Part shown: piece after piece, positions 1 to 64,000 of the stretch
Numbering within the stretch: position 1 is the first letter of the stretch
How the letters are laid out: the number at the start of each line of letters is the position of its first letter
Assembly: GCA_005116965.1 (NCBI GenBank)
Contig: SWDG01000027.1
Coordinates: forward strand, 426,432-490,431
DNA length: 64,000 bases
Reading direction: 5' to 3'
From: Nitrospira sp.
GTDB taxonomy: Bacteria; Nitrospirota; Nitrospiria; Nitrospirales; Nitrospiraceae
The notes under the pieces: generated by a model
The model's database searches: none
The model's input: the letters and a program-made list of their open reading frames with translations, nothing else
Told to the model about the DNA's origin: nothing
Program-made: the position numbers and the translations under genes

Positions 1-805
1 GAGCAAGGGGGCGTGTCGAACCATAGCCGATTACGGTAAACGGATTCGGAAGTCCATGACTGGTCAAATACTGCTTGACCGCTTCGGCACGGCGCCGACT
101 CAGTTGCATATTGTACTCCGCTTCGCCTCCCGCATCGGTATGGCCCGCGATTTCAATCGGCGTGTCGGGAGCTCTCCGTAAAAGCGTGATGATGTGATCG
201 AGCACCACCTGTCCTTTGGGCGTGATCGTCGCGCTCTTGGGTTCAAACTCGATCGAGGATTTTATCAGGACTTGGTTCAACAGCAGCTGGAGTGCCGACA
301 GAGGAACAGTAGCAGAAGACGATGCTGCCCTCGATGCTACCACCACACGGTCTTCAATTCGTAAGCCTGCTCGTATCACCGGAGCCAACGCCTGTAAGAT
401 CTCCGCCTTCTCACGATGACCGGCCACCTGACCGTTGACCAGCAGCGAACGTCCATCGATGATGATGGAGCCTCGCTCGACCATCACGCCCAAGACCGGC
501 AAGAGTTGCGGCACCATATCCACCCACGCCGCCGTCTTGACCTGCTGATCAACGGTAAACTGGTCGATCACACGCATGCGCGTTTTCGCAGCGAGCGCAT
601 GCGCCTGCTCAAGAATCATGGTCTTACTGCGTTCAGTGGGCAATGACCCGCGAAGGACCAAGCTGCCTTGCTCGACACTGATGTGAAGGCTGGCGGGAGT
701 CGCGATCAGGGACCGTGGCGGGGAGGAAAGGTGCCGAGGAAGGCACACCACGCCGAGAAGCATGAGCGCAACTGCCCCTCCGGTGAGAACCCCTGCACGT
801 CTCAT
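1..805 (-). CDS. OmpA-family protein with BON-like domains (3' end outside window)
   Basis: The visible 268 residues begin with a hydrophobic signal/anchor (about residues 8-22). Two BON-like alpha/beta modules follow (about 40-105 and 105-165), then an OmpA C-terminal peptidoglycan-binding domain (from about 183) with the hallmark IEFEPKSA strand, the EIAGHTDAGG turn and the NMQLSRRRAEAV helix. This order is that of BON-OmpA envelope proteins, which tie the outer membrane to peptidoglycan. The reading frame runs off the left edge at residue 268, probably only a few residues before the natural end. The ATG at 805 opens just before the hydrophobic segment; its ribosome-binding site is weak. 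A collapsed second copy of this gene lies at 3600-3810, on the far side of the coiled-coil gene. Family call is firm; the exact role is not known. Confidence 0.8.
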   Translation of the reverse strand, partial: MRRAGVLTGGAVALMLLGVVCLPRHLSSPPRSLIATPASLHISVEQGSLVLRGSLPTERSKTMILEQAHALAAKTRMRVIDQFTVDQQVKTAAWVDMVPQLLPVLGVMVERGSIIIDGRSLLVNGQVAGHREKAEILQALAPVIRAGLRIEDRVVVASRAASSSATVPLSALQLLLNQVLIKSSIEFEPKSATITPKGQVVLDHIITLLRRAPDTPIEIAGHTDAGGEAEYNMQLSRRRAEAVKQYLTSHGLPNPFTVIGYGSTRPLA

Positions 806-980
806 GGGATCAACTCGCTGTGGATGATGGAACAACTGGGGCGCGAGGCGCCACGTCTGATGATGTCTGTACTAGGATGAGAATGGCCAGTCAAGCGGAG
901 AAATCAGGAACATACACCAACACGGTTTGCTGATCGGGCCTGGTAAATATGAAGCGCTGCTAGAGTGGAAAGAACTACTG

Positions 981-1012
981 GACAGTCGCCCCCCATCAGG
1001 GGCTCGACTGTC
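981..1012 (-). terminator. Hairpin downstream of the coiled-coil gene
   Basis: GACAGTCG pairs with CGACTGTC, with an inner CCCC/GGGG pairing, about 20 nt after the stop of the minus-strand gene ending at 1031. There is no clear T-tract, so this may be a transcript-stabilising hairpin rather than an intrinsic terminator. Confidence 0.45.
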
Positions 1013-1030
1013 ATACCAACCGCAGGCTAG

Positions 1031-3529
1031 TTATAGCCGTTCCCCGTACTTTTGATAGTGTTGCTTCTTGGCGTCGGCGATCCATTTTTCCCGTTTGATG
1101 CGCTCAGGATCGGTCTCGAGTTTCTTGGCGATTTTCTCAATATCTTCTGGCTTCCAACGAGCAATTTGGATGAATGTATGAGTGCCCAGCTTGTGAAGCG
1201 TCTGTGCAATGGCTTGCCCAATCCCGTGAATCTTCTTGAGATCATCTTCCTGCTTGTTCTTGGTGACCTTAGGCTGTCCCGCTGAAGTGTTCGGTTCGGC
1301 TCCCTTCTGACGGGCCTCGCGAGGCCCCTCCTTTGTCGGGGCTGCCTTTGCCGGCACTGCTTTGTCACGAAGTGTCCCACGCAATTCTTTGAGACGTTGT
1401 TGCAGGCGATCGATCTGTTCATCCTTCCCAGGAATGCTTTGTACCGTTTGTGCGAGATTCTGACGTTCTGCTTGAAGATCTTGTAATTGACGGTTGAGAT
1501 TGGCCATCTGTTCGTCTCGTCCCTGCAGCTGTTGCTCATTGAGCAGCAGCTGCTCACGAAGGCGCTCCTGTGCTGCGCATTGTTCTTGGAGCTGGGCTAC
1601 TTCTGACTTATGTTCCTGAACCGTGCGTGCGTATTTCTTTTCCCACTCTTTAAGCTCTGTTCCCTTCTCACGGAGGAGGTTGGCGGTTGGCACGAGCTCT
1701 TCGATCCGACGATCTCGTTCCGCAAGGGTCTTTTCAATCTGCTTGAGGGTTCCCCGATGGGCCGCTTCTCGGTCACTTAGCTCAACCTCCAACTGATGGA
1801 CGCGGCCCTGTAGCGACTCCAGCTTCTTCAGGTGGGCGCGCAGGCGGTCCCGATCGGCAAGGCCTTCGTTGAGTTGGGCAATATGCTCGCGCAGCACCCG
1901 GATTTCCTCCTTCAAGACTTCCTGGGCTTGCTCGGCGGTTCGACTCGCTTGTTGCGCTTCGTGCAGTTTCTCCGTCTGAGCTGCCGCATTCGCATCGAAC
2001 TTACTGATCCGGCGATCACGTTCCGCAAGGGACTGTTCGAGCTGCTTGTTGGTTCCCCGATGCACGGCTTCTCGGTCACTCAATTCGACCTCGAGCTGAT
2101 GCACACGGCCCTGGACTGACTCCAGCTTCTTCAGCTGGGTGCGCAATCGGTCCCGATCAGCAAGGTCTTCGTTGAGTTGCGCGATACGGTTGTGCAGAAC
2201 CTGAATGTCTTCCTTCAACACTTCCTGGGCATGCTCGGCATCCTGATATGCCAGTTGGGCTACACGGATCTCGTCCAGCTGGGCCACCGCACTCCTATTG
2301 AGCTCACTGATCTGCCCATCCCGCTCCGCCAGCGACTGTTCGACCTGCTGGAGAGTGCCTCGATGGGCCGCTTCCCGGTCACTCAATTCAACCTCCAGCT
2401 GATGGACACGATCACGCACCTTGGCCAACTTCTCCACTTCAGCGCGCAGGCGGTCCCGATCGGCAAGGCCTTCGTTGAGTTGCGCGATATGGTCGCGCAG
2501 CACCCGATTTTCCTCTTTCAACACCTCCTGGGTGTGTTCGGCGGCCTGACAAGCCTGTTGGGCCCCACGAAGCTCATCCAGCTGAGCAATCGCACTCATA
2601 TTGAACTCACTGATTCGTCCATCGCGCTCCACAAGCGACTGTTCAAACTGCTGGAGCGCTCCCCGATGGACCACTTCCCGATTACTCAGTTCGACCTCCA
2701 GCTGATGCACGCGATCTTGTACTGAGGCCAACTTCTCCAGATGGGCACGCAGACGATCCCGATCGGCGAGGTCATTGTTGAGTTGGGCAATATGGTCGCG
2801 CAGCACCCGGATTTCCTCTTTCAACACTTCCTGAGTGTGCTCGGCGGCGTGACAAGCCTGTTGCGCCCCGCGAAGCTCATCAATCCGGGCGGCCATGTTG
2901 TGATCGAATTCACTAATCCGGTGGTTGCGCTCGACCAGAGACTGTTCGAACTGCTGGAGCGCCCCCCGATGAGCCGCCTCTCGATCACTCAGCTCGACCT
3001 CCAACTGATGGACGCGGTCTTGCACCGACTCAAGCTTCTCGACCCGGGCACGGAGGTGATCCCGATCGGCAAGGCCTTCATTGAGCTGGGTAATGTGCTC
3101 GCGTAGGACACGGACTTCTTCCTTCAGGACCTCGTGGGTTTGCTCGGCATTCTGACAAGCCTGTTGCGCTCCGCGGAGTTCGTTGGCCAGGGCGCCAATA
3201 GTCGCATTGAGATCACTCACGCGATGGCGTGCCGCAACTCCTTCAGCTTCCACGTCCGTCAGATGTTTCGATTGCGCCGCGACCTCTGCTTCGAGCGCCT
3301 TCACCCGCTCACTTCGCGCGGTGAGTTCTCGTTGGGTTGCGGTGGACTGCGTCTCGGACGACATGATCTTCTGTTCGAGCATCTGCATCGCTGCATTCTT
3401 GACCTTCAGCTCATGCGAGGTCGTTTCCAACGCCTGTTCCTTCGCCCGCAGTAAATTGGTGAGCTGCTGGCATTGCTGCTCGAACGAATCCTTAGAGCTC
3501 TGCTGCAACCATCTGTTCAGTGTACTCAT
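1031..3529 (-). CDS. Repeat coiled-coil protein with C-terminal helix-hairpin-helix domain
   Basis: This 832-aa protein is almost entirely predicted coiled coil. Residues about 117-621 are five tandem copies of a 101-residue unit, each with a VLKEE-type start, a QLNEGLADRDRL segment and a VHQLEVELSDRE segment, so the DNA carries five 303-bp repeats (about 1667-3181). A Lys/Pro/Ala-rich linker (about 715-758) leads to a C-terminal domain (about 760-832) with KKIHGIGQAIAQTLHKLG, a helix-hairpin-helix motif of the kind found in DNA-binding and scaffold proteins. There is no signal peptide, so it is probably cytoplasmic. It sits between the OmpA gene and the remnant of a second OmpA copy. The function is unknown; a structural or nucleoid-related scaffold is a guess from architecture only. 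Confidence 0.75.
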   Translation of the reverse strand: MSTLNRWLQQSSKDSFEQQCQQLTNLLRAKEQALETTSHELKVKNAAMQMLEQKIMSSETQSTATQRELTARSERVKALEAEVAAQSKHLTDVEAEGVAARHRVSDLNATIGALANELRGAQQACQNAEQTHEVLKEEVRVLREHITQLNEGLADRDHLRARVEKLESVQDRVHQLEVELSDREAAHRGALQQFEQSLVERNHRISEFDHNMAARIDELRGAQQACHAAEHTQEVLKEEIRVLRDHIAQLNNDLADRDRLRAHLEKLASVQDRVHQLEVELSNREVVHRGALQQFEQSLVERDGRISEFNMSAIAQLDELRGAQQACQAAEHTQEVLKEENRVLRDHIAQLNEGLADRDRLRAEVEKLAKVRDRVHQLEVELSDREAAHRGTLQQVEQSLAERDGQISELNRSAVAQLDEIRVAQLAYQDAEHAQEVLKEDIQVLHNRIAQLNEDLADRDRLRTQLKKLESVQGRVHQLEVELSDREAVHRGTNKQLEQSLAERDRRISKFDANAAAQTEKLHEAQQASRTAEQAQEVLKEEIRVLREHIAQLNEGLADRDRLRAHLKKLESLQGRVHQLEVELSDREAAHRGTLKQIEKTLAERDRRIEELVPTANLLREKGTELKEWEKKYARTVQEHKSEVAQLQEQCAAQERLREQLLLNEQQLQGRDEQMANLNRQLQDLQAERQNLAQTVQSIPGKDEQIDRLQQRLKELRGTLRDKAVPAKAAPTKEGPREARQKGAEPNTSAGQPKVTKNKQEDDLKKIHGIGQAIAQTLHKLGTHTFIQIARWKPEDIEKIAKKLETDPERIKREKWIADAKKQHYQKYGERL
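1667..3181 (-). repeat. Five tandem 303-bp coding repeats
   Basis: Five consecutive in-frame units of exactly 101 codons encode the coiled-coil rod of the gene at 1031-3529. The fifth unit has drifted at its end. The units remain clearly alike at the DNA level, so copy number could change by recombination. Confidence 0.85.
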
Positions 3530-3599
3530 ACGTCACTCAATCCTTAGATCAGCAGTTCGATGGAAAAATTCTGTTTGAAGGCAGGTTTGAGATCTCAGA

Positions 3600-3810
3600 T
3601 GAAGGCGGGTACATGCCGAACCATCACCGATTGCGGTCATCGGATTCGTGAGTCCGTTACTAGTCCGGCTCAGTTGCATATTGCACCCTGCACTTGGGAG
3701 AGAATCCCCACAGGCCTCATGAGCTCAGTCAGCTGACATGAATTAGGACCACTGGGGTTAGACGTGTGACGGTACCACATTTTATGATGCATGTACTAGG
3801 GTTAGATTTG
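3600..3810 (-). pseudogene. Collapsed remnant of a second OmpA/BON gene
   Basis: On the + strand, 3605-3690 matches the start of the window (the OmpA C-terminal coding region): shared blocks include GCCGAACCAT-like, CGGATTCG and CTCAGTTGCATATTG. About 36 nt between the ACTGGT-like and CTCAGTTG blocks are missing. From about 3700 the sequence instead matches the start-codon region and upstream flank of the same gene (compare 775-900: GAGAATCCCC, CTCATG, CACTGGG, TGTACTAGG, GGCCAGTC blocks). The two ends of a gene copy have therefore been joined after loss of the roughly 600-bp middle. Many substitutions show it is old. It cannot encode a product. Confidence 0.7.
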
Positions 3811-3862
3811 GCCAGTCGAGTGGGTCAAGCAAGAGGGTGCACAGGCTTTCTTTGCGGCTCGG

Positions 3863-4112
3863 TCAGAGCTGACCCACGGAAATATCAGACCACGAGGTGT
3901 GGAGACTCAGATGGACGAAGAATAACGCGAGAATCCATCGAATGAGGAACTCCGGGCGGAGCTCGATCAATGGCGCCATTGAACCCACCATCCCCAGCCC
4001 GATGAATGACGTCAACCTCGGATCGAACTGGTCTATTGGCGGCTGCAACGAATCAGCGTAGAATTCATCGCATATTTTCGCTCCCATTTCCAGTTGGTCC
4101 GTATACTCAAGA
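3863..4112 (-). pseudogene. Unassigned coding-like fragment, possibly a regulator C-terminus
   Basis: An open minus-strand frame runs through this stretch and past the point where the short-chain dehydrogenase homology begins. Its residues (for example FDPRLTSFIGLGMVGSMAP followed by hydrophobic helices) faintly resemble the C-terminal ligand-binding half of TetR-type regulators, but no DNA-binding domain is present. If it is real, its 5' part was lost at the same breakpoint that removed the dehydrogenase 5' end. The identification is weak and it may be non-coding. Confidence 0.25.
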
Positions 4113-4631
4113 GTGCAGGTTGAGCGATTGATGGCCGACACAGTGGCCCGTTATGGCCGGCTCGATATTCTGGTCAACAATGCTGGTATCGGCGGCGGAA
4201 GTCGAGTGGCGGACACAAGCACCGAAGCATTTGATCAGGTCATGAATGTCAATTTACGCGGCACGTTCTTCTGCTGTCGAGCAGGCTTCCGACAGATGCA
4301 GCAACAGGGCGGCGGAGTGATCATCAACATGGCGAGTGTGGCCGGCGTACAGGCTTGGGCAGACACCGGGACCTACAGCGCTTCAAAGCACGGCATCATG
4401 GCGCTCACCAAATCATTGGCGGATGAAGGCCGTCAATATCACGTCAAAGTCAGCGCCATCTGTCCAGGAGCCGTGGCAGACGAGCTGGTAGATGCGTCTC
4501 CGGCGGACATCGAGCGCAGTGAAAAGATCGACCCGTTCGATATAGCGGAAGCGGCCATTTACCTTTCGACGCTTGGAAAGCATGCAGTGGTGCATCAGAT
4601 CGTCATTGATCGGGCAGGCGCGGATTGGTGA
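4113..4631 (+). pseudogene. 5'-truncated short-chain dehydrogenase/reductase
   Basis: The 172-residue frame starts inside a classical SDR. It has the NNAG motif, the catalytic Ser in NMASVAG, the YSASK active site and the ICPGAV segment, but lacks the N-terminal 75-80 residues with the TGxxxGIG nucleotide-binding loop; family members are usually about 250 aa. Upstream codons in the same frame do not look like an SDR, and homology begins abruptly at QVERLMAD, so the break lies near 4108-4116. Only a GTG serves as start. Without the Rossmann glycine loop it should not bind NAD(P), so this is best read as a gene fragment. Confidence 0.7.
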
Positions 4632-4853
4632 AGCTCCACGGTCGTTGAGGGGATAACGGAGAGCAGTTTCTATCACATCCCTATAGTGCGACTCGCACGA
4701 TCCGGCGGCGACGGACTCAACATCTCAACCTTACTGCCCCTCTTCCTTGTGCCCACGATGTCTATGATCTTTGAGGAGTGGCACCCGAGAAAATCCGAGA
4801 AGGAAAAGCCGCAGGCCGCCATTCTTGTAGGACCGATAACCCCGCTTCCGGCG

Positions 4854-4869
4854 CTGGAGTAGTCTCCAG
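4854..4869 (-). terminator. Short hairpin after rbgA
   Basis: CTGGAG and CTCCAG form a 6-bp stem with a TAGT loop, 11-26 nt beyond the rbgA stop codon. It has no T-run and is modest evidence only. Confidence 0.3.
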
Positions 4870-4879
4870 CCGACTCCCT

Positions 4880-5749
4880 TCAGGCTGGTTCAGACTGCGC
4901 TGTTTGCCCTGCCCCTGGAACTTCCAAACTGGCGCGGCCCAGCGTGCCATCGCGGTAGTCGGCGAGGAGAATCCTCGCGGCCTTATCCCGGTCCAACGCC
5001 CCGCCGCTTCCGGCCAGCAGACAGCCGCGCTTTCTGGCGATGGCTTCAATCACCCTCGCGCTGGTCAGCCCCTCCACCCCAAATCCATAGCGGGCCGTGA
5101 GTCTGGCTGGATACCGCATGAGCAGCTTCCCAGCGAGAAACTCGGCGACAGTTTCATCATCCACGACCGTGTGCCCTACAGCATTGATTGTCGCAAGCAA
5201 CAAACCCACCTCAGGGTCCTTGATCGTCCCCCAGAGCAGTCCAGGCGAGTCGATGATGGCCATCTGGTCGCCCAGCTTGTGCCGCTGTTGAACTTTGGTC
5301 ACCGCCGGTTCATCCCCCACACGGGCGATGCGCCGCTTCAGGAGCGTATTCATCAAGGTCGACTTGCCGACGTTGGGAACACCCATGATCAGCATGCGCA
5401 GCGGCTTCACACTGCTATTGCGATGGGGCGCGAGCTGCTGGGAGAGCCGGGGAATCTTGGCAGCATCACCCGCACCTTTGCACGACAGAGCCACGGCCAA
5501 GACGCCTTCTTGTTGGTTGAACCGTTCGAGCCAGGCCTTTGTGACCGCCGGGTCGGCAAGATCGGCTTTGTTAAGAACTTTCAAGCACGAGCGCTGCCGG
5601 GGCAGACGCAGCTCTTCAATCAATGGATTGGAACTGGCCTGGGGGGCACGCGCATCCAGCACCTCGACAATGACATCGATCACTTCCATCGTCTTGGCCG
5701 CTTCTTTGCGCGCGGCATTCATGTGACCAGGAAACCACTGTATCGACAT
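4880..5749 (-). CDS. rbgA: Ribosome biogenesis GTPase YlqF/RbgA
   Basis: This 289-aa circularly permuted GTPase assists late assembly of the 50S subunit. It begins with the family signature IQWFPGHM. The G motifs come in permuted order: G4 NKAD (about 60-63), then G1 GVPNVGKS (about 123-130) and G3 DSPG (about 167-170), followed by the helical C-terminal domain. The start chosen is the ATG giving MSIQWFPGHM; an ATG three codons upstream (5758) is possible and neither has a strong Shine-Dalgarno. It appears monocistronic, flanked by gene remnants on both sides. A long reading frame on the opposite strand is a shadow of this gene. Confidence 0.92.
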   Translation of the reverse strand: MSIQWFPGHMNAARKEAAKTMEVIDVIVEVLDARAPQASSNPLIEELRLPRQRSCLKVLNKADLADPAVTKAWLERFNQQEGVLAVALSCKGAGDAAKIPRLSQQLAPHRNSSVKPLRMLIMGVPNVGKSTLMNTLLKRRIARVGDEPAVTKVQQRHKLGDQMAIIDSPGLLWGTIKDPEVGLLLATINAVGHTVVDDETVAEFLAGKLLMRYPARLTARYGFGVEGLTSARVIEAIARKRGCLLAGSGGALDRDKAARILLADYRDGTLGRASLEVPGAGQTAQSEPA

Positions 5750-5874
5750 ACTGAACATCTTTCAGATCAAGAGGACAGACTGACAGCGTCGCAGAGAGGG
5801 GCAAGAGACGTCAAGCACAGGCCCTGCACGTAGAGGAAGTCACCGGAAATCGAGCAGTACCGATGATATGAGAA

Positions 5875-5991
5875 TCAGGCCCCGAGAGTGGGCAACAGCG
5901 ATTTGAGCTGTACGGCCAGGCCCATGTCTCCGCTCACGTGGAGGCGGCCGGTCGTCACACTGGCTGGAACAGTATTAACACGTGCGGACTG
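5875..5991 (-). pseudogene. C-terminal remnant of an SCP2-like sterol-carrier domain protein
   Basis: A minus-strand frame between two stops encodes about 38 residues ending GRLHVSGDMGLAVQLKSLL plus a short tail and stop. That matches the closing strand and last helix of SCP2-type domains. Nothing upstream continues the domain: an in-frame TGA sits at 5992-5994. It is probably the stub of a deleted gene. Confidence 0.45.
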
Positions 5992-6043
5992 TCAGTGTAG
6001 TAAAGACAGCCTCTGAGGGCCGGCATGGCTCAGTGGACATAAT

Positions 6044-6075
6044 TACAGGCTCACCTTCTTTATGGTGAGCCTGTA
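6044..6075 (-). terminator. Strong hairpin downstream of the RsbRD-like gene
   Basis: TACAGGCTCACC and GGTGAGCCTGTA form a perfect 12-bp stem with an 8-nt loop, about 40 nt past the stop of the gene ending at 6113. It may act in either direction. Confidence 0.6.
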
Positions 6076-6091
6076 GGCACTGCAGCTACAG

Positions 6092-6113
6092 ACATTCCAC
6101 TCCTGTGGAATGT
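6092..6113 (-). terminator. Second hairpin abutting the stop codon
   Basis: ACATTCCAC and GTGGAATGT form a perfect 9-bp stem with a TCCT loop. The stem touches the TAA of the upstream gene, making a tandem hairpin with the one at 6044-6075. Confidence 0.45.
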
Positions 6114-6598
6114 TAGGCGTGCACTTTCTGATGATCGTCCCGGCGCCTGCGGAGATTCGATCCGATGCGCGTCCGCTCACGCTCATACCCCATGGCGGTG
6201 TAATACAAGGCGCGATCGAAGAACTGGCCGAGGATGTGCATCAGTTCCAGCTCTCCCTGCAGTTGCATGGGAGTATCGGAAAACCCTTCGCGTTGGACGA
6301 AGGCGGTCATGTGTTCTCTCGTGGCGGTGATGGCCCAGAGAAAGTGGCTATAGGCGACACCCTGTGCGGCACGGCGGGCACCTAGCTCTGTGTAGCGCTG
6401 TTCGACCTCCGCCTCGGTCAGGTCCATCAACCAGTTATTCAAGTTTTGGTAGATCTCACGGGTGCGGGCTTGGAGCTCGTCCGCTGGGACTTTACGGAGA
6501 TCGCTACAGCGGGGAGAGTTCCACACCTTTTCGCTGAGCTCTCGGGCAAGCTGTTCGGAGTTTTTCTCGATGAGCCGCACCAATCGGCGTGCCGGCAT
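6113..6598 (-). CDS. RsbRD N-terminal-like sensor domain protein
   Basis: A 161-aa all-helical, hydrophilic protein without signal or membrane segment. The pattern (LIEKNSEQLARELSEKVW, then AEVEQRYTELGARRAAQG and HFLWAITATREHM) resembles the RsbRD N-terminal domain, a globin-like helical sensor module normally joined to a STAS domain in stressosome proteins. Here it stands alone. The start is fixed by a strong site, GGAGGT, 6-7 nt before the ATG at 6598; the frame opens upstream but without comparable signals. The gene is followed by two hairpins and preceded by a plausible promoter. A stand-alone signalling role is an inference. Confidence 0.6.
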   Translation of the reverse strand: MPARRLVRLIEKNSEQLARELSEKVWNSPRCSDLRKVPADELQARTREIYQNLNNWLMDLTEAEVEQRYTELGARRAAQGVAYSHFLWAITATREHMTAFVQREGFSDTPMQLQGELELMHILGQFFDRALYYTAMGYERERTRIGSNLRRRRDDHQKVHA

Positions 6599-6658
6599 AG
6601 CGCACCTCCATTTAAATTGGTTGTGTACAGGAATATCTGCGCTTCCGCGCCAGGGCAG

Positions 6659-6688
6659 ACAATACTTGAATGATGCCGTCAAGGTCAA
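6659..6688 (-). promoter_or_regulatory. Putative sigma-70 promoter for the RsbRD-like gene
   Basis: Read on the minus strand: TTGACC, an 18-nt spacer and TATTGT, about 60 nt upstream of the chosen start codon. This is a partial consensus match. Confidence 0.4.
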
Positions 6689-6810
6689 TGACACGTTCGT
6701 CGGGGCTGGCAGATGCCCCCTTCCCATCTCAGTGTAGAGAAGCATGCCCTTCAACCATCTCCGCCGCTCCTCTCACAGAATCGAAAGAAGTCCTCATCGC
6801 AGGTTGGATA

Positions 6811-6827
6811 ATTGGACACCTGTTGCC
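6811..6827 (+). repeat. Left 17-bp flanking direct repeat of the crcB mobile unit
   Basis: ATTGGACACCTGTTGCC lies directly left of the first IS end. The same 17 bases with one change (C to T at base 16) lie directly right of the last IS end at 8739-8755. It is best read as a target-site duplication. Confidence 0.7.
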
Positions 6828-6873
6828 TGTAATCCCACAATGATAATGTCCGGTTCTACCACAATAGAACTGT
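6828..6873 (+). repeat. Solitary left terminal repeat of the ISNCY element
   Basis: This is an exact 46-bp copy of 7324-7369. The bases on either side differ, and no internal IS sequence follows it, so it is an isolated end upstream of crcB. Confidence 0.8.
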
Positions 6874-6923
6874 TTGCGTCGGGATTGTACTATGTCCCCT
6901 TTGCCAGAATCATAGCGAATCCC

Positions 6924-6952
6924 GTGACTGGATCACCTCACTTGAGTACAAT
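6924..6952 (+). promoter_or_regulatory. Putative crcB promoter
   Basis: GTGACT, a 17-nt spacer and TACAAT lie 41 nt upstream of the crcB ATG and inside the mobile unit, so the passenger may bring its own promoter. No fluoride-riboswitch-like sequence was recognised in this leader. Confidence 0.35.
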
Positions 6953-6992
6953 GACACGTCAAACAGGCTCACACTTTTCAGCGAGTCACACC

Positions 6993-7328
6993 ATGCGCAC
7001 GCTTGTTCTCATCGGCACCGGCGGGTATATCGGGTCGATCCTTCGCTATCTGCTCAGTAGCTATGTGCAGCAGCTCAGCAAGGGCCTCCAGTTTCCCTTC
7101 GGCACGTTGGCGGTCAATGTGGTGGGCTGTGTGCTGATTGGCTGTCTCGCGGAGCTGGCAGATCAGCGCAGTCTCATCTCAGACGAAACCCGTGGCTTTC
7201 TCATCGTCGGAATCCTCGGGGGGTTTACCACCTTCTCAGCCTTTGGTAACGAAACCATGAATCTTCTTCGCAGCGGAGAACCGTGGCTCGCCTTTGGGAA
7301 TATCCTCGGCCACATTACTCTCGTGTAA
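6993..7328 (+). CDS. crcB: CrcB/Fluc fluoride channel, C-terminus cut by IS end
   Basis: CrcB forms a dual-topology dimeric channel that exports fluoride across the inner membrane. The 111 residues show the family pattern: GTGGYIGSILRYLL in TM1, FPFGTLAVNVVGC in TM2, then the signature GGFTTFSAFGNET lining the pore in TM3. The usual length is about 120-130 aa. Here the fourth membrane helix stops after HITL because the left end of the IS begins at 7324 and supplies a Val codon and TAA stop. About 12-16 residues of TM4 are therefore missing. The channel might be impaired or still work. The gene travels inside a mobile unit. Confidence 0.85.
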   Translation: MRTLVLIGTGGYIGSILRYLLSSYVQQLSKGLQFPFGTLAVNVVGCVLIGCLAELADQRSLISDETRGFLIVGILGGFTTFSAFGNETMNLLRSGEPWLAFGNILGHITLV

Positions 7329-8738
7329 TCCCACAATGATAATGTCCGGTTCTACCACAATAGAACTGTCCTCTATCTCGAGAGACTCTCGCCCCTTACC
7401 AGGAGGGCGGGATGATCAGAGAGGATAGGGTGACGATGAGTGGGAAGGAATTGCGGCGGGTGCATGTGATTCGGCAAGTGCTGGAGCACCGACTCACGCA
7501 GAAGGAAGCCAGCACCTTGTTGGGCGTGACCGATCGGCAGATCCGGCGTCTGACACGACGGGTGGACCAGGAAGGTGATCACGGTCTGGTGCATCGGGCG
7601 CGTGGCCGCCCCTCGAACCGGCGGATCTCAGAGGGACGAAAGACCACGATCCTCCAGCTCTACGAGACGCGGTATGGAGATTTCGGACCACCCTTGGCGA
7701 GCGAGCAGTTGACCGAGCGGCATGGGCGCACGCTCAGTGATGAAACGCTGCGGCGCTGGTTACGGGCACGGGGAATTGCGCATTTTTCACGCCGAAAGCG
7801 CCCACACCGTGCGTGGCGGGCACGGAAGGCTCACGTGGGGGAGTTGGTGCAGGTGGATGGCTCACACCATGACTGGTTCGAAGGACGCGGCCCACGGTGT
7901 GTTTTGCTGGCTTACATCGATGATGCCAGCAGTCGGGTCTTCGCGCGGTTCTATACCCATGAAGGCACGATTCCGGCGATGGACAGCTTTCAGCGCTACG
8001 TGCGGCGCTATGGACTGCCCCTGGCACTCTATACGGATCGGCATAGCACCTATCCGTCACCCGCCGCGCCGACGATCGAGGAACAGCTCGCCGGCGTGGA
8101 ACCAACGAGCCAGTTTGGGCGCGCCCTCCACGAGTTGGGAGTGGAGCTGATCGCGGCGCACTCGCCACAAGCCAAAGGCCGAGTGGAGCGGCTCTTTAAA
8201 ACGTTCCAAGATCGGCTGGTCAAAGAGCTCCGCCTGGCAAAGATTGCGACCCTCGCGGCCGCGAACCACTTTCTCGACGACTATCTGTCCCGGTATAACC
8301 GACGCTTTACGGTCCCACCCGCGCAGCCGACCGATCTGCATCGACCGTGTCCGGCTCGTGGAGCACTGGATCGCATCCTGTGCATCAAGACGACGCGGGT
8401 CCTCCGGCGCGATTGGACCGTGGCCCACAACGGGCATCTCTATCAGGTGCACACCAACGTGCGGGCGAGGCAGGTGGTCATGGAAGACCGGCTGGATGGG
8501 ACGCTGGGCCTGACGCATCGGGGCCACGTGCTCGCCGATCACCCGATCGCCGAACGTCCGGTGCGCCCGGCAGAACCGCGCTCGGTGTCCCGCCGGCACC
8601 GACCCGTCACACCGGCAAGGACGCATCCGTGGCGCAAACGGGTGCTGCCGCCACGCGAACTCCTCGCGGCAGCGGGCAGCACCTAAACCGGACAGTTCTA
8701 TTGTGGGAGGAAGCGGACATTTCTAAAGTGGGTTGACA
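7324..8738 (+). mobile_element. ISNCY-family (IS1202-like) insertion sequence
   Basis: A 1,415-bp element with imperfect terminal inverted repeats of about 47 bp. Both ends start TGT, share CCCAC, AATGTCCG and CACAATAGAACTGTCC blocks, and enclose a single intact transposase gene. It interrupts the 3' end of crcB on its left. On its right lies the 17-bp repeat shared with 6811-6827. Confidence 0.8.
7412..8686 (+). CDS. ISNCY-family DDE transposase
   Basis: A 424-aa transposase that cuts and joins the IS ends. An N-terminal helix-turn-helix region (about residues 10-60, MSGKELRR...LTQKEASTLLGVTDRQIRRL) would bind the ends. An RNase H-like core follows with candidate catalytic residues in VQVDGSHHDWF, LYTDRHSTY and AKGRVERLFKTFQ. 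The C-terminal region is basic. AGGAGG five bases before the ATG at 7412 fixes the start. The frame is full length with no internal stops, so the element could still be active. It closely follows the pattern of the IS1202 group of ISNCY. Confidence 0.88.
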   Translation: MIREDRVTMSGKELRRVHVIRQVLEHRLTQKEASTLLGVTDRQIRRLTRRVDQEGDHGLVHRARGRPSNRRISEGRKTTILQLYETRYGDFGPPLASEQLTERHGRTLSDETLRRWLRARGIAHFSRRKRPHRAWRARKAHVGELVQVDGSHHDWFEGRGPRCVLLAYIDDASSRVFARFYTHEGTIPAMDSFQRYVRRYGLPLALYTDRHSTYPSPAAPTIEEQLAGVEPTSQFGRALHELGVELIAAHSPQAKGRVERLFKTFQDRLVKELRLAKIATLAAANHFLDDYLSRYNRRFTVPPAQPTDLHRPCPARGALDRILCIKTTRVLRRDWTVAHNGHLYQVHTNVRARQVVMEDRLDGTLGLTHRGHVLADHPIAERPVRPAEPRSVSRRHRPVTPARTHPWRKRVLPPRELLAAAGST

Positions 8739-8755
8739 ATTGGACACCTGTTGTC
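8739..8755 (+). repeat. Right 17-bp flanking direct repeat of the crcB mobile unit
   Basis: ATTGGACACCTGTTGTC begins at the base after the IS right end and matches 6811-6827 at 16 of 17 positions. It ends one base before the purH -35 element. Confidence 0.7.
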
Positions 8756-8784
8756 TTGAACTTACCCCACTCATTTGCTATTCT
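8756..8784 (+). promoter_or_regulatory. Putative purH promoter
   Basis: TTGAAC, a 17-nt spacer and TATTCT, with the purH ATG 65 nt downstream of the -10. The mobile unit ends right next to the -35 box and left it intact. Confidence 0.5.
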
Positions 8785-8848
8785 TCGCCCACCTTTCGTA
8801 GCCGACATATCTCGTCCACTATCACACACGATTCCAAGGAGTACTCAC

Positions 8849-10402
8849 ATGGCCGGCATCAAGCGGGCGTTGATCAGTGTTTCAGATAAGACCGGGGTCA
8901 TCGAAATGGCAACGGGGCTGAACGCGATTGGCGCGGAGATTTTGTCTACGGGGGGAACAGCCAAAGCGTTGCGCGACGCCGAGATAAAAGTCACGGATGT
9001 CGCAGCCTACACGGGCTCACCGGAGATTCTCGATGGTCGGGTGAAAACGTTGCACCCCAAGATTCATGGCGGCTTGCTAGGACGCCGGTCGCTTCCGGCG
9101 CATGTCGAGCAGATGACTCAACATGGGATCGGTCCCATCGATGTGGTGGTAGTCAACCTCTACCCCTTTGAAGCCACGATCGCCAAACCCGACTGCCGTT
9201 TCGAGGATGCCATTGAACAGATCGATATCGGTGGCCCATCCATGCTGCGGTCGGCCGCGAAGAATCATGACGATGTGCTCGTTGTCGTCGATCCTGCCGA
9301 TTATGCACGTGTACTGGAAGCGGTGAACGGCAATACGGTGACCCCAGCACTGCGTCGTGAGTTGGCCATGAAGGTGTTCCAGCATACATCTCGCTATGAC
9401 GGATTGATCGCCAGCTACCTGGAGAAACACGCTCAGGCCAGGGAGGTCAAGTTCCCGAAAGTGTTGTCGCTGCAGTTTGAGTTGGCTGAGTCCCTCCGCT
9501 ACGGAGAAAACCCTCACCAGCAGGGCGCGTTCTATCGTGAATTGGACAGCAAGGAGCCATCTGTTGCTCGCGGAAAGATCTTGCATGGCAAAGCGATGTC
9601 CTACAATAACTTCCTTGATGCGAATTCCGCGCTCGAGTTGGTGAAGGAATATGAGGAGACGGCCGTCGCAATCATCAAGCACAATAACCCTTGTGGGGTG
9701 GCGCTCGGTGAGACGCCGGTGGAGGCGTACGTCAAGGCGAGAGAGACGGATCCCGTGTCTGCCTTCGGCGGGGTGATTGCCTTCAACCGGCCGGTGGATT
9801 TGGCGGCTGCCAAGGAAATCACGTCTACGTTTGTTGAGGTCGTCATAGCTCCTGGATTCGCTGGAGAGGCGTTGGCGGAATTGAAGAGGAAGAAGGATCT
9901 GCGTTTATTGGATGTGGGTCCCTTGACGAAGGTAAAGCAGGAAGGATTCGATCTGAAGAAACTTGTCGGCGGACTCATCGTGCAAGATCGGGATCTCGGG
10001 GTGTTGCCGGATCTTCGGACACTTGCTGTGCCGACCATCCGTAAGCCGACAGATGAAGAATATGCCGCGTGTGCGTTTGCATGGAAAGTCTGCAAACACG
10101 TCAAGTCTAACGCCATCATCTATGCTAAGCCAGGCCAGACCGTCGGCATCGGGGCAGGACAGATGAGTCGTGTGGATTCCGTGAAGTTGGCGGCCATGAA
10201 AGCGCAAATGCCTGTCAAAGGCTGTGTCATGGCCTCCGATGCGTTCTTTCCATTCCGCGATGGCCTCGATGCTGCAGCCGAAGTCGGGATCACAGCAGTC
10301 ATTCAACCAGGCGGATCGATCCGAGATCCGGAAGTCGTCAAAGCTGCGGATGAACATGGAATGGCGATGATTCTCACCGGAATGCGGCATTTTAGACATT
10401 GA
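8849..10402 (+). CDS. purH: Bifunctional AICAR formyltransferase/IMP cyclohydrolase
   Basis: This enzyme catalyses the last two steps of de novo IMP synthesis: formylation of AICAR with 10-formyl-THF, then ring closure. The 517-aa length is normal. The N-terminal MGS-like cyclohydrolase domain (about 1-195) shows [10 protein letters not shown] and GGTAKALR. The C-terminal transformylase domain contains [16 protein letters not shown] and [10 protein letters not shown]. The ATG at 8849 follows AAGGAGT by 6 nt and gives the conserved start; a frame open from 8756 overlaps the promoter. purD follows 124 bp downstream on the same strand, so the two pathway genes may be cotranscribed. An intact IS sits just upstream. 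Confidence 0.95.
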
Positions 10403-10526
10403 GAACGATCGTGAGCCGTGATGAGTGATGGGTGAGTAGTTGACTCGTCTCCTGTTGCCACGATTATCTACCCGCACCATCTTCCTTCCTCACTCGTCAC
10501 GTATCACACGTCACTGAGGACCTGAC
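10403..10526 (+). other. Intergenic spacer with GTGA-rich imperfect inverted repeats
   Basis: The purH-purD gap has GTGATGAGTGATGGGTGAG near its left end and the roughly complementary TCACTCGTCACGTATCACAC near its right end. It could form an imperfect hairpin between the two genes, or be a copy of an intergenic repeat family. Confidence 0.3.
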
Positions 10527-11801
10527 ATGAAAATTCTCGTTGTCGGCAGTGGGGGACGTGAACATGCGATGGTGTGGAAGCTCGCACAAAGTCCCCGTAA
10601 GCCGATCTTGTACTGTGCTCCCGGTAATGCGGGAATCGCGTCATTGGCGAACTGCATTCCGATTAAGTCGGACGATATTGCAGGCCTGAAGAACTTCGCG
10701 CTCCAAGAAAAGATTGATGTGACCGTGATCGGCCCCGAAGCGCCGCTTGCGCTAGGCATCGTGGACGAATTCCGCAAAGCTCGGCTCAAAGTGTTTGGAC
10801 CAACCAGGAACGCCGCCCGCTTAGAAGCGAGTAAGGTGTTCTCGAAGGATGTCATGGCACAAGCCAAGATCCGGACGGCCCATGCCAAGAGTTTCGAAAA
10901 GATCAAGGATGCACTCGCCTATATTGAGCAACAGACGTTACCGGTCGTGATTAAAGCGGACGGACTGGCTCAAGGAAAAGGCGTTATCATTGCAACCACT
11001 CCGGACCAAGCAAAACAGGCAATCATCGATTCGATGGAGAAAGCCGTGTTCGGCCAAGCCGGCAAACAGGTGCTGATCGAGCAGTTTCTCGACGGCGAGG
11101 AACTGACAATCATGGCGTTTACCGATGGCAAGACCGTGGTGCCGATGCCACCAGCGCAGGATCATAAACGGGTCGGCGATGGAGACACAGGCTTAAACAC
11201 CGGTGGGATGGGCGCCTATTGCCCGGCACCACTGGGAACATCCAAGATCCAAGATCAAGTCCGTCGCGAGGTCTTACAGCCGATGGTGGACGCCATGGCG
11301 CGGCTTGGTTCGCCGTTTCAAGGTGTGCTGTATGCAGGACTGATGGTGGTGAATGGGACGCCATATGTGCTCGAATTTAACGCTCGTATGGGCGATCCAG
11401 AAACTCAAGTCGTGTTGCCCTTGCTTAAGAATGACTTAGTTGATGTTCTTGAAGCGGTGATAGAACACCGGCTTGACCAACTTCCTGTTGAGTGGCATTC
11501 GGACGCGACGGTCTGCGTGGTCATGGCATCGGGAGGCTACCCTGGTACCTATCAGAAGGGAATACCGCTCGCTGGACTCCCCACGGCGACAACCTTATCG
11601 GACTCCTCCGTGGTCTTTCATGCAGGAACAGCACAGAGGGGGCGTGAAATTGTGACCGCAGGAGGCCGGGTCCTCGGCGTACTCGGTCGAGGGCGAACGT
11701 TATTGGAGGCACAAGGCGAGGCCTATCGAGTCGCGAAGACGATCTCTTTCGAGGGTTGTCACTTCCGAACGGATATCGCACACCGGGCTCTGAAGACATA
11801 A
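10527..11801 (+). CDS. purD: Phosphoribosylamine-glycine ligase
   Basis: PurD joins phosphoribosylamine to glycine using ATP, forming GAR in purine synthesis. The 424-aa protein starts with the family signature MKILVVGSGGREHAMVWKLA. It contains the ATP-grasp core with VIKADGLAQGKGV, the NTGGMGAYCP loop and the metal/ATP site LEFNARMGDPETQ. GAGGACC just before the ATG fixes the start. It lies downstream of purH on the same strand, in line with a small purine operon. Confidence 0.96.
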   Translation: MKILVVGSGGREHAMVWKLAQSPRKPILYCAPGNAGIASLANCIPIKSDDIAGLKNFALQEKIDVTVIGPEAPLALGIVDEFRKARLKVFGPTRNAARLEASKVFSKDVMAQAKIRTAHAKSFEKIKDALAYIEQQTLPVVIKADGLAQGKGVIIATTPDQAKQAIIDSMEKAVFGQAGKQVLIEQFLDGEELTIMAFTDGKTVVPMPPAQDHKRVGDGDTGLNTGGMGAYCPAPLGTSKIQDQVRREVLQPMVDAMARLGSPFQGVLYAGLMVVNGTPYVLEFNARMGDPETQVVLPLLKNDLVDVLEAVIEHRLDQLPVEWHSDATVCVVMASGGYPGTYQKGIPLAGLPTATTLSDSSVVFHAGTAQRGREIVTAGGRVLGVLGRGRTLLEAQGEAYRVAKTISFEGCHFRTDIAHRALKT

Positions 11802-12073
11802 ACCGGGACAATCACTCTCCTCAAACAACCCATTCAGTGAACACATCGATCTCACCCTGAGCTCTCATCCACGCAGCTTGTTAGAGCTACCTGGATCTAC
11901 CTCAATACGTTGCCGTAGATCCGAACACCCGGGGCCGATCTTCCTCTCAGCCGATTCCTACGATCTGTTACAATATGCCCCCACGATAGTCAGTGTACAA
12001 CATGCAAGGGACACAGCATGTCTACACCAGCACCTGGTAAAAACAGATTATTTCAATTGAAAGGGGAATGGCC

Positions 12074-12511
12074 ATGACACGCCATCCGATGCGGGTACTC
12101 AGTACAGTCGTTGGTTTCGGCTTCGCCCTTGGCCTTATTGGATGTGATTATTGGCCGCCAGCCTTGCAGGCTGAGATCGAACAATTGCGGTCGGAAGCCC
12201 AAACCCTGACCATAGAGAAGACTCAGCTTCAGGCTCAGGTCACCGACTTAACTCAGACCAAACAAGAGCTGCAGGGGCAGCTTGATGAACTGAGCCGCAT
12301 CAGCCGTGAAAAAACCGGTATGATGACCAGCCTCCAAAATCAGCTGGATGCGACCCGCGCGAGAGCATTGAAGGCGATGGCTCCGAAGACACCACCTCAT
12401 AAAAATAAGGCACAACCAACCGGAAGGACCGCGACCAAACTACACACTAAAAGTACCCCGAAGACGCCGACAGGCAAATACCAGGCCCCCCTGGCAATCG
12501 GTGTCCGATAA
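12074..12511 (+). CDS. Small coiled-coil lipoprotein
   Basis: A 145-aa predicted lipoprotein. A basic N-terminus and hydrophobic stretch end in the lipobox LIGC (Cys about residue 24), after which the mature protein would be lipid-anchored. A heptad-rich coiled coil follows (about 35-95, EIEQLRSEAQTL onward), then a basic Pro/Thr/Lys tail. The start at 12074 sits about 8 nt after AAGGGGA; an ATG at 12068 is too close to it. The shape recalls outer-membrane murein lipoprotein-like coiled coils, but no known family was recognised. It is flanked by purD and the convergent FmdB-type gene. Confidence 0.65.
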   Translation: MTRHPMRVLSTVVGFGFALGLIGCDYWPPALQAEIEQLRSEAQTLTIEKTQLQAQVTDLTQTKQELQGQLDELSRISREKTGMMTSLQNQLDATRARALKAMAPKTPPHKNKAQPTGRTATKLHTKSTPKTPTGKYQAPLAIGVR

Positions 12512-12524
12512 TCGACCCACGAGC

Positions 12525-12914
12525 CTATTTTGAAGGGGAGGGCGTCGTTGTACTCGGTGTAGACGTTGATGAGCTGCTCGACGCCGCTGTCGACGTCACT
12601 GTAGAAGAAGGGGCAGGGCTTGATGGAGCAGCTGCGGCCGGCTCCTTCTTTTCCCCGGCATTCTTTTCTCCGGAACTCTTTTCCCCTGAACTTGCCCCAC
12701 CGGTTTCGCTGCCCGTGCTGGACGGAGGTTTGAGCTTGTCGGAGTAGTCAGTGACATACCAGCCGCTCCCCTTAAACATGATTCCTGGCGATGAAATCAG
12801 CCGTCTGATCGCTTTCCCACACCGTTCACAGGTCGAGAGTGGATCATCCTTGATGCTCTGCTTCACTTCAAAACGATACGAACAGCCGTCACACTGATAT
12901 TCATAAATTGGCAC
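12525..12914 (-). CDS. FmdB-family zinc ribbon protein
   Basis: A 129-aa protein with the FmdB zinc ribbon at its N-terminus: PIYEYQCDGCSYRFE, then CERCGK, four cysteines for one zinc. A long low-complexity tail of Ser/Thr/Pro/Ala and repeated GEKS-type units follows (about 60-129). GTG at 12914 is the start, supported by GAGGGAGG a few nt upstream and the conserved PIYEYQC. Family members are putative regulatory proteins of unclear role. The aspC stop codon lies 41 nt upstream, so it may be the last gene of the rsmD-coaD-aspC transcript. Confidence 0.8.
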   Translation of the reverse strand: MPIYEYQCDGCSYRFEVKQSIKDDPLSTCERCGKAIRRLISSPGIMFKGSGWYVTDYSDKLKPPSSTGSETGGASSGEKSSGEKNAGEKKEPAAAAPSSPAPSSTVTSTAASSSSSTSTPSTTTPSPSK

Positions 12915-12954
12915 CGGTTTCCTCCCTCTTATCGTTGCAGCGACCTCAACTCTC

Positions 12955-14148
12955 TTACGCCAACTTCGCGAACGCCTGCCCCATTCGCTCAAGTCCTCGG
13001 GTAATATTTGTCATGCTGGTGGCATAGGAGAGCCGGAGATGTTCCGGGCTTCCAAACGGTTCACCCGGAACGACCGCGATTCGCGTGTCATGCAAGAGAT
13101 ACTGCGCCAGGTCATTCGGGGTCTTCAGCACTCCCGAAGGTCCACGTCTCCCCAACAAGCCTTTCACATTAGGGAAGGCGTAGAAGGCCCCACTCGGCAT
13201 TCGGCATGACACACCGGGAATCTTGTTCAACCCTTCCACAATGGCAGTTCGACGGCGGGAAAACTCTTCCACCATTATGCGTGTGAAGGGCTCCCCAAGG
13301 CGCAATGCAGCGACGGCGGCCTTCTGCGAGATGGAGCAAGGATTCGACGTGCTCTGGCTCTGAATATTGGCCATCGCGGTCAACAGATCTTTGGGACCGG
13401 CCGCGTACCCGATTCGCCACCCTGTCATGGCGTAAGACTTTGAGACGCCATTGATAATGACTGTGCGTGCTGCGATCTCTGATCCCAACGAGGCAATGCT
13501 GATGTGCGTCGCCCCATCGTAGAGCACCTTTTCATAAATCTCATCAGATATCACCAGAAGGTCATGCCGAACCGCTACTGAGGCAATCTGTTCCAGCGTC
13601 ACCCGATCATACGTTGCCCCGGTAGGGTTGCATGGGCTGTTCACAATGATGGCTTTGGTTCTCGGCGTAATGAGTCGTTCCAACTCTGGAGCATGAACTG
13701 CGTATCCGTCCTCTTCTTTGGTCGGTAACAGGACTGGTGTCGCATCGTTGAGCAGCGCCTGATCTGCATACGAAACCCAGTAGGGGATCGGAATGATGAT
13801 CTCGTCACCCGCTTCGAGCAAGGCCTCCGCCAAATTATAGAGCGAGTGCTTTGCCCCGCAGGAGACAAGGATTTGGGACTTCTCATATCGGAGCCCAAGT
13901 TCAGTTTGGAGCTTGTCGGCAATCGCTCCCCGCAACTCATCGATCCCGGACGAAGGCGTGTATTTCGTAAACCCCTCGCGTATGGCTGCTTCTGCCGCGG
14001 CCTTTACCGGCTCCGGCGTGTCGAAATCCGGTTCTCCGGCTGAAAAGTCGATGACATCGAGTCCTTGTGCGGCCATGGCCTTTGCGGTTGCCGCCATAGC
14101 CAACGTCGGAGAGGGCGCGATACGACCGACACGTGCTGCCAATTTCAT
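12955..14148 (-). CDS. aspC: Class I aspartate aminotransferase
   Basis: A 397-aa PLP-dependent fold-type I aminotransferase, probably moving the amino group between aspartate and 2-oxoglutarate. Visible features are FSAGEPDFDTP at the N-terminus, SCGAKHSLYN, the NSPCNPTGATY substrate loop (about 170-180), SDEIYE, and SKSYAMTGWRIGY with PLP lysine at about residue 237. RLSYATS near the end carries the carboxylate-binding arginine. The ATG overlaps the coaD stop by four bases (ATGA), so the two are translationally coupled. The sequence fits the thermophilic-type Ib AspAT subgroup; prephenate as an alternative substrate cannot be excluded. Confidence 0.92.
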   Translation of the reverse strand: MKLAARVGRIAPSPTLAMAATAKAMAAQGLDVIDFSAGEPDFDTPEPVKAAAEAAIREGFTKYTPSSGIDELRGAIADKLQTELGLRYEKSQILVSCGAKHSLYNLAEALLEAGDEIIIPIPYWVSYADQALLNDATPVLLPTKEEDGYAVHAPELERLITPRTKAIIVNSPCNPTGATYDRVTLEQIASVAVRHDLLVISDEIYEKVLYDGATHISIASLGSEIAARTVIINGVSKSYAMTGWRIGYAAGPKDLLTAMANIQSQSTSNPCSISQKAAVAALRLGEPFTRIMVEEFSRRRTAIVEGLNKIPGVSCRMPSGAFYAFPNVKGLLGRRGPSGVLKTPNDLAQYLLHDTRIAVVPGEPFGSPEHLRLSYATSMTNITRGLERMGQAFAKLA

Positions 14149-14633
14149 GATTTGAGACTCCGGATACGAGCTTGGAGGCGTTGGGCGACTTCCGGATGAA
14201 GAAAATCGACTAAATCTCCACCGTGTTGTGCCACATCTTTGATGATTGTCGAAGATAAGTATGAGTATTCTTCGCTCGGCATCAAAAACACCGTCTCCAC
14301 CGTCTTCGCAAGTTTTCGGTTGATGAGCGCCATCTGAAACTCGTGCTCAAAGTCTGAAATGGCGCGCAAGCCACGGATGATTGCATGGGCACCTGAACGC
14401 TCAACATAGTTGACGAGCAACCCATCGAACGGTGTCACCTCAACCTGACCGACATCCTTCATGACCAGCTGTACCATATCAAGGCGTTCAGCCAAATTGA
14501 AGAGCGGATGTTTCGACGGATTTGGAGCGACAGCCACGATCACCTTGTCAAATATGCGGAGGCTTCGGGTGATGATGTCAGCGTGGCCATGTGTAATGGG
14601 ATCAAACGTGCCTGGATAAATGCCGATTTTCAT
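14145..14633 (-). CDS. coaD: Phosphopantetheine adenylyltransferase
   Basis: CoaD transfers AMP from ATP to 4'-phosphopantetheine, the penultimate step of coenzyme A synthesis. The 162-aa length is typical. It has the nucleotidyltransferase start KIGIYPGTFDPITHGHADI with the HxGH-type signature, RGLRAISDFEHEFQMA, and the PSEEYSYLSSTIIKDV region that binds ATP. The gene overlaps rsmD upstream and aspC downstream by four bases each; the rsmD-coaD pairing is very common in bacteria. Confidence 0.96.
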   Translation of the reverse strand: MKIGIYPGTFDPITHGHADIITRSLRIFDKVIVAVAPNPSKHPLFNLAERLDMVQLVMKDVGQVEVTPFDGLLVNYVERSGAHAIIRGLRAISDFEHEFQMALINRKLAKTVETVFLMPSEEYSYLSSTIIKDVAQHGGDLVDFLHPEVAQRLQARIRSLKS

Positions 14634-15199
14634 GCCTGTACAGTGGAGGAACGGAAATAGAGGGATAAGGCGGTATCACCGTAGCGATACCGGCGCAAAA
14701 ACTGGGTGCATCCCAACGACAGGGGCAAGTCGGTTTTCGCAGCATGTTCGATGACTAGCCAGGAATCCATGGCAAACAGATCGTAAGTCCGAGACTCAGC
14801 CAATAATGATGGCAGCTCGGACGCCTCCGCATAGGGTGGGTCGGCGAAGACAATATCATAGGGACCCTTCCACTGATTGGGATAACTGAGAAATTGTTGA
14901 ACAGTCTGACTCCGCACGGCTATTTCCTCACCGATGTGACACAGCTCCAGGTTTTGGTGTAGTAGTTTTAATGCATCACGGTTCGACTCGACGGAGGTCA
15001 CGTGTTCTATGCCACGGCTGACAGCTTCGATCCCCACGGCTCCGGTCCCGGCGTAGAGGTCCAAAAATCGGCCATTCTTCAGCCGATTACCGAGAATTGA
15101 AAACAGGGCCTCTCGAACCCGGTCAGAGGTTGGGCGAAGAGCACGTGTTCGCGGCCCGTAGAGTCGACGACCTCGATGGGTACCAGCGATTACACGCAT
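14630..15199 (-). CDS. rsmD: 16S rRNA (guanine-966 N2)-methyltransferase
   Basis: RsmD methylates G966 of 16S rRNA in the assembled 30S subunit using SAM. The 189-aa protein has the family opening MRVIAGTHRGRRL, the substrate motif LRPTSDRVREALFSIL, the SAM-binding DLYAGTGAVGIEA (about 47-59) and the catalytic FADPPYAE (about 115). It is the first gene of the rsmD-coaD-aspC set and has a plausible promoter just upstream. Confidence 0.95.
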   Translation of the reverse strand: MRVIAGTHRGRRLYGPRTRALRPTSDRVREALFSILGNRLKNGRFLDLYAGTGAVGIEAVSRGIEHVTSVESNRDALKLLHQNLELCHIGEEIAVRSQTVQQFLSYPNQWKGPYDIVFADPPYAEASELPSLLAESRTYDLFAMDSWLVIEHAAKTDLPLSLGCTQFLRRYRYGDTALSLYFRSSTVQA

Positions 15200-15228
15200 A
15201 CCAGAAACATCGTCTACTAAATGTAAGA

Positions 15229-15257
15229 ATTTAACATAGCGTTTTTACAGGGGTCAA
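15229..15257 (-). promoter_or_regulatory. Putative promoter of rsmD-coaD-aspC
   Basis: On the minus strand: TTGACC, a 17-nt spacer and TTAAAT, about 30 nt before the rsmD start codon. Confidence 0.5.
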
Positions 15258-15324
15258 GAAATGCGGAATGGAAGGGAGACCATTTGGGTCACAACTGAGT
15301 CGGGGAGGAGCACGTAATACTTTT

Positions 15325-15353
15325 TTGACCGTCTTCTTTCAGAAGACTATAAT
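15325..15353 (+). promoter_or_regulatory. Near-consensus sigma-70 promoter with palindromic operator in the spacer
   Basis: TTGACC, a spacer of exactly 17 nt and a perfect TATAAT. The whole spacer is itself a palindrome, GTCTTCTTTCAGAAGAC (6-bp arms, 5-nt centre), which looks like a repressor or MerR-type activator site between the -35 and -10. It points to the right, toward no close same-strand gene: radC begins 458 nt away. Either a small RNA or a long radC leader would be transcribed. Confidence 0.6.
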
Positions 15354-15359
15354 ACGATC

Positions 15360-15505
15360 ATTGAGCTTGTTGGTACGTCAAGGACGAGAGGACCGTCCTG
15401 GAGTCCAAGTAGGCCATCAGGCGGACCAGGCCCTGAATACGAAACGCTATGATTTACCGAGCCGTGACGGTCTGAGGAGCGCGGGCAGCCAGACTTTTTC
15501 TACGG
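15360..15505 (+). ncRNA. Candidate small RNA downstream of the palindromic promoter
   Basis: The sequence just after the strong promoter has no convincing protein frame. It contains a GGACGAGAGGACCGTCC-type hairpin and ends with a short GTCTG/CAGAC stem followed by TTTTT (near 15478-15505). The last 50 nt or so are antisense to the 3' end of the 57-aa zinc-ribbon gene. It is proposed only because a near-perfect promoter here has no other obvious target. Confidence 0.25.
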
Positions 15506-15627
15506 TTATTGGAGATGGTGCGGTCAATAATGGCTCCACAATTAATGCATTTCCATGCATAGAACACGAGAAAGAAATCAGAGAACCGTTCTAACATCAT
15601 CATCCCTTTGCACTTCGGACATTCCAT
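15454..15627 (-). CDS. 57-aa zinc-ribbon protein
   Basis: This tiny protein starts MECPKCKGMMMLERF and later has KCINCGAII, giving two CxxC pairs about 25 residues apart, enough for one zinc ribbon. A hydrophobic Phe/Val/Tyr stretch lies between them and a basic tail follows. GGGAGGG sits 4 nt before the ATG at 15627, so the longer frame reaching upstream is not needed. The function is unknown; such small ribbons often bind nucleic acid or proteins. It is divergent from radC, and a 165- to 180-bp region with several palindromes separates them. Confidence 0.65.
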   Translation of the reverse strand: MECPKCKGMMMLERFSDFFLVFYAWKCINCGAIIDRTISNNRRKSLAARAPQTVTAR

Positions 15628-15724
15628 TGATCCCTCCCAGGTGGCGACGTTCACAGCTGGTGGCAAACTTAAGCAAGAGCTGCACCAATTTGTCATACGT
15701 AATAATTTCAATTGGTTATGGATT

Positions 15725-15785
15725 ACGTATTTCCCGTAGACGGGTAATTTCGCCTTATTGGGCGGTACAAAAAAGCCCGGGTCGT
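15725..15785 (+). promoter_or_regulatory. Palindrome-rich divergent control region
   Basis: Between the zinc-ribbon gene and radC lie CCCGTAGACGGG, CGCC-TTATT-GGGCG and an ACAAAAAA/TTTTTTGT inverted repeat around GCCCGGG. They could be operator sites or a terminator-like structure. No known riboswitch or regulator motif was recognised. Confidence 0.3.
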
Positions 15786-15810
15786 CATTTTTTTGTCACC
15801 TGAGGTCTTC

Positions 15811-16536
15811 GTGGCAAGCAAGGAAGCGAGAAAGGGCATTGCGCACTGGCCAAAGACCGAACGTCCCCGTGAACGTCTTCTTGCCAAGGGGCCCGAAGCG
15901 TTATCTGATGCCCATCTTCTCGCCATCCTCCTGAGAACTGGCCGCCGCGATTCATCCGCTGTGCAAGTGGCCATCGAACTCCTCGACCGAATCGGTGGAC
16001 TGGGAGGATTGGCGGCCTGTGGTATTGAAGAACTCTGCACCATCCCTGGCGTCGGTCCCGCCAAAGCCGCCCAACTTAAAGCCGCATTGGCCTTAGGGAG
16101 ACGGTCGCTGGCTGTTCCAATGTCCACGGGCACTCGCATTTCCTCAAGCTCGGATCTGTTCAAACATTTTCACCCTGCGCTCCGCGATGTGAAACACGAA
16201 CTCTTCAAGGTCATCCTGCTCGACGCAAAAAATATCGTGATCAAAGAGGCCACGGTCTCAGAGGGAAGCCTCACGCTCAGCATCGTGCATCCACGTGAGG
16301 TTTTTGCGCTCGCCGTGCGTGAATCGGCAGCCGCCGTCATTTTTCTTCACAATCATCCCAGCGGAGATCCAACTCCAAGCCCGGAGGATCGGCGATTGAC
16401 CGATCGACTGACAACGGCTGGCACCCTATTGGGGATCCGAGTATTGGACCACGTAATCATCGGAGATGGTCGATACGTAAGTTTTGCCGACGAGGGATGG
16501 CTGACAGAGCAGCGGAATGAGTACGAAGCCCCCTGA
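15811..16536 (+). CDS. radC: RadC-family JAB-domain protein
   Basis: A 241-aa RadC-family protein. An N-terminal UPF0758 region carries a helix-hairpin-helix (PRERLLAKGPEALSDAHLLAILLRTG and IPGVGPAKAAQLKAAL). The C-terminal JAB/MPN metalloprotease-like domain has the catalytic Glu in TVSEGSL and the metal motif HNHPSGDPTPSPED. GTG at 15811 has GAGG six nt upstream and gives a good start; a TTG at 15793 is less likely. Despite its name, RadC is not a proven repair enzyme. It is followed by the EF-G-like gene 82 nt downstream on the same strand. Confidence 0.9.
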   Translation: MASKEARKGIAHWPKTERPRERLLAKGPEALSDAHLLAILLRTGRRDSSAVQVAIELLDRIGGLGGLAACGIEELCTIPGVGPAKAAQLKAALALGRRSLAVPMSTGTRISSSSDLFKHFHPALRDVKHELFKVILLDAKNIVIKEATVSEGSLTLSIVHPREVFALAVRESAAAVIFLHNHPSGDPTPSPEDRRLTDRLTTAGTLLGIRVLDHVIIGDGRYVSFADEGWLTEQRNEYEAP

Positions 16537-16618
16537 GATGATGTCCGCCCAAAACACCAGCCCAAGAAACGTGAGGACGCGAATGGCCTAACCCCATACT
16601 TAACAAGGAGGGCAGACT

Positions 16619-18718
16619 ATGGACACAACCCGTCTGGAGCCCGTCAGAAACGTGGCCGTCGTATCCAGCGCCGGTGCCGGTAAGACCTCTCTCAGTGAGG
16701 CCTTGCTGTATGTCGGTGGTGTGATCCCCATGCTCGGTTCCGTGATGCACGGGACTACCGTTTCAGATTTTGAGCCCGAAGAACTTCGGCATCGCACATC
16801 GACAAGTACCAGCCTTCTTCAGTTCACGTGGAATCACACCAACATCAACCTGATTGACCCTCCCGGTGCACTCGATCTTCTTGGTGAATCGCTCGCTGCC
16901 CTGCAGGCCGCCGATGCGGTCATCCTGATTCTGAGCGAAGCCGTGGGGGTAAGAACAGAGCTGGCACGGCTCTGGACAAGGATCAAAGAGTTGGACCTTC
17001 CTTGTCTGGTATTCGTCAATGGACTTGATAAGGAAAGCGCGTCATTTGAGAACGCTCTTGAGAGCTGTCGCAAGCAGCTCGGTTGTGTTCCACTCCCTAT
17101 GACAGTACCGATCAACGCTGGTATGAATTTAGACGGCGTAGTTGATGTACGACATGAGAGGCTGGTGAGATCTGGGCCGAATTCCGCCAAGGTCGAACAC
17201 CTATTAGTCCCCCCCCTAGAGAGCATCTTGAACAGAGCGCGCCAGCAACTTGTGGAGGCTGTCGCGGAAAGCGGGGAAACCTTGTTGGAGACCTACGTGA
17301 CCCAGGGAGAGTTGAGCCAAGAAGACCTTCTGCAAGGACTCCGACGCGACATCCAAACAAATCAATTTCTTCCCATCTATGGCGGATCCGCCACGCATAA
17401 TGTCGGAGTCTGGTCCTTGTTGGATGCGATAGTCGCCTTATTGCCGTCACCCTCCGAACGTGGTGAGGCCCATCCATGGCATGGCATTCATCCAGAGACG
17501 CACGAAGGTTGTGAGCGGAAGGGGAGTCTGCAGGAACCGTTTTCCGCCTATATCTTCAAGACCATCATCGACCCATTCGTCGGTCGACTGTCTTATTGCC
17601 GTGTCGTGTCCGGAACCATCCATGCAGATGCCACGGTGCTGAATGCTTCCAAACATGTACGAGAGAAGCTTGGCCATTTCTACACGGTGTTGGGCAAACG
17701 TCATGTGGCCGTCGACTCCGTACGAGCGGGAGAGATCGTGGCGATCGGGAAGCTTAAAGACACGCATACCGGTGACACATTGTGTCAAGAGACGGCTCCC
17801 ATCTGTTACCCCATACTGAGCCTACCAAAGCCGATCTTGTCGTTCGCGATTGACGCCAAATCCAAGACAGATATCGACAAGGTCAGCCTTGGGCTTCACA
17901 AACTCATCGAAGAGGACCCCACGCTGGAATTCGCGCGCAATGCCGAAACCAAGGAGATGGTGCTCAGCGGCATGGGGCAATTCCACATCGATTTGGCCCT
18001 CGAAAAGCTCCATCGAAAGTTTGGAGCCGATGTCATACTGCACACGCCGAAAGTCCCATACCGAGAAACGCTCAAGACAACGTCACACGCACAGGGTAAG
18101 TACAAGAAACAAACCGGCGGGCATGGGCAATACGGTGATTGCTGGCTTGAAGTGGCGCCGCTCCCACGCGGTCACGGGTACGCGTTTGAGAATCGCGTGG
18201 TTGGAGGAGCAATTCCTCGAAATTTCATTCCCGCTGTGGAAAAAGGAGTCCTCGAAGCCATGCAGGAGGGACCATTGAGCGGGTTTCCAGTCGTCGATGT
18301 GCAGATCGCCGTCTATGACGGATCTTATCATGCGGTGGATTCGTCTGAGATGTCGTTCAAGATCGCGGGATCAATGGCATTCAAGAAAGCGATAGAGACT
18401 GCGCATCCCGTGTTACTGGAGCCGGTCATGACGGTCGAGATCGACACACCGACTGACGCAGTCGGAGCCGTCATGGGGGACCTGAGTGCTCGACGAGGTC
18501 GCATTGTGGCCGTCAACGCGCAAGACCATGCCGAACAGATCACCGCGTTAGTTCCGCTGGCCGAGTTGTTTCGCTATGCGACGGCCCTCAACGCCATGAC
18601 CGGAGGGCGAGGCAGCTACGCTATGGATTTCACGCAGTATGATGAAGTACCGAAAGAATTGGCTACAAAGGTCATCGAGCGACAGAAGGCAGAAGGACAA
18701 GCCGCTACGGCCCATTGA
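16619..18718 (+). CDS. EF-G-like translation factor with degenerate GTPase motifs
   Basis: A 699-aa protein with the full five-domain layout of elongation factor G, closest to the EF-G-like (FusA2) branch. Domain II (SAYIFKTIIDPFVGRLSYCRVVSG), domain IV (QTGGHGQYGDCWLEV) and the C-terminal RRGRIV segment are well kept. The GTPase domain is altered: G1 is SSAGAGKTS (16-24), G3 is DPPGA (80-84) in place of DTPG plus His or Tyr, and G4 is NGLD (134-137) in place of NKxD. The lost Lys normally stacks on the guanine. AAGGAGGG precedes the ATG. It may bind GTP weakly or act without hydrolysis; it is probably not the main EF-G. Confidence 0.85.
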   Translation: MDTTRLEPVRNVAVVSSAGAGKTSLSEALLYVGGVIPMLGSVMHGTTVSDFEPEELRHRTSTSTSLLQFTWNHTNINLIDPPGALDLLGESLAALQAADAVILILSEAVGVRTELARLWTRIKELDLPCLVFVNGLDKESASFENALESCRKQLGCVPLPMTVPINAGMNLDGVVDVRHERLVRSGPNSAKVEHLLVPPLESILNRARQQLVEAVAESGETLLETYVTQGELSQEDLLQGLRRDIQTNQFLPIYGGSATHNVGVWSLLDAIVALLPSPSERGEAHPWHGIHPETHEGCERKGSLQEPFSAYIFKTIIDPFVGRLSYCRVVSGTIHADATVLNASKHVREKLGHFYTVLGKRHVAVDSVRAGEIVAIGKLKDTHTGDTLCQETAPICYPILSLPKPILSFAIDAKSKTDIDKVSLGLHKLIEEDPTLEFARNAETKEMVLSGMGQFHIDLALEKLHRKFGADVILHTPKVPYRETLKTTSHAQGKYKKQTGGHGQYGDCWLEVAPLPRGHGYAFENRVVGGAIPRNFIPAVEKGVLEAMQEGPLSGFPVVDVQIAVYDGSYHAVDSSEMSFKIAGSMAFKKAIETAHPVLLEPVMTVEIDTPTDAVGAVMGDLSARRGRIVAVNAQDHAEQITALVPLAELFRYATALNAMTGGRGSYAMDFTQYDEVPKELATKVIERQKAEGQAATAH

Positions 18719-18725
18719 GAGATCG

Positions 18726-20117
18726 TTAGTCGGAGGCTTTGAGCACAACATAAAATGCGCGGCTTTCCCGAAGCACACGGAGCAACAGGGTGTCGCCACG
18801 CCTGGATCGCGCAATGGCCGATATGAATTCTCCTACGGAAGACACTTCCATGCGGTTGACCTCTTTGATAAGGTCGCCTTCGCGGAGACCTTCGGCTTGA
18901 GCACGGCTGTTGGGTTCAACCTTTGCGATGAGCACCCCCTTCGACTCACGAAGCTTGAACCTCTCCGCCAGGGTGGCCGTCACGTCTTGGACATCAAGGC
19001 CAAGCTTGATGTCCAACTTCTCCTCTTGTTGAGGAAGCAATGCGATGACAGCTGCATCACGCCGCTCGGTGAGGGGAACGTCTATCATCAAGTGTTTCAG
19101 ATCCCGAACGATTTCAATCTTTGAGGTCGCGCCCGGAGTCAGCATCGCGATCAGACGAGACAGCTTATTCGGTGAATCAACAACGGCCCCATCAATCCGG
19201 ACGATGACATCGCCCGGTTTGATCCCAGCTAAGGCTGCAGGGTCTTTCTCGAAGACTTCGTTCACGAGTACCCCTTCGCCTTCGGTGACTCCGAATTTTT
19301 TCGCCAACTCAGCCGTCAACGGTTGAATCCCGACTCCGAGCCAGCCCCGCACAACCTTCCCTTTCGCAAGTAACTGTTCGATGACCTGCTTAGCCATATT
19401 CGAGGGAATGGCGAATCCGATGCCTTGAGCGAAATTAATGATCGCCGTATTGATGCCGATCACCTCACCACGTAGGTTAAAGAGCGGGCCTCCGGAATTT
19501 CCAGGGTTGATCGAAGCATCGGTCTGGATAAAGTTTTCGTACCGTGAGAGGTTAATATTTTCTCGACCGATGCCGCTGACCACCCCAAGCGTCACGGTCC
19601 GGTCCAGTCCGAATGGATTTCCAACGGCCAGCACCCATTGGCCGACCTTGACGCCAGCGGAATCACCAAATCGTGCGCTGGGCAGGGGGCGATCGGTGGT
19701 CACTTTGAGCACCGCTAAATCGGTGTCTGGATCTTTGCCGACTACATAAGCGATAAGCTTCGTCTTATCGGAAAACCGCACTTCAATCTCATTGGCGTCA
19801 CCAATCACATGATTGTTCGTCACGATATGGCCGTCACTGTCGACGATCAGGCCCGAGCCGGAGCCTGACGCATTCGGCGTACGCTCGCCGGACCCTTCGT
19901 GAAGCCTACTTGTGCTGGTGATGGGAAACAGATTGACGACGGAAGGCTTGGCCTGCTCAGCGAGTTCGGTAATGACTGCTTGAATCTCTTCGAGCATGCG
20001 AATGCCGGGTGAGTCAGGCGATACGGCCTCAGCCACGCCGCCTCCGATGACAGCTGGAAGGAGGGAAGCGATACAATAGAACAGCACACGTACTGACCGG
20101 AATGCGCGGGCTAGCAT
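18726..20117 (-). CDS. Periplasmic HtrA/DegQ-type serine protease
   Basis: A 463-aa Do-type protease and chaperone for misfolded envelope proteins. An N-terminal signal segment (about 8-30) is followed by a trypsin-like domain with the triad His103 (NNHVIG), Asp133 (DTDLAVL) and Ser208 (PGNSGGP). Two PDZ domains follow (about 260-350 and 375-460), the first with GWLGVGIQPL and PGDVIVRIDG. It converges on the EF-G-like gene with only 7 bp between stops. The RCK_C-type gene lies upstream on the same strand. DegP, DegQ and DegS cannot be told apart from sequence alone, but two PDZ domains exclude DegS. Confidence 0.92.
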   Translation of the reverse strand: MLARAFRSVRVLFYCIASLLPAVIGGGVAEAVSPDSPGIRMLEEIQAVITELAEQAKPSVVNLFPITSTSRLHEGSGERTPNASGSGSGLIVDSDGHIVTNNHVIGDANEIEVRFSDKTKLIAYVVGKDPDTDLAVLKVTTDRPLPSARFGDSAGVKVGQWVLAVGNPFGLDRTVTLGVVSGIGRENINLSRYENFIQTDASINPGNSGGPLFNLRGEVIGINTAIINFAQGIGFAIPSNMAKQVIEQLLAKGKVVRGWLGVGIQPLTAELAKKFGVTEGEGVLVNEVFEKDPAALAGIKPGDVIVRIDGAVVDSPNKLSRLIAMLTPGATSKIEIVRDLKHLMIDVPLTERRDAAVIALLPQQEEKLDIKLGLDVQDVTATLAERFKLRESKGVLIAKVEPNSRAQAEGLREGDLIKEVNRMEVSSVGEFISAIARSRRGDTLLLRVLRESRAFYVVLKASD

Positions 20118-20151
20118 TGGGCGATATTGTATCTGATCTCTGTCGATGTGC

Positions 20152-20808
20152 CTACTCCTCTACACCGATCTCGTGAACGACGCGGTGAGGGGAACGCTGG
20201 CCGGCAAACCATGAGACAAGTTGATCAAGTTCCGTTTGTGCACCAACCAACACCACGATGTCACCCGGTCGGAACTGAAGATCGTGGGTCGGAGCCAATA
20301 GAAAAGGCCCTCGCAAAACGGCGGCCACGGAGGCGGAGGAACTCGGTGGAAGCACGCTGAGCGGCTGTCCCGCCGCAGCCGCTCCTCGAACGACGGTCAG
20401 CCGTTTGATACCTCCTGAACGAAGTGCCAAATCCTGTTGAAGAGAGAGCAAGTCCTGATGGACCGTCTCGATTTTGAGCTCGCGAATCTCGGCATCGACG
20501 CTGATCAACACTTGTTTCAACTCTTGAACACGAGAGATGGCATCGGCAAGCGTCTGATCGATCACGCCGACGACTGAATCGGGGTGACTCTGGTCCTGAA
20601 GTCGATCAGAGATCTGCGCAACAATTTGTTGGCCGACCTTAGCCGTCACATCGTCAATGCGCTGAAGCAAGGTAGACGCCTGCCAATGGAGCCGAATAAT
20701 CTGAACCTTTCGATTAACGAGTTCGGAAATCGAGAGAATCGTTTCGTAGAACGCATGTCCGGTAATTGAAAGCTCTTTATGTACGCGGCCAAGCAGCTCA
20801 AACGTCAT
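20152..20808 (-). CDS. PhoU-like helical protein with C-terminal RCK_C (TrkA-C) domain
   Basis: A 218-aa cytoplasmic protein. The first 145 residues are long amphipathic helices resembling a PhoU-type bundle (SELVNRKVQIIRLHWQAS onward). The last 70 show a TrkA-C/RCK_C pattern, GQPLSVLPPSSSASVAAVLR and FRPGDIVVLVGAQTELDQL, a ligand-binding module of cation transporters and their regulators. ATG at 20808 is preferred because the residues before it look non-coding; there is no strong Shine-Dalgarno. No transporter gene is adjacent. It is 34 bp upstream of the HtrA gene and may be cotranscribed with it. Regulation of ion transport is an inference. Confidence 0.6.
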   Translation of the reverse strand: MTFELLGRVHKELSITGHAFYETILSISELVNRKVQIIRLHWQASTLLQRIDDVTAKVGQQIVAQISDRLQDQSHPDSVVGVIDQTLADAISRVQELKQVLISVDAEIRELKIETVHQDLLSLQQDLALRSGGIKRLTVVRGAAAAGQPLSVLPPSSSASVAAVLRGPFLLAPTHDLQFRPGDIVVLVGAQTELDQLVSWFAGQRSPHRVVHEIGVEE

Positions 20809-21258
20809 GGTCTGATAAGATGTATTATGTAAACTTTCAACTCTTCGCCAGTCGCCAGTCCACCACACGAGTCTCTCGCATCAATCATCCCTACTTCATA
20901 GCGGATCGTGGTTCGGAGGTCAATCGCGCAGGAGATTTTTGAAGTTCCGCAGAATCTCCTGTTAAGCACACATGACCTTTCAATCTTCTCACGCTGCTCG
21001 CTGATGCTGTTTGCACGCTCATACTTATAAAGTGTTACTTTAACTATTTATCTCGGCCTATTACTTGAGGACACCTTCTATTTGATGTATCTATTCGTCC
21101 GTGCCTGGCTAGCCGCATGCGAAATCTGCTCTCAAGCTAGGCTCATGGCACGGGAGAAAACTTCGACTTCTTGCTGATTCCGTTCGGCCCTTGCAAACCA
21201 GGCCTACACTCCGTAAGCTGATCAAGATGATGATGTTTCTCATCTCCTAAATCACGAT
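20809..21258. other. 450-bp divergent intergenic region
   Basis: This AT-richer gap between the RCK_C gene (leftward) and the DnaJ-like gene (rightward) holds no convincing protein frame or RNA. A TTGAGG...TATCTA pair 17 nt apart at about 21065-21093 is a weak promoter candidate for the rightward gene. Nothing else is recognised. Confidence 0.4.
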
Positions 21259-22302
21259 ATGGCAACGACCCCACGCGACTACTATCAGGTGCTCGACCTC
21301 CCGCGCACGGCTTCGCCCGACGATATCAAAAAAGCCTATCGCCGGCTCGCCCGCCAGTACCATCCCGATCTCCATGCGGGGGTGAAGAAGGCCGAGATGG
21401 AAAAGAAATTTAAAGAGCTCAATGAGGCGCAGGAAGTCCTGACCGATCCGGAGAAGCGAAAGAAGTATGACCAGTACGGGGCCGATTGGGAACAAGCGCA
21501 AGCCTTCGAGAAAGCTCGTCAGCAGACCGGAGGACAAGGGTTTGGCGGACCCTGGGGCTCCGATGGAGGCTACAGCCGTCCAGGAAGCGGCGGCGCCGGG
21601 AGCGAGCAATTCTCCGATTTTTTTGAAAACATCTTTGGAAACCGCAGCCGCGGCGGAGCTGGAATGCCGGGAGAGGACATCGAGACCGACGTCCAGTTGG
21701 GGCTGCGCGAGGTGCTCACCGGTGTGACAAGGCGTGTGAATCTGCGTGAGCCTCGGACCTGCTCGACCTGTCAAGGGAGCGGCACCGTGCGTAGCCGATC
21801 TTGCATAACCTGTCAGGGTGCCGGGATGACAACCGAATCCAAGACCATTGAAGTGCGGATTCCCGCTGGAGTGCAAGACGGAACACGGGTTCGGGTTGCC
21901 GGAAAAGGCCAGCCTGGAACGCATGGCGGGAAGCGCGGGGACCTGTATCTGCATGTGGTCATCCCCTCCGATCCCGTCTTTCGTCGACAAGGTTCAGACT
22001 TGCACGTCAGTCTGCCCGTTTATCCTTGGGAAGCCATGCTCGGGGCAGAGGTGACTGCGCCAACCTTAGCAGAGCCGGTCAAGGTCAAGGTTCCACCGGG
22101 CAGCAAAGCTGACGGGAAACTCCGACTCAAGGGGAAGGGGCTTCCCTCGGCCACAGGTGGGCATGGCGATCTGTTCCTGACGTTGCAGATTGTCATGCTA
22201 GCCAGCGTCAGCGAAGACGAACGGATGTTGTACGAACGTTTGAGCACACAACGACATCCAGACCCGCGAATGGAACTTCTCCAGAGCGCCCAACGGCGTT
22301 AA
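21259..22302 (+). CDS. DnaJ/CbpA-type cochaperone with half zinc finger
   Basis: A 347-aa Hsp40. The J domain (about 5-70) has the HPD motif in [10 protein letters not shown] and stimulates DnaK. A Gly/Phe-rich linker follows (about 85-130). The client-binding beta domains include [18 protein letters not shown] and a C-terminal [19 protein letters not shown]. Between them are only two CxxCxGxG motifs, CSTCQGSG and CITCQGAG; classical DnaJ has four and CbpA none, so this is an intermediate form able to hold one zinc. The Shine-Dalgarno is weak. No dnaK or grpE is nearby. Confidence 0.88.
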
Positions 22303-22324
22303 ACCAGAAACATGATCGACCTTG

Positions 22325-22352
22325 GTAACGCCAAGCCCCTCGCTTGCGTTAC
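22325..22352 (+). terminator. Hairpin between the DnaJ-like and CpxP-like genes
   Basis: GTAACGC/GCGTTAC with an inner AAGC/GCTT pair forms a stem about 22 nt after the chaperone stop codon. There is no T-tract. Confidence 0.35.
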
Positions 22353-22406
22353 GTGGACTGCTATGGCAATCTTCGACTTCAGGGCCTCTCAACCAAGGAG
22401 GAATTC

Positions 22407-23036
22407 ATGATATCTCTCACAAAGACGACGGTAGCTGTTGTCGTCGCGTCGGCATGTCTGTTCATGGTGAACACACCAAGTCTGTGGGCCAATGATCCGA
22501 GTTATGGTCATGCTGGAGGGGGGCACGGCGGCGGGGCCCACGGCTATGGCAAAGGAGTGATGCATAGCGGGACCGGCCATCTGATCCGGCACCTGCTCAA
22601 GCACGACAAGGATATTGGGCTCACAGCGGATCAGGTTGCCAAACTGAAGGACATCCAGCTCAATCTTGACAAAGCACGGATTAAGGCCGAAGCCGATATC
22701 CAAATTGCGGAGCGTGAACTGAAGGCGCTGACCGACAATGACCAGTTCGATCTCGCCGCGATCGAAACCAAGCTGAGACAAAGCGAAGATCTGCAAGTCG
22801 GGCTACGGATGACATCCATCAAGACCCGTCGCGACGTGATGGGCTTGCTGACTCCGGAACAACGAGCGAAGGAGCAGTCCGAGCACGCCAAGATGATGAA
22901 CCAGCCCAAGGGCCATGGCACTCCACATGGAGGCGTGATGCCCTACGGTACGAATCCCCATGGTGCCACTCCGCACGGCAAGAATCCCCATGAAACCACG
23001 CCCCCAACTCCACCCAGCAACATGCCTGTACAGTAG
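22407..23036 (+). CDS. Periplasmic CpxP/Spy-like LTxxQ protein with His/Gly-rich ends
   Basis: A 209-aa exported protein with a signal peptide ending near SLWA (about residue 28). The central helices carry GLTADQVAKLKDIQ and GLLTPEQRAKEQ, the two LTxxQ-type motifs of CpxP/Spy envelope-stress and metal-binding proteins. The mature N-terminus is very rich in His and Gly, and the C-terminus has repeats of the form NPHG/TPHG, suggesting binding of copper, nickel or zinc. AAGGAGG six nt before the ATG at 22407 fixes the start. ilvD begins directly after the stop codon. Confidence 0.75.
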   Translation: MISLTKTTVAVVVASACLFMVNTPSLWANDPSYGHAGGGHGGGAHGYGKGVMHSGTGHLIRHLLKHDKDIGLTADQVAKLKDIQLNLDKARIKAEADIQIAERELKALTDNDQFDLAAIETKLRQSEDLQVGLRMTSIKTRRDVMGLLTPEQRAKEQSEHAKMMNQPKGHGTPHGGVMPYGTNPHGATPHGKNPHETTPPTPPSNMPVQ

Positions 23037-24608
23037 ATGGAGCCACAAAGACCGATGAAAAAAGCAATGAAGCTCCAGAGTCAGGATCTCCTCGTTGGGG
23101 CCGGCCGCGCGCCGGCGAGGGCCATGTTAAAAGCCGTTGGTTTTACGGACGATGACCTGTCGAAACCTCTCGTTGGCGTGGCCAATACCTGGATCGAGGT
23201 CATGCCGTGCAATTTTCACTTACGACGGCTTTCAGAGCGAGTGAAAGCTGGAATTCGAGCCGCCGGAGGGACTCCGATCGAGTACAACACCATCGCGGTG
23301 TCCGACGGGATCTCGATGGGAACCGAAGGAATGAAAGCGTCCCTGATCAGCCGCGAGGTCATCGCGGATTCGATCGAGCTCGTCGCACGTGGACACTTGT
23401 TCGATGCCGTTGTCGCCCTGTCTGGGTGCGATAAGACAATTCCCGGCACCGTCATGGCTCTCGCTCGATTGAACCTGCCATCACTCATGCTGTATGGCGG
23501 CTCGATCATGCCGGGACAGTTTCAAGGACATGATGTGACCATTCAGGATGTCTTTGAAGCAGTCGGCAAACATGCGTCGGGAAAGATGACCGACGCAGAG
23601 CTGAAGGACTTGGAAGATCACGCGTGCCCGGGGCCTGGAGCTTGTGGAGGTCAATTCACCGCCAATACGATGGCCATTGCGTTTGAATTTCTCGGCATTT
23701 CACCGATGGGCCTCAACGGAGTGCCCGCCATGGACGGACGGAAAGACGATGTCGCCTTCGAGTGCGGCAAGATGGTGATGGAGCTCGTGAAGCAGAATCT
23801 GCGCCCTCTCCAGATTATTACTCGAAAGTCGTTGGAGAACGCCATCGCCGCCGTCGCCACGACCGGGGGCTCGACGAACGCCGTGCTACATCTCCTTGCC
23901 ATCGCCCGTGAGTCCGGGATCAAGCTGAGCATTGACGATTTCGACAAGATCAATCGCAAGGTCCCCTTGCTGGCCGACCTCAAACCAGGGGGCCGATTTG
24001 CTGCCGCAGATCTTTATGCGGCTGGCGGCACAACCCTCGTGGCTAAACGGTTGCTCGAGGCTGGGCTCCTTCATGGGAATCAGCCCACCGTCACCGGTCG
24101 AACGATTGGTGAAGAGGCATCACACGCTCGTTCGATGACCAAGTTCCAGGGACGGGCGAAGGTCTATGAGCGGGAGGAGGATGCCTTCGTGGCAGTCAAG
24201 GCGGGACAGATCAAGCCTGGTGATGTCGTCGTCATTCGATACGAAGGCCCGTCCGGTGGGCCAGGCATGCGCGAGATGTTGGGCGTGACGGCGGCCATCG
24301 TGGGTGCCGGCCTTGGCGACTCTGTGGCTTTGCTCACTGATGGCCGCTTCTCCGGAGCCACCCATGGATTGATGGCAGGCCACGTCGCCCCTGAAGCCGC
24401 GAAGGGAGGGCCGATCGCGGCGGTCAAGAACGGCGACACGATTACCTTCGATATTCCCAAACGCCGTTTGGATGTGGCCCTCTCGCAGAGAGAAATCGCC
24501 ATGAGGCTGAAGAAAGTCAAACCACCAGTACCGCGCTACACCTCGGGCGTGATGGGGAAATATGCCAGACACGTTTCGTCCGCATCGGAAGGCGCCATCA
24601 CGAGTTAG
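23037..24608 (+). CDS. ilvD: Dihydroxy-acid dehydratase with an internal deletion
   Basis: IlvD dehydrates 2,3-dihydroxy acids to 2-keto acids in valine, leucine and isoleucine synthesis and carries an Fe-S cluster. The cluster and active-site motifs are present: [25 protein letters not shown] and [10 protein letters not shown]. The protein is 523 aa, while the family is usually about 555-560. The shortfall lies at one place: [11 protein letters not shown] runs straight into [14 protein letters not shown], skipping the conserved block that normally contains the LKGNLAPEG motif. Reading frame is kept across the junction near 24120-24135. The start could also be ATG 23055. Activity is doubtful. 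Confidence 0.88.
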
Positions 24609-24654
24609 GCTTGATCGACTCCATTCTCCATCTGACCTTCAGAAGGCAGTCTTC

Positions 24655-24697
24655 GCCCTTCCTCACGCCATCATGCGTGTACCCGCTGAGGAAGGGC
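24655..24697. terminator. Bidirectional terminator between convergent ilvD and the ABC permease
   Basis: GCCCTTCCTCA and TGAGGAAGGGC form a perfect 11-bp stem, with a smaller ACGC/GCGT pairing inside the loop. It sits between two convergent genes, as expected for a shared terminator. Confidence 0.65.
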
Positions 24698-24708
24698 CTC
24701 TCGATCTA

Positions 24709-25433
24709 TTACTGGAAATCTCGTCGCTGGAAGATCACACTCGCCAGAAGGAGTAGAAACGCCGCGTAGGTCAACCCATAGGCCAAGGTGAGAGTCATAT
24801 CAGCCATGCCGAAGTCGAGATGATGAATGACGTGTCCTTTGAGATTGAATCGTTCGAGGTTGGGAAGCGTATAGTAAATGGCATTGACAACCATCTCGCT
24901 GACTTCGTCCAACTTTTTGGCGAATTCCTTGAGATCAGCGGACAAGTGCCCGATCACATATACAGCAAGGGTAAAAATAGCGCTCAACGTCGCACTCGTA
25001 AACGTCGAGAACAAAACGGCGACTGCGGTGATGACCATCAGTTCTAAAAAGATGAGGGCCAGGGATTTAAATACCAGACTGGTGATCGGCACGTCCATGA
25101 CCTGCAGCACGATCAATAATCCAACCACCATCACCACTGTATTCGCGAGTAATGTAATGACCAACCCACAATATTTCCCTAACAGGAACTCATATCGAGG
25201 AATGGGCTTCGATACGATCGTATAGATCGTCTTTCGATCGACTTCCTTACTGACGAGCCCAATCCCGACGAAAATTGCGATAAGCACCCCAAACAGATTG
25301 ATGCTGGCAAGTCCAAGATCCAAAATCAGTCGGTGGTAATCGCCCAGCGTGATTCTGGAAAGAAGAAATTGTACAGCAGCTTCTCGCGAAGGTTTTCGCG
25401 AAACGTGTTGATGGCAATAGACAGAATTCTCAT
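24709..25433 (-). pseudogene. ABC-2 type transporter permease, frameshifted
   Basis: Read right to left, [24 protein letters not shown] opens a permease but ends at a stop 35 codons in. The correct continuation, LSRITLGDYHRLILDLG and then ASINLFGVLIAIFVGIG, lies in another frame from about 25365 to 24709. The break is in the TTCTTCTTTCC tract near 25370. Relatives have about ten more hydrophobic residues there, so a small deletion shifted the frame within the first membrane helix. The rest (five or so membrane helices, VSKEVDRKTIYTIVSKP loop) is intact. Its ATG overlaps the stop of the upstream ABC-ATPase remnant by four bases. Confidence 0.7.
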
Positions 25434-26215
25434 ACGGCTTCCCTCAACTCCGGCTGTTTGTTCTTGACCTCCCGAATAAAGAGGTCTTCCAGCGACCCCT
25501 TGTGTGGAGTCAGCGACACTAGTGTCGCCCTGGCGCCTCGAATAATCTCGAGCACCGGCCCCACGTGCTGACGGCCTGGCAACACCGCCAAGACGTTGTT
25601 CAAGCAATTGGTCACGTTGCTGATGTCTGATACCATAAACAAGCCATTTGCCGCATTACCAGCAGCGCCACCATTGCCATCCAAGTCTCCTTCCGATGAA
25701 GCAAGGAACCCGGTGGTCGGAGCGTTGCCAGGGCCAGCTGCAAGAGGCGAAACGCACGTCGCGCCACCCTTTACCGGTCCAGGAGCTACCGTAGCTGCTG
25801 CTGTAGCCTGTAAACTATATTGATACCGAACCGCACCAGCCGGCACAAATCCGATGTCACCAAACGTACCGGTTGCCTGAGCGGCCACACCAGCGGGAGT
25901 GAAACATTGCACCACACCTGAAGCAGCCGCAGCCGCAATCGGCCATGCCACCAAAGCACCGTTGTTCGGAATGGCTGCCGGCGTAGCGACTGCTGGTACC
26001 AGTGAGGAAAGGTAGCATCGGTTCTCAGCTTGGAACGCCAGGTTTGCCGTTTTGATTGCGCTTAGATTGGTCTTGGCTTCCGAGGTGCGCGACCGCATCT
26101 GGTACTGAATGAAGTTGGGAATGGCGATGGCCGCCAAGATCCCGATGATCGCCACGACGATCATCAACTCAATGAGGGTAAACCCCTCTTGTTTCCGCAT
26201 TGCCTTCAACATCAT
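25430..26215 (-). CDS. Chimeric gene: type IV pilin fused to an ABC-ATPase tail
   Basis: The first roughly 210 residues are a type IVa major pilin: a short basic leader cut after Gly, then [19 protein letters not shown] and a Cys-containing variable head. The last 45-50 residues, from about [11 protein letters not shown] through [17 protein letters not shown], are not pilin; they match the C-terminal end of an ABC-transporter ATPase, and the stop codon overlaps the permease ATG by four bases exactly as an ATPase gene would. A deletion has thus joined pilin to ATPase in frame. AAGGAGG precedes tandem ATGs at 26215/26212. It is also 90 bp downstream of a sigma-54-like site. Whether the chimera can assemble is unknown. 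Confidence 0.75.
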
Positions 26216-26303
26216 CCTGCCTCCTTGTTGATGGTTCACTGACGGCCCGTTTCATACCCTGTCATAACCTGCGGCGCTTCTGTTGCCGCCTACCGGTTGC
26301 TCT

Positions 26304-26319
26304 AGCAGGTTTGGTGCCG
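26304..26319 (-). promoter_or_regulatory. Sigma-54 (RpoN) promoter for the pilin gene
   Basis: On the minus strand, CGGCACCAAACCTGCT fits the -24/-12 pattern with invariant GG and GC ten bases apart (GG-N10-GC). It lies about 90 nt before the start codon, as in many RpoN-driven pilA genes. Confidence 0.55.
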
Positions 26320-26637
26320 ATCAATGACGAGGCTTAGCGTACCATCGATCCCTGATGATGCAACAACTTACGAGAAATCGGCGCGTGATCGGTCAGGAAG
26401 GAGACTTCGTTCCTTCCGTAATCTGCTCCGGAGAGCCAAGAATTGACACTTTTGCCCAGTCTCGAAGGGAACTGACACCCTTCTCCGCGCCCGCCTGCCT
26501 GGCGGCGGGCAGGTCTGCGCGTGGTGCCTGTCCCCTTTGAACGTGGACAGGCAGAGGCCAGGACGAAGAAGCATGTCCTCAACAGTGCGTTGAGGTGCTA
26601 GGAAAGGAGAGCCTGGTGACGGAGATCGTGAATAGAC
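26320..26637. other. Intergenic region upstream of the pilin promoter
   Basis: About 320 bp between the pilin promoter and the end of the TPR gene. It has no convincing frame. A CCGCCTGCC-TGGC-GGCGGGCAGG-type hairpin near 26493-26512 could be a terminator of the TPR gene or a repeat. Activator sites for the RpoN promoter would be expected here but none is recognised. Confidence 0.35.
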
Positions 26638-28485
26638 TTACGGAGTAGCTACTGGACTGGGCACCTTCTCTGATATGCGGCGTTTGGCTTGCTGGATGCG
26701 GTCTTCATTGGCTGAATTAGCCAGACCCTGTTCGCGGAAGCGTTGGAGCAGCTTGTCATTGGAGGGATCGATCTCCAGTGAATGGAGCCAGGCATCACGC
26801 GCATCGGACACTTTCTGCTGCTTCAAATAAATTTCTCCCAGATGCTCATAGATGACGGGGTCATCGCCGACTAGCGCCACAGCTTTCTTGATCTCCATAA
26901 GAGCCTCGGCCAGCAAGCCGGTTTTATACAAGACCCATCCTAGACTATCGACGTAGTAACCGTTCTCCGGCTTAAGCGCGACGGCCCGTTTCGTCAGGGA
27001 CAAGGCTTGATCGATCTTGATGCCGCGCTCCGCATAGCTATACCCAAGATAGTTCAAGGCATCGGCGTGATGCGGGTCGAGGGAAAGCACCGTTTCCATG
27101 GCACGCTCCACCTCCTCAAACCGATTCAGCTTGTCGTAGGCCGTGCCAAGATTGAAATGGAGATCGGCATTCTTGGGATTGTGCCGAATCCCCTCCTCAA
27201 ACGCCTGAGATGCCTTTTCGAATTGCTCGCTCTGAAAATGGGCCAGCCCGAGGACGATATGCGGTTCAGGCTGTTTTGGTGTGAGACGAACGGCTTCATC
27301 GAGATGCGTCACTGCCTCCGAAAATTGCTTGAGTCGATAGAGGAGCACACCCAGATGAATATGACTGTCGGCAAATTTTGGATCCAGATGAATATTATAG
27401 CGATAGGTCTCCATCGCCTTGGAGACGTCCTTAGTCTCTTCGTACAAGTACCCGAGATAATCTCTCACTTTTAGCTCAGCTGGTTTCGCCTTCAAGATCT
27501 CGGTCAATTGGCTGATCGCCTTAGTAAACTCTTTCTTCTCTCCATAGATGAGCGCCATGCGTAACTGTGCATCGAGGTCGCCAGGGTTGTCTTCCAGCAG
27601 TTTTTCCAGCTCCGCAAGACCTCCAGCGTAATCTTTGGTCGCGACATACAACTGGACCAGATGTTGTCGAATATCCCGGTTCCGAGGGTTAACTTGTGAA
27701 AGATACTTCTTGAGCACGGCGATCGCTTTGTTCTTCTCTTGACGTGATTCGTAGACCGATGCTTGCGCTAAATACGCTGGCTCGAACGCCTGGTTCACGG
27801 CAATGGCCCGATCGAAGTTGGCCACCGCCTGCTCGCTATTTCCCGCTTCGATCGATATGCGGCCCAAATAGTAGTAGCCGATCGGCGAATCTGCGGTATA
27901 TTGCAACCCTTTTTTGACGACCTGCTCCGCCTCGGCCAGGCGCTTCTGGTTCAAGAGAATGAGTCCCTTCGGGAAGTAGGATTCGCCTCGTTCCGGATCA
28001 CTCTCGATGGCCTTGTCCAATAACTCCACGGCACGCTCCGGCTTCCCCGCGCTGGCCAAGATGCCGGCCATGTGGGTCAACATTTGCGGTTCCTGTCCCG
28101 TTCCTTCTCCGACTTCATCCGCATACTGCACCGCTTGGGTTACATCACCCAATGCAAAATACAGTGCGGCCAAACGAGACTTGACCTCGTGAGATTTGGG
28201 ATCAACCTTCAGAGCGGCATGATATTCCTTCAACGCGCCGTCGAGGTCCTGCGCAAGTTCCGCTTGATGTCCCATCATGAAATGGTAGGTCGCATCGGAC
28301 TCCGGAGTCGGTAGCGGAGATGGCGACGTTGTGGCTGGTGGCGGAAGCGTTGCCCGCAGCTGAGGTGCGGCTGCGCAGGCGACCATGGTGCCGGAAAGGA
28401 ACAGAAAGAGCAGCATCGTGCCCAACAAAGGCCTTCCATACAGTCTGAGCAACCGATTGTCGAAGATCATTCCTGTGTTCCGCAT
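26638..28485 (-). CDS. Large TPR lipoprotein
   Basis: A 615-aa protein. A hydrophobic N-terminus ends in a lipobox-like MVAC, then a Pro/Ser/Thr linker and at least a dozen 34-residue tetratricopeptide repeats (EYHAALKVDPKSHEVKSRLA style, NLGTAYDKLNRFEEVERAM and so on) fill the rest. Such proteins are scaffolds for envelope complexes. Start ATG 28485 gives a plausible signal; ATG 28470 is an alternative and neither has a strong Shine-Dalgarno. The dnaB stop lies 82 nt upstream, making this the probable last gene of the aminotransferase-serA-hisZ-dnaB-TPR series. Confidence 0.8.
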   Translation of the reverse strand: MRNTGMIFDNRLLRLYGRPLLGTMLLFLFLSGTMVACAAAPQLRATLPPPATTSPSPLPTPESDATYHFMMGHQAELAQDLDGALKEYHAALKVDPKSHEVKSRLAALYFALGDVTQAVQYADEVGEGTGQEPQMLTHMAGILASAGKPERAVELLDKAIESDPERGESYFPKGLILLNQKRLAEAEQVVKKGLQYTADSPIGYYYLGRISIEAGNSEQAVANFDRAIAVNQAFEPAYLAQASVYESRQEKNKAIAVLKKYLSQVNPRNRDIRQHLVQLYVATKDYAGGLAELEKLLEDNPGDLDAQLRMALIYGEKKEFTKAISQLTEILKAKPAELKVRDYLGYLYEETKDVSKAMETYRYNIHLDPKFADSHIHLGVLLYRLKQFSEAVTHLDEAVRLTPKQPEPHIVLGLAHFQSEQFEKASQAFEEGIRHNPKNADLHFNLGTAYDKLNRFEEVERAMETVLSLDPHHADALNYLGYSYAERGIKIDQALSLTKRAVALKPENGYYVDSLGWVLYKTGLLAEALMEIKKAVALVGDDPVIYEHLGEIYLKQQKVSDARDAWLHSLEIDPSNDKLLQRFREQGLANSANEDRIQQAKRRISEKVPSPVATP

Positions 28486-28567
28486 CTCTCTTAGGTTAGG
28501 ACAGGTAAAAGGTGAGCCGAGGAGATGATTATACCGAGTGTCCGGACGATGCGCAAACGACACTCCA

Positions 28568-29920
28568 CTACGACTCACGAAGATCGAGGCTTTCGAATTT
28601 GGCGAATCGGTCCTGAAAAAACAACTCTTTTTTCCCAATGGGTCCATTACGGTGTTTACTGACGATAATGTCGGCAATCCCTTTGCGCTCCGAATTCTGG
28701 TCATACACATCTTCACGATAAATGAACATAACCACATCGGCATCTTGTTCGATCGCTCCGCTCTCCCGCAGATCGGCCAGCATGGGATTTGGCGGCTTAC
28801 GGGCCTCCACCGCTCGGCTCAACTGGGAGAGGGCAACCACCGGCACATTCAGTTCCTTCGCCAAGGCCTTTAATGAGCGGGAAATATCGGAAATCTCTTG
28901 CTGGCGAGATTCTGAATCACTTCGCCCTTGCATCAGTTGGAGATAATCCACGATGAGAAGATCAAGCCCCTTCTCGGCTTTGAGCCGGCGGGCTTTGCCT
29001 CGCATTTGCTGGACTGTGATGCCGCCAGTGTCGTCGATATAGATCGGCGCGAGCTCCAAGCGGCCGGCCGCCTCTGCCAATCGCCACCAGTCTTCTTTTT
29101 GAAGCTTTCCAGTCCTCAACGCATGCGAATCCACCCGTGCTTCCGACGCGAGCATGCGCAGAACGATCTGTGGCTTGGACATTTCCAAGCTGAAGATCCC
29201 GACCACCGTATTGGCATGAATGGCGGCATGAGTAGCAAACCCTAACGCGAGGCTTGTCTTACCCATACTTGGCCGCCCCGCCACCACCACCAAGTCCGAA
29301 GGCTGAAGTCCGGCGGTAATATCGTCGAGGTCGTAGTACCCCGTGGGAACCCCCGTGACGTGTTCCTTTCGCTTGGAAAGTTTATCGATGACATCCAGAC
29401 TTTCCTTAATGACCTGGCTGATCGGGCTGAACGACCGTTCCAGTTTGCCTTGCGCAATACTGAAAACCGATCGCTCGGCAAAATCTAGCAGATCATCGAT
29501 TGAGGCAGTACCTTCATAGCCTCTCGTCAGCACCTCGGTAGAGGTGCTAATCAACTGACGGGCCACTGCTTTGTCCCGAACAATCTTACAGTGATACCGA
29601 ATATTGGCTGAGCTGGGAACGATCTGGACCAGTTCTGCGAGAAAGGCAGCGCCTCCAATCGCTTCAAGTTCACCACGAGATTTCAATCGCTCGGTCAGCG
29701 TAATCTGATCGATCACTTCGCCGGTGTCGGACAGCTCAAGCATGGCTTGAAAGACTTTCTTGTGGGCTGTCCGATAGAAATCTTCTTCTACCAGCAGCTC
29801 CATCGCCTTCGGCATGGCGGCGTTATCGAGGAGGATGGCACCGAGCACCGACTGCTCTGCCTCCAAGTTCTGTGGAGGAAGTTTTGGTTGAGAGAGATCC
29901 ACCATCCCGACGGATTTCAT
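28568..29920 (-). CDS. dnaB: Replicative DNA helicase
   Basis: The hexameric helicase that unwinds DNA at the replication fork. The 450-aa protein has the DnaB N-terminal domain (about 15-115, PPQNLEAEQSVLGAILLD) that meets primase, and the RecA-type core with Walker A GRPSMGKTS (about 215-223), Walker B LLIVDYLQLM and the arginine-finger region. The ISRSLKALAKELNVPV and LADLRESGAIEQDADVV motifs are typical. No intein is present. Its start overlaps the hisZ stop by four bases, so it is coupled to an amino-acid biosynthesis gene. Confidence 0.97.
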   Translation of the reverse strand: MKSVGMVDLSQPKLPPQNLEAEQSVLGAILLDNAAMPKAMELLVEEDFYRTAHKKVFQAMLELSDTGEVIDQITLTERLKSRGELEAIGGAAFLAELVQIVPSSANIRYHCKIVRDKAVARQLISTSTEVLTRGYEGTASIDDLLDFAERSVFSIAQGKLERSFSPISQVIKESLDVIDKLSKRKEHVTGVPTGYYDLDDITAGLQPSDLVVVAGRPSMGKTSLALGFATHAAIHANTVVGIFSLEMSKPQIVLRMLASEARVDSHALRTGKLQKEDWWRLAEAAGRLELAPIYIDDTGGITVQQMRGKARRLKAEKGLDLLIVDYLQLMQGRSDSESRQQEISDISRSLKALAKELNVPVVALSQLSRAVEARKPPNPMLADLRESGAIEQDADVVMFIYREDVYDQNSERKGIADIIVSKHRNGPIGKKELFFQDRFAKFESLDLRES

Positions 29921-31311
29921 ACGGTCCCTTCAAGGTCGGCACGCAGGCTTGCGATGAGACCTGCGGTCGAGACCGTTCTCTTCCGAAGATGAGCGCGACC
30001 GGGCGATCCTGCGATTCCCCGGCCATCCCTCGAATGGAGCACCACGACCTGCTCGGGTTTGGAACGGTCTACACCGACGACTATAATGGTACCGATATTC
30101 GCTTTAAGACCAGCCTTGACCGCAACACCAACCAAGTCCCGCCCCGATGGATCTACCGCTTGTTGAACCGTTCGTATCCCCGCCTGGCGAAGTTGTTGTG
30201 CGACCGAAACTAATCGCGTCGACAACCCACGAGGCGCGACGACCAAGACCTCTGGCCCCACAGACTTCGTCCTATCTGGAAGGCTCAGCCCTCGAAAGAG
30301 TCGGTCCACAGTGAGGGCAAATCCGGTCGATGGAAGGTTCCGACCAAATCGTCCGATGAGCTGGTCATAGCGCCCACCACCGCCTAACTCCACCCCAATA
30401 CCCTCGGTAAAGACATCAAAGACGATCCCGTCATAGTAGTCGAACCCTCTGAATTCTCCAAGATCCAACAAAACGGTCTCTTGAAACCCGGTTGCGCAGA
30501 GCAACTGGTACACGTTTTCCAGTCGGTCCAACGCTTGGACCAGTGGCCGTTCACCCTTGGCTAATGTGCGTCCTTTCGAGAGGACTTCAGCTTGTCCACA
30601 CAGCTCCAGCACGTCCAAAATTCTGTGAGCTGACCGTTTGGTCACTCGCTCCTGCAACAGGATCTCTCCCAGTCTCGGTAGATCTCTTCTTGCCGCTGCC
30701 TGCTCAGCCCGCTTCTGCCCTTCTGGCGACAGTCCTGCACGGATGAGGAGCCCCTTAAAAAACCCGACATGCCCCAGTGAAATCTTAAATGAACGCAATC
30801 CAACCTGTCGTAGGCACTCGATCAACAGGATGATGATTTCACTATCGGCGGACGCATCATCAGCCCCGATGAGCTCGGCGCCGACCTGAAAGATTTCCCG
30901 ATCTCGGCCGGCATGTTCCGGTTCATACCGAAAGACGGTCGCCCGGTACGACAGGCGCAACGGAAAGTGCGTGCCCACCATGCCCATCGCCACCGAACGG
31001 GCAATCTGCGCCGTGACGTCAGGCCGCAACAACAGAATACGGCCGGTCGTCCGGTCAACGATCTTATAGGAATTCTCTAATAGCGTCGGTTCGAGGCCTG
31101 GTGCCAACACATCGAGGTACTCGAACGTCGGAAGGATAATTTCGTCGTACCCAAAACGATTGCAGTACGCCAGCAATTCAGCTTCCAGGTGCCGAACCTG
31201 GCGGGCGGCCTCCGGCAAGATGGTAGCCATCCCGACCGGAACCAAGGAGTGCTCACGCAAAGAAGGGAGCTGCCCCGAAGAAGTCCTACGCACCGGAGGA
31301 GCAGAGGCCAT
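29917..31311 (-). CDS. hisZ: ATP phosphoribosyltransferase regulatory subunit (HisZ-type)
   Basis: HisZ is a paralogue of histidyl-tRNA synthetase that activates the short form of HisG at the first step of histidine synthesis. The class II core is clear: LVPVGMATILPEAAR, LLLRPDVTAQIAR (Asp rather than the Glu typical of true HisRS), GFDYYDGIVFD and GGGGRYDQLIGRFG. At 464 aa it is longer than many HisZ proteins; residues about 345-440 look like the anticodon-binding-type alpha/beta domain of HisRS (VLVVAPRGLSTRLVSVAQQLRQAG). A diverged HisS is therefore an alternative. ATG 31311 gives the conserved start. It lies 23 bp after serA. Confidence 0.82.
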   Translation of the reverse strand: MASAPPVRRTSSGQLPSLREHSLVPVGMATILPEAARQVRHLEAELLAYCNRFGYDEIILPTFEYLDVLAPGLEPTLLENSYKIVDRTTGRILLLRPDVTAQIARSVAMGMVGTHFPLRLSYRATVFRYEPEHAGRDREIFQVGAELIGADDASADSEIIILLIECLRQVGLRSFKISLGHVGFFKGLLIRAGLSPEGQKRAEQAAARRDLPRLGEILLQERVTKRSAHRILDVLELCGQAEVLSKGRTLAKGERPLVQALDRLENVYQLLCATGFQETVLLDLGEFRGFDYYDGIVFDVFTEGIGVELGGGGRYDQLIGRFGRNLPSTGFALTVDRLFRGLSLPDRTKSVGPEVLVVAPRGLSTRLVSVAQQLRQAGIRTVQQAVDPSGRDLVGVAVKAGLKANIGTIIVVGVDRSKPEQVVVLHSRDGRGIAGSPGRAHLRKRTVSTAGLIASLRADLEGTV

Positions 31312-31334
31312 ACATAACCTGGTCGCAAAAACCG

Positions 31335-32918
31335 TTACAAAAGGTTGGCGACCTTGACGGACAAAATATTTGAGCTGGAACGAATCTGATCCAGGACCGT
31401 AGATGGGAATTCCGTATCGGACCCGATGATCAGCAACGCGTCCCCCCCTCGCTTCTCCAAGGCACACTGCATTCGTAAGATATTGATGCCATGATCCCCT
31501 AGGACCTTTCCAACCATACCGATGACCCCTGGTCGATCAACATTATGAATCAACAACATATGCCCTTCTGGTACCACTTCAACTTTAAATTGCTCGATCT
31601 CCGTCACACGGGCATCTTTCTTATGATACAGCGTCCCAGCGACTTGATGTGAAACCTTGCCGGCCTCGACCCGAACCCTGATCAGGCTGGTAAAATCCCC
31701 AGCATCCGTGGTCTTGATTTCTTTGACTTCAATACCTCGCTCCTTCGCCACAATCGGAGCATTCACATAGTTCACCGGATGTTCCATGATCGGAGTGAGT
31801 AGGCCCTTTAAGACGGCGATGGTCAAAGGTGCGATGGAGAGCGTGGTGACCTCCCCGCTGTATTCCACCGTCACTCGTTCGATTCCCCCTTGAACAAGTT
31901 GAGTTTGAAGCGCGCCGAGCTTTTCGGCCAACGTCAGAAATGGTTGCAATCGAGGCAGCAATTCAGGAGCGACCGACGGAATATTGACGGCCCCCTTCGC
32001 CACTCCCTTGGTAAAGTAGTCGACCATCTGCTCCGCAATGCCAATCGCGACGTTTTCCTGAGCCTCAATCGTTTGGGCTCCGATATGCGGGGTGCAGATG
32101 AAGTTATCCAAGGCGAGGAGCGGATTGTCAGGCTTGACCGGCTCCTCTTCAAACACGTCGAAGGCGGCGGCGGCGACGCGCTTGGTTTTCAAGGCTTCGC
32201 ATAAATCCTGTTCGTTGATGATGCCGCCTCGGGCGCAATTTGCGATGAGCACGCCGGGTTTCATCTTGGCGATGGCCTGCGCGTTGATAATCCCGCGTGT
32301 CTCCGGCGTCAGCGGCGTATGGACCGAAATCACGTCTGCTCGTTGGAGTAGGTCTTCAAGTTCCAGCATCGTCACGCCCATTTGCTCGGCCCGTTCAGGG
32401 GCCAGGTACGGGTCAAACGCGACGACGCTCATGCCGATCCCCTGGGCCATCTTGGTCAGGTGACTGCCGATCTGTCCGGCGCCGATGATGCCGAGCACCT
32501 TGTTGTAGAGCTCGACGCCCATAAATTTTTCTTTTTCCCATTTACCCGCCTTCACCGACGCGGTAGCTTGGGGAATGCGCCGACTCATCGCACAGATCAT
32601 CGACATCGTATGTTCAGCCGTGGTGACGGTGTTGCCTCCCGGCGTGTTCATGACGACGATGCCGCGACGAGTCGCGGCAGGCGTGTCGACATTATCCAGG
32701 CCGGACCCGGCCCTTCCGACGACCTTGAGTTTCTCTGCTGCTGCAATCAGTTCCGCCGTCACCTTGGTGCCGGATCGTACGATCAGCCCGTCGGCGTCCT
32801 TGATCTCTTTGAACAGCTCGTCCTTCGGCATTTTTGACTTCACCACCACGGTGAATCCCGCCTTCTCAAGCGCCTCAACGCCCTGTTTTGACAGGCTATC
32901 ACTGATCAGAATCTTCAT
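31335..32918 (-). CDS. serA: D-3-phosphoglycerate dehydrogenase
   Basis: SerA oxidises 3-phosphoglycerate to phosphohydroxypyruvate, the entry to serine synthesis. The 527-aa long form has the substrate domain, the NAD Rossmann motif GIIGAGQIGSHL, VVGRAGSGLDNVD, the catalytic Arg/Glu/His set (NCARGGIINEQDL, FEEEP, TPHIGAQTIEAQ), then the ASB domain and a C-terminal ACT domain (HNVDRPGVIGMVGKVLGDHGINI) for serine feedback. ATG 32918 gives the conserved MKILISD start. The class V aminotransferase gene lies 32 bp upstream and likely supplies the next pathway step. Confidence 0.96.
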   Translation of the reverse strand: MKILISDSLSKQGVEALEKAGFTVVVKSKMPKDELFKEIKDADGLIVRSGTKVTAELIAAAEKLKVVGRAGSGLDNVDTPAATRRGIVVMNTPGGNTVTTAEHTMSMICAMSRRIPQATASVKAGKWEKEKFMGVELYNKVLGIIGAGQIGSHLTKMAQGIGMSVVAFDPYLAPERAEQMGVTMLELEDLLQRADVISVHTPLTPETRGIINAQAIAKMKPGVLIANCARGGIINEQDLCEALKTKRVAAAAFDVFEEEPVKPDNPLLALDNFICTPHIGAQTIEAQENVAIGIAEQMVDYFTKGVAKGAVNIPSVAPELLPRLQPFLTLAEKLGALQTQLVQGGIERVTVEYSGEVTTLSIAPLTIAVLKGLLTPIMEHPVNYVNAPIVAKERGIEVKEIKTTDAGDFTSLIRVRVEAGKVSHQVAGTLYHKKDARVTEIEQFKVEVVPEGHMLLIHNVDRPGVIGMVGKVLGDHGINILRMQCALEKRGGDALLIIGSDTEFPSTVLDQIRSSSNILSVKVANLL

Positions 32919-32950
32919 TCCCGCTGCGGCCATATACATCCTTGTCGTGA

Positions 32951-34093
32951 TTACTTTGCCATTAAAATTTCTTGCGCTTTTCCGACACCGCTTCCCAGCT
33001 TCACGGAATGACCGAGTCCTTTCAGGACCATTTCGGTCGCGGCCAATGCGGCGATCACGTCAAACGAATCCGCATACCCCATGTGAGACAGTCGAAAGAT
33101 CTTCCCCTTCAGGTGATCCTGGCCGCCGGCCGCCGTCATGCCGTATTGCACACGGAGATTCTTATAAATAGCCTGCCCATCAATTCCATCAGGGGCACAG
33201 ACAGCCGTCAAGGCATCGCTCGGCGATTCTTTCGCAAACAGCGCCATTCCGGCAGCCTTCACGCCTTCTCGCATCGCTAGAGCCAGCCGTCCCTGCCGTG
33301 CAAACATGTTTTCCAGCCCCTCCGCCTTCATTATTCGGAACACCTCTTGAAGTCCAACGATGAGGGAGACCGTTGGGGTCCAGGCAGTCTGGTTCTTGGT
33401 TTGAGTTTCACGCTCTTTTTTGAAATTAAAGTAGAAGGCGGCATTCTTCGCCTTATCGGCCAGCGCCCACGCCTTTTCGCTGACACTGACAAACGCCATA
33501 CCGGGAGGAAGCATCAGGGCCTTCTGAGAGCCTGTGATCACAACGTCTAAGCCCCAAGCATCAGTCTTGATATCAAAGACGCCCAGCGCCGTAATGGCAT
33601 CGACCACCAAGATGGTATTCTCATAGCCTTTAACGACCTCACCCAGTGCCTTGACGTCATGGGAGACCCCCGTCGACGTCTCGCTGGCCTGGACATACAC
33701 CGCCTTGATCGAAGGATCCTTCTTCAGTGCATCGGCCACCTGATGCGGGTCGACCGCCTGTCCCCACTCGACCTTGATCTCGCTCGCCTGCACACCAAAG
33801 GTTTTACAGAGTTTGCCCCAGCGTTCGCCAAACTTGCCTCCGTTGACATACAGCGCCTTGTCGCCGGGTGACAAAAAGTTCGACACGGCCCCTTCCATAC
33901 CGCCCGTACCGGACGCCGCCAACATCAGGACATCGTTCCGCGTTTGATACAGCCACTTCAGTCCTTCGCGAACCTCCGCGAAGATCGGATCAAACTCGGG
34001 CGCGCGATGATGGATCATCGGACGAGCCATCGCCAGCAACACTTCCGGGGGAACGGGCGTTGGGCCGGGAGCCAAGAGATACCGCTTCAACAT
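32951..34093 (-). CDS. Class V aminotransferase, probably serine pathway
   Basis: A 380-aa PLP enzyme of the class V alanine-glyoxylate/serine-glyoxylate/phosphoserine group. Motifs are LLAPGPTPVPPEV, HHRAPEF, ASGTGGMEGAV (phosphate-binding cup) and VITGSQKALMLPPG with the PLP lysine. Because it lies directly upstream of serA in the same operon, conversion of phosphohydroxypyruvate to phosphoserine is the best guess, as an alternative to classical SerC; serine-glyoxylate transamination is also possible. GGAGG about 9 nt before ATG 34093 supports this start over the one six codons upstream. Confidence 0.85.
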   Translation of the reverse strand: MLKRYLLAPGPTPVPPEVLLAMARPMIHHRAPEFDPIFAEVREGLKWLYQTRNDVLMLAASGTGGMEGAVSNFLSPGDKALYVNGGKFGERWGKLCKTFGVQASEIKVEWGQAVDPHQVADALKKDPSIKAVYVQASETSTGVSHDVKALGEVVKGYENTILVVDAITALGVFDIKTDAWGLDVVITGSQKALMLPPGMAFVSVSEKAWALADKAKNAAFYFNFKKERETQTKNQTAWTPTVSLIVGLQEVFRIMKAEGLENMFARQGRLALAMREGVKAAGMALFAKESPSDALTAVCAPDGIDGQAIYKNLRVQYGMTAAGGQDHLKGKIFRLSHMGYADSFDVIAALAATEMVLKGLGHSVKLGSGVGKAQEILMAK

Positions 34094-34363
34094 CGATCGA
34101 TCCTCCTTCACAATTGCAATTCTGGTGGGGTACCACTAGGAGAGGCGGTACGCTATCATTTGCGCCGGGAGGCTGTCAAGAAATCGGCCCGCGCAAACGA
34201 AGCCCACATCAGGAATTTTCCTCTCGCGGGGATGCGATGGAACATCTTCAGACTCTTCCGCATCACCGTCATGTCTCGGCCCCGATATGACAGATAAAGA
34301 CCAGCGCCTTACCCGCTCAATTTCTTGACAAGTCTGCAATGGATCGATAGGCTCACTTCACAG

Positions 34364-35668
34364 ATGCTGTTCATGATGTCTAAGCGATCCCCCCCCTCGA
34401 TCACCAAGGCGACAGTCGTTGCATTGTGGATCTTCGGCGCAAGTACGCTGATGCACCCATGTGGAAGTTGGGCAGACGACATTCCCCCAGGTCTTCCTTC
34501 AAGCATTGTTTCAACTCCCGATGTGGGCCCCTTGCAGGAGGATGACGATGTCGATCCGAACCTCGTCCCATTGGAGCCTGAACTGACGCTCTCGCCCTCT
34601 GATTTATCTTCCACCGAGGACAAGCCCGAACAGCTCGGAGACGCAACCGCACAAGGCACCACGAATACAGACCATCAGGACACCGTTTACAACATTCCCG
34701 TCGTCATGGATCAGTCCGTGCAGAGCCACATTCATTTTTTCAATACCTCTATTCGTAGTCGCTTTGAACAATGGCTCTTGCGCTTCAGCCGCTATCGCCC
34801 GCTGGTCGAAAACATTTTTGCCGAGTTCGATCTTCCGAGCGACCTTGTGAATCTTTCCCTGGTGGAGAGCGGCTTCAACCCGTACGCGTATTCACGGGCA
34901 AAAGCCACAGGTCCATGGCAATTTATGAAAGGGACCGGGCTACTCTATGGGTTGCGGATTGATCATTACGTTGACGAACGACGCGACCCTATCAAATCCA
35001 CCGTGGCCGCAGCGCGGTATCTACGAGACCTCTATGATTTATTCGGTGCGTGGCCTTTGGCCATGGCAGCGTACAATGCGGGTGAAGGGAAGGTGCTCCG
35101 GGCCCTTCACAAGGCGCAAGCTGAATCCTTCTCAGAGATCTCACGAACGAAGCTCATTCGGCTAGAGACAAAGCAATACGTTCCTCGAATTATGGCTGCG
35201 ACGATCATTGCGAAAAACCCCGACCAATACGGGTTCAAGCAAGATCCCGCCCCTCTGCATGAATTCGAGGAGGTCGTCGTCACCCGCTCGTTGCATTTCC
35301 GCGCCATTTCGAACGTCACCGGCATCCCCTACAACGAGCTTCGGTTATTGAATCCAGAGCTTCGGCGAGACGCGACACCTCCAGGCGAGACAGCCTACCA
35401 TCTGAAGGTTCCTGTTGGAATGAGTGCAAAAGTGTTGGAATTGATCGAACGAGTTCCCACATACAAGTTTCCTCCCCTGCCAGCAATTCAGGATCGACAG
35501 GTTCGACAGGCCAAGGCCGGTTCTGCTCACTTGTATCGAGTCCGAGGGGGCGATACGCTTGAAAAGATCTCTCGAAGATTCAGGATTTCCATTAAGACCC
35601 TCAAGTCCCACAATAACCTTTCGGGTCCTGTTCTTAAAACCGGTGAACTGCTGAACATCGGTCGATAG
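34364..35668 (+). CDS. MltD-type lytic transglycosylase with LysM domain
   Basis: This exported murein hydrolase cleaves glycan strands to leave 1,6-anhydro ends. A signal peptide (hydrophobic stretch about 14-32) precedes an acidic Pro/Asp-rich linker. The SLT catalytic domain follows (about 130-250), with catalytic Glu in LVESGFNPYAYSRAKATGPWQFM and the MAAYNAGEGKVLRAL motif. A degraded and then a clear LysM module end the protein (YRVRGGDTLEKISRRFRISIKTL). Start choice among ATG 34364, 34373 and 34376 is uncertain; a TTG at 34325 is less likely. It is convergent with the TPR membrane protein. Confidence 0.88.
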   Translation: MLFMMSKRSPPSITKATVVALWIFGASTLMHPCGSWADDIPPGLPSSIVSTPDVGPLQEDDDVDPNLVPLEPELTLSPSDLSSTEDKPEQLGDATAQGTTNTDHQDTVYNIPVVMDQSVQSHIHFFNTSIRSRFEQWLLRFSRYRPLVENIFAEFDLPSDLVNLSLVESGFNPYAYSRAKATGPWQFMKGTGLLYGLRIDHYVDERRDPIKSTVAAARYLRDLYDLFGAWPLAMAAYNAGEGKVLRALHKAQAESFSEISRTKLIRLETKQYVPRIMAATIIAKNPDQYGFKQDPAPLHEFEEVVVTRSLHFRAISNVTGIPYNELRLLNPELRRDATPPGETAYHLKVPVGMSAKVLELIERVPTYKFPPLPAIQDRQVRQAKAGSAHLYRVRGGDTLEKISRRFRISIKTLKSHNNLSGPVLKTGELLNIGR

Positions 35669-35729
35669 CAGCTGGCGTTCCCGCAAAGATTGCTGCACCT
35701 ACTGCTCGTCAACCGAGAGGGTACGTTGC

Positions 35730-36500
35730 CTACGGCTTGGAGGGCTTGGGGGGTGCTGAAAGAGCGGGAGCGACCGGTGCCGGATCAGGATTTTTCTTCG
35801 CCTCCATCACCTTCACACGCATGGCGGCTTCGCTCGTCAGTGGAGAGTTTGGATAGGTCTTCATCAGCTCTTGATAATGCTTCAAAGCTTCATCAGGCTT
35901 CGAGCGATTCTCTTCCAATCTAGCAGCCTCAAAGAGCGCATGATCCCGGTTCATTGCGCCAGGAATCTCGAGGATCGTCGAGTAGGCCTTGACCGCTTGC
36001 TCAAGATCTCCCTTGAGCTGGTAAGTATAACCTAGTTTTTGATACACGAGACCGAGAAGCGACACATGAGTCCCGTACGTAGAGATAAACCGGTTATAGG
36101 CCTCAATCGCTGACGCGAGATCGTTCGACTGAAGGTAGGCATTGCCAAGACTGAATTGTGCGAGCGGGGCCGTCGGAGTTCGAGGATACTCAGCGACCAC
36201 CCGCTGATACAGGGCGATGGCTTCTTTCAAGTTGGTGGCCGCTTTCTGCGGATCACTGGCCGCACGCGCAAAAAGATGGACGGTCGCTTCTCGTTCCAGC
36301 TCCTGAGCCTTACTGGCATTTTGTGCGTCATACCAGAAGACGCCCCAAACCCCTCCCCCCGTCAAAAGGAGCAGCAAAAACCCAACCACAATCGACCAGC
36401 GGTATGTCGCCAGCCCATGCACCCAGTGCTCAAGCCCGCTCACGAGGTGAGCTTCATCCACTGGCAACGTCCGCGGTGGAACTTTAATTCGGTATGTCAT
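35730..36500 (-). CDS. YfgM-like TPR membrane protein
   Basis: A 256-aa inner-membrane protein: short cytoplasmic N-terminus, one transmembrane helix (about 36-56, IVVGFLLLLLTGGGVWGVFWY), then a periplasmic domain of about four TPR units (ALYQRVVAEYPRTPTAPLAQF, YNRFISTYGTH, YSTILEIPG, YQELMKTYPNSP) and a Pro/Ala tail. The layout matches YfgM/BamD-like tetratricopeptide proteins that act beside the Sec translocon or outer-membrane assembly. It is a single gene between convergent mltD and divergent bioF. Confidence 0.7.
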   Translation of the reverse strand: MTYRIKVPPRTLPVDEAHLVSGLEHWVHGLATYRWSIVVGFLLLLLTGGGVWGVFWYDAQNASKAQELEREATVHLFARAASDPQKAATNLKEAIALYQRVVAEYPRTPTAPLAQFSLGNAYLQSNDLASAIEAYNRFISTYGTHVSLLGLVYQKLGYTYQLKGDLEQAVKAYSTILEIPGAMNRDHALFEAARLEENRSKPDEALKHYQELMKTYPNSPLTSEAAMRVKVMEAKKNPDPAPVAPALSAPPKPSKP

Positions 36501-36656
36501 CAGAAATCATTACCCTAAATGATTGAGAGCCAGCTTTCTGCGCCAGAACCGTTGCTTTATACTAAGGATGAATTCCCGTTGTCAATGTAATCGGAACGGA
36601 CTCATTCACAGAGTTATGACACAGCTGCCGATCTGATTAGGAGATTTTGAACCAGC

Positions 36657-37817
36657 ATGTTTCGACGCAGACTCAAAGAACTCGCCGACCAATCGCTCAT
36701 GCGCCGACTGTCTCCATTGGAATCAGGCACAGGGCCGACAATCCACTATGCAGGGCGCGAGGTCATCTTGCTGTCCTCCAACGATTACCTGGGACTGGCA
36801 ACCCATCCGGAAGTCATCCGTGCCGCCATCCATGCAACTGAACAGTATGGAGCGGGATCCGGAGCTTCTCGCTTAGTCAGTGGAACCCTTCCTCCCCATA
36901 CGCATCTCGAAACCTCCCTCGCGACGTTTAAGGGGACGGAAGCCGCGCTACTATTCGGAGCCGGTTATCTAGCCAATATCGGCATCATTCCAAACCTCAT
37001 TGGGCAAGGAGGCCTGATCCTGGCGGATCGACTGTGTCACGCGAGTCTCATCGACGGATGTCGATTAAGCCGTGCCGATCTTCGAGTATTCCGCCATCGA
37101 GACTGTGCACATCTGGAGTCCTTGCTTCGGCGACGGAGCGCGAGTCGTCCCACGCTCATCATCACAGAAGGACTCTTCAGCATGGACGGCGATCTCGCTC
37201 CCTTGTCTGATCTGGCCTCGCTGGCCGAGCGATATGAAGCAACCTTGTACGTCGATGACGCCCATGGGACCGGCATCATGGGGCCGACCGGTCGAGGAAC
37301 GATCGAGCACTTCGGTTTGGAGCAGCGGATCCCTTTTCATATGGGGACACTCAGTAAAGCACTTGGAAGCCATGGCGCCTACATTGTTGGACCCAACGAC
37401 CTGATTCAATATTTGGTCAACGTGACCCGTCCGTTTATTTTTACAACAGCACTTCCACCCTCCATCGCAGCGGCAGCTTCGGCTGCGGTTGCGGTCATTC
37501 AACGTGAGCCCGAACGTCGGACGCGGCTCTGGTCCAATCGACAACGGCTGTTCAATGGACTGCAGACGCTTGGTTTTCGGATGACTCCGACCGTCAGTCC
37601 AATCCTACCAATCCTGGTGGGCAATGCCGCCACTACATCAGCATTCGCAGAACGGCTGCTCACTCATGGGATCTACGCTTCCGCAATCAGACCGCCAACT
37701 GTTCCGGATGGAACCAGTCGCATACGTTTCACGGTGACGTCGGAACACACGACGGAGCAGATCGACGAAGCCCTTCATGCACTTGACCTCTCCGGTCGTG
37801 AGACCGGCCTCCTCTAG
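36657..37817 (+). CDS. bioF: 8-amino-7-oxononanoate synthase
   Basis: BioF condenses pimeloyl-CoA (or pimeloyl-ACP) with alanine in biotin synthesis. The 386-aa PLP enzyme of the alpha-oxoamine synthase family shows SSNDYLGLATHPEV, GAGSGASRLVSGT, DDAHGTGIMGPTGRG and the lysine motif TLSKALGSHGAY (about residue 235). The ATG at 36657 has only a weak Shine-Dalgarno. Other bio genes are not seen in the window, and pilT follows after 117 bp. The close relative Kbl (glycine C-acetyltransferase) is the main alternative. Confidence 0.88.
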   Translation: MFRRRLKELADQSLMRRLSPLESGTGPTIHYAGREVILLSSNDYLGLATHPEVIRAAIHATEQYGAGSGASRLVSGTLPPHTHLETSLATFKGTEAALLFGAGYLANIGIIPNLIGQGGLILADRLCHASLIDGCRLSRADLRVFRHRDCAHLESLLRRRSASRPTLIITEGLFSMDGDLAPLSDLASLAERYEATLYVDDAHGTGIMGPTGRGTIEHFGLEQRIPFHMGTLSKALGSHGAYIVGPNDLIQYLVNVTRPFIFTTALPPSIAAAASAAVAVIQREPERRTRLWSNRQRLFNGLQTLGFRMTPTVSPILPILVGNAATTSAFAERLLTHGIYASAIRPPTVPDGTSRIRFTVTSEHTTEQIDEALHALDLSGRETGLL

Positions 37818-37934
37818 CCCACCTCCTCATCGGCCCGCATCTTCCGGCTATTTTCTTGCTTTCATGTGTTCCTATGGCATGATCACAGGAGATTTCCACC
37901 ACACAAGCAACCCATCACACGAGGATCACGGGCG

Positions 37935-38993
37935 ATGGATATTTCGAAACTGCTAACGTTCTCGGTCAAGGAAGGTGCCTCCGACTGTCACATCAGTGCC
38001 GGCGAACCTCCGATGATTCGCATTCATGGCGATCTCAAAAAACTTGACCACCCTCCCCTGACTCCCGACGAAACGCACGCCCTCATCTACGACATGATGA
38101 GCGACTCTCAACGAAAGACGTTTGAGGAAAAGCGAGAATGTGACTTTTCCTTCGAGCTTGGAGACATTGCCCGTTTTCGCGTCAACGTATTTGTGCAGCA
38201 ACGGGGGTTGGGCGCCGTCTTTCGGAACATTCCGACCACCATTGTTCCGTTGGAAAAACTCGGCATGCCGCCGATTCTTCGGCAACTGTGTGACAAGGAA
38301 AAGGGATTGATCCTGGTGACCGGACCGACAGGCTCCGGAAAATCCACCACGCTTGCGGCGATGGTGGATTATCTGAACAACACGTTCGAAGGTCACATCA
38401 TCACCATCGAGGATCCCATCGAGTTTGTCCACAAATCCAAGAAATGTCTGGTCAATCAACGAGAACTCGGCGTACATACGCTCTCATTCGCCAATGCCTT
38501 GAAGTCGGCGCTTCGCGAAGATCCTGACATCGTCCTGGTGGGCGAAATGCGGGACTTGGAGACGATTCAGTTAGCCTTGACCGCCGCAGAAACCGGACAC
38601 TTGGTCTTCGGCACCCTCCACACTTCGAGCGCGCCCAAAACAATCGACCGCATCATCGACGCCTTCCCGCCGGCGCAGCAAGCACAAATCAGGACACAGC
38701 TCTCGGAGGCGTTGGAAGCCGTGCTTACCCAAACGTTGCTGAAGAAGAAAACCGGCGGACGCGTCGCCGCACTCGAAATCATGATGGCGACAACGGCCGT
38801 ACGCAATCTTATCCGTGAGGCCAAACTGCACCAAATCCCCGGGATCATGCAGGCAAGCCAAAAGGACGGCATGCAAACGATGGACATGGCATTGGTCGAT
38901 CTCGTGACGCGAGGAATCGTTCATAAGGCCGAAGCACAGTCCCGTAGTATGAACCCCAATCTCTTCAGTTCACCGATGACCGGAGCAGCCTAA
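37935..38993 (+). CDS. pilT: Type IV pilus retraction ATPase PilT
   Basis: PilT is the hexameric motor that depolymerises pili for twitching and DNA uptake. The 352-aa protein has an N-terminal PAS-like domain (SDCHISAGEPPMIRIHG), Walker A GPTGSGKST, the Asp box with ITIEDPIEFVH, Walker B LVGEMRDLETI and the His box GHLVFGTLHT. A C-terminal variant of the AIRNLIRE retraction motif is visible as AVRNLIREAKLHQIPG, which marks true PilT. ATG 37935 gives the conserved MDISKLL; a longer frame upstream is unlikely. pilU follows after 24 bp. Confidence 0.95.
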   Translation: MDISKLLTFSVKEGASDCHISAGEPPMIRIHGDLKKLDHPPLTPDETHALIYDMMSDSQRKTFEEKRECDFSFELGDIARFRVNVFVQQRGLGAVFRNIPTTIVPLEKLGMPPILRQLCDKEKGLILVTGPTGSGKSTTLAAMVDYLNNTFEGHIITIEDPIEFVHKSKKCLVNQRELGVHTLSFANALKSALREDPDIVLVGEMRDLETIQLALTAAETGHLVFGTLHTSSAPKTIDRIIDAFPPAQQAQIRTQLSEALEAVLTQTLLKKKTGGRVAALEIMMATTAVRNLIREAKLHQIPGIMQASQKDGMQTMDMALVDLVTRGIVHKAEAQSRSMNPNLFSSPMTGAA

Positions 38994-39017
38994 CACACAC
39001 GCGACGGAGTACAGCCG

Positions 39018-40193
39018 ATGGATGTTCGAAGTCTTCTAAAAGTGATGGTGGACCGCGAAGCGTCGGACTTGTATTTGACGGTCGACGCCTCGCCGATCTA
39101 CCGCATCCATGGCGCCACTCAACCGACCGACGCTCCTCTGTTCACCAACGAACAGCTCGAAGCACTGGCATTAGCCTTGATGCGTGGTCAACAGCGCGGC
39201 GAATTCGAAGAAAAGATGGAGATGAACCTAGCGCTCTATTACAAAGAGTTAGGTCGTTTCCGCGTCAACATCTTCAGGCAGAGGGGTAATGTCGGATTGG
39301 TCTTCCGTCACATCAAAGCGGAAATTCAGACCGTCGAGCAGTTGGAACTCCCTCCGATCATCAAAGATATCGCGATGACCAAACGCGGACTGGTGCTGGT
39401 GGTAGGCGCGACCGGGTCCGGAAAGTCGACATCGTTGGCCGCCATGATCGACCATCGCAACACCGTCCACCAGGGCCATATCATTACCGTGGAAGACCCG
39501 ATCGAGTTCGTCCATCAGCACAAGAAGTCGATCATCACCCAGCGCGAAGTCGGATTCGACACGTTAACCTTCCAAAGCGCGCTGAAGAATACGCTTCGTC
39601 AAGCTCCGGATGTGATTCTTATTGGTGAGGTCCGCGACACCGAAACCATGGAAGCGGCAATCACTTTTGCCGAGACCGGTCACCTCTGCATCGGAACGCT
39701 GCACTCCAACAACGCCAACCAGGCGATCGAACGCATCATGAACTTTTTTCCGGTCGAGCGCCATGCCCAGATTTATTTACAGTTGTCCCTCAATCTGCGC
39801 GCGATTATCTCCCAGCGATTGATTCCCTCGGTCGATGGCAAACGGGTTCCAGCCCTGGAAATCATGCTGGACACGCCTCGCGTCAAGGATCTCATCAAGA
39901 AAGCCGAGGTCGACATACTCAAGGAAGCCATGGAACAAGGCATCGACGAAGGATGCCAGACCTTCGATCATGTCCTGTTTCAGCTCTATAAGACGAACAA
40001 GATCTCGCTGGAACAGGCCCTCATCAACGCCGATAGCGCGAATAACTTGCGCCTCAAGATCAAGCTTGAAGGGCTGAAAGGCGATGATGCCGTGAACGCT
40101 CTGCTTGATAAGCAGATGGGGGGACAGGGGGCCGATGCCTTTAAGATTCAGGGCGGCGCTTCTGGAAATGTCACGCCAATCCGCAAGCGATAG
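39018..40193 (+). CDS. pilU: PilU-type pilus retraction ATPase
   Basis: The second retraction ATPase of 391 aa. It has SDLYLTVDASPIYRIHG at the start, Walker A GATGSGKST, ITVEDPIEFVHQHKKS, IGEVRDTETMEAA and GTLHSNNANQAIERI. The C-terminal segment lacks AIRNLIRE and instead has the RVKDLIKKAEV and EGCQTFDHVLF pattern of PilU, plus a Gly-rich tail. PilU works with PilT to add force during retraction. It is cotranscribed with pilT; the other pilus assembly genes are not in this window. Confidence 0.9.
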   Translation: MDVRSLLKVMVDREASDLYLTVDASPIYRIHGATQPTDAPLFTNEQLEALALALMRGQQRGEFEEKMEMNLALYYKELGRFRVNIFRQRGNVGLVFRHIKAEIQTVEQLELPPIIKDIAMTKRGLVLVVGATGSGKSTSLAAMIDHRNTVHQGHIITVEDPIEFVHQHKKSIITQREVGFDTLTFQSALKNTLRQAPDVILIGEVRDTETMEAAITFAETGHLCIGTLHSNNANQAIERIMNFFPVERHAQIYLQLSLNLRAIISQRLIPSVDGKRVPALEIMLDTPRVKDLIKKAEVDILKEAMEQGIDEGCQTFDHVLFQLYKTNKISLEQALINADSANNLRLKIKLEGLKGDDAVNALLDKQMGGQGADAFKIQGGASGNVTPIRKR

Positions 40194-40209
40194 TCACACG
40201 ACTTCATCT

Positions 40210-40695
40210 TCAGGGGGCTAGCCCCTCTTCGGTCTGACGCTCAAGATACGACGCCATTTTCTCAAGAGCCAGCGCACTCAGTTTAGATCCATACCACGTC
40301 GGCATGGTCTTCTCAGGATACCCTCGGACCACAAATCGCTGAGGCTCCAATACCGATTCAACGATGTACTCATGCACCGTCTTGGCTTCCCCACGGTAGC
40401 CAGGATCTTTAAGCCGTTGCTCACCGGTCGTGCCAAGCACCAACGGAGGCCCGACTTGGCCGGTGGCCCCGGGAATCCCGGGAATGATGTGGCACACCGG
40501 ACAGCCGGGTCTGGTCAACACCTCGACGATAGGCTCATCGCCCGTCACTAGCGATATCGCTTCCGGCGCGAATGCGAGATTCGTGGGTTGAGTTGGTGCC
40601 GGGCTGGAGACTCGGAAATCACGAAGCGCCCACACAACCGAGAGCAAGACCAGACCGATAGCAATCCAGACTACGAGCCGGTCCCTGATGCGCAT
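40210..40695 (-). CDS. Membrane-anchored monohaem cytochrome c
   Basis: A 161-aa protein with one N-terminal transmembrane or signal-anchor helix (about 8-26), then a periplasmic cytochrome c fold: haem-binding CPVCH (about residue 65), a VGPPLVLG loop, and a TMPTWYGSKLSALALEKM segment with the likely Met axial ligand. Length and layout match small class I cytochromes that pass electrons to oxidases. ATG 40695 is preferred to the one 11 codons upstream. It is convergent with pilU, 16 bp away. Confidence 0.78.
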   Translation of the reverse strand: MRIRDRLVVWIAIGLVLLSVVWALRDFRVSSPAPTQPTNLAFAPEAISLVTGDEPIVEVLTRPGCPVCHIIPGIPGATGQVGPPLVLGTTGEQRLKDPGYRGEAKTVHEYIVESVLEPQRFVVRGYPEKTMPTWYGSKLSALALEKMASYLERQTEEGLAP

Positions 40696-40762
40696 GCCGG
40701 TATTCTGGCCGGATGATGGAACCAACACCTAAAACCAAATCGTCGGCCGCTTCGTTCCACGC

Positions 40763-41167
40763 CTATTTCATCCCTTGGACCAGTTTCATGAGCTGTTCGA
40801 GCCCACCCGCTTCAATCTTGCCATTGGGCGTCAGCTTGTCGATCAGATCAGGAAGAAGGCCAGCCAACTGTGAACCCACCGCTCCAGAGGAAAGTCCTGC
40901 CTTACCGGCCAGTTGGTTCAGCAGATCACTGCCTAAGCCTTGTTCAATCTGGGTTGGTGTCACCGGCAGATTCTGGCCCGTGCTCACCCAGGAATTCACG
41001 ATTTCACCGAGCCCGTTCTTCTGAAACGCCTGAACAAGCCCGGCAAGTCCTCCAATACCACTGTCCTTTCCGAGGAGACTAGTCACGGCTTGCAACAGAG
41101 GATTCTGCCCTCCCTGTCCACCCAACATGCCACCCACCGCTTGCCCCAATTGATCCATGAGTCCCAT
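40763..41167 (-). CDS. YidB/DUF937-family protein
   Basis: A 134-aa Gly/Leu-rich soluble protein with the YidB pattern: GLMDQLGQAVGGMLGG, then FQKNGLGEIVNSWVSTGQNLPVT and QIEQGLGSDLLNQLA. The family is widespread but has no established function. AAGGAGC lies 8 nt before the ATG at 41167. It is upstream of the cytochrome gene on the same strand (67-bp gap) and may share its transcript. Confidence 0.82.
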   Translation of the reverse strand: MGLMDQLGQAVGGMLGGQGGQNPLLQAVTSLLGKDSGIGGLAGLVQAFQKNGLGEIVNSWVSTGQNLPVTPTQIEQGLGSDLLNQLAGKAGLSSGAVGSQLAGLLPDLIDKLTPNGKIEAGGLEQLMKLVQGMK

Positions 41168-41431
41168 TGATTTGCTCCTTCTTTTTAGTAAATAAATAAG
41201 TAGCTGTCAGCCAAAGATCACTGTGCCCGTCATCTGTAGCGTGGGATGTACCACAGATATGAACCACAATCCAATGGACACTTACGGATTTCTCCGGTCA
41301 GCCATGATCATTACTTTGGAATACAGCGGATACGTGAGGCTCCGAGCCGAAGATCTTAACCAGCGGCAACCTACGGTTTTGAGAGGCTATGCAATCAACT
41401 TTTATTTGTTATGATGTAGCTCGGGAGAACA

Positions 41432-42097
41432 ATGATGAAAAAGAACACTCCATTCGTTGCAAGTTTCTTGATGGCAGGGTGCTGGTTCATCTCTTTCTGC
41501 TCCCCCAGTTTTGTTTCTGCAGAAATGTACGTAGCAGGTCAGGCTGGGGTGAACTTTGCGGATCGCATCAACAGCATTGCAGGAACGGGACCGCTAGCAG
41601 GCGCTCCTGGTTCCTTCGAAGACTTTGACCTTCAAAATTCGATTACCTATGGTGGCAAGGTCGGATATTTTCATGGACACAGTTGGTACGGGATTGAAGC
41701 CGAGGTACTGCACGCAACCCCACACATTAAGAGCTTGCCACGCACCGCGACGTTGGATGAAGTTCCCGGCATCCATTTTCGGTTGACGACGATAGGCGTT
41801 AACTTCATCGCACGATATCCAGGTCGCACACTTCAGCCATATGTGGGGGCAGGTGTTGGAGCAGCCATCGCGCACATTGGAGATACCGCGACCGTCCGAA
41901 GTGATACAGATGTAGCGGTCGCCTGGAATGTGTTGGTGGGATTGCGCGCATTCATCACACCAAAAATCGCTGTCTTCGGAGAGTATAGGCATACCGGCGC
42001 AACGCTGAAATTTGATCAAGCCTTTGGTGATTTAGGTGGCTTCAGCGGCAATTACAGAGCACAGCTTCTCCTTGGTGGGCTGTCATATCATTTCTAG
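41432..42097 (+). CDS. Outer-membrane beta-barrel protein
   Basis: A 221-aa protein with a signal peptide cut near FVSAEM. Alternating beta strands follow (MYVAGQAGVNFAD, YGGKVGYFHG, WYGIEAEVLH, LQPYVGAGVGAAI), ending in the YHF C-terminal signature for insertion by the BAM complex. It resembles the OmpW/opacity-like eight-stranded barrels. Start at ATG 41432 or 41435 after GGGAG. It begins a run of three same-strand genes for envelope or exported proteins (barrel, Slp-like lipoprotein, dioxygenase), 15 bp before the second. Confidence 0.75.
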   Translation: MMKKNTPFVASFLMAGCWFISFCSPSFVSAEMYVAGQAGVNFADRINSIAGTGPLAGAPGSFEDFDLQNSITYGGKVGYFHGHSWYGIEAEVLHATPHIKSLPRTATLDEVPGIHFRLTTIGVNFIARYPGRTLQPYVGAGVGAAIAHIGDTATVRSDTDVAVAWNVLVGLRAFITPKIAVFGEYRHTGATLKFDQAFGDLGGFSGNYRAQLLLGGLSYHF

Positions 42098-42112
42098 AAG
42101 AGGAGAACGACC

Positions 42113-42832
42113 ATGTCTCGCATGACTGTCCTCGCTCCCTTGTTTTGTGCTGCCTTGATGTTGTCTGCGTGTGCAGAGTCTCTCCATCAAGTCCAACGCG
42201 ATACGGAGCTGTTCGGTGTTCCTTTCGGGCTGGAAAAGGAGATCGATACCAGCGTCAGTTTTGCAGACTTGAAGAGAGCTCCCAGCGAATATGTCGGGCG
42301 AACGGTCATGATCGGCGGAAACGTGATTAAGGCTAAACGAACAGAAGCAGGAACCGAATTGGAAATCTTGCAACTGCCGACCGAAAAAGAAGGCACCTTG
42401 ACAGAGGAACGTCTTCGGTCCGAAGGACGATTCCTGGCGGTTCGAGAACAATTTCTCGACCCTGCCAGCCTCCCACAAGGCACACCCATCACCGTGATCG
42501 GTACCGTGAAAGGCGAGACCACGAGAGCACTTGATGAGAGCGACTACACTTACCCCATCCTTGAGGTCAAACACATTATCGACTGGAACAGCATCGCGGC
42601 GCAGAGACGAAGAGATCGAAGTCCATACTACGGTGCCTACTACCCACCCTATGGTCCGAGTGGGCTCTATCCGTATGGCGGTGCGTATGGTGGCTATTGG
42701 GGGGGAGGACCGTTTGGTGGCTATTACGGAGGTCGTGGATTTTATGGAGGACGCGGATTCTCAGGCTCCCCATCTTTTTCATCCCCTCCGCTATCTCCGT
42801 CACACGTTCCTCCGAACTTGAGGAGAAGGTAG
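42113..42832 (+). CDS. Slp-family outer-membrane lipoprotein with Gly/Tyr-rich tail
   Basis: A 239-aa lipoprotein: signal peptide with lipobox LSAC (Cys about 20), then the Slp domain with SFADLKRAPSEYVGRTVMIGG, an OB-like fold ending in YTYPILEVKHI. The last 75 residues are a low-complexity tail of Gly, Tyr, Phe and Pro (GGYYGGRGFYGG type). Slp proteins are starvation- or stationary-phase-inducible outer-membrane lipoproteins. GAGGAGA precedes the ATG. It follows the barrel gene by 15 bp. Confidence 0.82.
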   Translation: MSRMTVLAPLFCAALMLSACAESLHQVQRDTELFGVPFGLEKEIDTSVSFADLKRAPSEYVGRTVMIGGNVIKAKRTEAGTELEILQLPTEKEGTLTEERLRSEGRFLAVREQFLDPASLPQGTPITVIGTVKGETTRALDESDYTYPILEVKHIIDWNSIAAQRRRDRSPYYGAYYPPYGPSGLYPYGGAYGGYWGGGPFGGYYGGRGFYGGRGFSGSPSFSSPPLSPSHVPPNLRRR

Positions 42833-42867
42833 AGATCTTTTGATACGGTGAAAAATGGCCATTCAGA

Positions 42868-43593
42868 ATGAATGAGCAGAGTGGGCTACGGCTCTCTCGC
42901 CGAGAAGCAATGGTGTGGTTGGGAACAACCGGCGCTATCTGGCTAATGACCGGAACACGAAGCCAAGCGCAAGCCGATTCCAATACACCTCGATCACTCT
43001 GTATCGTCCGACCAGAACAGATGGAAGGTCCCTATTTCGTCGATGAGCGCTTGCTTCGGACGGACATTCGCTCCGATCCGACCAACGGGAGAGTCACACC
43101 AGGCACCCAGTTAGCCCTGACGTTTCACATCTCTCGTATTCGTGGCGAGGAGTGCCGTCCTGTACCAGATGCCCAAGTCGATATCTGGCATTGCGATGCG
43201 ACGGGGGTCTATTCCGATGTGCAGGATCCAGGATTCAGTACTGTGGGACAGAAGTTTTTGCGTGGATATCAGCTGACCGATGCGAATGGAGTAGCACGAT
43301 TCAAGACCATCTATCCTGGCTGGTACCCTATACGAACGGTACACATTCATTTCAAGATTCGGACAGCACTCATGGCCAGGAAACAGTACGAATTTACTTC
43401 CCAATTGTACGTTCCCGATGAACTGACAGACCGCGTTCATACCGCGCTGCCCTACGCATCACAAGGACGGCGTCGAGTGCGCAATCACCATGATTTCATC
43501 TTTCGCGATGGCGGTGATCAATTGATGTTGGAGCCGTCTGAAACAAGTGGTGGCTATGCGGCAACCTTTCCCATTGGGCTTGATCTTTCATGA
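42868..43593 (+). CDS. Exported intradiol ring-cleavage dioxygenase-like protein
   Basis: A 241-aa protein with a twin-arginine-type signal (LSRREAMVWLG then a hydrophobic stretch to about residue 36). The dioxygenase domain has MEGPYFVDE, VDIWHCDATGVYSDV with one iron Tyr, and YPGWYPIRTVHIHFKI with the second Tyr and a His ligand of the non-haem Fe(III) site. Family enzymes open catechol or protocatechuate rings. An exported form is unusual, and its substrate is unknown. It is 35 bp after the Slp-like gene. Confidence 0.8.
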   Translation: MNEQSGLRLSRREAMVWLGTTGAIWLMTGTRSQAQADSNTPRSLCIVRPEQMEGPYFVDERLLRTDIRSDPTNGRVTPGTQLALTFHISRIRGEECRPVPDAQVDIWHCDATGVYSDVQDPGFSTVGQKFLRGYQLTDANGVARFKTIYPGWYPIRTVHIHFKIRTALMARKQYEFTSQLYVPDELTDRVHTALPYASQGRRRVRNHHDFIFRDGGDQLMLEPSETSGGYAATFPIGLDLS

Positions 43594-43687
43594 GCGCCAT
43601 CCTCCAAACTTCTGCGTATTGACGGTCCATAGCGAATCCCGATAACCTGCATAGTTACAATACACCTTTCTCTAGGAGGACGTGCGT

Positions 43688-44233
43688 ATGAAACGACTTC
43701 GCGATGCCGGCTTGTTGACATGCGTACTGCTTATCCCTCTCGCAGTGAGCGCTGCACTCCCACCTGAAGTACAAGTAGATTACTCTGCCGACAGCACGAT
43801 GGAGACGGAAGGCGGCATGACGATGAAGTCACGCATCTATCATACGGCCAACAAGGACCGAATGGAAATGGGTGGATCAGATGGCATGACGTCGATCACT
43901 CGGAAGGACAAGAAGGTCGTGTGGCAACTGATGGGGAATATGTATATGGAAATGCCGATGGACACTTCCAATACATCCGGCATAGATGCGTTTGACATCG
44001 TCGAGCAGGCTGAAGTGGGCCAGGAAACCATCAACGGCGTGAAGACCACCAAATCCAAGGTCGTTGCGGTGAAGAAGGATGGATCCGGAAAATTCGGTGG
44101 CTTCTTCTGGACCACGAAAGAAGGCATCACCGTCAAGATGGACATGCTGTCGAAAGAAGGCGACAAGAAGATGCGCCCGCCGTTTATGCGGATGATCCTT
44201 GCCTGGGCGACGATGAAAAGAAAGCTGCTCTGA
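43688..44233 (+). pseudogene. Exported DUF4412-like protein, 3' end lost at a deletion junction
   Basis: AGGAGG eight nt before ATG 43688 starts a protein with a signal peptide (to about SAA, residue 22). A beta-rich region follows with METEGGMTMKSRIYHT, KKVVWQLMGNMYMEMPM and VGQETINGVKTTKSKV, the look of DUF4412/LolA-like outer-membrane-associated domains. After LSKEGDKKMR (near 44176) homology stops; the last 15 codons read the next gene in the wrong frame and reach a stop at 44233. The final beta strands of the domain are therefore missing. Confidence 0.6.
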
Positions 44234-45099
44234 CCCGATCGGCCGCTCTGGAAATAGCTGAAAAAGCTGGCAAGTCAACCGCCATCTTTGTTGCGTATAT
44301 GCAGATCATTGTCGACGACTGTATGGACCGGTATGACAAGAAAGCAGTCGTCAGAGCCACGGCGAACATCCCAAAGCTTGGACGAGATTTGGCTCAAGCC
44401 GCCGAAACAAAAGGTGCTTTATATTCCAGTGACGCGATACGAGCCGACGGCCAGACGTCGGCCTTCCGGTACTACGAAACGATTGGGGACCATCAGGAAG
44501 CGAACCGTGTTCTGCTTAAGGCCGTTCATGGAAAACCAGAAGACCTGCGCCTGTTCCAGACGGCCTGGAACATCGATAACAACCGATACGGTCCGGTCGA
44601 TCCCAATACCGGTTTGAAAGCCTCCTATTCTTCCCCACCTGCGTTCCAGCAAGAGCTGGCGAAGGTGGCGTCATCCAATGCCGATCGGTTGATGAAAGCC
44701 GAGGAGAAAGATGCCAAAGGCCTGACCGGTCACATCGGTGAGCTCGGCAAGTCCACCACACAGTCGCTCGAAAAGCTTCGAACCGCCGCTGCCTGGATGA
44801 AGTATCTTCCCGGTGGAGACAAGCCTGCAAAGGATCGAGCAGAACAGCGCGGCGATACCATCATGAAGCGTCCGGATCCGACTTTTACGCAGGGGCAGGC
44901 CATGATGTATTACGAATTCTCTGGTTCGCCCAAGGCAAACGATATGGCCGCGAAAATTAAGAAAAAAGGCGAAGAGTCTCAGCAGGCCATGGAGAAGGCC
45001 GGTGAGGGCATGAAGAAGTCATTTAGCCAAAAGAGTGGCGCCGAACAACTACAATTCGATAAGAAGAAAGCCGACCTCGAAAAAGAACTCGGGTTCTAA
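44179..45099 (+). pseudogene. Exported helical protein of unknown family, 5' end lost at the same junction
   Basis: In a second frame, coding sequence begins at 44179 with AVYADDPCLGDDEKKAAL and continues without a stop through KSTAIFVAYMQIIVDD to 45099 (about 306 codons). The first residues look like a mature exported N-terminus without its signal peptide, and there is no start codon upstream in frame. The first in-frame ATG is at 44299. The protein is hydrophilic and helical, ends in charged Lys/Glu repeats, and has no recognised domain. The deletion that removed its 5' end also cut the preceding gene. Confidence 0.5.
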
Positions 45100-45204
45100 C
45101 GCCAGCCTGGTCCTTATCTTCCTCTCAGTCTCTGTAAGCAACCGCATCCTTGCAGATTTCACCTACGTGGTACCACTCGCCATTATTTATAGCTTCGGAC
45201 GCCC

Positions 45205-45345
45205 TCAATGGCCTTGTGCCTGCAAGAGCTTTCTTGTCTCTTCCAGTTGCCAGAAGGTTTCGCCATGAAACCCTCGCCCTTTGCGTTGCGTGAAAGAACG
45301 CTCGGATGTGAGCACCTCAGTGGAATAGCGAAGGTCGGTCCCCTC
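45205..45345 (-). pseudogene. Short coding-like fragment, family unknown
   Basis: A 46-codon frame between stops encodes STEVLTSERSFTQRKGRG and GETFWQLEETRKLLQAQ, with protein-like composition. No start codon or known domain is present. It may be the tail of a deleted gene. The rest of 45100-45417 shows nothing recognisable. Confidence 0.25.
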
Positions 45346-45417
45346 GGACGGTCAGAGATCTCCCGAGGATATGGGATAGACAGCACCATGGGGTAACGGC
45401 TCAATATGACGATGCCC

Positions 45418-46515
45418 TTACGCTGTTCGTACCTTTGCCGCGTTAGGGTCATCCATATACATGCGGACCAGTACACTTGCACGAGCGGGCTGTCTCGGCT
45501 CAATTGAAGAAGACTGAACCTCGGAGTTCACGGGCATAGAAGCCTGAGAATCTTGGGGGAATACCGGATTTGATAGCAAGACTCTTCTCTGCTTCTCTTC
45601 TGGTTGCGTCGTCTGCTCTTGGCTTCTGCTGACAGACGCCGCAACTAACTGTTCAACGGCAGCGGAAACAGCCAACAGACTTTTGGCGGCCAAAGACTCG
45701 GGAGCAGCTTCAATAACCGGTAGGAACTTCCGAACCGCCTGACTCACAGCTGGGTCGTCGGGAATCTCACCGAGCAGTGTCAGGTCACCGCCGACGTATT
45801 GATGGAGAATCTTACGGAGATACAGGACGTTGACCTGAGAACTGTCGGATGCACGATTGATGATGAGCCCTGGCCGAAACGATTGTAATGCAGCAGCCGC
45901 CACATCGCGTCCCTCCATATCTGTGGCACCCGCGACGTCCATGACCTCCTCCACACTTGTGAAGTCTCGGTTGGAGAGCACCTCCGACATCGGGCTACGT
46001 GCAAGAAAACAGGCCAATACGCGGCGGATCGCGGCTAACTTAATGAATCGGTAGAGATCAAGCACTGACGTCGGCTCGGGAGTCGCCACAGCCAAATGGA
46101 TATCAGCCATCAGAAAAAAATCGAGGGCGTGGAGGTTGGTGCCGGCGCCGATATCGATGACTACGATGTCGGTGTCAAGCTGCCGAAACTGTTTCATGAG
46201 CCGCTTCTTACGGGCATAGGCCATGTTGGCCGTCGCCAACGTTTCGCCTGTACCGGCAATGAGACGGAGGTTCGAATGAACGGTGATGGGAATGGCGACA
46301 TCGTCCAACCGGTTGACTCGTTTGTTCAGAAAATCCGTCAAGGTCACCGCCGGATTCAATTCTCCGAACATGATATGGGCATCAGCCCCACCCACATCGA
46401 GATCGGCGAGGATGACGTGTCGTCCGCTTTTCGCAAGCGCTAACGCAAGGTTCGCCGAGACGACACTCTTACCTACTCCGCCTTTGCCGGATGCTACTGA
46501 GATGAGAGTTGCCAT
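45418..46515 (-). CDS. MinD/ParA-family ATPase (FlhG/FleN-like)
   Basis: A 365-aa P-loop ATPase with the deviant Walker A SGKGGVGKS (about residue 9), the switch DLDVGGADAHIMFG, and IVVIDIGAGTN as Walker B. An insertion around 170-215 and a Pro/Ser/Gln-rich tail (about 300-365) set it apart from cell-division MinD. The EPTSVLDLYRFIK segment resembles the FlhG/FleN subgroup, which places flagella or pili. ATG 46515 gives the conserved MATLISVASGKGG. It is a single gene, divergent from pyk, and no flagellar gene is nearby. It could position the pilus or another polar machine. Confidence 0.82.
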   Translation of the reverse strand: MATLISVASGKGGVGKSVVSANLALALAKSGRHVILADLDVGGADAHIMFGELNPAVTLTDFLNKRVNRLDDVAIPITVHSNLRLIAGTGETLATANMAYARKKRLMKQFRQLDTDIVVIDIGAGTNLHALDFFLMADIHLAVATPEPTSVLDLYRFIKLAAIRRVLACFLARSPMSEVLSNRDFTSVEEVMDVAGATDMEGRDVAAAALQSFRPGLIINRASDSSQVNVLYLRKILHQYVGGDLTLLGEIPDDPAVSQAVRKFLPVIEAAPESLAAKSLLAVSAAVEQLVAASVSRSQEQTTQPEEKQRRVLLSNPVFPQDSQASMPVNSEVQSSSIEPRQPARASVLVRMYMDDPNAAKVRTA

Positions 46516-46740
46516 GGTGTCTGCCATTTCGTTCGTAGGAGAGGTGCATCGGAGTCTCGCGTCTGTGGAACGAAAGACTCATCTACTGAAGTTATTGTAC
46601 GGGTTGGCGGGAAAAACAAAAGAAAAATACAGGATTTTAAATGGACGATCCTCGGCGCAGCTGACACCGATCCACCCAATGCATATGTGGTATCATGTGC
46701 CTACTGTACGGAGCCTGAGAGAGGCGTTGTCATAGCGATC

Positions 46741-48189
46741 ATGCGCAAAGCGAAGATTGTCTGCACTATCGGGCCGGCGAGCTGTTCACCGGCCATGCTC
46801 AGCCGATTGATTGAAAGCGGCATGGATGCTGCTCGGCTGAATTTCTCTCATGGTACTCATGAATCTCATGCAACCGCCATCACCGCCATCCGAGACGCAG
46901 CCGCACGACGCGGAGCAGCGGTAGCGATTATCCAGGATTTGCAAGGCCCCAGAATTCGCGTGGGCCTGTTGCCGAAGGAAGGCATTGAAGTCCGCACCGG
47001 CCAGGTGGTGCGGTTGCGGACATCAGCTCAATCGACGGAACTGCGTGATACCCACACCTCTATTCCCGCCCCTCTTCCCGAGATCCCCGTCACCTATGCG
47101 TCGCTCACCCGCGATCTTCATGTAGGATCACGCGTGCTCATCAATGATGGCCTCATCGAGCTACAAGCCGTTCGCATTGCAGACAATCTGATCGACTGTT
47201 CCGTCCTGACCGGGGGCACAATCACCTCACACAAAGGGATCAACCTGCCTGGAACAGCCGTCAGTGCTCCTACCTTGACTGAGAAGGATCAGGAAGACAT
47301 TCGCTTCGGCGTCGAGCATGGCGTGGATTATATCGCCCTCTCCTTTGTGCGAGGACCACAGGACATTGACGCGGCACGGGCTGTCTTGGCCGAGCATGGA
47401 AGTACGATCCCACTCATCGCCAAAATCGAACGGGCTGAAGCCGTGACGACCTTAGACGAAATCTTGGAACGAGCGGACGGGGTGATGATCGCCCGTGGGG
47501 ACCTGGGTGTCGAGATGGGGCCTGAAGCGGTGCCAGTTCTGCAGAAGCGGATTATTCTAGAAGGCAACCGGCGGCGGCGCATTGTCATCACTGCCACTCA
47601 GATGCTGGAATCAATGACACAGGCCCTGCGCCCGACAAGAGCGGAGGCTTCCGATGTTGCGAACGCTATCTTCGACGGGAGCGACGCCTTGATGCTCTCG
47701 GCCGAAACAGCGGTCGGTGCTCATCCTACCGAGACCGTTGAAGTCATGGATCGCATCATTCGCGCGGCAGAAGAGGGCACCGAACCTGGCATACTGCGCA
47801 AGCGGCAAGCCGACCTGGACAATCTTTCCATACCAGAAGCCATCTGCGCTGCGGCCTCTTCTGCAGCCAGGGGAATCGATGCACGTGCCATCGTAGCGTT
47901 CAGCGAGCGAGGTGCCACAGCTCGGCTGGTTTCGAAGCAACGCCCGACCGCACCGATTCTGGCCCTGACTCCTCATGAGGCGGTCAGACAGCGGATGGCA
48001 CTCTATTGGGGCGTCCGTTCATTCACCATGCCGCAAGTTGAGCAGACAGATGCGCGGATCAAGGAAGCCGAACGCGTGCTCAAGACGGAGGGGTTGGTCA
48101 CAGTCGGCGACAGGCTCGTCATCGTCTCCGGCACGCTTGCGGCGCAACCGGGCAGAACCAATCTGCTCAAACTGCATGAAGTCGGCTAA
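46741..48189 (+). CDS. pyk: Pyruvate kinase
   Basis: Makes pyruvate and ATP from phosphoenolpyruvate and ADP at the end of glycolysis. The 482-aa enzyme starts RKAKIVCTIGPASCSP and has ARLNFSHGTHESH, QDLQGPRIRVG, the K/E metal site IARGDLGVEMG, TATQMLESM and the signature AEASDVANAIFDGSDALMLSAETAVG, then the C-terminal allosteric domain. ATG 46741 gives the conserved start; the frame is open 18 codons upstream but unlike the family. It is divergent from the MinD-like gene. Confidence 0.96.
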   Translation: MRKAKIVCTIGPASCSPAMLSRLIESGMDAARLNFSHGTHESHATAITAIRDAAARRGAAVAIIQDLQGPRIRVGLLPKEGIEVRTGQVVRLRTSAQSTELRDTHTSIPAPLPEIPVTYASLTRDLHVGSRVLINDGLIELQAVRIADNLIDCSVLTGGTITSHKGINLPGTAVSAPTLTEKDQEDIRFGVEHGVDYIALSFVRGPQDIDAARAVLAEHGSTIPLIAKIERAEAVTTLDEILERADGVMIARGDLGVEMGPEAVPVLQKRIILEGNRRRRIVITATQMLESMTQALRPTRAEASDVANAIFDGSDALMLSAETAVGAHPTETVEVMDRIIRAAEEGTEPGILRKRQADLDNLSIPEAICAAASSAARGIDARAIVAFSERGATARLVSKQRPTAPILALTPHEAVRQRMALYWGVRSFTMPQVEQTDARIKEAERVLKTEGLVTVGDRLVIVSGTLAAQPGRTNLLKLHEVG

Positions 48190-48340
48190 CTCCACTCTCC
48201 ACCCGATTTGCATCACCATACGACTTTCCCCTCCCCACATTCTTCTCTGAATGATCTTTTCTCACGGGAGACCAAGAGAGATCCCGTTCTCTTCATACAC
48301 CTCGGGTGATACAATGATGTTGGAACGGGAGGGCACAGAA

Positions 48341-48760
48341 ATGCTGACGTCTCGTCGATTTGTCTGGCTCCTGCCTATATTCCTAATTCTCAACTCGACG
48401 CCTCTCTATGCTCACTGGGTGGCTATTGACGCTCAGTATCAGTCGCATCCATTGCAAACGGTATACGTCGATGCTGCTACCATACACAGAGAAGACAATC
48501 TGGTGACCATTTCCGCGTTGATCGACTGGAAGTGGATGCAGGGCAACAGATCCCCTACTCGATTTTATTCCACCAAGATGACCAAGCAATTCGATTGTGC
48601 GGAAAAACGCGTTCGAACTCTTGCCGCCACGGACTTCTACGGCCACATGGGGACAGGCGAGGTGATTGGTGGTGGACACACCAGCGACGGCCACTGGATC
48701 GCTATTGAACCAACAAGTCTGAATCAAGGCGTGTGGGAGGCGGCGTGCAGGAAGAGATAG
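48341..48760 (+). CDS. Surface-adhesin E-like exported protein
   Basis: A 139-aa exported protein: signal peptide to about residue 24 (LYA), then a compact domain with VDAATIHREDNLVTISALIDWK, two Cys (FDCAEKRVR and WEAACRKR) likely to be disulfide-bonded, and SLNQGVWEAAC at the end. This is the pattern of the adhesin-E/CNP1-like domain common in proteobacterial secreted proteins. GGGAGGG seven nt before ATG 48341 supports the start; frames opening at 48251 or 48314 are less likely. Confidence 0.7.
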   Translation: MLTSRRFVWLLPIFLILNSTPLYAHWVAIDAQYQSHPLQTVYVDAATIHREDNLVTISALIDWKWMQGNRSPTRFYSTKMTKQFDCAEKRVRTLAATDFYGHMGTGEVIGGGHTSDGHWIAIEPTSLNQGVWEAACRKR

Positions 48761-48852
48761 TAATGTCTACACTGCTTCTACCCTGCCTCTTAAATCCACT
48801 ACCCACATATCACACATGGTGCTTCAGTAAATAAGAGCCTTCTCAAACCTAG

Positions 48853-50030
48853 GGAAGGTCTGATTTATTCCCCTCTCCTGATGTGCAATGAGAAACGCAG
48901 CACTGAACGGGAAGCGTACCCATGCAGCAACAGACCTTTGCCGAGGTCACGTTCGAACCATATCGTAAGCCTACCCGCCGGGAACGGTTTCTCGACGAGA
49001 TGCACCGCGTTGTACCATGGGCGGGATTAGTGGCCGTGATCGAGCCGGTCTATCCCAAGGCCGACGGGCCGGGGCGTCCACCGGTCGGGATCGAACGGAT
49101 GCTGCGCCTCCATTGCCTGCAACAGTGGTTCAACCTATCGGACCCAGCCGTGGAAGAAGCGTTGTACGACTCGCGGGCCATGCGGCAGTTCGTGGGGATT
49201 GATCTGGGCCGCGAGCCCGTGCCCGATGCGACCACGATCTGCAAATTTCGACATCTGTTGGAAACGCACCAGTTGGGCCAGCAACTCTTTGCACGAATCG
49301 GGGAGTATCTGACGACGCAGGGGCTGCAGGTGAGCCGAGGCACCATCGTGGATGCGACCATCATCAGTGCGCCCAGTTCGACGAAGAACCGGACCAAGGA
49401 GCGGGATCCCGAGATGCATCAGACCAAGAAGGGCAACCAGTGGTACTTCGGCATGAAGGCGCATATTGGGGTGGATAGCCAGACCAAGCTGATTCATTCG
49501 GTCGCAGCCACGGCGGCGAATGTGCATGACAGCCACGTGTTGCCGGAGTTGCTGCATGGTCAAGAAACGCGGGTGTGGGGCGACTCGGCGTATAGTGGGC
49601 AACGTGACATCATCCGGCAGCACGCCCCCAAGGCGAAGAGTTTCATCCAGGCGAAAGCCCATCGGCATCGGCCACTGAGTGAGGAGGAGCGGACCCGGAA
49701 TCGTACGAAGTCGAAGGTCCGGGCGAAGGTTGAACATGCGTTCTTGGTGATCAAGCGGATCTTCGGGTGGGCCACAGTCCGGTACCGAGGGCTGGCGAAG
49801 AACACCCACTGGCTCCAGATCAGCTGCGGGTTAGCGAATCTCTATGTGGCGCGGCGGCGGCTATTGGCGGGAGTCTAGCGGAAGTGTGTGCGAACAAGGT
49901 TCCGGGCGGTCCGCTGGCGACCGATTCCCACGATCAACGACTCCGGGCCAGCGAGTTTCCAGCTGAGTACCCGTATTGATCCAGTCAAAAACAGAGAGCT
50001 TCGTGTAAACGTGAATTAATCAGACGTTCC
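48853..50030 (+). mobile_element. Complete IS5-family insertion sequence
   Basis: A 1,178-bp element bounded by inverted repeats beginning GGAAGGTCTGATTTATTC (left) and GGAACGTCTGATTAATTC (right, read inward). It is flanked by direct CTAG repeats at 48849-48852 and 50031-50034, the usual IS5-type target duplication. One intact transposase lies inside. Confidence 0.9.
48922..49878 (+). CDS. IS5-family transposase
   Basis: A 318-aa DDE transposase with the IS5-group N-terminal domain (TFAEVTFEPYRKPTRRERFLDEM) and core motifs IVDATII (first Asp), VWGDSAYSG (second Asp) and KVEHAFLVIKRIFG (Glu, in the Y/H-(2)-E-type signature). No frameshift or stop interrupts it, and both element ends are intact, so it may still move. 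It sits between the adhesin-E-like gene and mtnA and disrupts no recognisable gene. Confidence 0.93.
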   Translation: MQQQTFAEVTFEPYRKPTRRERFLDEMHRVVPWAGLVAVIEPVYPKADGPGRPPVGIERMLRLHCLQQWFNLSDPAVEEALYDSRAMRQFVGIDLGREPVPDATTICKFRHLLETHQLGQQLFARIGEYLTTQGLQVSRGTIVDATIISAPSSTKNRTKERDPEMHQTKKGNQWYFGMKAHIGVDSQTKLIHSVAATAANVHDSHVLPELLHGQETRVWGDSAYSGQRDIIRQHAPKAKSFIQAKAHRHRPLSEEERTRNRTKSKVRAKVEHAFLVIKRIFGWATVRYRGLAKNTHWLQISCGLANLYVARRRLLAGV

Positions 50031-50088
50031 CTAGCAGGAGATGAAGGTTGAGCTATGCAGCGCACGGTACCTTACGGGGAAAAGCAAA

Positions 50089-51123
50089 CTACTTGGGCTG
50101 AAACTGTGACGCGAGGTCGCCTGGCTTAAAGACACCCCGTTCGGTGATGATGCCCGTGATCAGTTCAGCCGGCGTGACATCGAAGGCAGGATTGTAGACG
50201 GCCACACCTTTGGGTGCGATGGGGTGGCTGCCATGGATACTCGTCACTTCTGATGGATTTCGCTGCTCAATTGGAATCTGATCACCGGACTTCGTATTGA
50301 GATCGATGGTGGAATAGGGAGCCGCGACGTAGAAGGGAATGTTGTGCGCCTTCGCCAAGACTGCTACCGAATAAGTACCAATCTTGTTGGCCACATCTCC
50401 ATTCGCAGCAATTCGATCGGCGCCGACGACGCAGAGATGAATCTTTCCTTGCCTCATGAGTGAGCCAGCCATATTGTCGGTAATCAACGTGACAGGAATG
50501 TGATCCTGCATCAGTTCCCATGCTGTGAGGCGAGATCCTTGAAGTACTGGACGAGTTTCATCTGCAATCACATTGATTTTCTTGCCTTGTTCACACGCAG
50601 CGCGAATGACACCGAGTGCTGTTCCATAGCCTGCCGTCGCGAGTGAACCGGCATTGCAGTGCGTCAAAACCGTCTGTCCATCACGGATCAGCTCCGCCCC
50701 ATGGCGCCCCATGGTTTTACAGAGCGTAATGTCTTCTTCAAGTATTGCTTGAGATTCTAGAGTAAGGACTTGCTTGATCGTCGAGACTGGCTGATCTCGT
50801 ACCAACTCCAGCTTCCGCCTCATTCGTTCAAGAGCCCAGAAAAGATTGACCGCCGTCGGCCTGGTCGCGGCCAGGTCGTCACAGATTGTGAAGACTGCCT
50901 GTGCAAAGGATGGGTAGTCAGTCGCAGAGATGGCTTGTGCGCCCAAGGCGACACCCATCGCTGCCGTCACGCCGATGGCCGGCGCTCCGCGAACTTTCAA
51001 CGTGCGAATCGCGTCCGCAACGGCCTTGTAGTCCCGACAGTCGATGAACTCCACTGCTCCTGGAAGTCGGCTTTGATTGAGCAGCCGGACAGCTCCATCC
51101 TTCCATTCAACGGTTGGCACCAT
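50089..51123 (-). CDS. mtnA: Methylthioribose-1-phosphate isomerase
   Basis: MtnA isomerises MTR-1-P to MTRu-1-P in methionine salvage. The 344-aa protein of the eIF2B-like family shows [30 protein letters not shown], the catalytic Cys in [18 protein letters not shown], the catalytic Asp in [20 protein letters not shown], and [11 protein letters not shown] 51123 gives the normal start ([11 protein letters not shown]), though the Shine-Dalgarno is poor. It is 41 bp after the WecA-like gene on the same strand, so it may ride on the polysaccharide operon. The IS5 element ends 58 bp past its stop. Confidence 0.93.
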
Positions 51124-51164
51124 GGAGGATTCTTGTAACGGGAATGGAGCAGGAGTGCAAGTCC

Positions 51165-52337
51165 CTATCGACGGCGACCACTGATTTCCAAGACGGTAAT
51201 CATCGCGGCAATCAAGCCGGCCTGAATCAAGAGCAGCACAGCCTCCGTCGTACCGGCATGGCGGAGCGCCAGTGCGGCCAGCCCAAGACAGATGGTGAAG
51301 AAACAAATCATGGCCACACTGGCCTGACGGGAACCGAGCGCTCGCTCCAGGCGGTGATGGAGATGGTCCTTACCCACGTAGTCCAACCATTCCTTCACGG
51401 ATTTGACCTTTCCCGTAATGACCCGTTCCACGGTAATGTGAATCATGTCATAGATGAGGACTCCAAAAATCAGCAACGGATTGCTGAATGACACAATTGG
51501 GCTGGAATCGGCCCAGTTACCTTTGACGGCCAAACAAGCTAACGTAAATCCAATGAAGGTTGATCCACCGTCACCTAAGAAAATGACGGCAGGCCTAGTC
51601 CCACGAAAATTGTACGGGAGAAACCCCAGGCCGGCTCCTATCATGGCAATCGCGAGCCAGCCCAGACCCGCTTGATTCGTTTCGAACGCGACGACGCCCA
51701 TGAACCCGGCCATAAGCACGGCCAGCCCGGTGGCCAATCCATCCATGCCATCGAAAAAATTGAACGCGTTCGTAATCCCGACGATCCAGAAGAGCGTCAG
51801 AACAATGTTGGCCATATCTCCAAGTGGTCCTGGAGGGAAAAGTGTCAAAATCTTTCCCGACGCAATGACGATGCCCGCCGCCAGCAATTGCCCCAACAGT
51901 TTGACCGAGGCCGGGAGCTCCCGAATGTCATCGATGACGCCGATGATCAACAGAAGAGAGCCGGCCACAAGAATGGCCACCATCCAATCAGGCACGATCG
52001 AGTTCAGCAGCACGGAACCAATAAATCCGCCGTACAGTGCAAGACCACCTAGCCGTGGGGTGGGGATGATGTGAATCTTTCGATCGGCAGGTGCATCGAC
52101 AAGGTTCCATCGATGACTAATACGGACCATCAACGGGGTTAAAGCTCCGGTCCCGAGAAACGCAAACAGAAAGACGTAGAGCCATCGCAGGCCTTCAAGC
52201 TGAAAGAGTTCTCGAACGGAAGGAATCGCCAGCGCCAGGGCTCCCAGTGCCGCGCCTGAGACCAACGGCGTGATCCAACGCCAGGTCGTGGTGGTAAATG
52301 GAGTTGCCAGTTGCGTCTCAATCGTTTTCACGGCCAC
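51165..52337 (-). CDS. WecA/MraY-type polyprenyl-phosphate sugar-1-P transferase
   Basis: This 390-aa integral membrane enzyme would start glycan assembly by joining a HexNAc-1-phosphate to undecaprenyl phosphate. About eleven membrane helices alternate with cytoplasmic loops. Visible motifs are [18 protein letters not shown], the Asp pair [38 protein letters not shown] and the HIT-type loop [10 protein letters not shown]. These are closer to WecA/TagO than to MraY. Its start overlaps the DegT gene by 10 bp. It fits the role of initiating transferase for the operon at 50-64 kb. Confidence 0.9.
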
Positions 52338-53392
52338 TCCGATCGCAATGCCACCTGGATGTGCGCCACTTCTTCATCCGTCAGCGATGGGAACAGCGGA
52401 ATCGAGAGTGTGGTCCGCTCGGCTTCGTCAGTGGAAGGAAAACCGTCCAAGTCAAGGTATCGGTGAAGCGAGCGGAACACCGGTTTTCGACAATGGACAC
52501 CGCGAGCTTCAAATCGGGCGATCACTTCACTCAACCCATCTGTAGCTCCGGCACAATTCGGCAGGCGCACCACAAATCGATAGTAAGCATGCGTGCGACC
52601 GGCGGGAACGATCGGCTGAACGAGTGCTGCGCCGCTCAGTCTCGCACGATACTCCTCCGCGAGTGAGCTTCGGCGCTCGATGAACGCAGCAAGACGTCCC
52701 AGTTGCGCAAGACCGATGGCGGCCTGAAGATCCGTTATCTTCACATTGGTGGCCGATGGATGGAGCGACGGCGTTTCGTCGTATTCCCTCAGTCTGCGTG
52801 CCTTCTCCAGCAAGGTTTCGTCACGCGACAGCAACATCCCGCCCTCGCCGGCGCAGAGTAATTTCGTTGCGTAAAACGAACAGATCGTCACGAGACCGAT
52901 CGACCCGACGGGTCTTCCCTGCTCTAGCGCCCCAAGCGTTTGTGCGCAATCTTCAATGATCGGAATACCCAAATGCTCAAGCGCCGTCAGATCGGCTGGA
53001 AGACCGAAGAGATGTGGTACGATGAGGGCCTTGGTCCTTGACGTCCTGGCCTCCTGCGCGGCTGAGGGATCCATGTTAAAACTGGCGAGATCGATATCGA
53101 CTACCCTCGGGATTGCCCCAACACGCTGGATTGCCAACAGCGGAGCTGCACAGACATAGCTCGGAAGGATGACCTCATCGCCTGACCCGATTCCCATTGC
53201 ACGGAGGGCGACTTCAAGGGCTACCGTTCCCGAGGTGACCGCCACGCCACCGCGCAGGCCGAAGTATGCGGCCATCCCTCGTTCAAACTGCTCGACCTGA
53301 CCGCCTTGAGCCAGCTGACGGGATTGCAGAACCCCGACGGCTGCACGAATGTCCTCCGCTTCGATTGAGGGTCGTGAGTGAGGAATGATCAT
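52328..53392 (-). CDS. DegT/DnrJ/EryC1/StrS sugar aminotransferase
   Basis: A 354-aa PLP enzyme that adds an amino group to a nucleotide-linked keto sugar. It shows VTSGTVALEVALRAMGIGSGDEVILPSYVCAAPLLAI, VPHLFGLPADLT, IIEDCAQTLGA and FYATKLLCAGEGGML, where the lysine of TKLL binds PLP in place of the more usual SxxK. It sits between the LmbE-type deacetylase (11 bp away) and the WecA-like gene (10-bp overlap). That suggests production of an amino sugar that is used or edited by these neighbours. Confidence 0.9.
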   Translation of the reverse strand: MIIPHSRPSIEAEDIRAAVGVLQSRQLAQGGQVEQFERGMAAYFGLRGGVAVTSGTVALEVALRAMGIGSGDEVILPSYVCAAPLLAIQRVGAIPRVVDIDLASFNMDPSAAQEARTSRTKALIVPHLFGLPADLTALEHLGIPIIEDCAQTLGALEQGRPVGSIGLVTICSFYATKLLCAGEGGMLLSRDETLLEKARRLREYDETPSLHPSATNVKITDLQAAIGLAQLGRLAAFIERRSSLAEEYRARLSGAALVQPIVPAGRTHAYYRFVVRLPNCAGATDGLSEVIARFEARGVHCRKPVFRSLHRYLDLDGFPSTDEAERTTLSIPLFPSLTDEEVAHIQVALRSEWP

Positions 53393-53403
53393 CGCCGCTA
53401 AGG

Positions 53404-54051
53404 CTACATCCCGATGTTAATAAACAACCGCAATGGAAGAAACCCTTCTGCCGTTCTCACGCGGCCTTGGATGCCGCGAAAATGCGCCGACGACCTAACC
53501 AGATCCGCGATGCTGATCCCTTCGATGTTGGTCTTCCTGACTTGCGAAGCATGAGCTTCTAATGCCTGGATCTTGCGATCCAAGGCCTGCTGAATATCGA
53601 CAAACACCGTCGGCGCAAAGTTCTGTGTGGTTGGTCCTTCGTAAAACAGCACATTTTTCGTATATCGCGTAGCCGTAATTGTGCTCATCGCCAAATGTCG
53701 GTGATCTTGATGGGTATCATCATGGTAGTGAACAAAGATAAAATGCGGCTCGATCTTTTGCACGATCCCCTCGACAGTTTGGATCAGATCTCGAGCCAGG
53801 GGAACTTCCGTGTCCTGGTACCCTCCCCAGAACACTTCTTCGGCTTGGAGAAGTTCGGCCGACCGTTCTTGTTCTTTCTTGCGAACTGACACATTGCCGC
53901 CTGCCCCACCTTGTGTCATGACCATGAGAAAAATGCGGTGGCCATTCTCCGCATACTTGATCAATGTTCCGCCACACCCTACCTCGATATCGTCAGGATG
54001 GGCGCCCAGGGCAAGAATGCGCATCGGTTCTTTGGCGGCAGCACTCCTCAT
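53404..54051 (-). CDS. PIG-L/LmbE-family deacetylase
   Basis: A 215-aa zinc-dependent N-deacetylase of the GlcNAc-PI de-N-acetylase/MshB/BshB fold. The metal motif AHPDDIEVGCGG is near the start, the second ligand site HYHDDTHQDHR is central, and TQGGAGGN is typical. It probably removes acetyl from a glycan amino sugar here; a thiol-cofactor role (bacillithiol-like) is possible but less fitting in this operon. ATG 54051 or 54024 may be the start. It is 11 bp from both neighbouring genes. Confidence 0.88.
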   Translation of the reverse strand: MRSAAAKEPMRILALGAHPDDIEVGCGGTLIKYAENGHRIFLMVMTQGGAGGNVSVRKKEQERSAELLQAEEVFWGGYQDTEVPLARDLIQTVEGIVQKIEPHFIFVHYHDDTHQDHRHLAMSTITATRYTKNVLFYEGPTTQNFAPTVFVDIQQALDRKIQALEAHASQVRKTNIEGISIADLVRSSAHFRGIQGRVRTAEGFLPLRLFINIGM

Positions 54052-54062
54052 ACCTGATTCTC

Positions 54063-54770
54063 CTACACGCTCGTCATCGAATGATTCATCGGCCGCGTTT
54101 GACGCAGGATCGTGAGTGCGTCGGGCCCTTCCATCAACAAGAGATCAAGGGCGGATAGATTCGGCTCAAACGGCTCGTACACCTGGCGATAGATCGGGTG
54201 CTGGAACAGCTGTATATCCAGCCGAACACCCGAGGATTCGAATCGCGGCTTATCCATGTAATGCTCAGCACCTGGCCCGGCAAGATACTCCGTAGCGCCG
54301 GCCGCCTGACAGAGGTCGATCAATCGGTCCGTCGGCTCGGCGCGAGCCGCATAGTTGGAAGCGTGATGGACCGGCGTGGTAATTCCAAAAGCCTCGAGCA
54401 ACCATTGCACGGTCGCTTTGTTGAGATCGCTCAACTTATTCCAGGGTGCCGAGTAGATCTCATGCAACTGGGCAAGATATCGGTTGCGATACGGTGCCCG
54501 TGCATAATGCATGTCCAGCGCACGGAGGTGCTGAGCTTTCCAGGTGACAGTTGGATTCATTAGGACCTCATCGATCCGTTGCCCGAAATGTTGCAGGACC
54601 GGAACCGTCAACCACTGCCATCCCTTCGCAGTCCGAATGCGATTACGATTCTGCCATTCGTTTTTCTTGAACTGGACGGTATCCAACATGATGAAGAGGT
54701 CCGCTTGGTCTATTTTGTCGAGATACCCAAGCCACGGCATGAATTGCGGTTGGTGAATAGTCACGCGCAT
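54063..54770 (-). CDS. WbqC-family protein
   Basis: A 235-aa protein matching WbqC, found in O-antigen and capsule clusters of many bacteria: VTIHQPQFMPWLGYLDKIDQADLFIMLD at the start, FKKNEWQNRNRIR, and later TEYLAGPGAEHYMD. The biochemical role of WbqC is not well settled; it is often near aminotransferases and linked to modification of amino sugars. It is 11 bp before the LmbE-type gene and 15 bp after the PHP-domain gene. Confidence 0.88.
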   Translation of the reverse strand: MRVTIHQPQFMPWLGYLDKIDQADLFIMLDTVQFKKNEWQNRNRIRTAKGWQWLTVPVLQHFGQRIDEVLMNPTVTWKAQHLRALDMHYARAPYRNRYLAQLHEIYSAPWNKLSDLNKATVQWLLEAFGITTPVHHASNYAARAEPTDRLIDLCQAAGATEYLAGPGAEHYMDKPRFESSGVRLDIQLFQHPIYRQVYEPFEPNLSALDLLLMEGPDALTILRQTRPMNHSMTSV

Positions 54771-54785
54771 GCTGTACCCAGTCGT

Positions 54786-56369
54786 TCAGCTTCTTGCGAT
54801 CCGGCTCTGCGCAACAACTCCGAGGCGAACGGCCAGTCGTTGGGATTTGTTAGTGTCTGAGCTATCCGTAGGTGAGACATAGATCGGATTGGTCAGCAAT
54901 TCTCCGCCCCTGCCAACAACTTCCACTCGATAATTCACCCACTCTTCTCGCTGAGCCTCATGATCCACGAGTTCCACCTGCAAGGGAGTCTGGCCCTCGA
55001 CCTCTCTGATGATGTGACCGGACCGAATGATACGAAGCTTCGCCGTATAAGGCTTCCCATCGACAGCGGACACTCCGACACGAACGATGATACCGCCACT
55101 CGTGCTTGCATGAAGCGTCTCGCCAATCCCCGCGGACTGTCCGTTGTTCAACACACGAAACTCGTCGAGCTGAAGCAGAATATTCTGATCACCTCTTACG
55201 ACCGCATAGGCCCGACCTGTCTTGAGCGAAGCCAGGATGCCGGCTGAGGTTCGCTCGGATGTCTGGATGATGGTGTACACCCGATCCAGATCCTTTCCGG
55301 GATCCGTGGTTCCATGGAATGCCACTTCTCCGATCAGTGTGGGAAACATGTCCTGTTCATGTACCATCCTCGATTTCAACAGTTGGTCCCATACACCCCC
55401 CGGCGCAATCACTCGCCTGGCGTCTTGGTACAATCCACCGAATCCTGTGTAGTCTTGCGTCAAGACTAACGCGTCGGGATGAGGCTCAGTCTTGACGGTG
55501 ACCGTTCCGAGCGGTCCAAATGAATGCTGGCTAAAATCTCGTGCTTCCGTCATAGACCAAAACACCAACGCGCCCCGTTCAACCGCCCGATCAATCAAGG
55601 CTTGGTAAGGCCGATACCCCCCCGTGCCGTCATGAGAGCTATAGACAGGCATCCTCATTGGCCAGGCATTGGCCATCAGGACCACACATGCGATCAAGAG
55701 AGAGACAGCGAGCACAGGCCGGAAGCGAAATACAGGCCCTTTCCAATCAGAATATCTCTGATCCTGAGACTTCCACAACCAAACGGCGGGAACCAACAGA
55801 AGCAGTGGAACCCCATTGACCACACTTTGCCAGCCCCACACAAACGAGTAAGCACTTCCACGAGCAGGAAGATGCTCATAATCCTCGGCCTTTTCGAGCC
55901 CGATGACGAGGAGATTCCGCTGGGCGTTGTGCATAGTGAGATTCCCGTGCAGCAGCGAACCAGTCCAATAATAGTGTGGGGCGACCTCAACCCCTGGAAT
56001 AATAATCAGATTCGGATGGCGATCCTGGACTGCACGCACTTCATCGAGAAATCGTTGGACGCCGTACTCCATGACTGAGGGAAATGCGACGCGGTACTTC
56101 AGAAATCCTTCAAGCGGCTGGAAACCATAGTCGTATCGCAACGTGAAATTTTCGGAAAGAATCAAGACATCCAGTTGCTGTTCCTCGGCTCTTCTCGCCA
56201 ATGATTCCAGGCTGAATGATCCCGTACTCATCGTACTGTGCACATGAATGGCGGCCCGTAGAAAGTACTGTCCCGTGGCTGGTGCAGCAGTTAAACCCGC
56301 TGCATCTCCTACCAGGCCCATTCCAACAGCAAACAGGGCGATTGCCATTCTACGGCTGGTTCTACGCAT
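54786..56369 (-). CDS. Membrane-anchored PHP-domain protein
   Basis: A 527-aa exported protein. After a signal or anchor helix (about 8-28), the PHP metal-dependent hydrolase motif IHVHSTMSTGSFSLESL is plain, followed by LDVLILSENF and PGVEVAPH. Two transmembrane helices lie in the middle (about 180-197 and 222-242), splitting the PHP metal-binding parts. The last 150 residues are a beta-rich sandwich. PHP domains hydrolyse phosphoesters, and in capsule clusters some act as phosphatases. The insertion of two membrane helices inside the domain is unusual. ATG 56369 overlaps the upstream glycosyltransferase by 8 bp. Confidence 0.72.
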   Translation of the reverse strand: MRRTSRRMAIALFAVGMGLVGDAAGLTAAPATGQYFLRAAIHVHSTMSTGSFSLESLARRAEEQQLDVLILSENFTLRYDYGFQPLEGFLKYRVAFPSVMEYGVQRFLDEVRAVQDRHPNLIIIPGVEVAPHYYWTGSLLHGNLTMHNAQRNLLVIGLEKAEDYEHLPARGSAYSFVWGWQSVVNGVPLLLLVPAVWLWKSQDQRYSDWKGPVFRFRPVLAVSLLIACVVLMANAWPMRMPVYSSHDGTGGYRPYQALIDRAVERGALVFWSMTEARDFSQHSFGPLGTVTVKTEPHPDALVLTQDYTGFGGLYQDARRVIAPGGVWDQLLKSRMVHEQDMFPTLIGEVAFHGTTDPGKDLDRVYTIIQTSERTSAGILASLKTGRAYAVVRGDQNILLQLDEFRVLNNGQSAGIGETLHASTSGGIIVRVGVSAVDGKPYTAKLRIIRSGHIIREVEGQTPLQVELVDHEAQREEWVNYRVEVVGRGGELLTNPIYVSPTDSSDTNKSQRLAVRLGVVAQSRIARS

Positions 56370-57552
56370 AGCCCACTGCTCCCCCTCTATAGATCGACTC
56401 AATGGCTCGAACCATGGCGGGGACGCCGTAGGCTGTTCCAATACTCTGCATCGCGTTCTGTCCTAATGTGTGGGCCCAGAGAGGATCGGACAATATCCGT
56501 CGCACCGCGACGGCGAGCGCGAGACTATCTCCGGCTGGAACCAGGAGACCATTTTTCTCATCCTCAATCAGCGCAGGAATTCCCCCCACTCGGCTGGCAA
56601 TCACCGGAAGTCCCGCTGCCATGGCCTCAATCAAAGCCCGCCCCATCCCTTCATTGAGCGACGGCAAGACGAAGCCATCCATCCCAGCCAGAGCACGTTC
56701 GACATCCTCTCGATGACCTACCAGATGTACGGACTGACTGATTCCGGCACTGCGTGCCTGGTGCAGCAGAGCCTCATACTGCCCTCCGCTACCGAGAATG
56801 ACGAGATGCAGATGAGGATGCTCCTGTTTTAATCGAGCGACGGCGTCGACCAAAAACCGATGCCCCTTAATATCAGTTAACCAACCGATAGAGCCGATGA
56901 TGATCGCATCTGGTGGGCAGTCGAACCACTCCGGCATCACCTTTCCGGCCTTCCGAACCTGCTTGAAGCGGTCGATGTCGATCCCGCTTGGTATGACGGC
57001 AAATCGATCGGCCCACCCAACTCCTCCCTCTAGGTGCTCAGCTTTTTCGGCCGCTGTCAGTGCGATCAACACATCGGTGATCCATGCCAATGCGCGTTCG
57101 ATCTGTAGAAATACCCAGGAGAAGATCGACCCGAAGTGACCGTAGAACACGTGCCCGTGTGGCGTGTGAACAATCACGGGAACACCCGTGATCCACGCGG
57201 CCAATCTACCCAACACTCCTGCTTTAGATGTGTGTGTATGTACGATGTGGGGTTGTTCCTCTCGCAACAGCCGAACCAGATGCCACAGTGCTCTTAGGTC
57301 AGCCAGTGGACTAATATGACGAACCAGCGACGCCATCATGTGATACTGGATCGACTCTTTCTCTAAGAGCTGAAGGTTACCAATGGTCGCTATGTGCCCT
57401 CCTTGTGCATCCCACCTTCCAGCTTGTCCGGTGATCACAACCGGCTCGAAATGCGAACGATCATGACCAAGTGCAGTGAGCATCGTATTTTGGGCAGAGC
57501 CTCCCCGATCAAGACGAGTGATAATATGGACAACTTTCTGGATTGCCATCAT
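56362..57552 (-). CDS. Family 4 glycosyltransferase
   Basis: A 396-aa GT-B fold enzyme transferring a sugar from a nucleotide donor. The acceptor-binding N-half has ITRLDRGGSAQNTML and HTHTSKAGVLGRLAAW; the donor-binding C-half has IGSIGWLTDIKGHRFLVDA and the EGMGRALIEAMAAGLPVIAS motif (a variant of EGFGL..lEAmA). It starts 2 bp after the stop of the next gene in the operon. Specificity cannot be read from the sequence. A pattern of this type (WcaL/WcfN-like) is common in exopolysaccharide clusters. Confidence 0.9.
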   Translation of the reverse strand: MMAIQKVVHIITRLDRGGSAQNTMLTALGHDRSHFEPVVITGQAGRWDAQGGHIATIGNLQLLEKESIQYHMMASLVRHISPLADLRALWHLVRLLREEQPHIVHTHTSKAGVLGRLAAWITGVPVIVHTPHGHVFYGHFGSIFSWVFLQIERALAWITDVLIALTAAEKAEHLEGGVGWADRFAVIPSGIDIDRFKQVRKAGKVMPEWFDCPPDAIIIGSIGWLTDIKGHRFLVDAVARLKQEHPHLHLVILGSGGQYEALLHQARSAGISQSVHLVGHREDVERALAGMDGFVLPSLNEGMGRALIEAMAAGLPVIASRVGGIPALIEDEKNGLLVPAGDSLALAVAVRRILSDPLWAHTLGQNAMQSIGTAYGVPAMVRAIESIYRGGAVGYA

Positions 57553-57554
57553 GC

Positions 57555-58778
57555 CTATGCTGCGAGCCGAGCCGACATTGTGCTGTCCAACATTCTGGCG
57601 AGCTCGCTACAATGTTGCGTCCAGTTGTAGCGTCTCTCAACAAGCGACCGCCCTTTTTGGACGAGACGGGCAGCTTCTCCAGAATCCTGCAATCGTCTGA
57701 GCACCCGTTCAAGAGCTTGAGCAATCGACCGACCATCAGTTCCTTGAGCGACGAGGATGGGATCGACCTGGTTCAAGACTTCCGGAATGGCTCCAACCGG
57801 TGTTCCAAGTACGGGCGTGCCGCAGGCGAGTGCTTCGACCATCACCAGTCCAAACCCTTCAAGCTGGAGGCTCGGCATCACGACGAGATCAGAAGCCTGA
57901 TAGTAATTGTTGAGTTGCGACTCAGGTACGAATCCTACGAGACGTACGACCTCGTGCAAATTCTTCTGGCGTATGACCTCTTGAAGCTGCGCTCTCAAGG
58001 GGCCCTCTCCTCCAATAACGAGCATGAGTCGTGGTTGAGCAGGGATCAGCATTTCGAAAGCGGATAGTAAGTTCTCCAGTCCCATTCGTGGGACAAGGTT
58101 GCGAACAGTGAAGAGGATGGTCCGGTCATTCGGTAAGTTGAGGGTCGCCCGTGCAACATGGCGTTGTACTGCAGGTTTAAAGAGCTCCGGGTCAACCGCT
58201 CCTGGGATCAGTCCGATTCGGGTGGATGAGATGTCATGCGCGGCCATGACCCGTTGACGCATGAACTGGCTCAGGACAACCACGCGATGGCATCTGGACA
58301 TCACGGCGCCTTCTACTGACCGTCTCGCTCGAAGATTTGCATATCGACGCAAGCTTGCAATCGCCGACTGGGCCGAGGTGTTTCTCGTGTCATACTCTTC
58401 GTGCGCGAGGGAATGACAAAGATATATCCATCGAGGGGCGGCATGACGGCGAGCAAGAATTGGTCCAAGTCCAGCCATAGCTTGATGAATGATGACGGCA
58501 TCCAAGGGTTCCGTCGCACGGAGGCGATCGAAGTACTCGACCGAGCGTCGTACCGAAGACCAGACAAACGCAGCTTCATGCTTACGATTGACAGGGTAGC
58601 GCCATTCCAGAATTCCATTCATCTCGATCATACTCGTTGATGCTGCCTCAGGAGCCCGCGTCAACAACTCCACACGATGTCCAAGTGCCGCTAATCCACT
58701 CGCCTGATTGCGAAGCACCCGTTCCGCGCCACCAATGACTCGCTCCGCCGAAACTTCAGCCAGCAATAGAATATTCAT
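57555..58778 (-). CDS. Family 4 glycosyltransferase
   Basis: A 407-aa GT-B enzyme. The N-terminal half starts ILLLAEVSAERVIGGAERVL with the GGAE acceptor-site motif. The C-half has FTVRNLVPRMGLENLLSA, VRLVGFVPESQLNNYYQASD and the donor motif EGFGLVMVEALACGTPVLG. Its start overlaps asnB by four bases, so the two are coupled. Sugar and linkage are unknown. Confidence 0.9.
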   Translation of the reverse strand: MNILLLAEVSAERVIGGAERVLRNQASGLAALGHRVELLTRAPEAASTSMIEMNGILEWRYPVNRKHEAAFVWSSVRRSVEYFDRLRATEPLDAVIIHQAMAGLGPILARRHAAPRWIYLCHSLAHEEYDTRNTSAQSAIASLRRYANLRARRSVEGAVMSRCHRVVVLSQFMRQRVMAAHDISSTRIGLIPGAVDPELFKPAVQRHVARATLNLPNDRTILFTVRNLVPRMGLENLLSAFEMLIPAQPRLMLVIGGEGPLRAQLQEVIRQKNLHEVVRLVGFVPESQLNNYYQASDLVVMPSLQLEGFGLVMVEALACGTPVLGTPVGAIPEVLNQVDPILVAQGTDGRSIAQALERVLRRLQDSGEAARLVQKGRSLVERRYNWTQHCSELARMLDSTMSARLAA

Positions 58779-60706
58779 GAGGTAGCCACCACGGCCATTC
58801 GCTCAGAGGAGCCTGCACGCAACCCTCGATGCCACAACTCCAGCACCATCAACGCATACAACTGATCTGAACAGTTTCGGTGCCCACGCTCATGTGTCTC
58901 CAGCAACCACTGCACGTACGCCGGTTTGACATACCCCCGGTCCTTGATCACATCGTCTGCTAGCAGATCGTGTGCCATCTCGCGAAGGTCCTGTCGAAGC
59001 CATCGGGCCATAGGCACCATGAACCCTTGCTTGGGTGCACGAAGAATGCGATCCGGCAGAAGGCCTCGCAACATTCGGCGCATAAACCCTTTCAATTGCC
59101 AACCGGTCAGACGTACCCGGGTGGGAATGCGCAGAGCTGCAGCCAAGAGATGATGATCGCAAAATGGGACACGCAACTCGAGCGAGTGCACCATACTCAT
59201 TCGATCAGCCATGCGCAGGAGATCGTCAGGCAGATAACTCTGTATGTCGACGCCCATGGCACAGTCCGCCGGGTCGGACGATGGCCACTGGCTGAACAGC
59301 ACCTCAGCCGGTGCAAGCGGCCGATCGTTGACAAACATTGCTTCCAACCGGTCTCCCCAGAGGCTACCCTCCCATTCGGCGGGAATGAACGTAGTCCAGC
59401 GTCGGTATTGCTCAGGAAGCGCCAGATGCCCATTGCCGAGAAATCGTTTCAAACGGGCGGCCTGGTCACGAGCGTTTCCATGCTCACCAAGACGGCTGCT
59501 CCACTGGGCCATGCGCACACGCAACACACGGGGAATTCGTTGATACTGCGCGGCTGTGCGAAGGCCCAAATAGCGAGGATACCCACCGAAGAGCTCATCG
59601 CCGCCAATCCCAGAAAGCGCAACTGTGACGGTCTGTCGCGCAACCTCCGATACGAGATAGGTGGGGATCGCTGACGAGTCAGCAAATGGCTCCCCCATGC
59701 CCTCCACCACTTTTCCGATGAGCGTGACTGCATCAGGCCTCAGAATCGTCTCCGAATGAACGGTCTTGAAGTGATTGGCTAATAATCGTGCCGAATCCAG
59801 CTCACTGAATGATTGATCAGACGGATGTTCATATCCGATTGAAAATGTCTTGACCGGTCCATTGTGTTCTTTCGCCATTATGGCTAATAAGGACGCCGAG
59901 TCGATCCCGCCTGAAAGAAATAATCCCAAGGGGACATCGCTGACCAGATGGGATTTCACAGTCTCTTCAAAAGTATGCAACACCTCTCTGCTGGCTTCTT
60001 TGATGGTCCATTGGTCGTGATGGTAGAGTGTCTCGTCAGGACAGTAGTACCGCACCAATTCCACTCGTCCGTCAGAGATGCTCATGGCTTCGCCAGGACG
60101 CAATTGGTGCACGCTGGCAATCATCGTGCTCGGCCCCGGCACATATAAATGCATCAGGTACTCGGCAACCCCCTCCGGTCGAAGCCGCCAATCCGGCAAG
60201 GCTTCGAGCAGAGAAGGAATCTCCGATGAAAATACGACGGAGGTACCCGGACCGGCTTCGTTTTGACGGATCGCGTAGTACAGCGGTTTGATACCCAGGC
60301 GATCACGAACCAACCACGCAATACGACGTTCATGATCCCACAGCGCCACTGCGAACATGCCTTGCAATCGACGGAAGGCCTCAAATCCTTCATCCTCATA
60401 TAGGTGGACCAGGACTTCAGTATCACTACGAGTTGCGAGTCTGTGCCCTTTACTCAACAGCTGTTCCCGTAGGTCTCGATAGTTATAGATCTCGCCGTTC
60501 ATAACGGCCCACACAGTACCTCTTTCATTACGAACCGGTTGTTGTCCTCCGACCGGATCAATGACCCGAAGTCTTCTCGCACCGAGCGCGATTCCAGCCT
60601 GACGATAGATACCCTCTTCATCTGGGCCACGATGGATCAGACGCTGCAACATCGGCTGGAGTGCTGCGCCATCATCTTGTCCGATGACTCCGCAAATCCC
60701 ACACAT
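58775..60706 (-). CDS. asnB: Glutamine-hydrolysing asparagine synthase (AsnB type)
   Basis: A 643-aa two-domain enzyme. The N-terminal Ntn glutaminase begins MCGICGVIG with Cys2 as nucleophile and has RLRVIDPVGGQQP and VMNGEIYNYRDLR. The C-terminal synthetase has the PP-loop LFLSGGIDSASLLA, then LSGIGGDELFGGYPRYL. AsnB-like enzymes in polysaccharide clusters can amidate uronic acids instead of aspartate, which would suit this operon. ATG 60706 is required for Cys2; it lies 4 bp after the small membrane protein stop. Confidence 0.9.
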   Translation of the reverse strand: MCGICGVIGQDDGAALQPMLQRLIHRGPDEEGIYRQAGIALGARRLRVIDPVGGQQPVRNERGTVWAVMNGEIYNYRDLREQLLSKGHRLATRSDTEVLVHLYEDEGFEAFRRLQGMFAVALWDHERRIAWLVRDRLGIKPLYYAIRQNEAGPGTSVVFSSEIPSLLEALPDWRLRPEGVAEYLMHLYVPGPSTMIASVHQLRPGEAMSISDGRVELVRYYCPDETLYHHDQWTIKEASREVLHTFEETVKSHLVSDVPLGLFLSGGIDSASLLAIMAKEHNGPVKTFSIGYEHPSDQSFSELDSARLLANHFKTVHSETILRPDAVTLIGKVVEGMGEPFADSSAIPTYLVSEVARQTVTVALSGIGGDELFGGYPRYLGLRTAAQYQRIPRVLRVRMAQWSSRLGEHGNARDQAARLKRFLGNGHLALPEQYRRWTTFIPAEWEGSLWGDRLEAMFVNDRPLAPAEVLFSQWPSSDPADCAMGVDIQSYLPDDLLRMADRMSMVHSLELRVPFCDHHLLAAALRIPTRVRLTGWQLKGFMRRMLRGLLPDRILRAPKQGFMVPMARWLRQDLREMAHDLLADDVIKDRGYVKPAYVQWLLETHERGHRNCSDQLYALMVLELWHRGLRAGSSERMAVVATS

Positions 60707-60710
60707 TTCT

Positions 60711-60962
60711 CTACTTCCCCTTTTCAAGCACGCTACGGTCTCGCCGTTCCAGCTCTTGCCGTTCACGTTCATGCTGCGGAGAGACCGATGAAGGCGGAAC
60801 GTCTACCGGTTCATATCGAGTGTGCTTGGCGTTTCCGACCGATTCGAGAAGTGCCCTCACGCCAAGCGCCGCCACCGCCCCGAAGAGGCATAGCAAGACA
60901 ATCACGCCCCATCCGCGCATCGTACGTTTCCAAGACCGATGGTAGGTGAGATACGAACTCAT
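60711..60962 (-). CDS. Small single-pass membrane protein
   Basis: An 83-aa protein with one transmembrane helix (about 17-38, WGVIVLLCLFGAVAALGVRAL), then a Pro/Ser/Glu/Arg-rich soluble tail. No family was recognised. It is very likely real because it overlaps the upstream methyltransferase stop by four bases and ends 4 bp before asnB. It may be a helper subunit for AsnB or for glycan assembly at the membrane; this is inference from position only. Confidence 0.6.
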   Translation of the reverse strand: MSSYLTYHRSWKRTMRGWGVIVLLCLFGAVAALGVRALLESVGNAKHTRYEPVDVPPSSVSPQHERERQELERRDRSVLEKGK

Positions 60963-61849
60963 CTCTCGTGTCCTGATCGTTGGGCGACGATTTCAAATGA
61001 CGGAGCGCAGACAACGAGGCCATTCGTTGCGTAATACACGGTCTGGGCAATCGGCCACAGTAACGTGCGACTGACGGTCCATTTCAATTGGCTGAACCAG
61101 GGATGCACGGGGGAAAGCGGCCCTCGACTTGGCCGGGAATTGCGCAGACCGACGATCGTGAGCCCCACACGTTCCATGAGGGTCTTCAAGGATTTGCTCG
61201 TATACAGATACCAATGAAACGCTTGGTCATATTGCGACCCAATCCAGCAAGCGGGTGTCCGCATCGGCAGATGAAACAGACCGTTTGTGGCCCGTACAAT
61301 CACAAGCCCACCGGGGGCAAGAACTGTCGTCGCCTGTCTCAGCATGCTCACCGGATCAGCCACGGTTTCAAGCACGTTAATCAAGGTCACGACGTCAAAG
61401 TGCTGGGCCCATTCCCCCCGCTCAAGCACATGGGGCGGCAACACCGTGATTCCCTTCTGAGCCGCACGCATGGCAGCCTGTTCCGACAACTCAACCCCTG
61501 AGCAGTTCCACCCTGCCTGTCGACAGAGGAGTAAGAATCCTCCATCTCCGCATCCGATATCGAGCACAGATCCTGGTGGCGAACGATACAAGGCTATGTG
61601 CCTTACTACGCTCTGGTACACGGGCTGCCGATCATCGGATGCCTCGACCTCGCCGTAGTCGCCGTCGTAGGCCTCGCGAAAATAGCCTTCTACCAATTCA
61701 CGGGTTGGACGAGGATGCTGAAACACGAGGTCGCACGTAGGACAGCGAACATATCGCCGCGTGAGGGTCGTAAACACCTCAGTAACCGGCTCGACAGTTT
61801 CACAGGGACAGCCGAGATTTGGTTCTTGTTTGGTGATTTCCGTGGTCAT
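60959..61849 (-). CDS. SAM-dependent methyltransferase with N-terminal zinc-binding motif
   Basis: A 296-aa class I methyltransferase. The N-terminus has a likely zinc site (CPCETVEPV then YVRCPTCDLVFQHPRP), as in methyltransferase-23 types from sugar-modifying clusters. The SAM site VLDIGCGDGGFLLLCRQ lies near residue 100, followed by VVTLINVLETVADP. The C-terminus carries a hydrophobic segment (about 250-275). ATG 61849 overlaps the upstream glycosyltransferase by four bases; a longer open frame is not supported. The substrate is probably a glycan or lipid-linked sugar. Confidence 0.82.
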   Translation of the reverse strand: MTTEITKQEPNLGCPCETVEPVTEVFTTLTRRYVRCPTCDLVFQHPRPTRELVEGYFREAYDGDYGEVEASDDRQPVYQSVVRHIALYRSPPGSVLDIGCGDGGFLLLCRQAGWNCSGVELSEQAAMRAAQKGITVLPPHVLERGEWAQHFDVVTLINVLETVADPVSMLRQATTVLAPGGLVIVRATNGLFHLPMRTPACWIGSQYDQAFHWYLYTSKSLKTLMERVGLTIVGLRNSRPSRGPLSPVHPWFSQLKWTVSRTLLWPIAQTVYYATNGLVVCAPSFEIVAQRSGHER

Positions 61850-63021
61850 GCCGCTTTTTTCTCTCGCTGTATCTGTCCCTGAGCAAACTGGGTTGAACCA
61901 CGCAGCGCAGGCATCGCTTCTTCCATGACCTCGACCGTATGTTGCACCATCTTCTCCGCTGTAAAACGCGCTGCGACTTCTTGTTGCCCAGCTTTTCCCA
62001 AACGAGCAGCCAAACACGGATCACGAAGCAGAGTCCGAAGCGCTGCCTCCAATGCCTTGGTATTCCGTGGCGGCACGAGCAAGCCCGTGCCGCCGTCGTG
62101 GATGATCTCCGGTACACCATTGACATTCGTTGCCACGACCGGACGGGACATAGCAAGAGCTTCAAGCACCACAAAAGGACATCCTTCGGAAAGAGAAGGC
62201 AACACGACCACATCGGCCGCCGCATACCAGTCGACCACGTCGTCCTTTGATCCGACAAAACAGCAGGACTGATCAACCCCATACTCTCTTGCCAAGTCTA
62301 GAAGCACTTCTCGAGACTCCCCTTCTCCGACAAATACGCACACGAGTGATGGCCATTCAGCCAATAACTCGGGAAGCACCTGGATCAGAAACCGATGCCC
62401 CTTTTGTTTCGTGAGTCTCGCAACCGTAAGGAGCACAGGTCCCTCGCCTGCACCGCATTCCTGCCTGATCTTATTTCGGTTCCCGCGTGCGGAGAGCCAC
62501 ACCGAGTCGACACCATTCCAGACCGTCGTCGTCAGTGCAGCAGGACAGTCGGCACGCACGTCCTGCGCGAGTGCCTCCGATACACAGATCACTCGATCTG
62601 CCCACGGAAGCGTCAGGCGCAACAGGCGTCGGTATATCCAGCGCTTCACGAGGCTCACGTCATAATCTCTAATGGAATTATGTACGGTCGATATCACACA
62701 AGGAACTCCCGCTAACCAGGCCGCAAGACGCCCGTAGACATTCGCACGTGCCCCGTGGGTTTGAAGAATCCTGACCTGTTTCCGCTTCAACAACCACGTC
62801 AGCCGCATCAGCGCAAATGGATTAAAGAGCGGCACCAGATCCAGCACAGCAGTAGGGATTCCCTTAGCCATCATCTTCTCAACAAACGGTCCAGACTCCG
62901 GGCAGATCAAGAACGGAATAAATTTCTTGCGATCCAACCTATCGAAGAGCACTTCTAGGTACCGTTCCCCACCCCCGTAGCCGGCTGATCCGGCGAGTTC
63001 TGCTAACACAACCGGCTTCAT
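61846..63021 (-). CDS. Family 4 glycosyltransferase
   Basis: A 391-aa GT-B enzyme. Motifs include AGYGGGERYLEVLF at the N-terminus, LQTHGARANVYGRLAAWLAGVP, VARLTKQKGHRFLIQVLPE and the donor site EGCPFVVLEALAMSRPVVATNVNG. ATG 63021 overlaps the upstream methyltransferase by four bases. The C-terminus contains extra basic residues. Specificity is not known. Confidence 0.9.
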   Translation of the reverse strand: MKPVVLAELAGSAGYGGGERYLEVLFDRLDRKKFIPFLICPESGPFVEKMMAKGIPTAVLDLVPLFNPFALMRLTWLLKRKQVRILQTHGARANVYGRLAAWLAGVPCVISTVHNSIRDYDVSLVKRWIYRRLLRLTLPWADRVICVSEALAQDVRADCPAALTTTVWNGVDSVWLSARGNRNKIRQECGAGEGPVLLTVARLTKQKGHRFLIQVLPELLAEWPSLVCVFVGEGESREVLLDLAREYGVDQSCCFVGSKDDVVDWYAAADVVVLPSLSEGCPFVVLEALAMSRPVVATNVNGVPEIIHDGGTGLLVPPRNTKALEAALRTLLRDPCLAARLGKAGQQEVAARFTAEKMVQHTVEVMEEAMPALRGSTQFAQGQIQREKKAA

Positions 63022-63959
63022 GGTTTCCTTCCCACAATCAGAAGGCTGCCGCGTAAATGCGGCACGAGATAGAACGGCCATTTGGCCCCATTGATGCCGT
63101 GCTGCCTCACAGACTGCCGACATTGCTGTGTGTCCTCTCCTAAAAAGAACCGGGACTCAGCGATGTCGAACCCAGTTTGGCACAGCATCTCGGCCAGCTC
63201 ATGCATCGCGTATTCACGAGCATGGGGTCTCCATTCATCATCCGGATTGTTGTACCCCGGAGGAGCAAGCCGATCGTTCGGCGTCCGGCCAATCAGAAGC
63301 TTGAAAACATTCCCGATCCGCGTCACGTTTGGGGTCGTGAGCACCACATGGCCGCCCGATCCTAATACACGGTAGGCTTCTGAGAGCAAATGGAACGGCG
63401 ACATCAGATGTTCGATGATTTCCAACGCGAACACTAACTGGACGGAGTTATCCGGAAGCGGTACTTTCTCGGGATATCCTTTACTCTGAAACTGTCCCCC
63501 TGCCGGATCAAGATTGACGGCATGAATGTCTGCCTGCACATCTCGCTGCATGAACTGAACGAACTCGTCCGAAACCATCAGACCAGCACCACACAATTGG
63601 GCCGCGTGTGTATAGTCCAGTCTGCGCAAAAGTCTCAACAGGCTTCCAGGAAATGGCCCCAGATCGACAATCGTCTGTTTCTCAACCGGCAATCTGCGTA
63701 AGCCGCTCTTCAACGCCACGTGCAATCGGTCTCGGCATTTCATCGCATGGTACATCGGTATTGAGAAACGCGTATCATCCGCCCCGAAGGCTTCGTATAA
63801 AGACGGATGGTATGCGTGCAAGAGATCGACAAAGTGCCGTCTGGTGAGCTCGTATCCCATCATGCGCTCATTGCCGGTGAAGAAATGAGTCTTGTCGAAC
63901 CTACCGATCGTGTGTCCCAACGATGTACTATTAGGGCAACCGTCAACACCATGAGGCAC
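63018..63959 (-). CDS. SAM-dependent methyltransferase
   Basis: A 313-aa class I methyltransferase: the SAM motif is IVDLGPFPGSLLRLL (about 95-109), followed by a VFALEIIEHLMSPFHLLSEAYRVL segment and VVLTTPNVTRIGN, the methyltransferase-11/23 layout of glycan modification enzymes. The start is uncertain: ATG 63959 has no clear Shine-Dalgarno, and ATG 63863 (MMGYELTRR) is a plausible alternative. It is the first gene of the operon visible here. The last 41 bp of the window show nothing further. Confidence 0.8.
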   Translation of the reverse strand: MPHGVDGCPNSTSLGHTIGRFDKTHFFTGNERMMGYELTRRHFVDLLHAYHPSLYEAFGADDTRFSIPMYHAMKCRDRLHVALKSGLRRLPVEKQTIVDLGPFPGSLLRLLRRLDYTHAAQLCGAGLMVSDEFVQFMQRDVQADIHAVNLDPAGGQFQSKGYPEKVPLPDNSVQLVFALEIIEHLMSPFHLLSEAYRVLGSGGHVVLTTPNVTRIGNVFKLLIGRTPNDRLAPPGYNNPDDEWRPHAREYAMHELAEMLCQTGFDIAESRFFLGEDTQQCRQSVRQHGINGAKWPFYLVPHLRGSLLIVGRKP

Positions 63960-64000
63960 GGTAACACGGGCAAAGCATAGCGCCCAGCTTCTACCGTGAA

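Follow-up and report, generated by a model that had tools for sequence, protein, structure and literature searches.

We propose that a gene cassette of Nitrospira encodes a coiled-coil tether of adjustable length, anchored in the inner membrane, which reaches the nucleoid and is coupled to peptidoglycan, a reading to which we assign a probability of about 0.5. The Nitrospira cassette comprises rodA, a soluble rod; OmpA/BON, in which a TM helix is followed by BON-like and OmpA parts; and rodB, which carries an N-terminal membrane helix in front of repeats and a tip like those of rodA. The preliminary description had proposed a rod with a possible nucleic-acid-binding tip. That proposal fits the evidence, except that rodA is not a lone filament but has a membrane-anchored twin and an OmpA/BON partner.

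Results

Organization of the window

The window is the whole 64,000-nucleotide stretch of DNA that was analysed. Its first base directly follows an assembly gap of 100 N, and rodB lacks its 5′ part there. The features lie on the minus strand:

2..805 (-), OmpA/BON gene, encoding a hydrophobic helix at the N-terminus, a BON-like region and an OmpA domain
1031..3529 (-), rodA: soluble coiled-coil rod with C-terminal HhH tip, 832 aa, ATG start
1034..1246 (-), HhH (COG3743/H3TH-like) tip of rodA, aa 762-832, pI 9.6
1247..1363 (-), basic, low-confidence linker of rodA, about aa 723-761 (aa 722-761: pI 9.87)
1364..1690 (-), non-repeat coiled coil of rodA, aa 614-722
1691..3205 (-), five tandem 101-aa (303-nt) coiled-coil repeats, aa 109-613
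3206..3529 (-), N-terminal segment of rodA, aa 1-108, aligning to the rodB start
3614..3686 (-), scar: decayed remnant of the 3′ end of an upstream ompA copy since lost, matching intact ompA in 41/52 and 20/22 nt
3775..3823 (-), scar: duplicate of the region upstream of ompA, 38/49 nt

The OmpA/BON gene is open at the window edge, its 3′ end being lost to the gap just outside. The envelope gene that had been noted beside rodA was confirmed in its OmpA part (PF00691, aa 197-277, 74 bits against a gathering score of 27.2), whereas BON (PF04972) stayed under its cut-off (17.7 against 27 bits). With its TM helix, BON-like region and OmpA domain, the neighbour resembles ArfA/OmpATb-type proteins, but it reaches only 39.1 bits against the cut-off of 81 of that model (NF051434) and is here paired with HhH rods. 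It probably binds peptidoglycan; the Asp of the presumed binding stretch is replaced at two loci (L045 and L056).

The C-terminal tip

The helix-hairpin-helix cap held up as a C-terminal HhH/COG3743-type domain at aa 762-832. The Pfam models HHH_5, Cdd1 and IMS_HHH matched it weakly, under their gathering scores: HHH_5 (PF14520, 27 bits) gave 18.2 bits with whole rodA and 22.4 bits with the tip alone, and 29.6 bits with a whole triple-tip protein from a second Nitrospira locus (L124). The tip clearly matched the C-terminal stretches of the NCBIfam PhaH, NuoE, L21 and S2 models, in all cases under the cut-offs. The PhaH model (NF045508) was matched with E 2.7e-12 at profile positions 138-230 of 234, in its C-terminal HhH domain; the match is confined to aa 729-822 and scores 47.3 bits against a whole-protein cut-off of 250 bits. 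Among PDB sequences, the tip matched protein-O from Dinoroseobacter shibae (RC-LH1 complex, PDB 8YY9) with E 1.2e-9 and a subunit of complex I with E 1.7e-7. Judged by sequence, the tip is a member of a mobile domain already known from PhaH and protein-O, so the initial view of an unfamiliar architecture does not hold for the tip; for the cassette it does, as we found no description of an OmpA/BON and HhH-rod cassette in the open-licence literature searched.

PhaH, a phasin of Caulobacter crescentus, is reported in a review (PMC13052382) to bind DNA non-specifically via its HhH domain and to position PHB granules along the nucleoid, the domain thus holding something at the nucleoid. The hairpin G-x-G is retained in 13 of 14 aligned tips (L013 has GIN), and both the tip and the N-terminal segment are under strong purifying selection (tip dN/dS 0.012-0.136 over 11 pairs, and 0.03-0.14 across 7 rodA pairs). 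We infer that the rodA and rodB tips bind DNA non-specifically. The tip reached a pLDDT of only about 58-76 in the AlphaFold2 (AF2) model, and a Foldseek search of the C-terminal AF2 model against PDB returned a single meaningless match (E 9.7). This uninformative search, the low confidence of the modelled tip and the sub-threshold Pfam scores of rodA count against the tether, as does the tip-type tail of the L21/S2 and NuoE models, for which DNA binding has no obvious need.

Possible, though on the doubtful side, is an envelope or cytoskeletal scaffold in which rod bundles attached to the membrane would use the HhH-fold tip to bind protein, such as the ribosome, complex I or another tip. Tip-type tails on the L21, S2 and NuoE models and on the reaction-centre protein-O, that is, on ribosomal and membrane complexes, argue for it, as do the low Pfam scores and the long coils typical of scaffolds. 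Against it stand the basic tip and linker (pI 9.6 and 9.9), the retained G-x-G hairpin and PhaH itself, the one relative found with a described role, which the review reports as DNA-binding (PMC13052382). Crescentin-like scaffolds share the long coiled coil, and the coil of one relative (L113) matches Rod_CreS with E 0.0014, at 18.2 bits against a cut-off of 100; they differ from the cassette in its rodB membrane helix, HhH tip and tandem 101-aa units.

We consider it improbable that soluble rodA works as PhaH does, coating storage granules (PHB, glycogen or polyphosphate) or linking them to the nucleoid. The homology of the tip to PhaH speaks for such a role, but the match is restricted to the tip region and far under the model cut-off, and the OmpA/BON pairing and the membrane-anchored paralogue do not suit granules. 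PhaH itself is a short granule-binding phasin and differs from the cassette with its long coiled-coil rods.

The 101-residue repeats and the coiled coil

The five repeats lie in exact register, with start-to-start distances of 303 nt in all four steps, a constancy that had been pointed out and is far beyond chance. They had also been called near-perfect, which overstates their likeness: the 101-aa units share 62-78% protein identity (mean 70%; shuffled mean 9%, maximum 19%), and at the DNA level the remaining four units are 74-76% identical to the reference copy. Tandem Repeats Finder likewise detected the array (4.8 copies, 77% matches). Across the rod ORFs, unit spacing is exactly 101 in 87 of 92 measured cases, and unit number differs between genomes, full-length rodA having 3-7 and rodB 1-4 (40 rod ORFs without N, of which 28 were taken as full length and 12 split or cut ones excluded). 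Of 105 units, 35 have their nearest counterpart within their own gene, indicating that arrays are partly homogenised within a gene; three loci were dropped from this comparison and from that of the scars (L049 and L051, which share contigs with L010 and L009, and L007, a near copy of L006). Relatives from other genera have one 101-aa unit or none recognisable. The multiple 101-aa repeats are an expansion seen in Nitrospira.

The hydrophobic residues of rodA recur most strongly every 3.48 residues (101/29), at a power of 7.2, against at most 2.3 in residue shuffles. Since tandem repetition by itself makes a peak of this kind sharper, a second control permuted the 101 columns identically in the five units, and none of 1000 permutations reached the observed power (maximum 6.45). 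rodA thus has the heptad-like hydrophobic periodicity of a coiled-coil cytoskeletal filament. AF2 yields long helices, in keeping with the rod proposed earlier; the full-length model has a low pTM (0.21), and only its helix content and breaks were used. The breaks, at about residues 150, 252, 353 and 551, fall on an LNEGLADRD-type stretch in 4 of 5 repeats, which suggests a hinge there in the model.

Several domain matches to the coil were set aside. MWFE (36 against 27 bits) and LytTR (23.5 against 22.6 bits) passed for the whole protein, but no single stretch passes alone, and we therefore rejected both as sums over the repeats. GAS, BAR and further Pfam matches on the rodA coil were all under cut-off, and the similarity to SMC/Rad50 is one of coil only (SMC_prok_B, 61.8 bits against a cut-off of 567).

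The array could also be a neutral by-product of slippage in an ordinary coiled-coil protein, its length having no function. Frequent changes in repeat number and the partial homogenisation of arrays fit this explanation, to which we give little credence: the unit length of 101 is kept in nearly all spacings, preserving the coil phase, and selection is strongly purifying on the parts tested, namely the N-terminal segment and the tip.

Membrane anchor, partner gene and origin of rodA

In four other genera of the family, an OmpA/BON gene lies directly upstream of a TM-coil-HhH gene at 21 of 21 loci, the two separated by a 4-nt gap or overlapping by 4 nt. OmpA/BON is a conserved partner of the rods and not a coincidental neighbour, and the two-gene pair looks like the ancestral unit. 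A scan for sigma-70-like promoters found none on the operon strand and 3 sites on the plus strand, opposite to the cassette (shuffles average 1.4), and a terminator scan found 1 (shuffles 4.0); neither therefore supports an operon.

In all 9 aligned rows, of which 8 are distinct, positive charges are absent from the N side of the rodB anchor and number 2-4 on its C side, and the rod is probably cytoplasmic. The C side also carries 2-3 negative charges. Conserved Cys residues in OmpA/BON and rodB (Cys11) lie at the presumed periplasmic end of each membrane helix, and the rodB helix has a packing pattern, A15-x3-G19-x3-G23; the two proteins may be in contact. ComEA-type HhH proteins are periplasmic and membrane-anchored, and a rod outside the inner membrane that captures DNA with its tip beside OmpA/BON would also have one N-terminal helix and an OmpA/BON partner, but this is very unlikely, given the positive charges after the rodB helix, the lack of a hydrophobic export signal in rodA despite its rodB-type repeats and tip, and the cytoplasmic nature of PhaH, NuoE, L21 and S2.

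rodA has no strongly hydrophobic stretch (maximum Kyte-Doolittle 0.42, 19-residue window) and aligns to the rodB start with one in-frame 54-nt (18-residue) gap in place of the membrane helix. This alignment holds in 5 of 5 rodA rows and, at the DNA level, in three genomes. Of 13 further loci that have both rodA and ompA, 10 show matches similar to the ompA 3′ scar; among 100 shuffled upstream regions, none does. The ORF in the window thus looks like a soluble duplicate of the membrane-anchored rod. The C-terminal regions of rodA and rodB do not form two clean clades, and conversion between the genes, or several origins, is therefore possible.

Distribution

OmpA/BON (E<=1e-20) is present in 32 of the 79 genus genomes and the rodB anchor (E<=4e-10) in 31 of exactly those; the 32nd is the source genome, which lacks the 5′ end of rodB at the gap. 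Anchor matches in two genomes (G065 and G079; E 6-9e-4, each with an internal TAG) were treated as noise. The HhH domain is present in 44 genomes and lacking in 35, so that the system is dispensable. Twelve of the 44 possess the tip but neither OmpA/BON nor the anchor, and OmpA/BON is absent from all 35 genomes that lack the domain; these counts come from related, and so not independent, genomes. The soluble rod stands alone at three loci (L054, L057 and L128).

A second Nitrospira locus has a similar pair, with an OmpA ORF at 6 of 7 loci examined and an unbroken TM-HhHx2-3 ORF at 4 of 7. On a Rhizobium lusitanum plasmid, a single gene encodes BON (50.3 bits, PF04972), BON-like and OmpA domains, and 11 nt after it lies a partner with three hydrophobic segments and two tips; the OmpA helix lacks Cys there, and the membrane part of the partner differs from rodB.

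Discussion

In the tether that we propose, the N-terminal helix of rodB would sit in the inner membrane and direct the rod into the cytoplasm, where the basic HhH domain at its end would grip DNA non-specifically, as reported for the related PhaH domain. The TM-BON-OmpA protein would fix that membrane spot to peptidoglycan. rodA would co-assemble through the common repeats, extending or cross-linking rods away from the membrane, and gain or loss of 101-residue units would adjust rod length while preserving the coiled-coil register. Further points weigh against this proposal: the system is dispensable, some genomes have tips or soluble rods but no partner, the C side of the rodB helix also bears negative charges, the OmpA Asp is replaced at two loci, the Rhizobium pair deviates in Cys and membrane part, the rodA and rodB C-terminal regions are intermingled, and the operon strand yielded no promoter hit in the scan.

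Protein-O offers a partial parallel, with N-terminal membrane helices, a flexible linker and a C-terminal domain homologous to the tip. It differs in having two helices within a photosynthetic complex and a gene between nuoE and nuoF rather than beside an OmpA gene; section 8 of the source (PMC12079452) mentions no coiled coil, and the C-terminal domain was not resolved in the structure. In that section, the authors call the function of such domains obscure.

A more specific and more tentative version is a wall-to-nucleoid linker, loosely comparable to the bridges of the eukaryotic nuclear envelope. Peptidoglycan-bound OmpA/BON would be joined in the inner membrane, via helix packing and perhaps a disulphide between the conserved cysteines, to a DNA-gripping cytoplasmic rod tuned in length by 101-residue units; its soluble twin would have arisen by deletion of the membrane helix only. 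Because a similar pair occurs in Rhizobium, the form with two genes would predate Nitrospira and extend beyond it.

To our knowledge, the fixation of the chromosome to the envelope in non-model bacteria is a largely open question, and the cassette may provide such a link. By pairing a probable peptidoglycan binder with a tip-bearing membrane rod in a conserved arrangement, it offers a testable context for an obscure domain. The soluble and anchored twins have the repeats and tip in common, their N-termini being distinguished mainly by the membrane helix, and the natural variants in rod length form a ready experimental series.

A tandem-repeat rod beside an envelope gene

The following open reading frames lie in the window.

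1031-3529, minus strand: rodA, 832 residues, a soluble coiled-coil rod with a C-terminal helix-hairpin-helix (HhH) tip
7412-8686, plus strand: open reading frame of 424 residues with the look, by eye, of an integrase-type transposase

The preliminary description reported a repeat-built coiled-coil rod, and this feature is real. Residues 109-613 of rodA consist of five 101-residue repeats in exact register, pairs of which share 62-78% protein identity (mean 70%; shuffled control: mean 9%, maximum 19%). The hydrophobic periodicity is 3.48 positions, or 29 turns per 101 residues, the pattern of a left-handed coiled coil, and this peak exceeds residue shuffles and every one of 1000 permutations in which columns were shuffled with the tandem structure left intact. 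Beyond the repeats, a further coil extends to approximately residue 722 and leads into a linker and a C-terminal domain, both of them basic; a strongly hydrophobic stretch is absent. From helix geometry (approximately 0.15 nm per residue), we estimate the helical part to be approximately 105 nm long. Ten related loci in the named genome collection share 62-84% identity (best segment) and belong to metagenome-assembled genomes titled Nitrospira (eight), Nitrospiraceae (one) and Nitrospirae (one), which makes the host a Nitrospira.

Gene order and distribution of the cassette

The first base of the window is the first base past a 100-N scaffold gap (G000:C12:426332-426431) that adjoins the rod genes, and a second rod gene of 67% identity lies beyond it. 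In relatives with a complete locus, the gene order is rodA, OmpA/BON (encoding a TM-BON-OmpA protein) and rodB, often then dnaE. Both ends of the OmpA/BON-rodB junction are visible at 21 loci, two of them duplicates; the spacing is 14 nt at 15 and 3 nt at 6. The N-terminus of rodB is a membrane helix, the anchor (MITLMSQMVGCLLIAAGIGLAVGWLLRGLPK in locus L043), and the remainder comprises repeats and a tip like those of rodA.

Runs of N also occur at other rod loci (L050, L051, L053, L056, L005, L009 and L013), and rod reading frames are split by frame breaks in L011 and L012; therefore, deposited rod lengths need care. At L012:9673-13857 (MAG RSF5), rodB continues in frame into DnaE, the membrane helix and repeats standing in place of the tip and the first ~120 DnaE residues. 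Genome G067 (G067:C31) has a 1395-residue open frame at the same rodB-DnaE place, and the first 400 DnaE residues used as a query match this genome at one place only, starting at residue 124. An assembly misjoin within the repeats is the likelier cause of these fused frames.

The genomes are related, so the following counts are not independent events: a tip profile is positive in 44/79 genus genomes and in 34/198 phylum genomes, all of one family (13 belong to the genus and 21 to four other genera). No tip protein was found at E<=1e-4 in 35 of the 79 genus genomes (e.g., G021, G060, G090 and G094), some of which are rated 99% complete. The OmpA/BON gene occurs in 32/79, and exactly 31 of these 32 carry the anchor, the exception being the gapped genome studied here; 12 genus genomes have the tip with neither OmpA/BON nor the anchor. 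A lone soluble rod lies upstream of dnaE in L054, L057 and L128.

All 21 loci outside the genus were fetched (L136 is cut by a contig end; the other 20 are complete). In every one, the gene directly after OmpA/BON encodes the tip protein, which has the same type of N-terminal membrane helix. The 20 complete proteins are 413-444 residues long. Scanned with a profile of the 101-residue unit, nine of the 21 show a single copy and the other 12 show none; thus, only the genus shows the tandem array. Loci L111 and L112 hold a second OmpA/BON-like gene close to the OmpA/BON and TM-coil-HhH pair.

Origin and length variation of the rods

Upstream of rodA in the window lie ompA remnants in order: 41/52 and 20/22 nt of the 3′ end and 38/49 nt of the upstream region. 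A match to the ompA region (E<=1e-3) lies within the 700 bases ahead of rodA in 10 of the 13 other loci that have both genes; L047, L048 and L013 show none, nor do the three solo rods, and 100 block-shuffled upstreams gave none. In three genomes, the aligned starts of rodA and rodB, with start codons matched, differ by a single in-frame 54-nt gap that deletes 18 membrane-helix residues, a gap common to all five rodA rows. Because of these remnants and this gap, rodA would most simply have arisen by tandem duplication of ompA-rodB, after which the first ompA decayed and the anchor was cleanly lost. In a tree of the C-terminal region, all 31 Nitrospira rod rows form one group (100/99), within which rodA and rodB are not cleanly separated (four changes each, at least two forced). 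This mixing points to conversion between the copies or a more complex history.

Rod length was compared in 28 full-length rods (19 rodA and nine rodB, including two L049 rods that duplicate those of L010), in which rodA has 3-7 units (641-1129 residues) and rodB 1-4 units (442-699 residues). Unit spacing, measured on a single motif in 27 rods of this set, is 101 in 87/92 cases and otherwise 105 (three) or 87 (two). The nearest relative of a unit lies in its own gene for 35/105 and in another genome for 70/105; homogenisation is seen in the rodA arrays of L043 and L044, where nt identity inside the gene is 0.87-0.89.

The tip and similar gene pairs

The last 71 residues of rodA match C-terminal stretches of the PhaH, NuoE, L21 and S2 models (NCBIfam), each below its whole-protein cut-off, and in PDB they match one chain of reaction-centre protein-O and one complex I subunit. 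Pfam HhH models match this tip weakly, under cut-offs. Strong purifying selection acts on the tip, with dN/dS of 0.012-0.136 over 11 pairs; the N-terminal segment gives 0.058-0.255. According to a review, PhaH, PhaM and PhaF attach to PHB granules and, without sequence specificity, to DNA, for which PhaH depends on its HhH domain (PMC13052382). On protein-O, another source describes a membrane domain at the N-terminus, then a flexible loop and a NuoE-like C-terminal domain, and calls the function of these domains obscure (PMC12079452). As described there, protein-O resembles rodB in having its membrane part at the N-terminus and a tip-type domain at the C-terminus.

At a second Nitrospira locus, a short OmpA protein is encoded together with a TM-coil-HhHx2-3 protein; the three-tip protein of its L124 copy passes the HHH_5 cut-off. 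The OmpA reading frame is present in 6/7 fetched loci, and the seventh, L059, shows only its N-terminal part. The tip protein is an unbroken frame with the helix in 4/7 (L124, L125, L126 and L129); N interrupts it in L058, and in L059 and L127 it and its helix seem to be in different frames. Locus L059 (G034:C124) keeps the N-terminal membrane part and a proline-rich stretch before the three-tip protein, and the OmpA domain seems to have been lost.

Searched by tblastn, the tips matched 7, 7 and 8 records of a plasmid collection, largely identical sets, and three regions were opened. In the Rhizobium lusitanum region (L137), one gene combines BON, BON-like and OmpA domains, and 11 nt after it comes a two-tip protein with three hydrophobic segments. 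The pair is not seen in L138, with NuoE-type and protein-O-like genes, or in L139, with an S2 protein carrying the tail (both by eye). One of the three opened regions therefore supports the pair outside Nitrospirota.

Topology and a putative tether

The rodB helix is preceded by no positive charges and followed by 2-4 in 9/9 rows (eight distinct), with 2-3 negative charges alongside. By the positive-inside rule, the rodB rod probably sits in the cytoplasm, which fits the lack of an export signal in rodA. The OmpA/BON protein of the window begins with an MRR-helix, which would place its OmpA domain outside. Its HTD...LSRRRA stretch resembles the peptidoglycan-binding residues of OmpA domains, although L045 and L056 have another residue in place of the Asp.

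Both helices carry a cysteine near the presumed periplasmic end. With patterns not requiring Cys, rodB Cys11 is present in 17/17 main-locus and 20/20 other-genus matches (four main and one other-genus loci were unmatched), and the OmpA/BON cysteine is present in 21/21 other-genus loci; the latter was also present in all 21 main loci inspected. Of the unmatched loci, L110 is one residue shorter and keeps its cysteine. At the second locus, both partners have it in the rows shown, the tip-protein pattern itself requiring Cys; it was not seen in the Rhizobium OmpA. Alternatively, the OmpA/BON cysteine could be a lipoprotein site; however, a usual lipobox has G, A or S directly before the cysteine, and the preceding residue was none of these in the rows seen.

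Our data suggest a membrane pair that links the wall to the rod, with the tip on DNA and rodA as an extender or cross-linker. OmpA/BON and rodB would form a membrane-embedded pair joining wall and rod, the tip would hold DNA at the rod end, and rodA would add length or cross-link to rods. We give a moderate chance to the cassette being a wall-to-nucleoid tether, for which we infer the DNA, topology, wall and contact steps. The direction of the preliminary description, a scaffold or DNA-organising filament, was well guessed; what the analysis adds is that rodA belongs to a conserved envelope cassette whose evolutionary history can be read.
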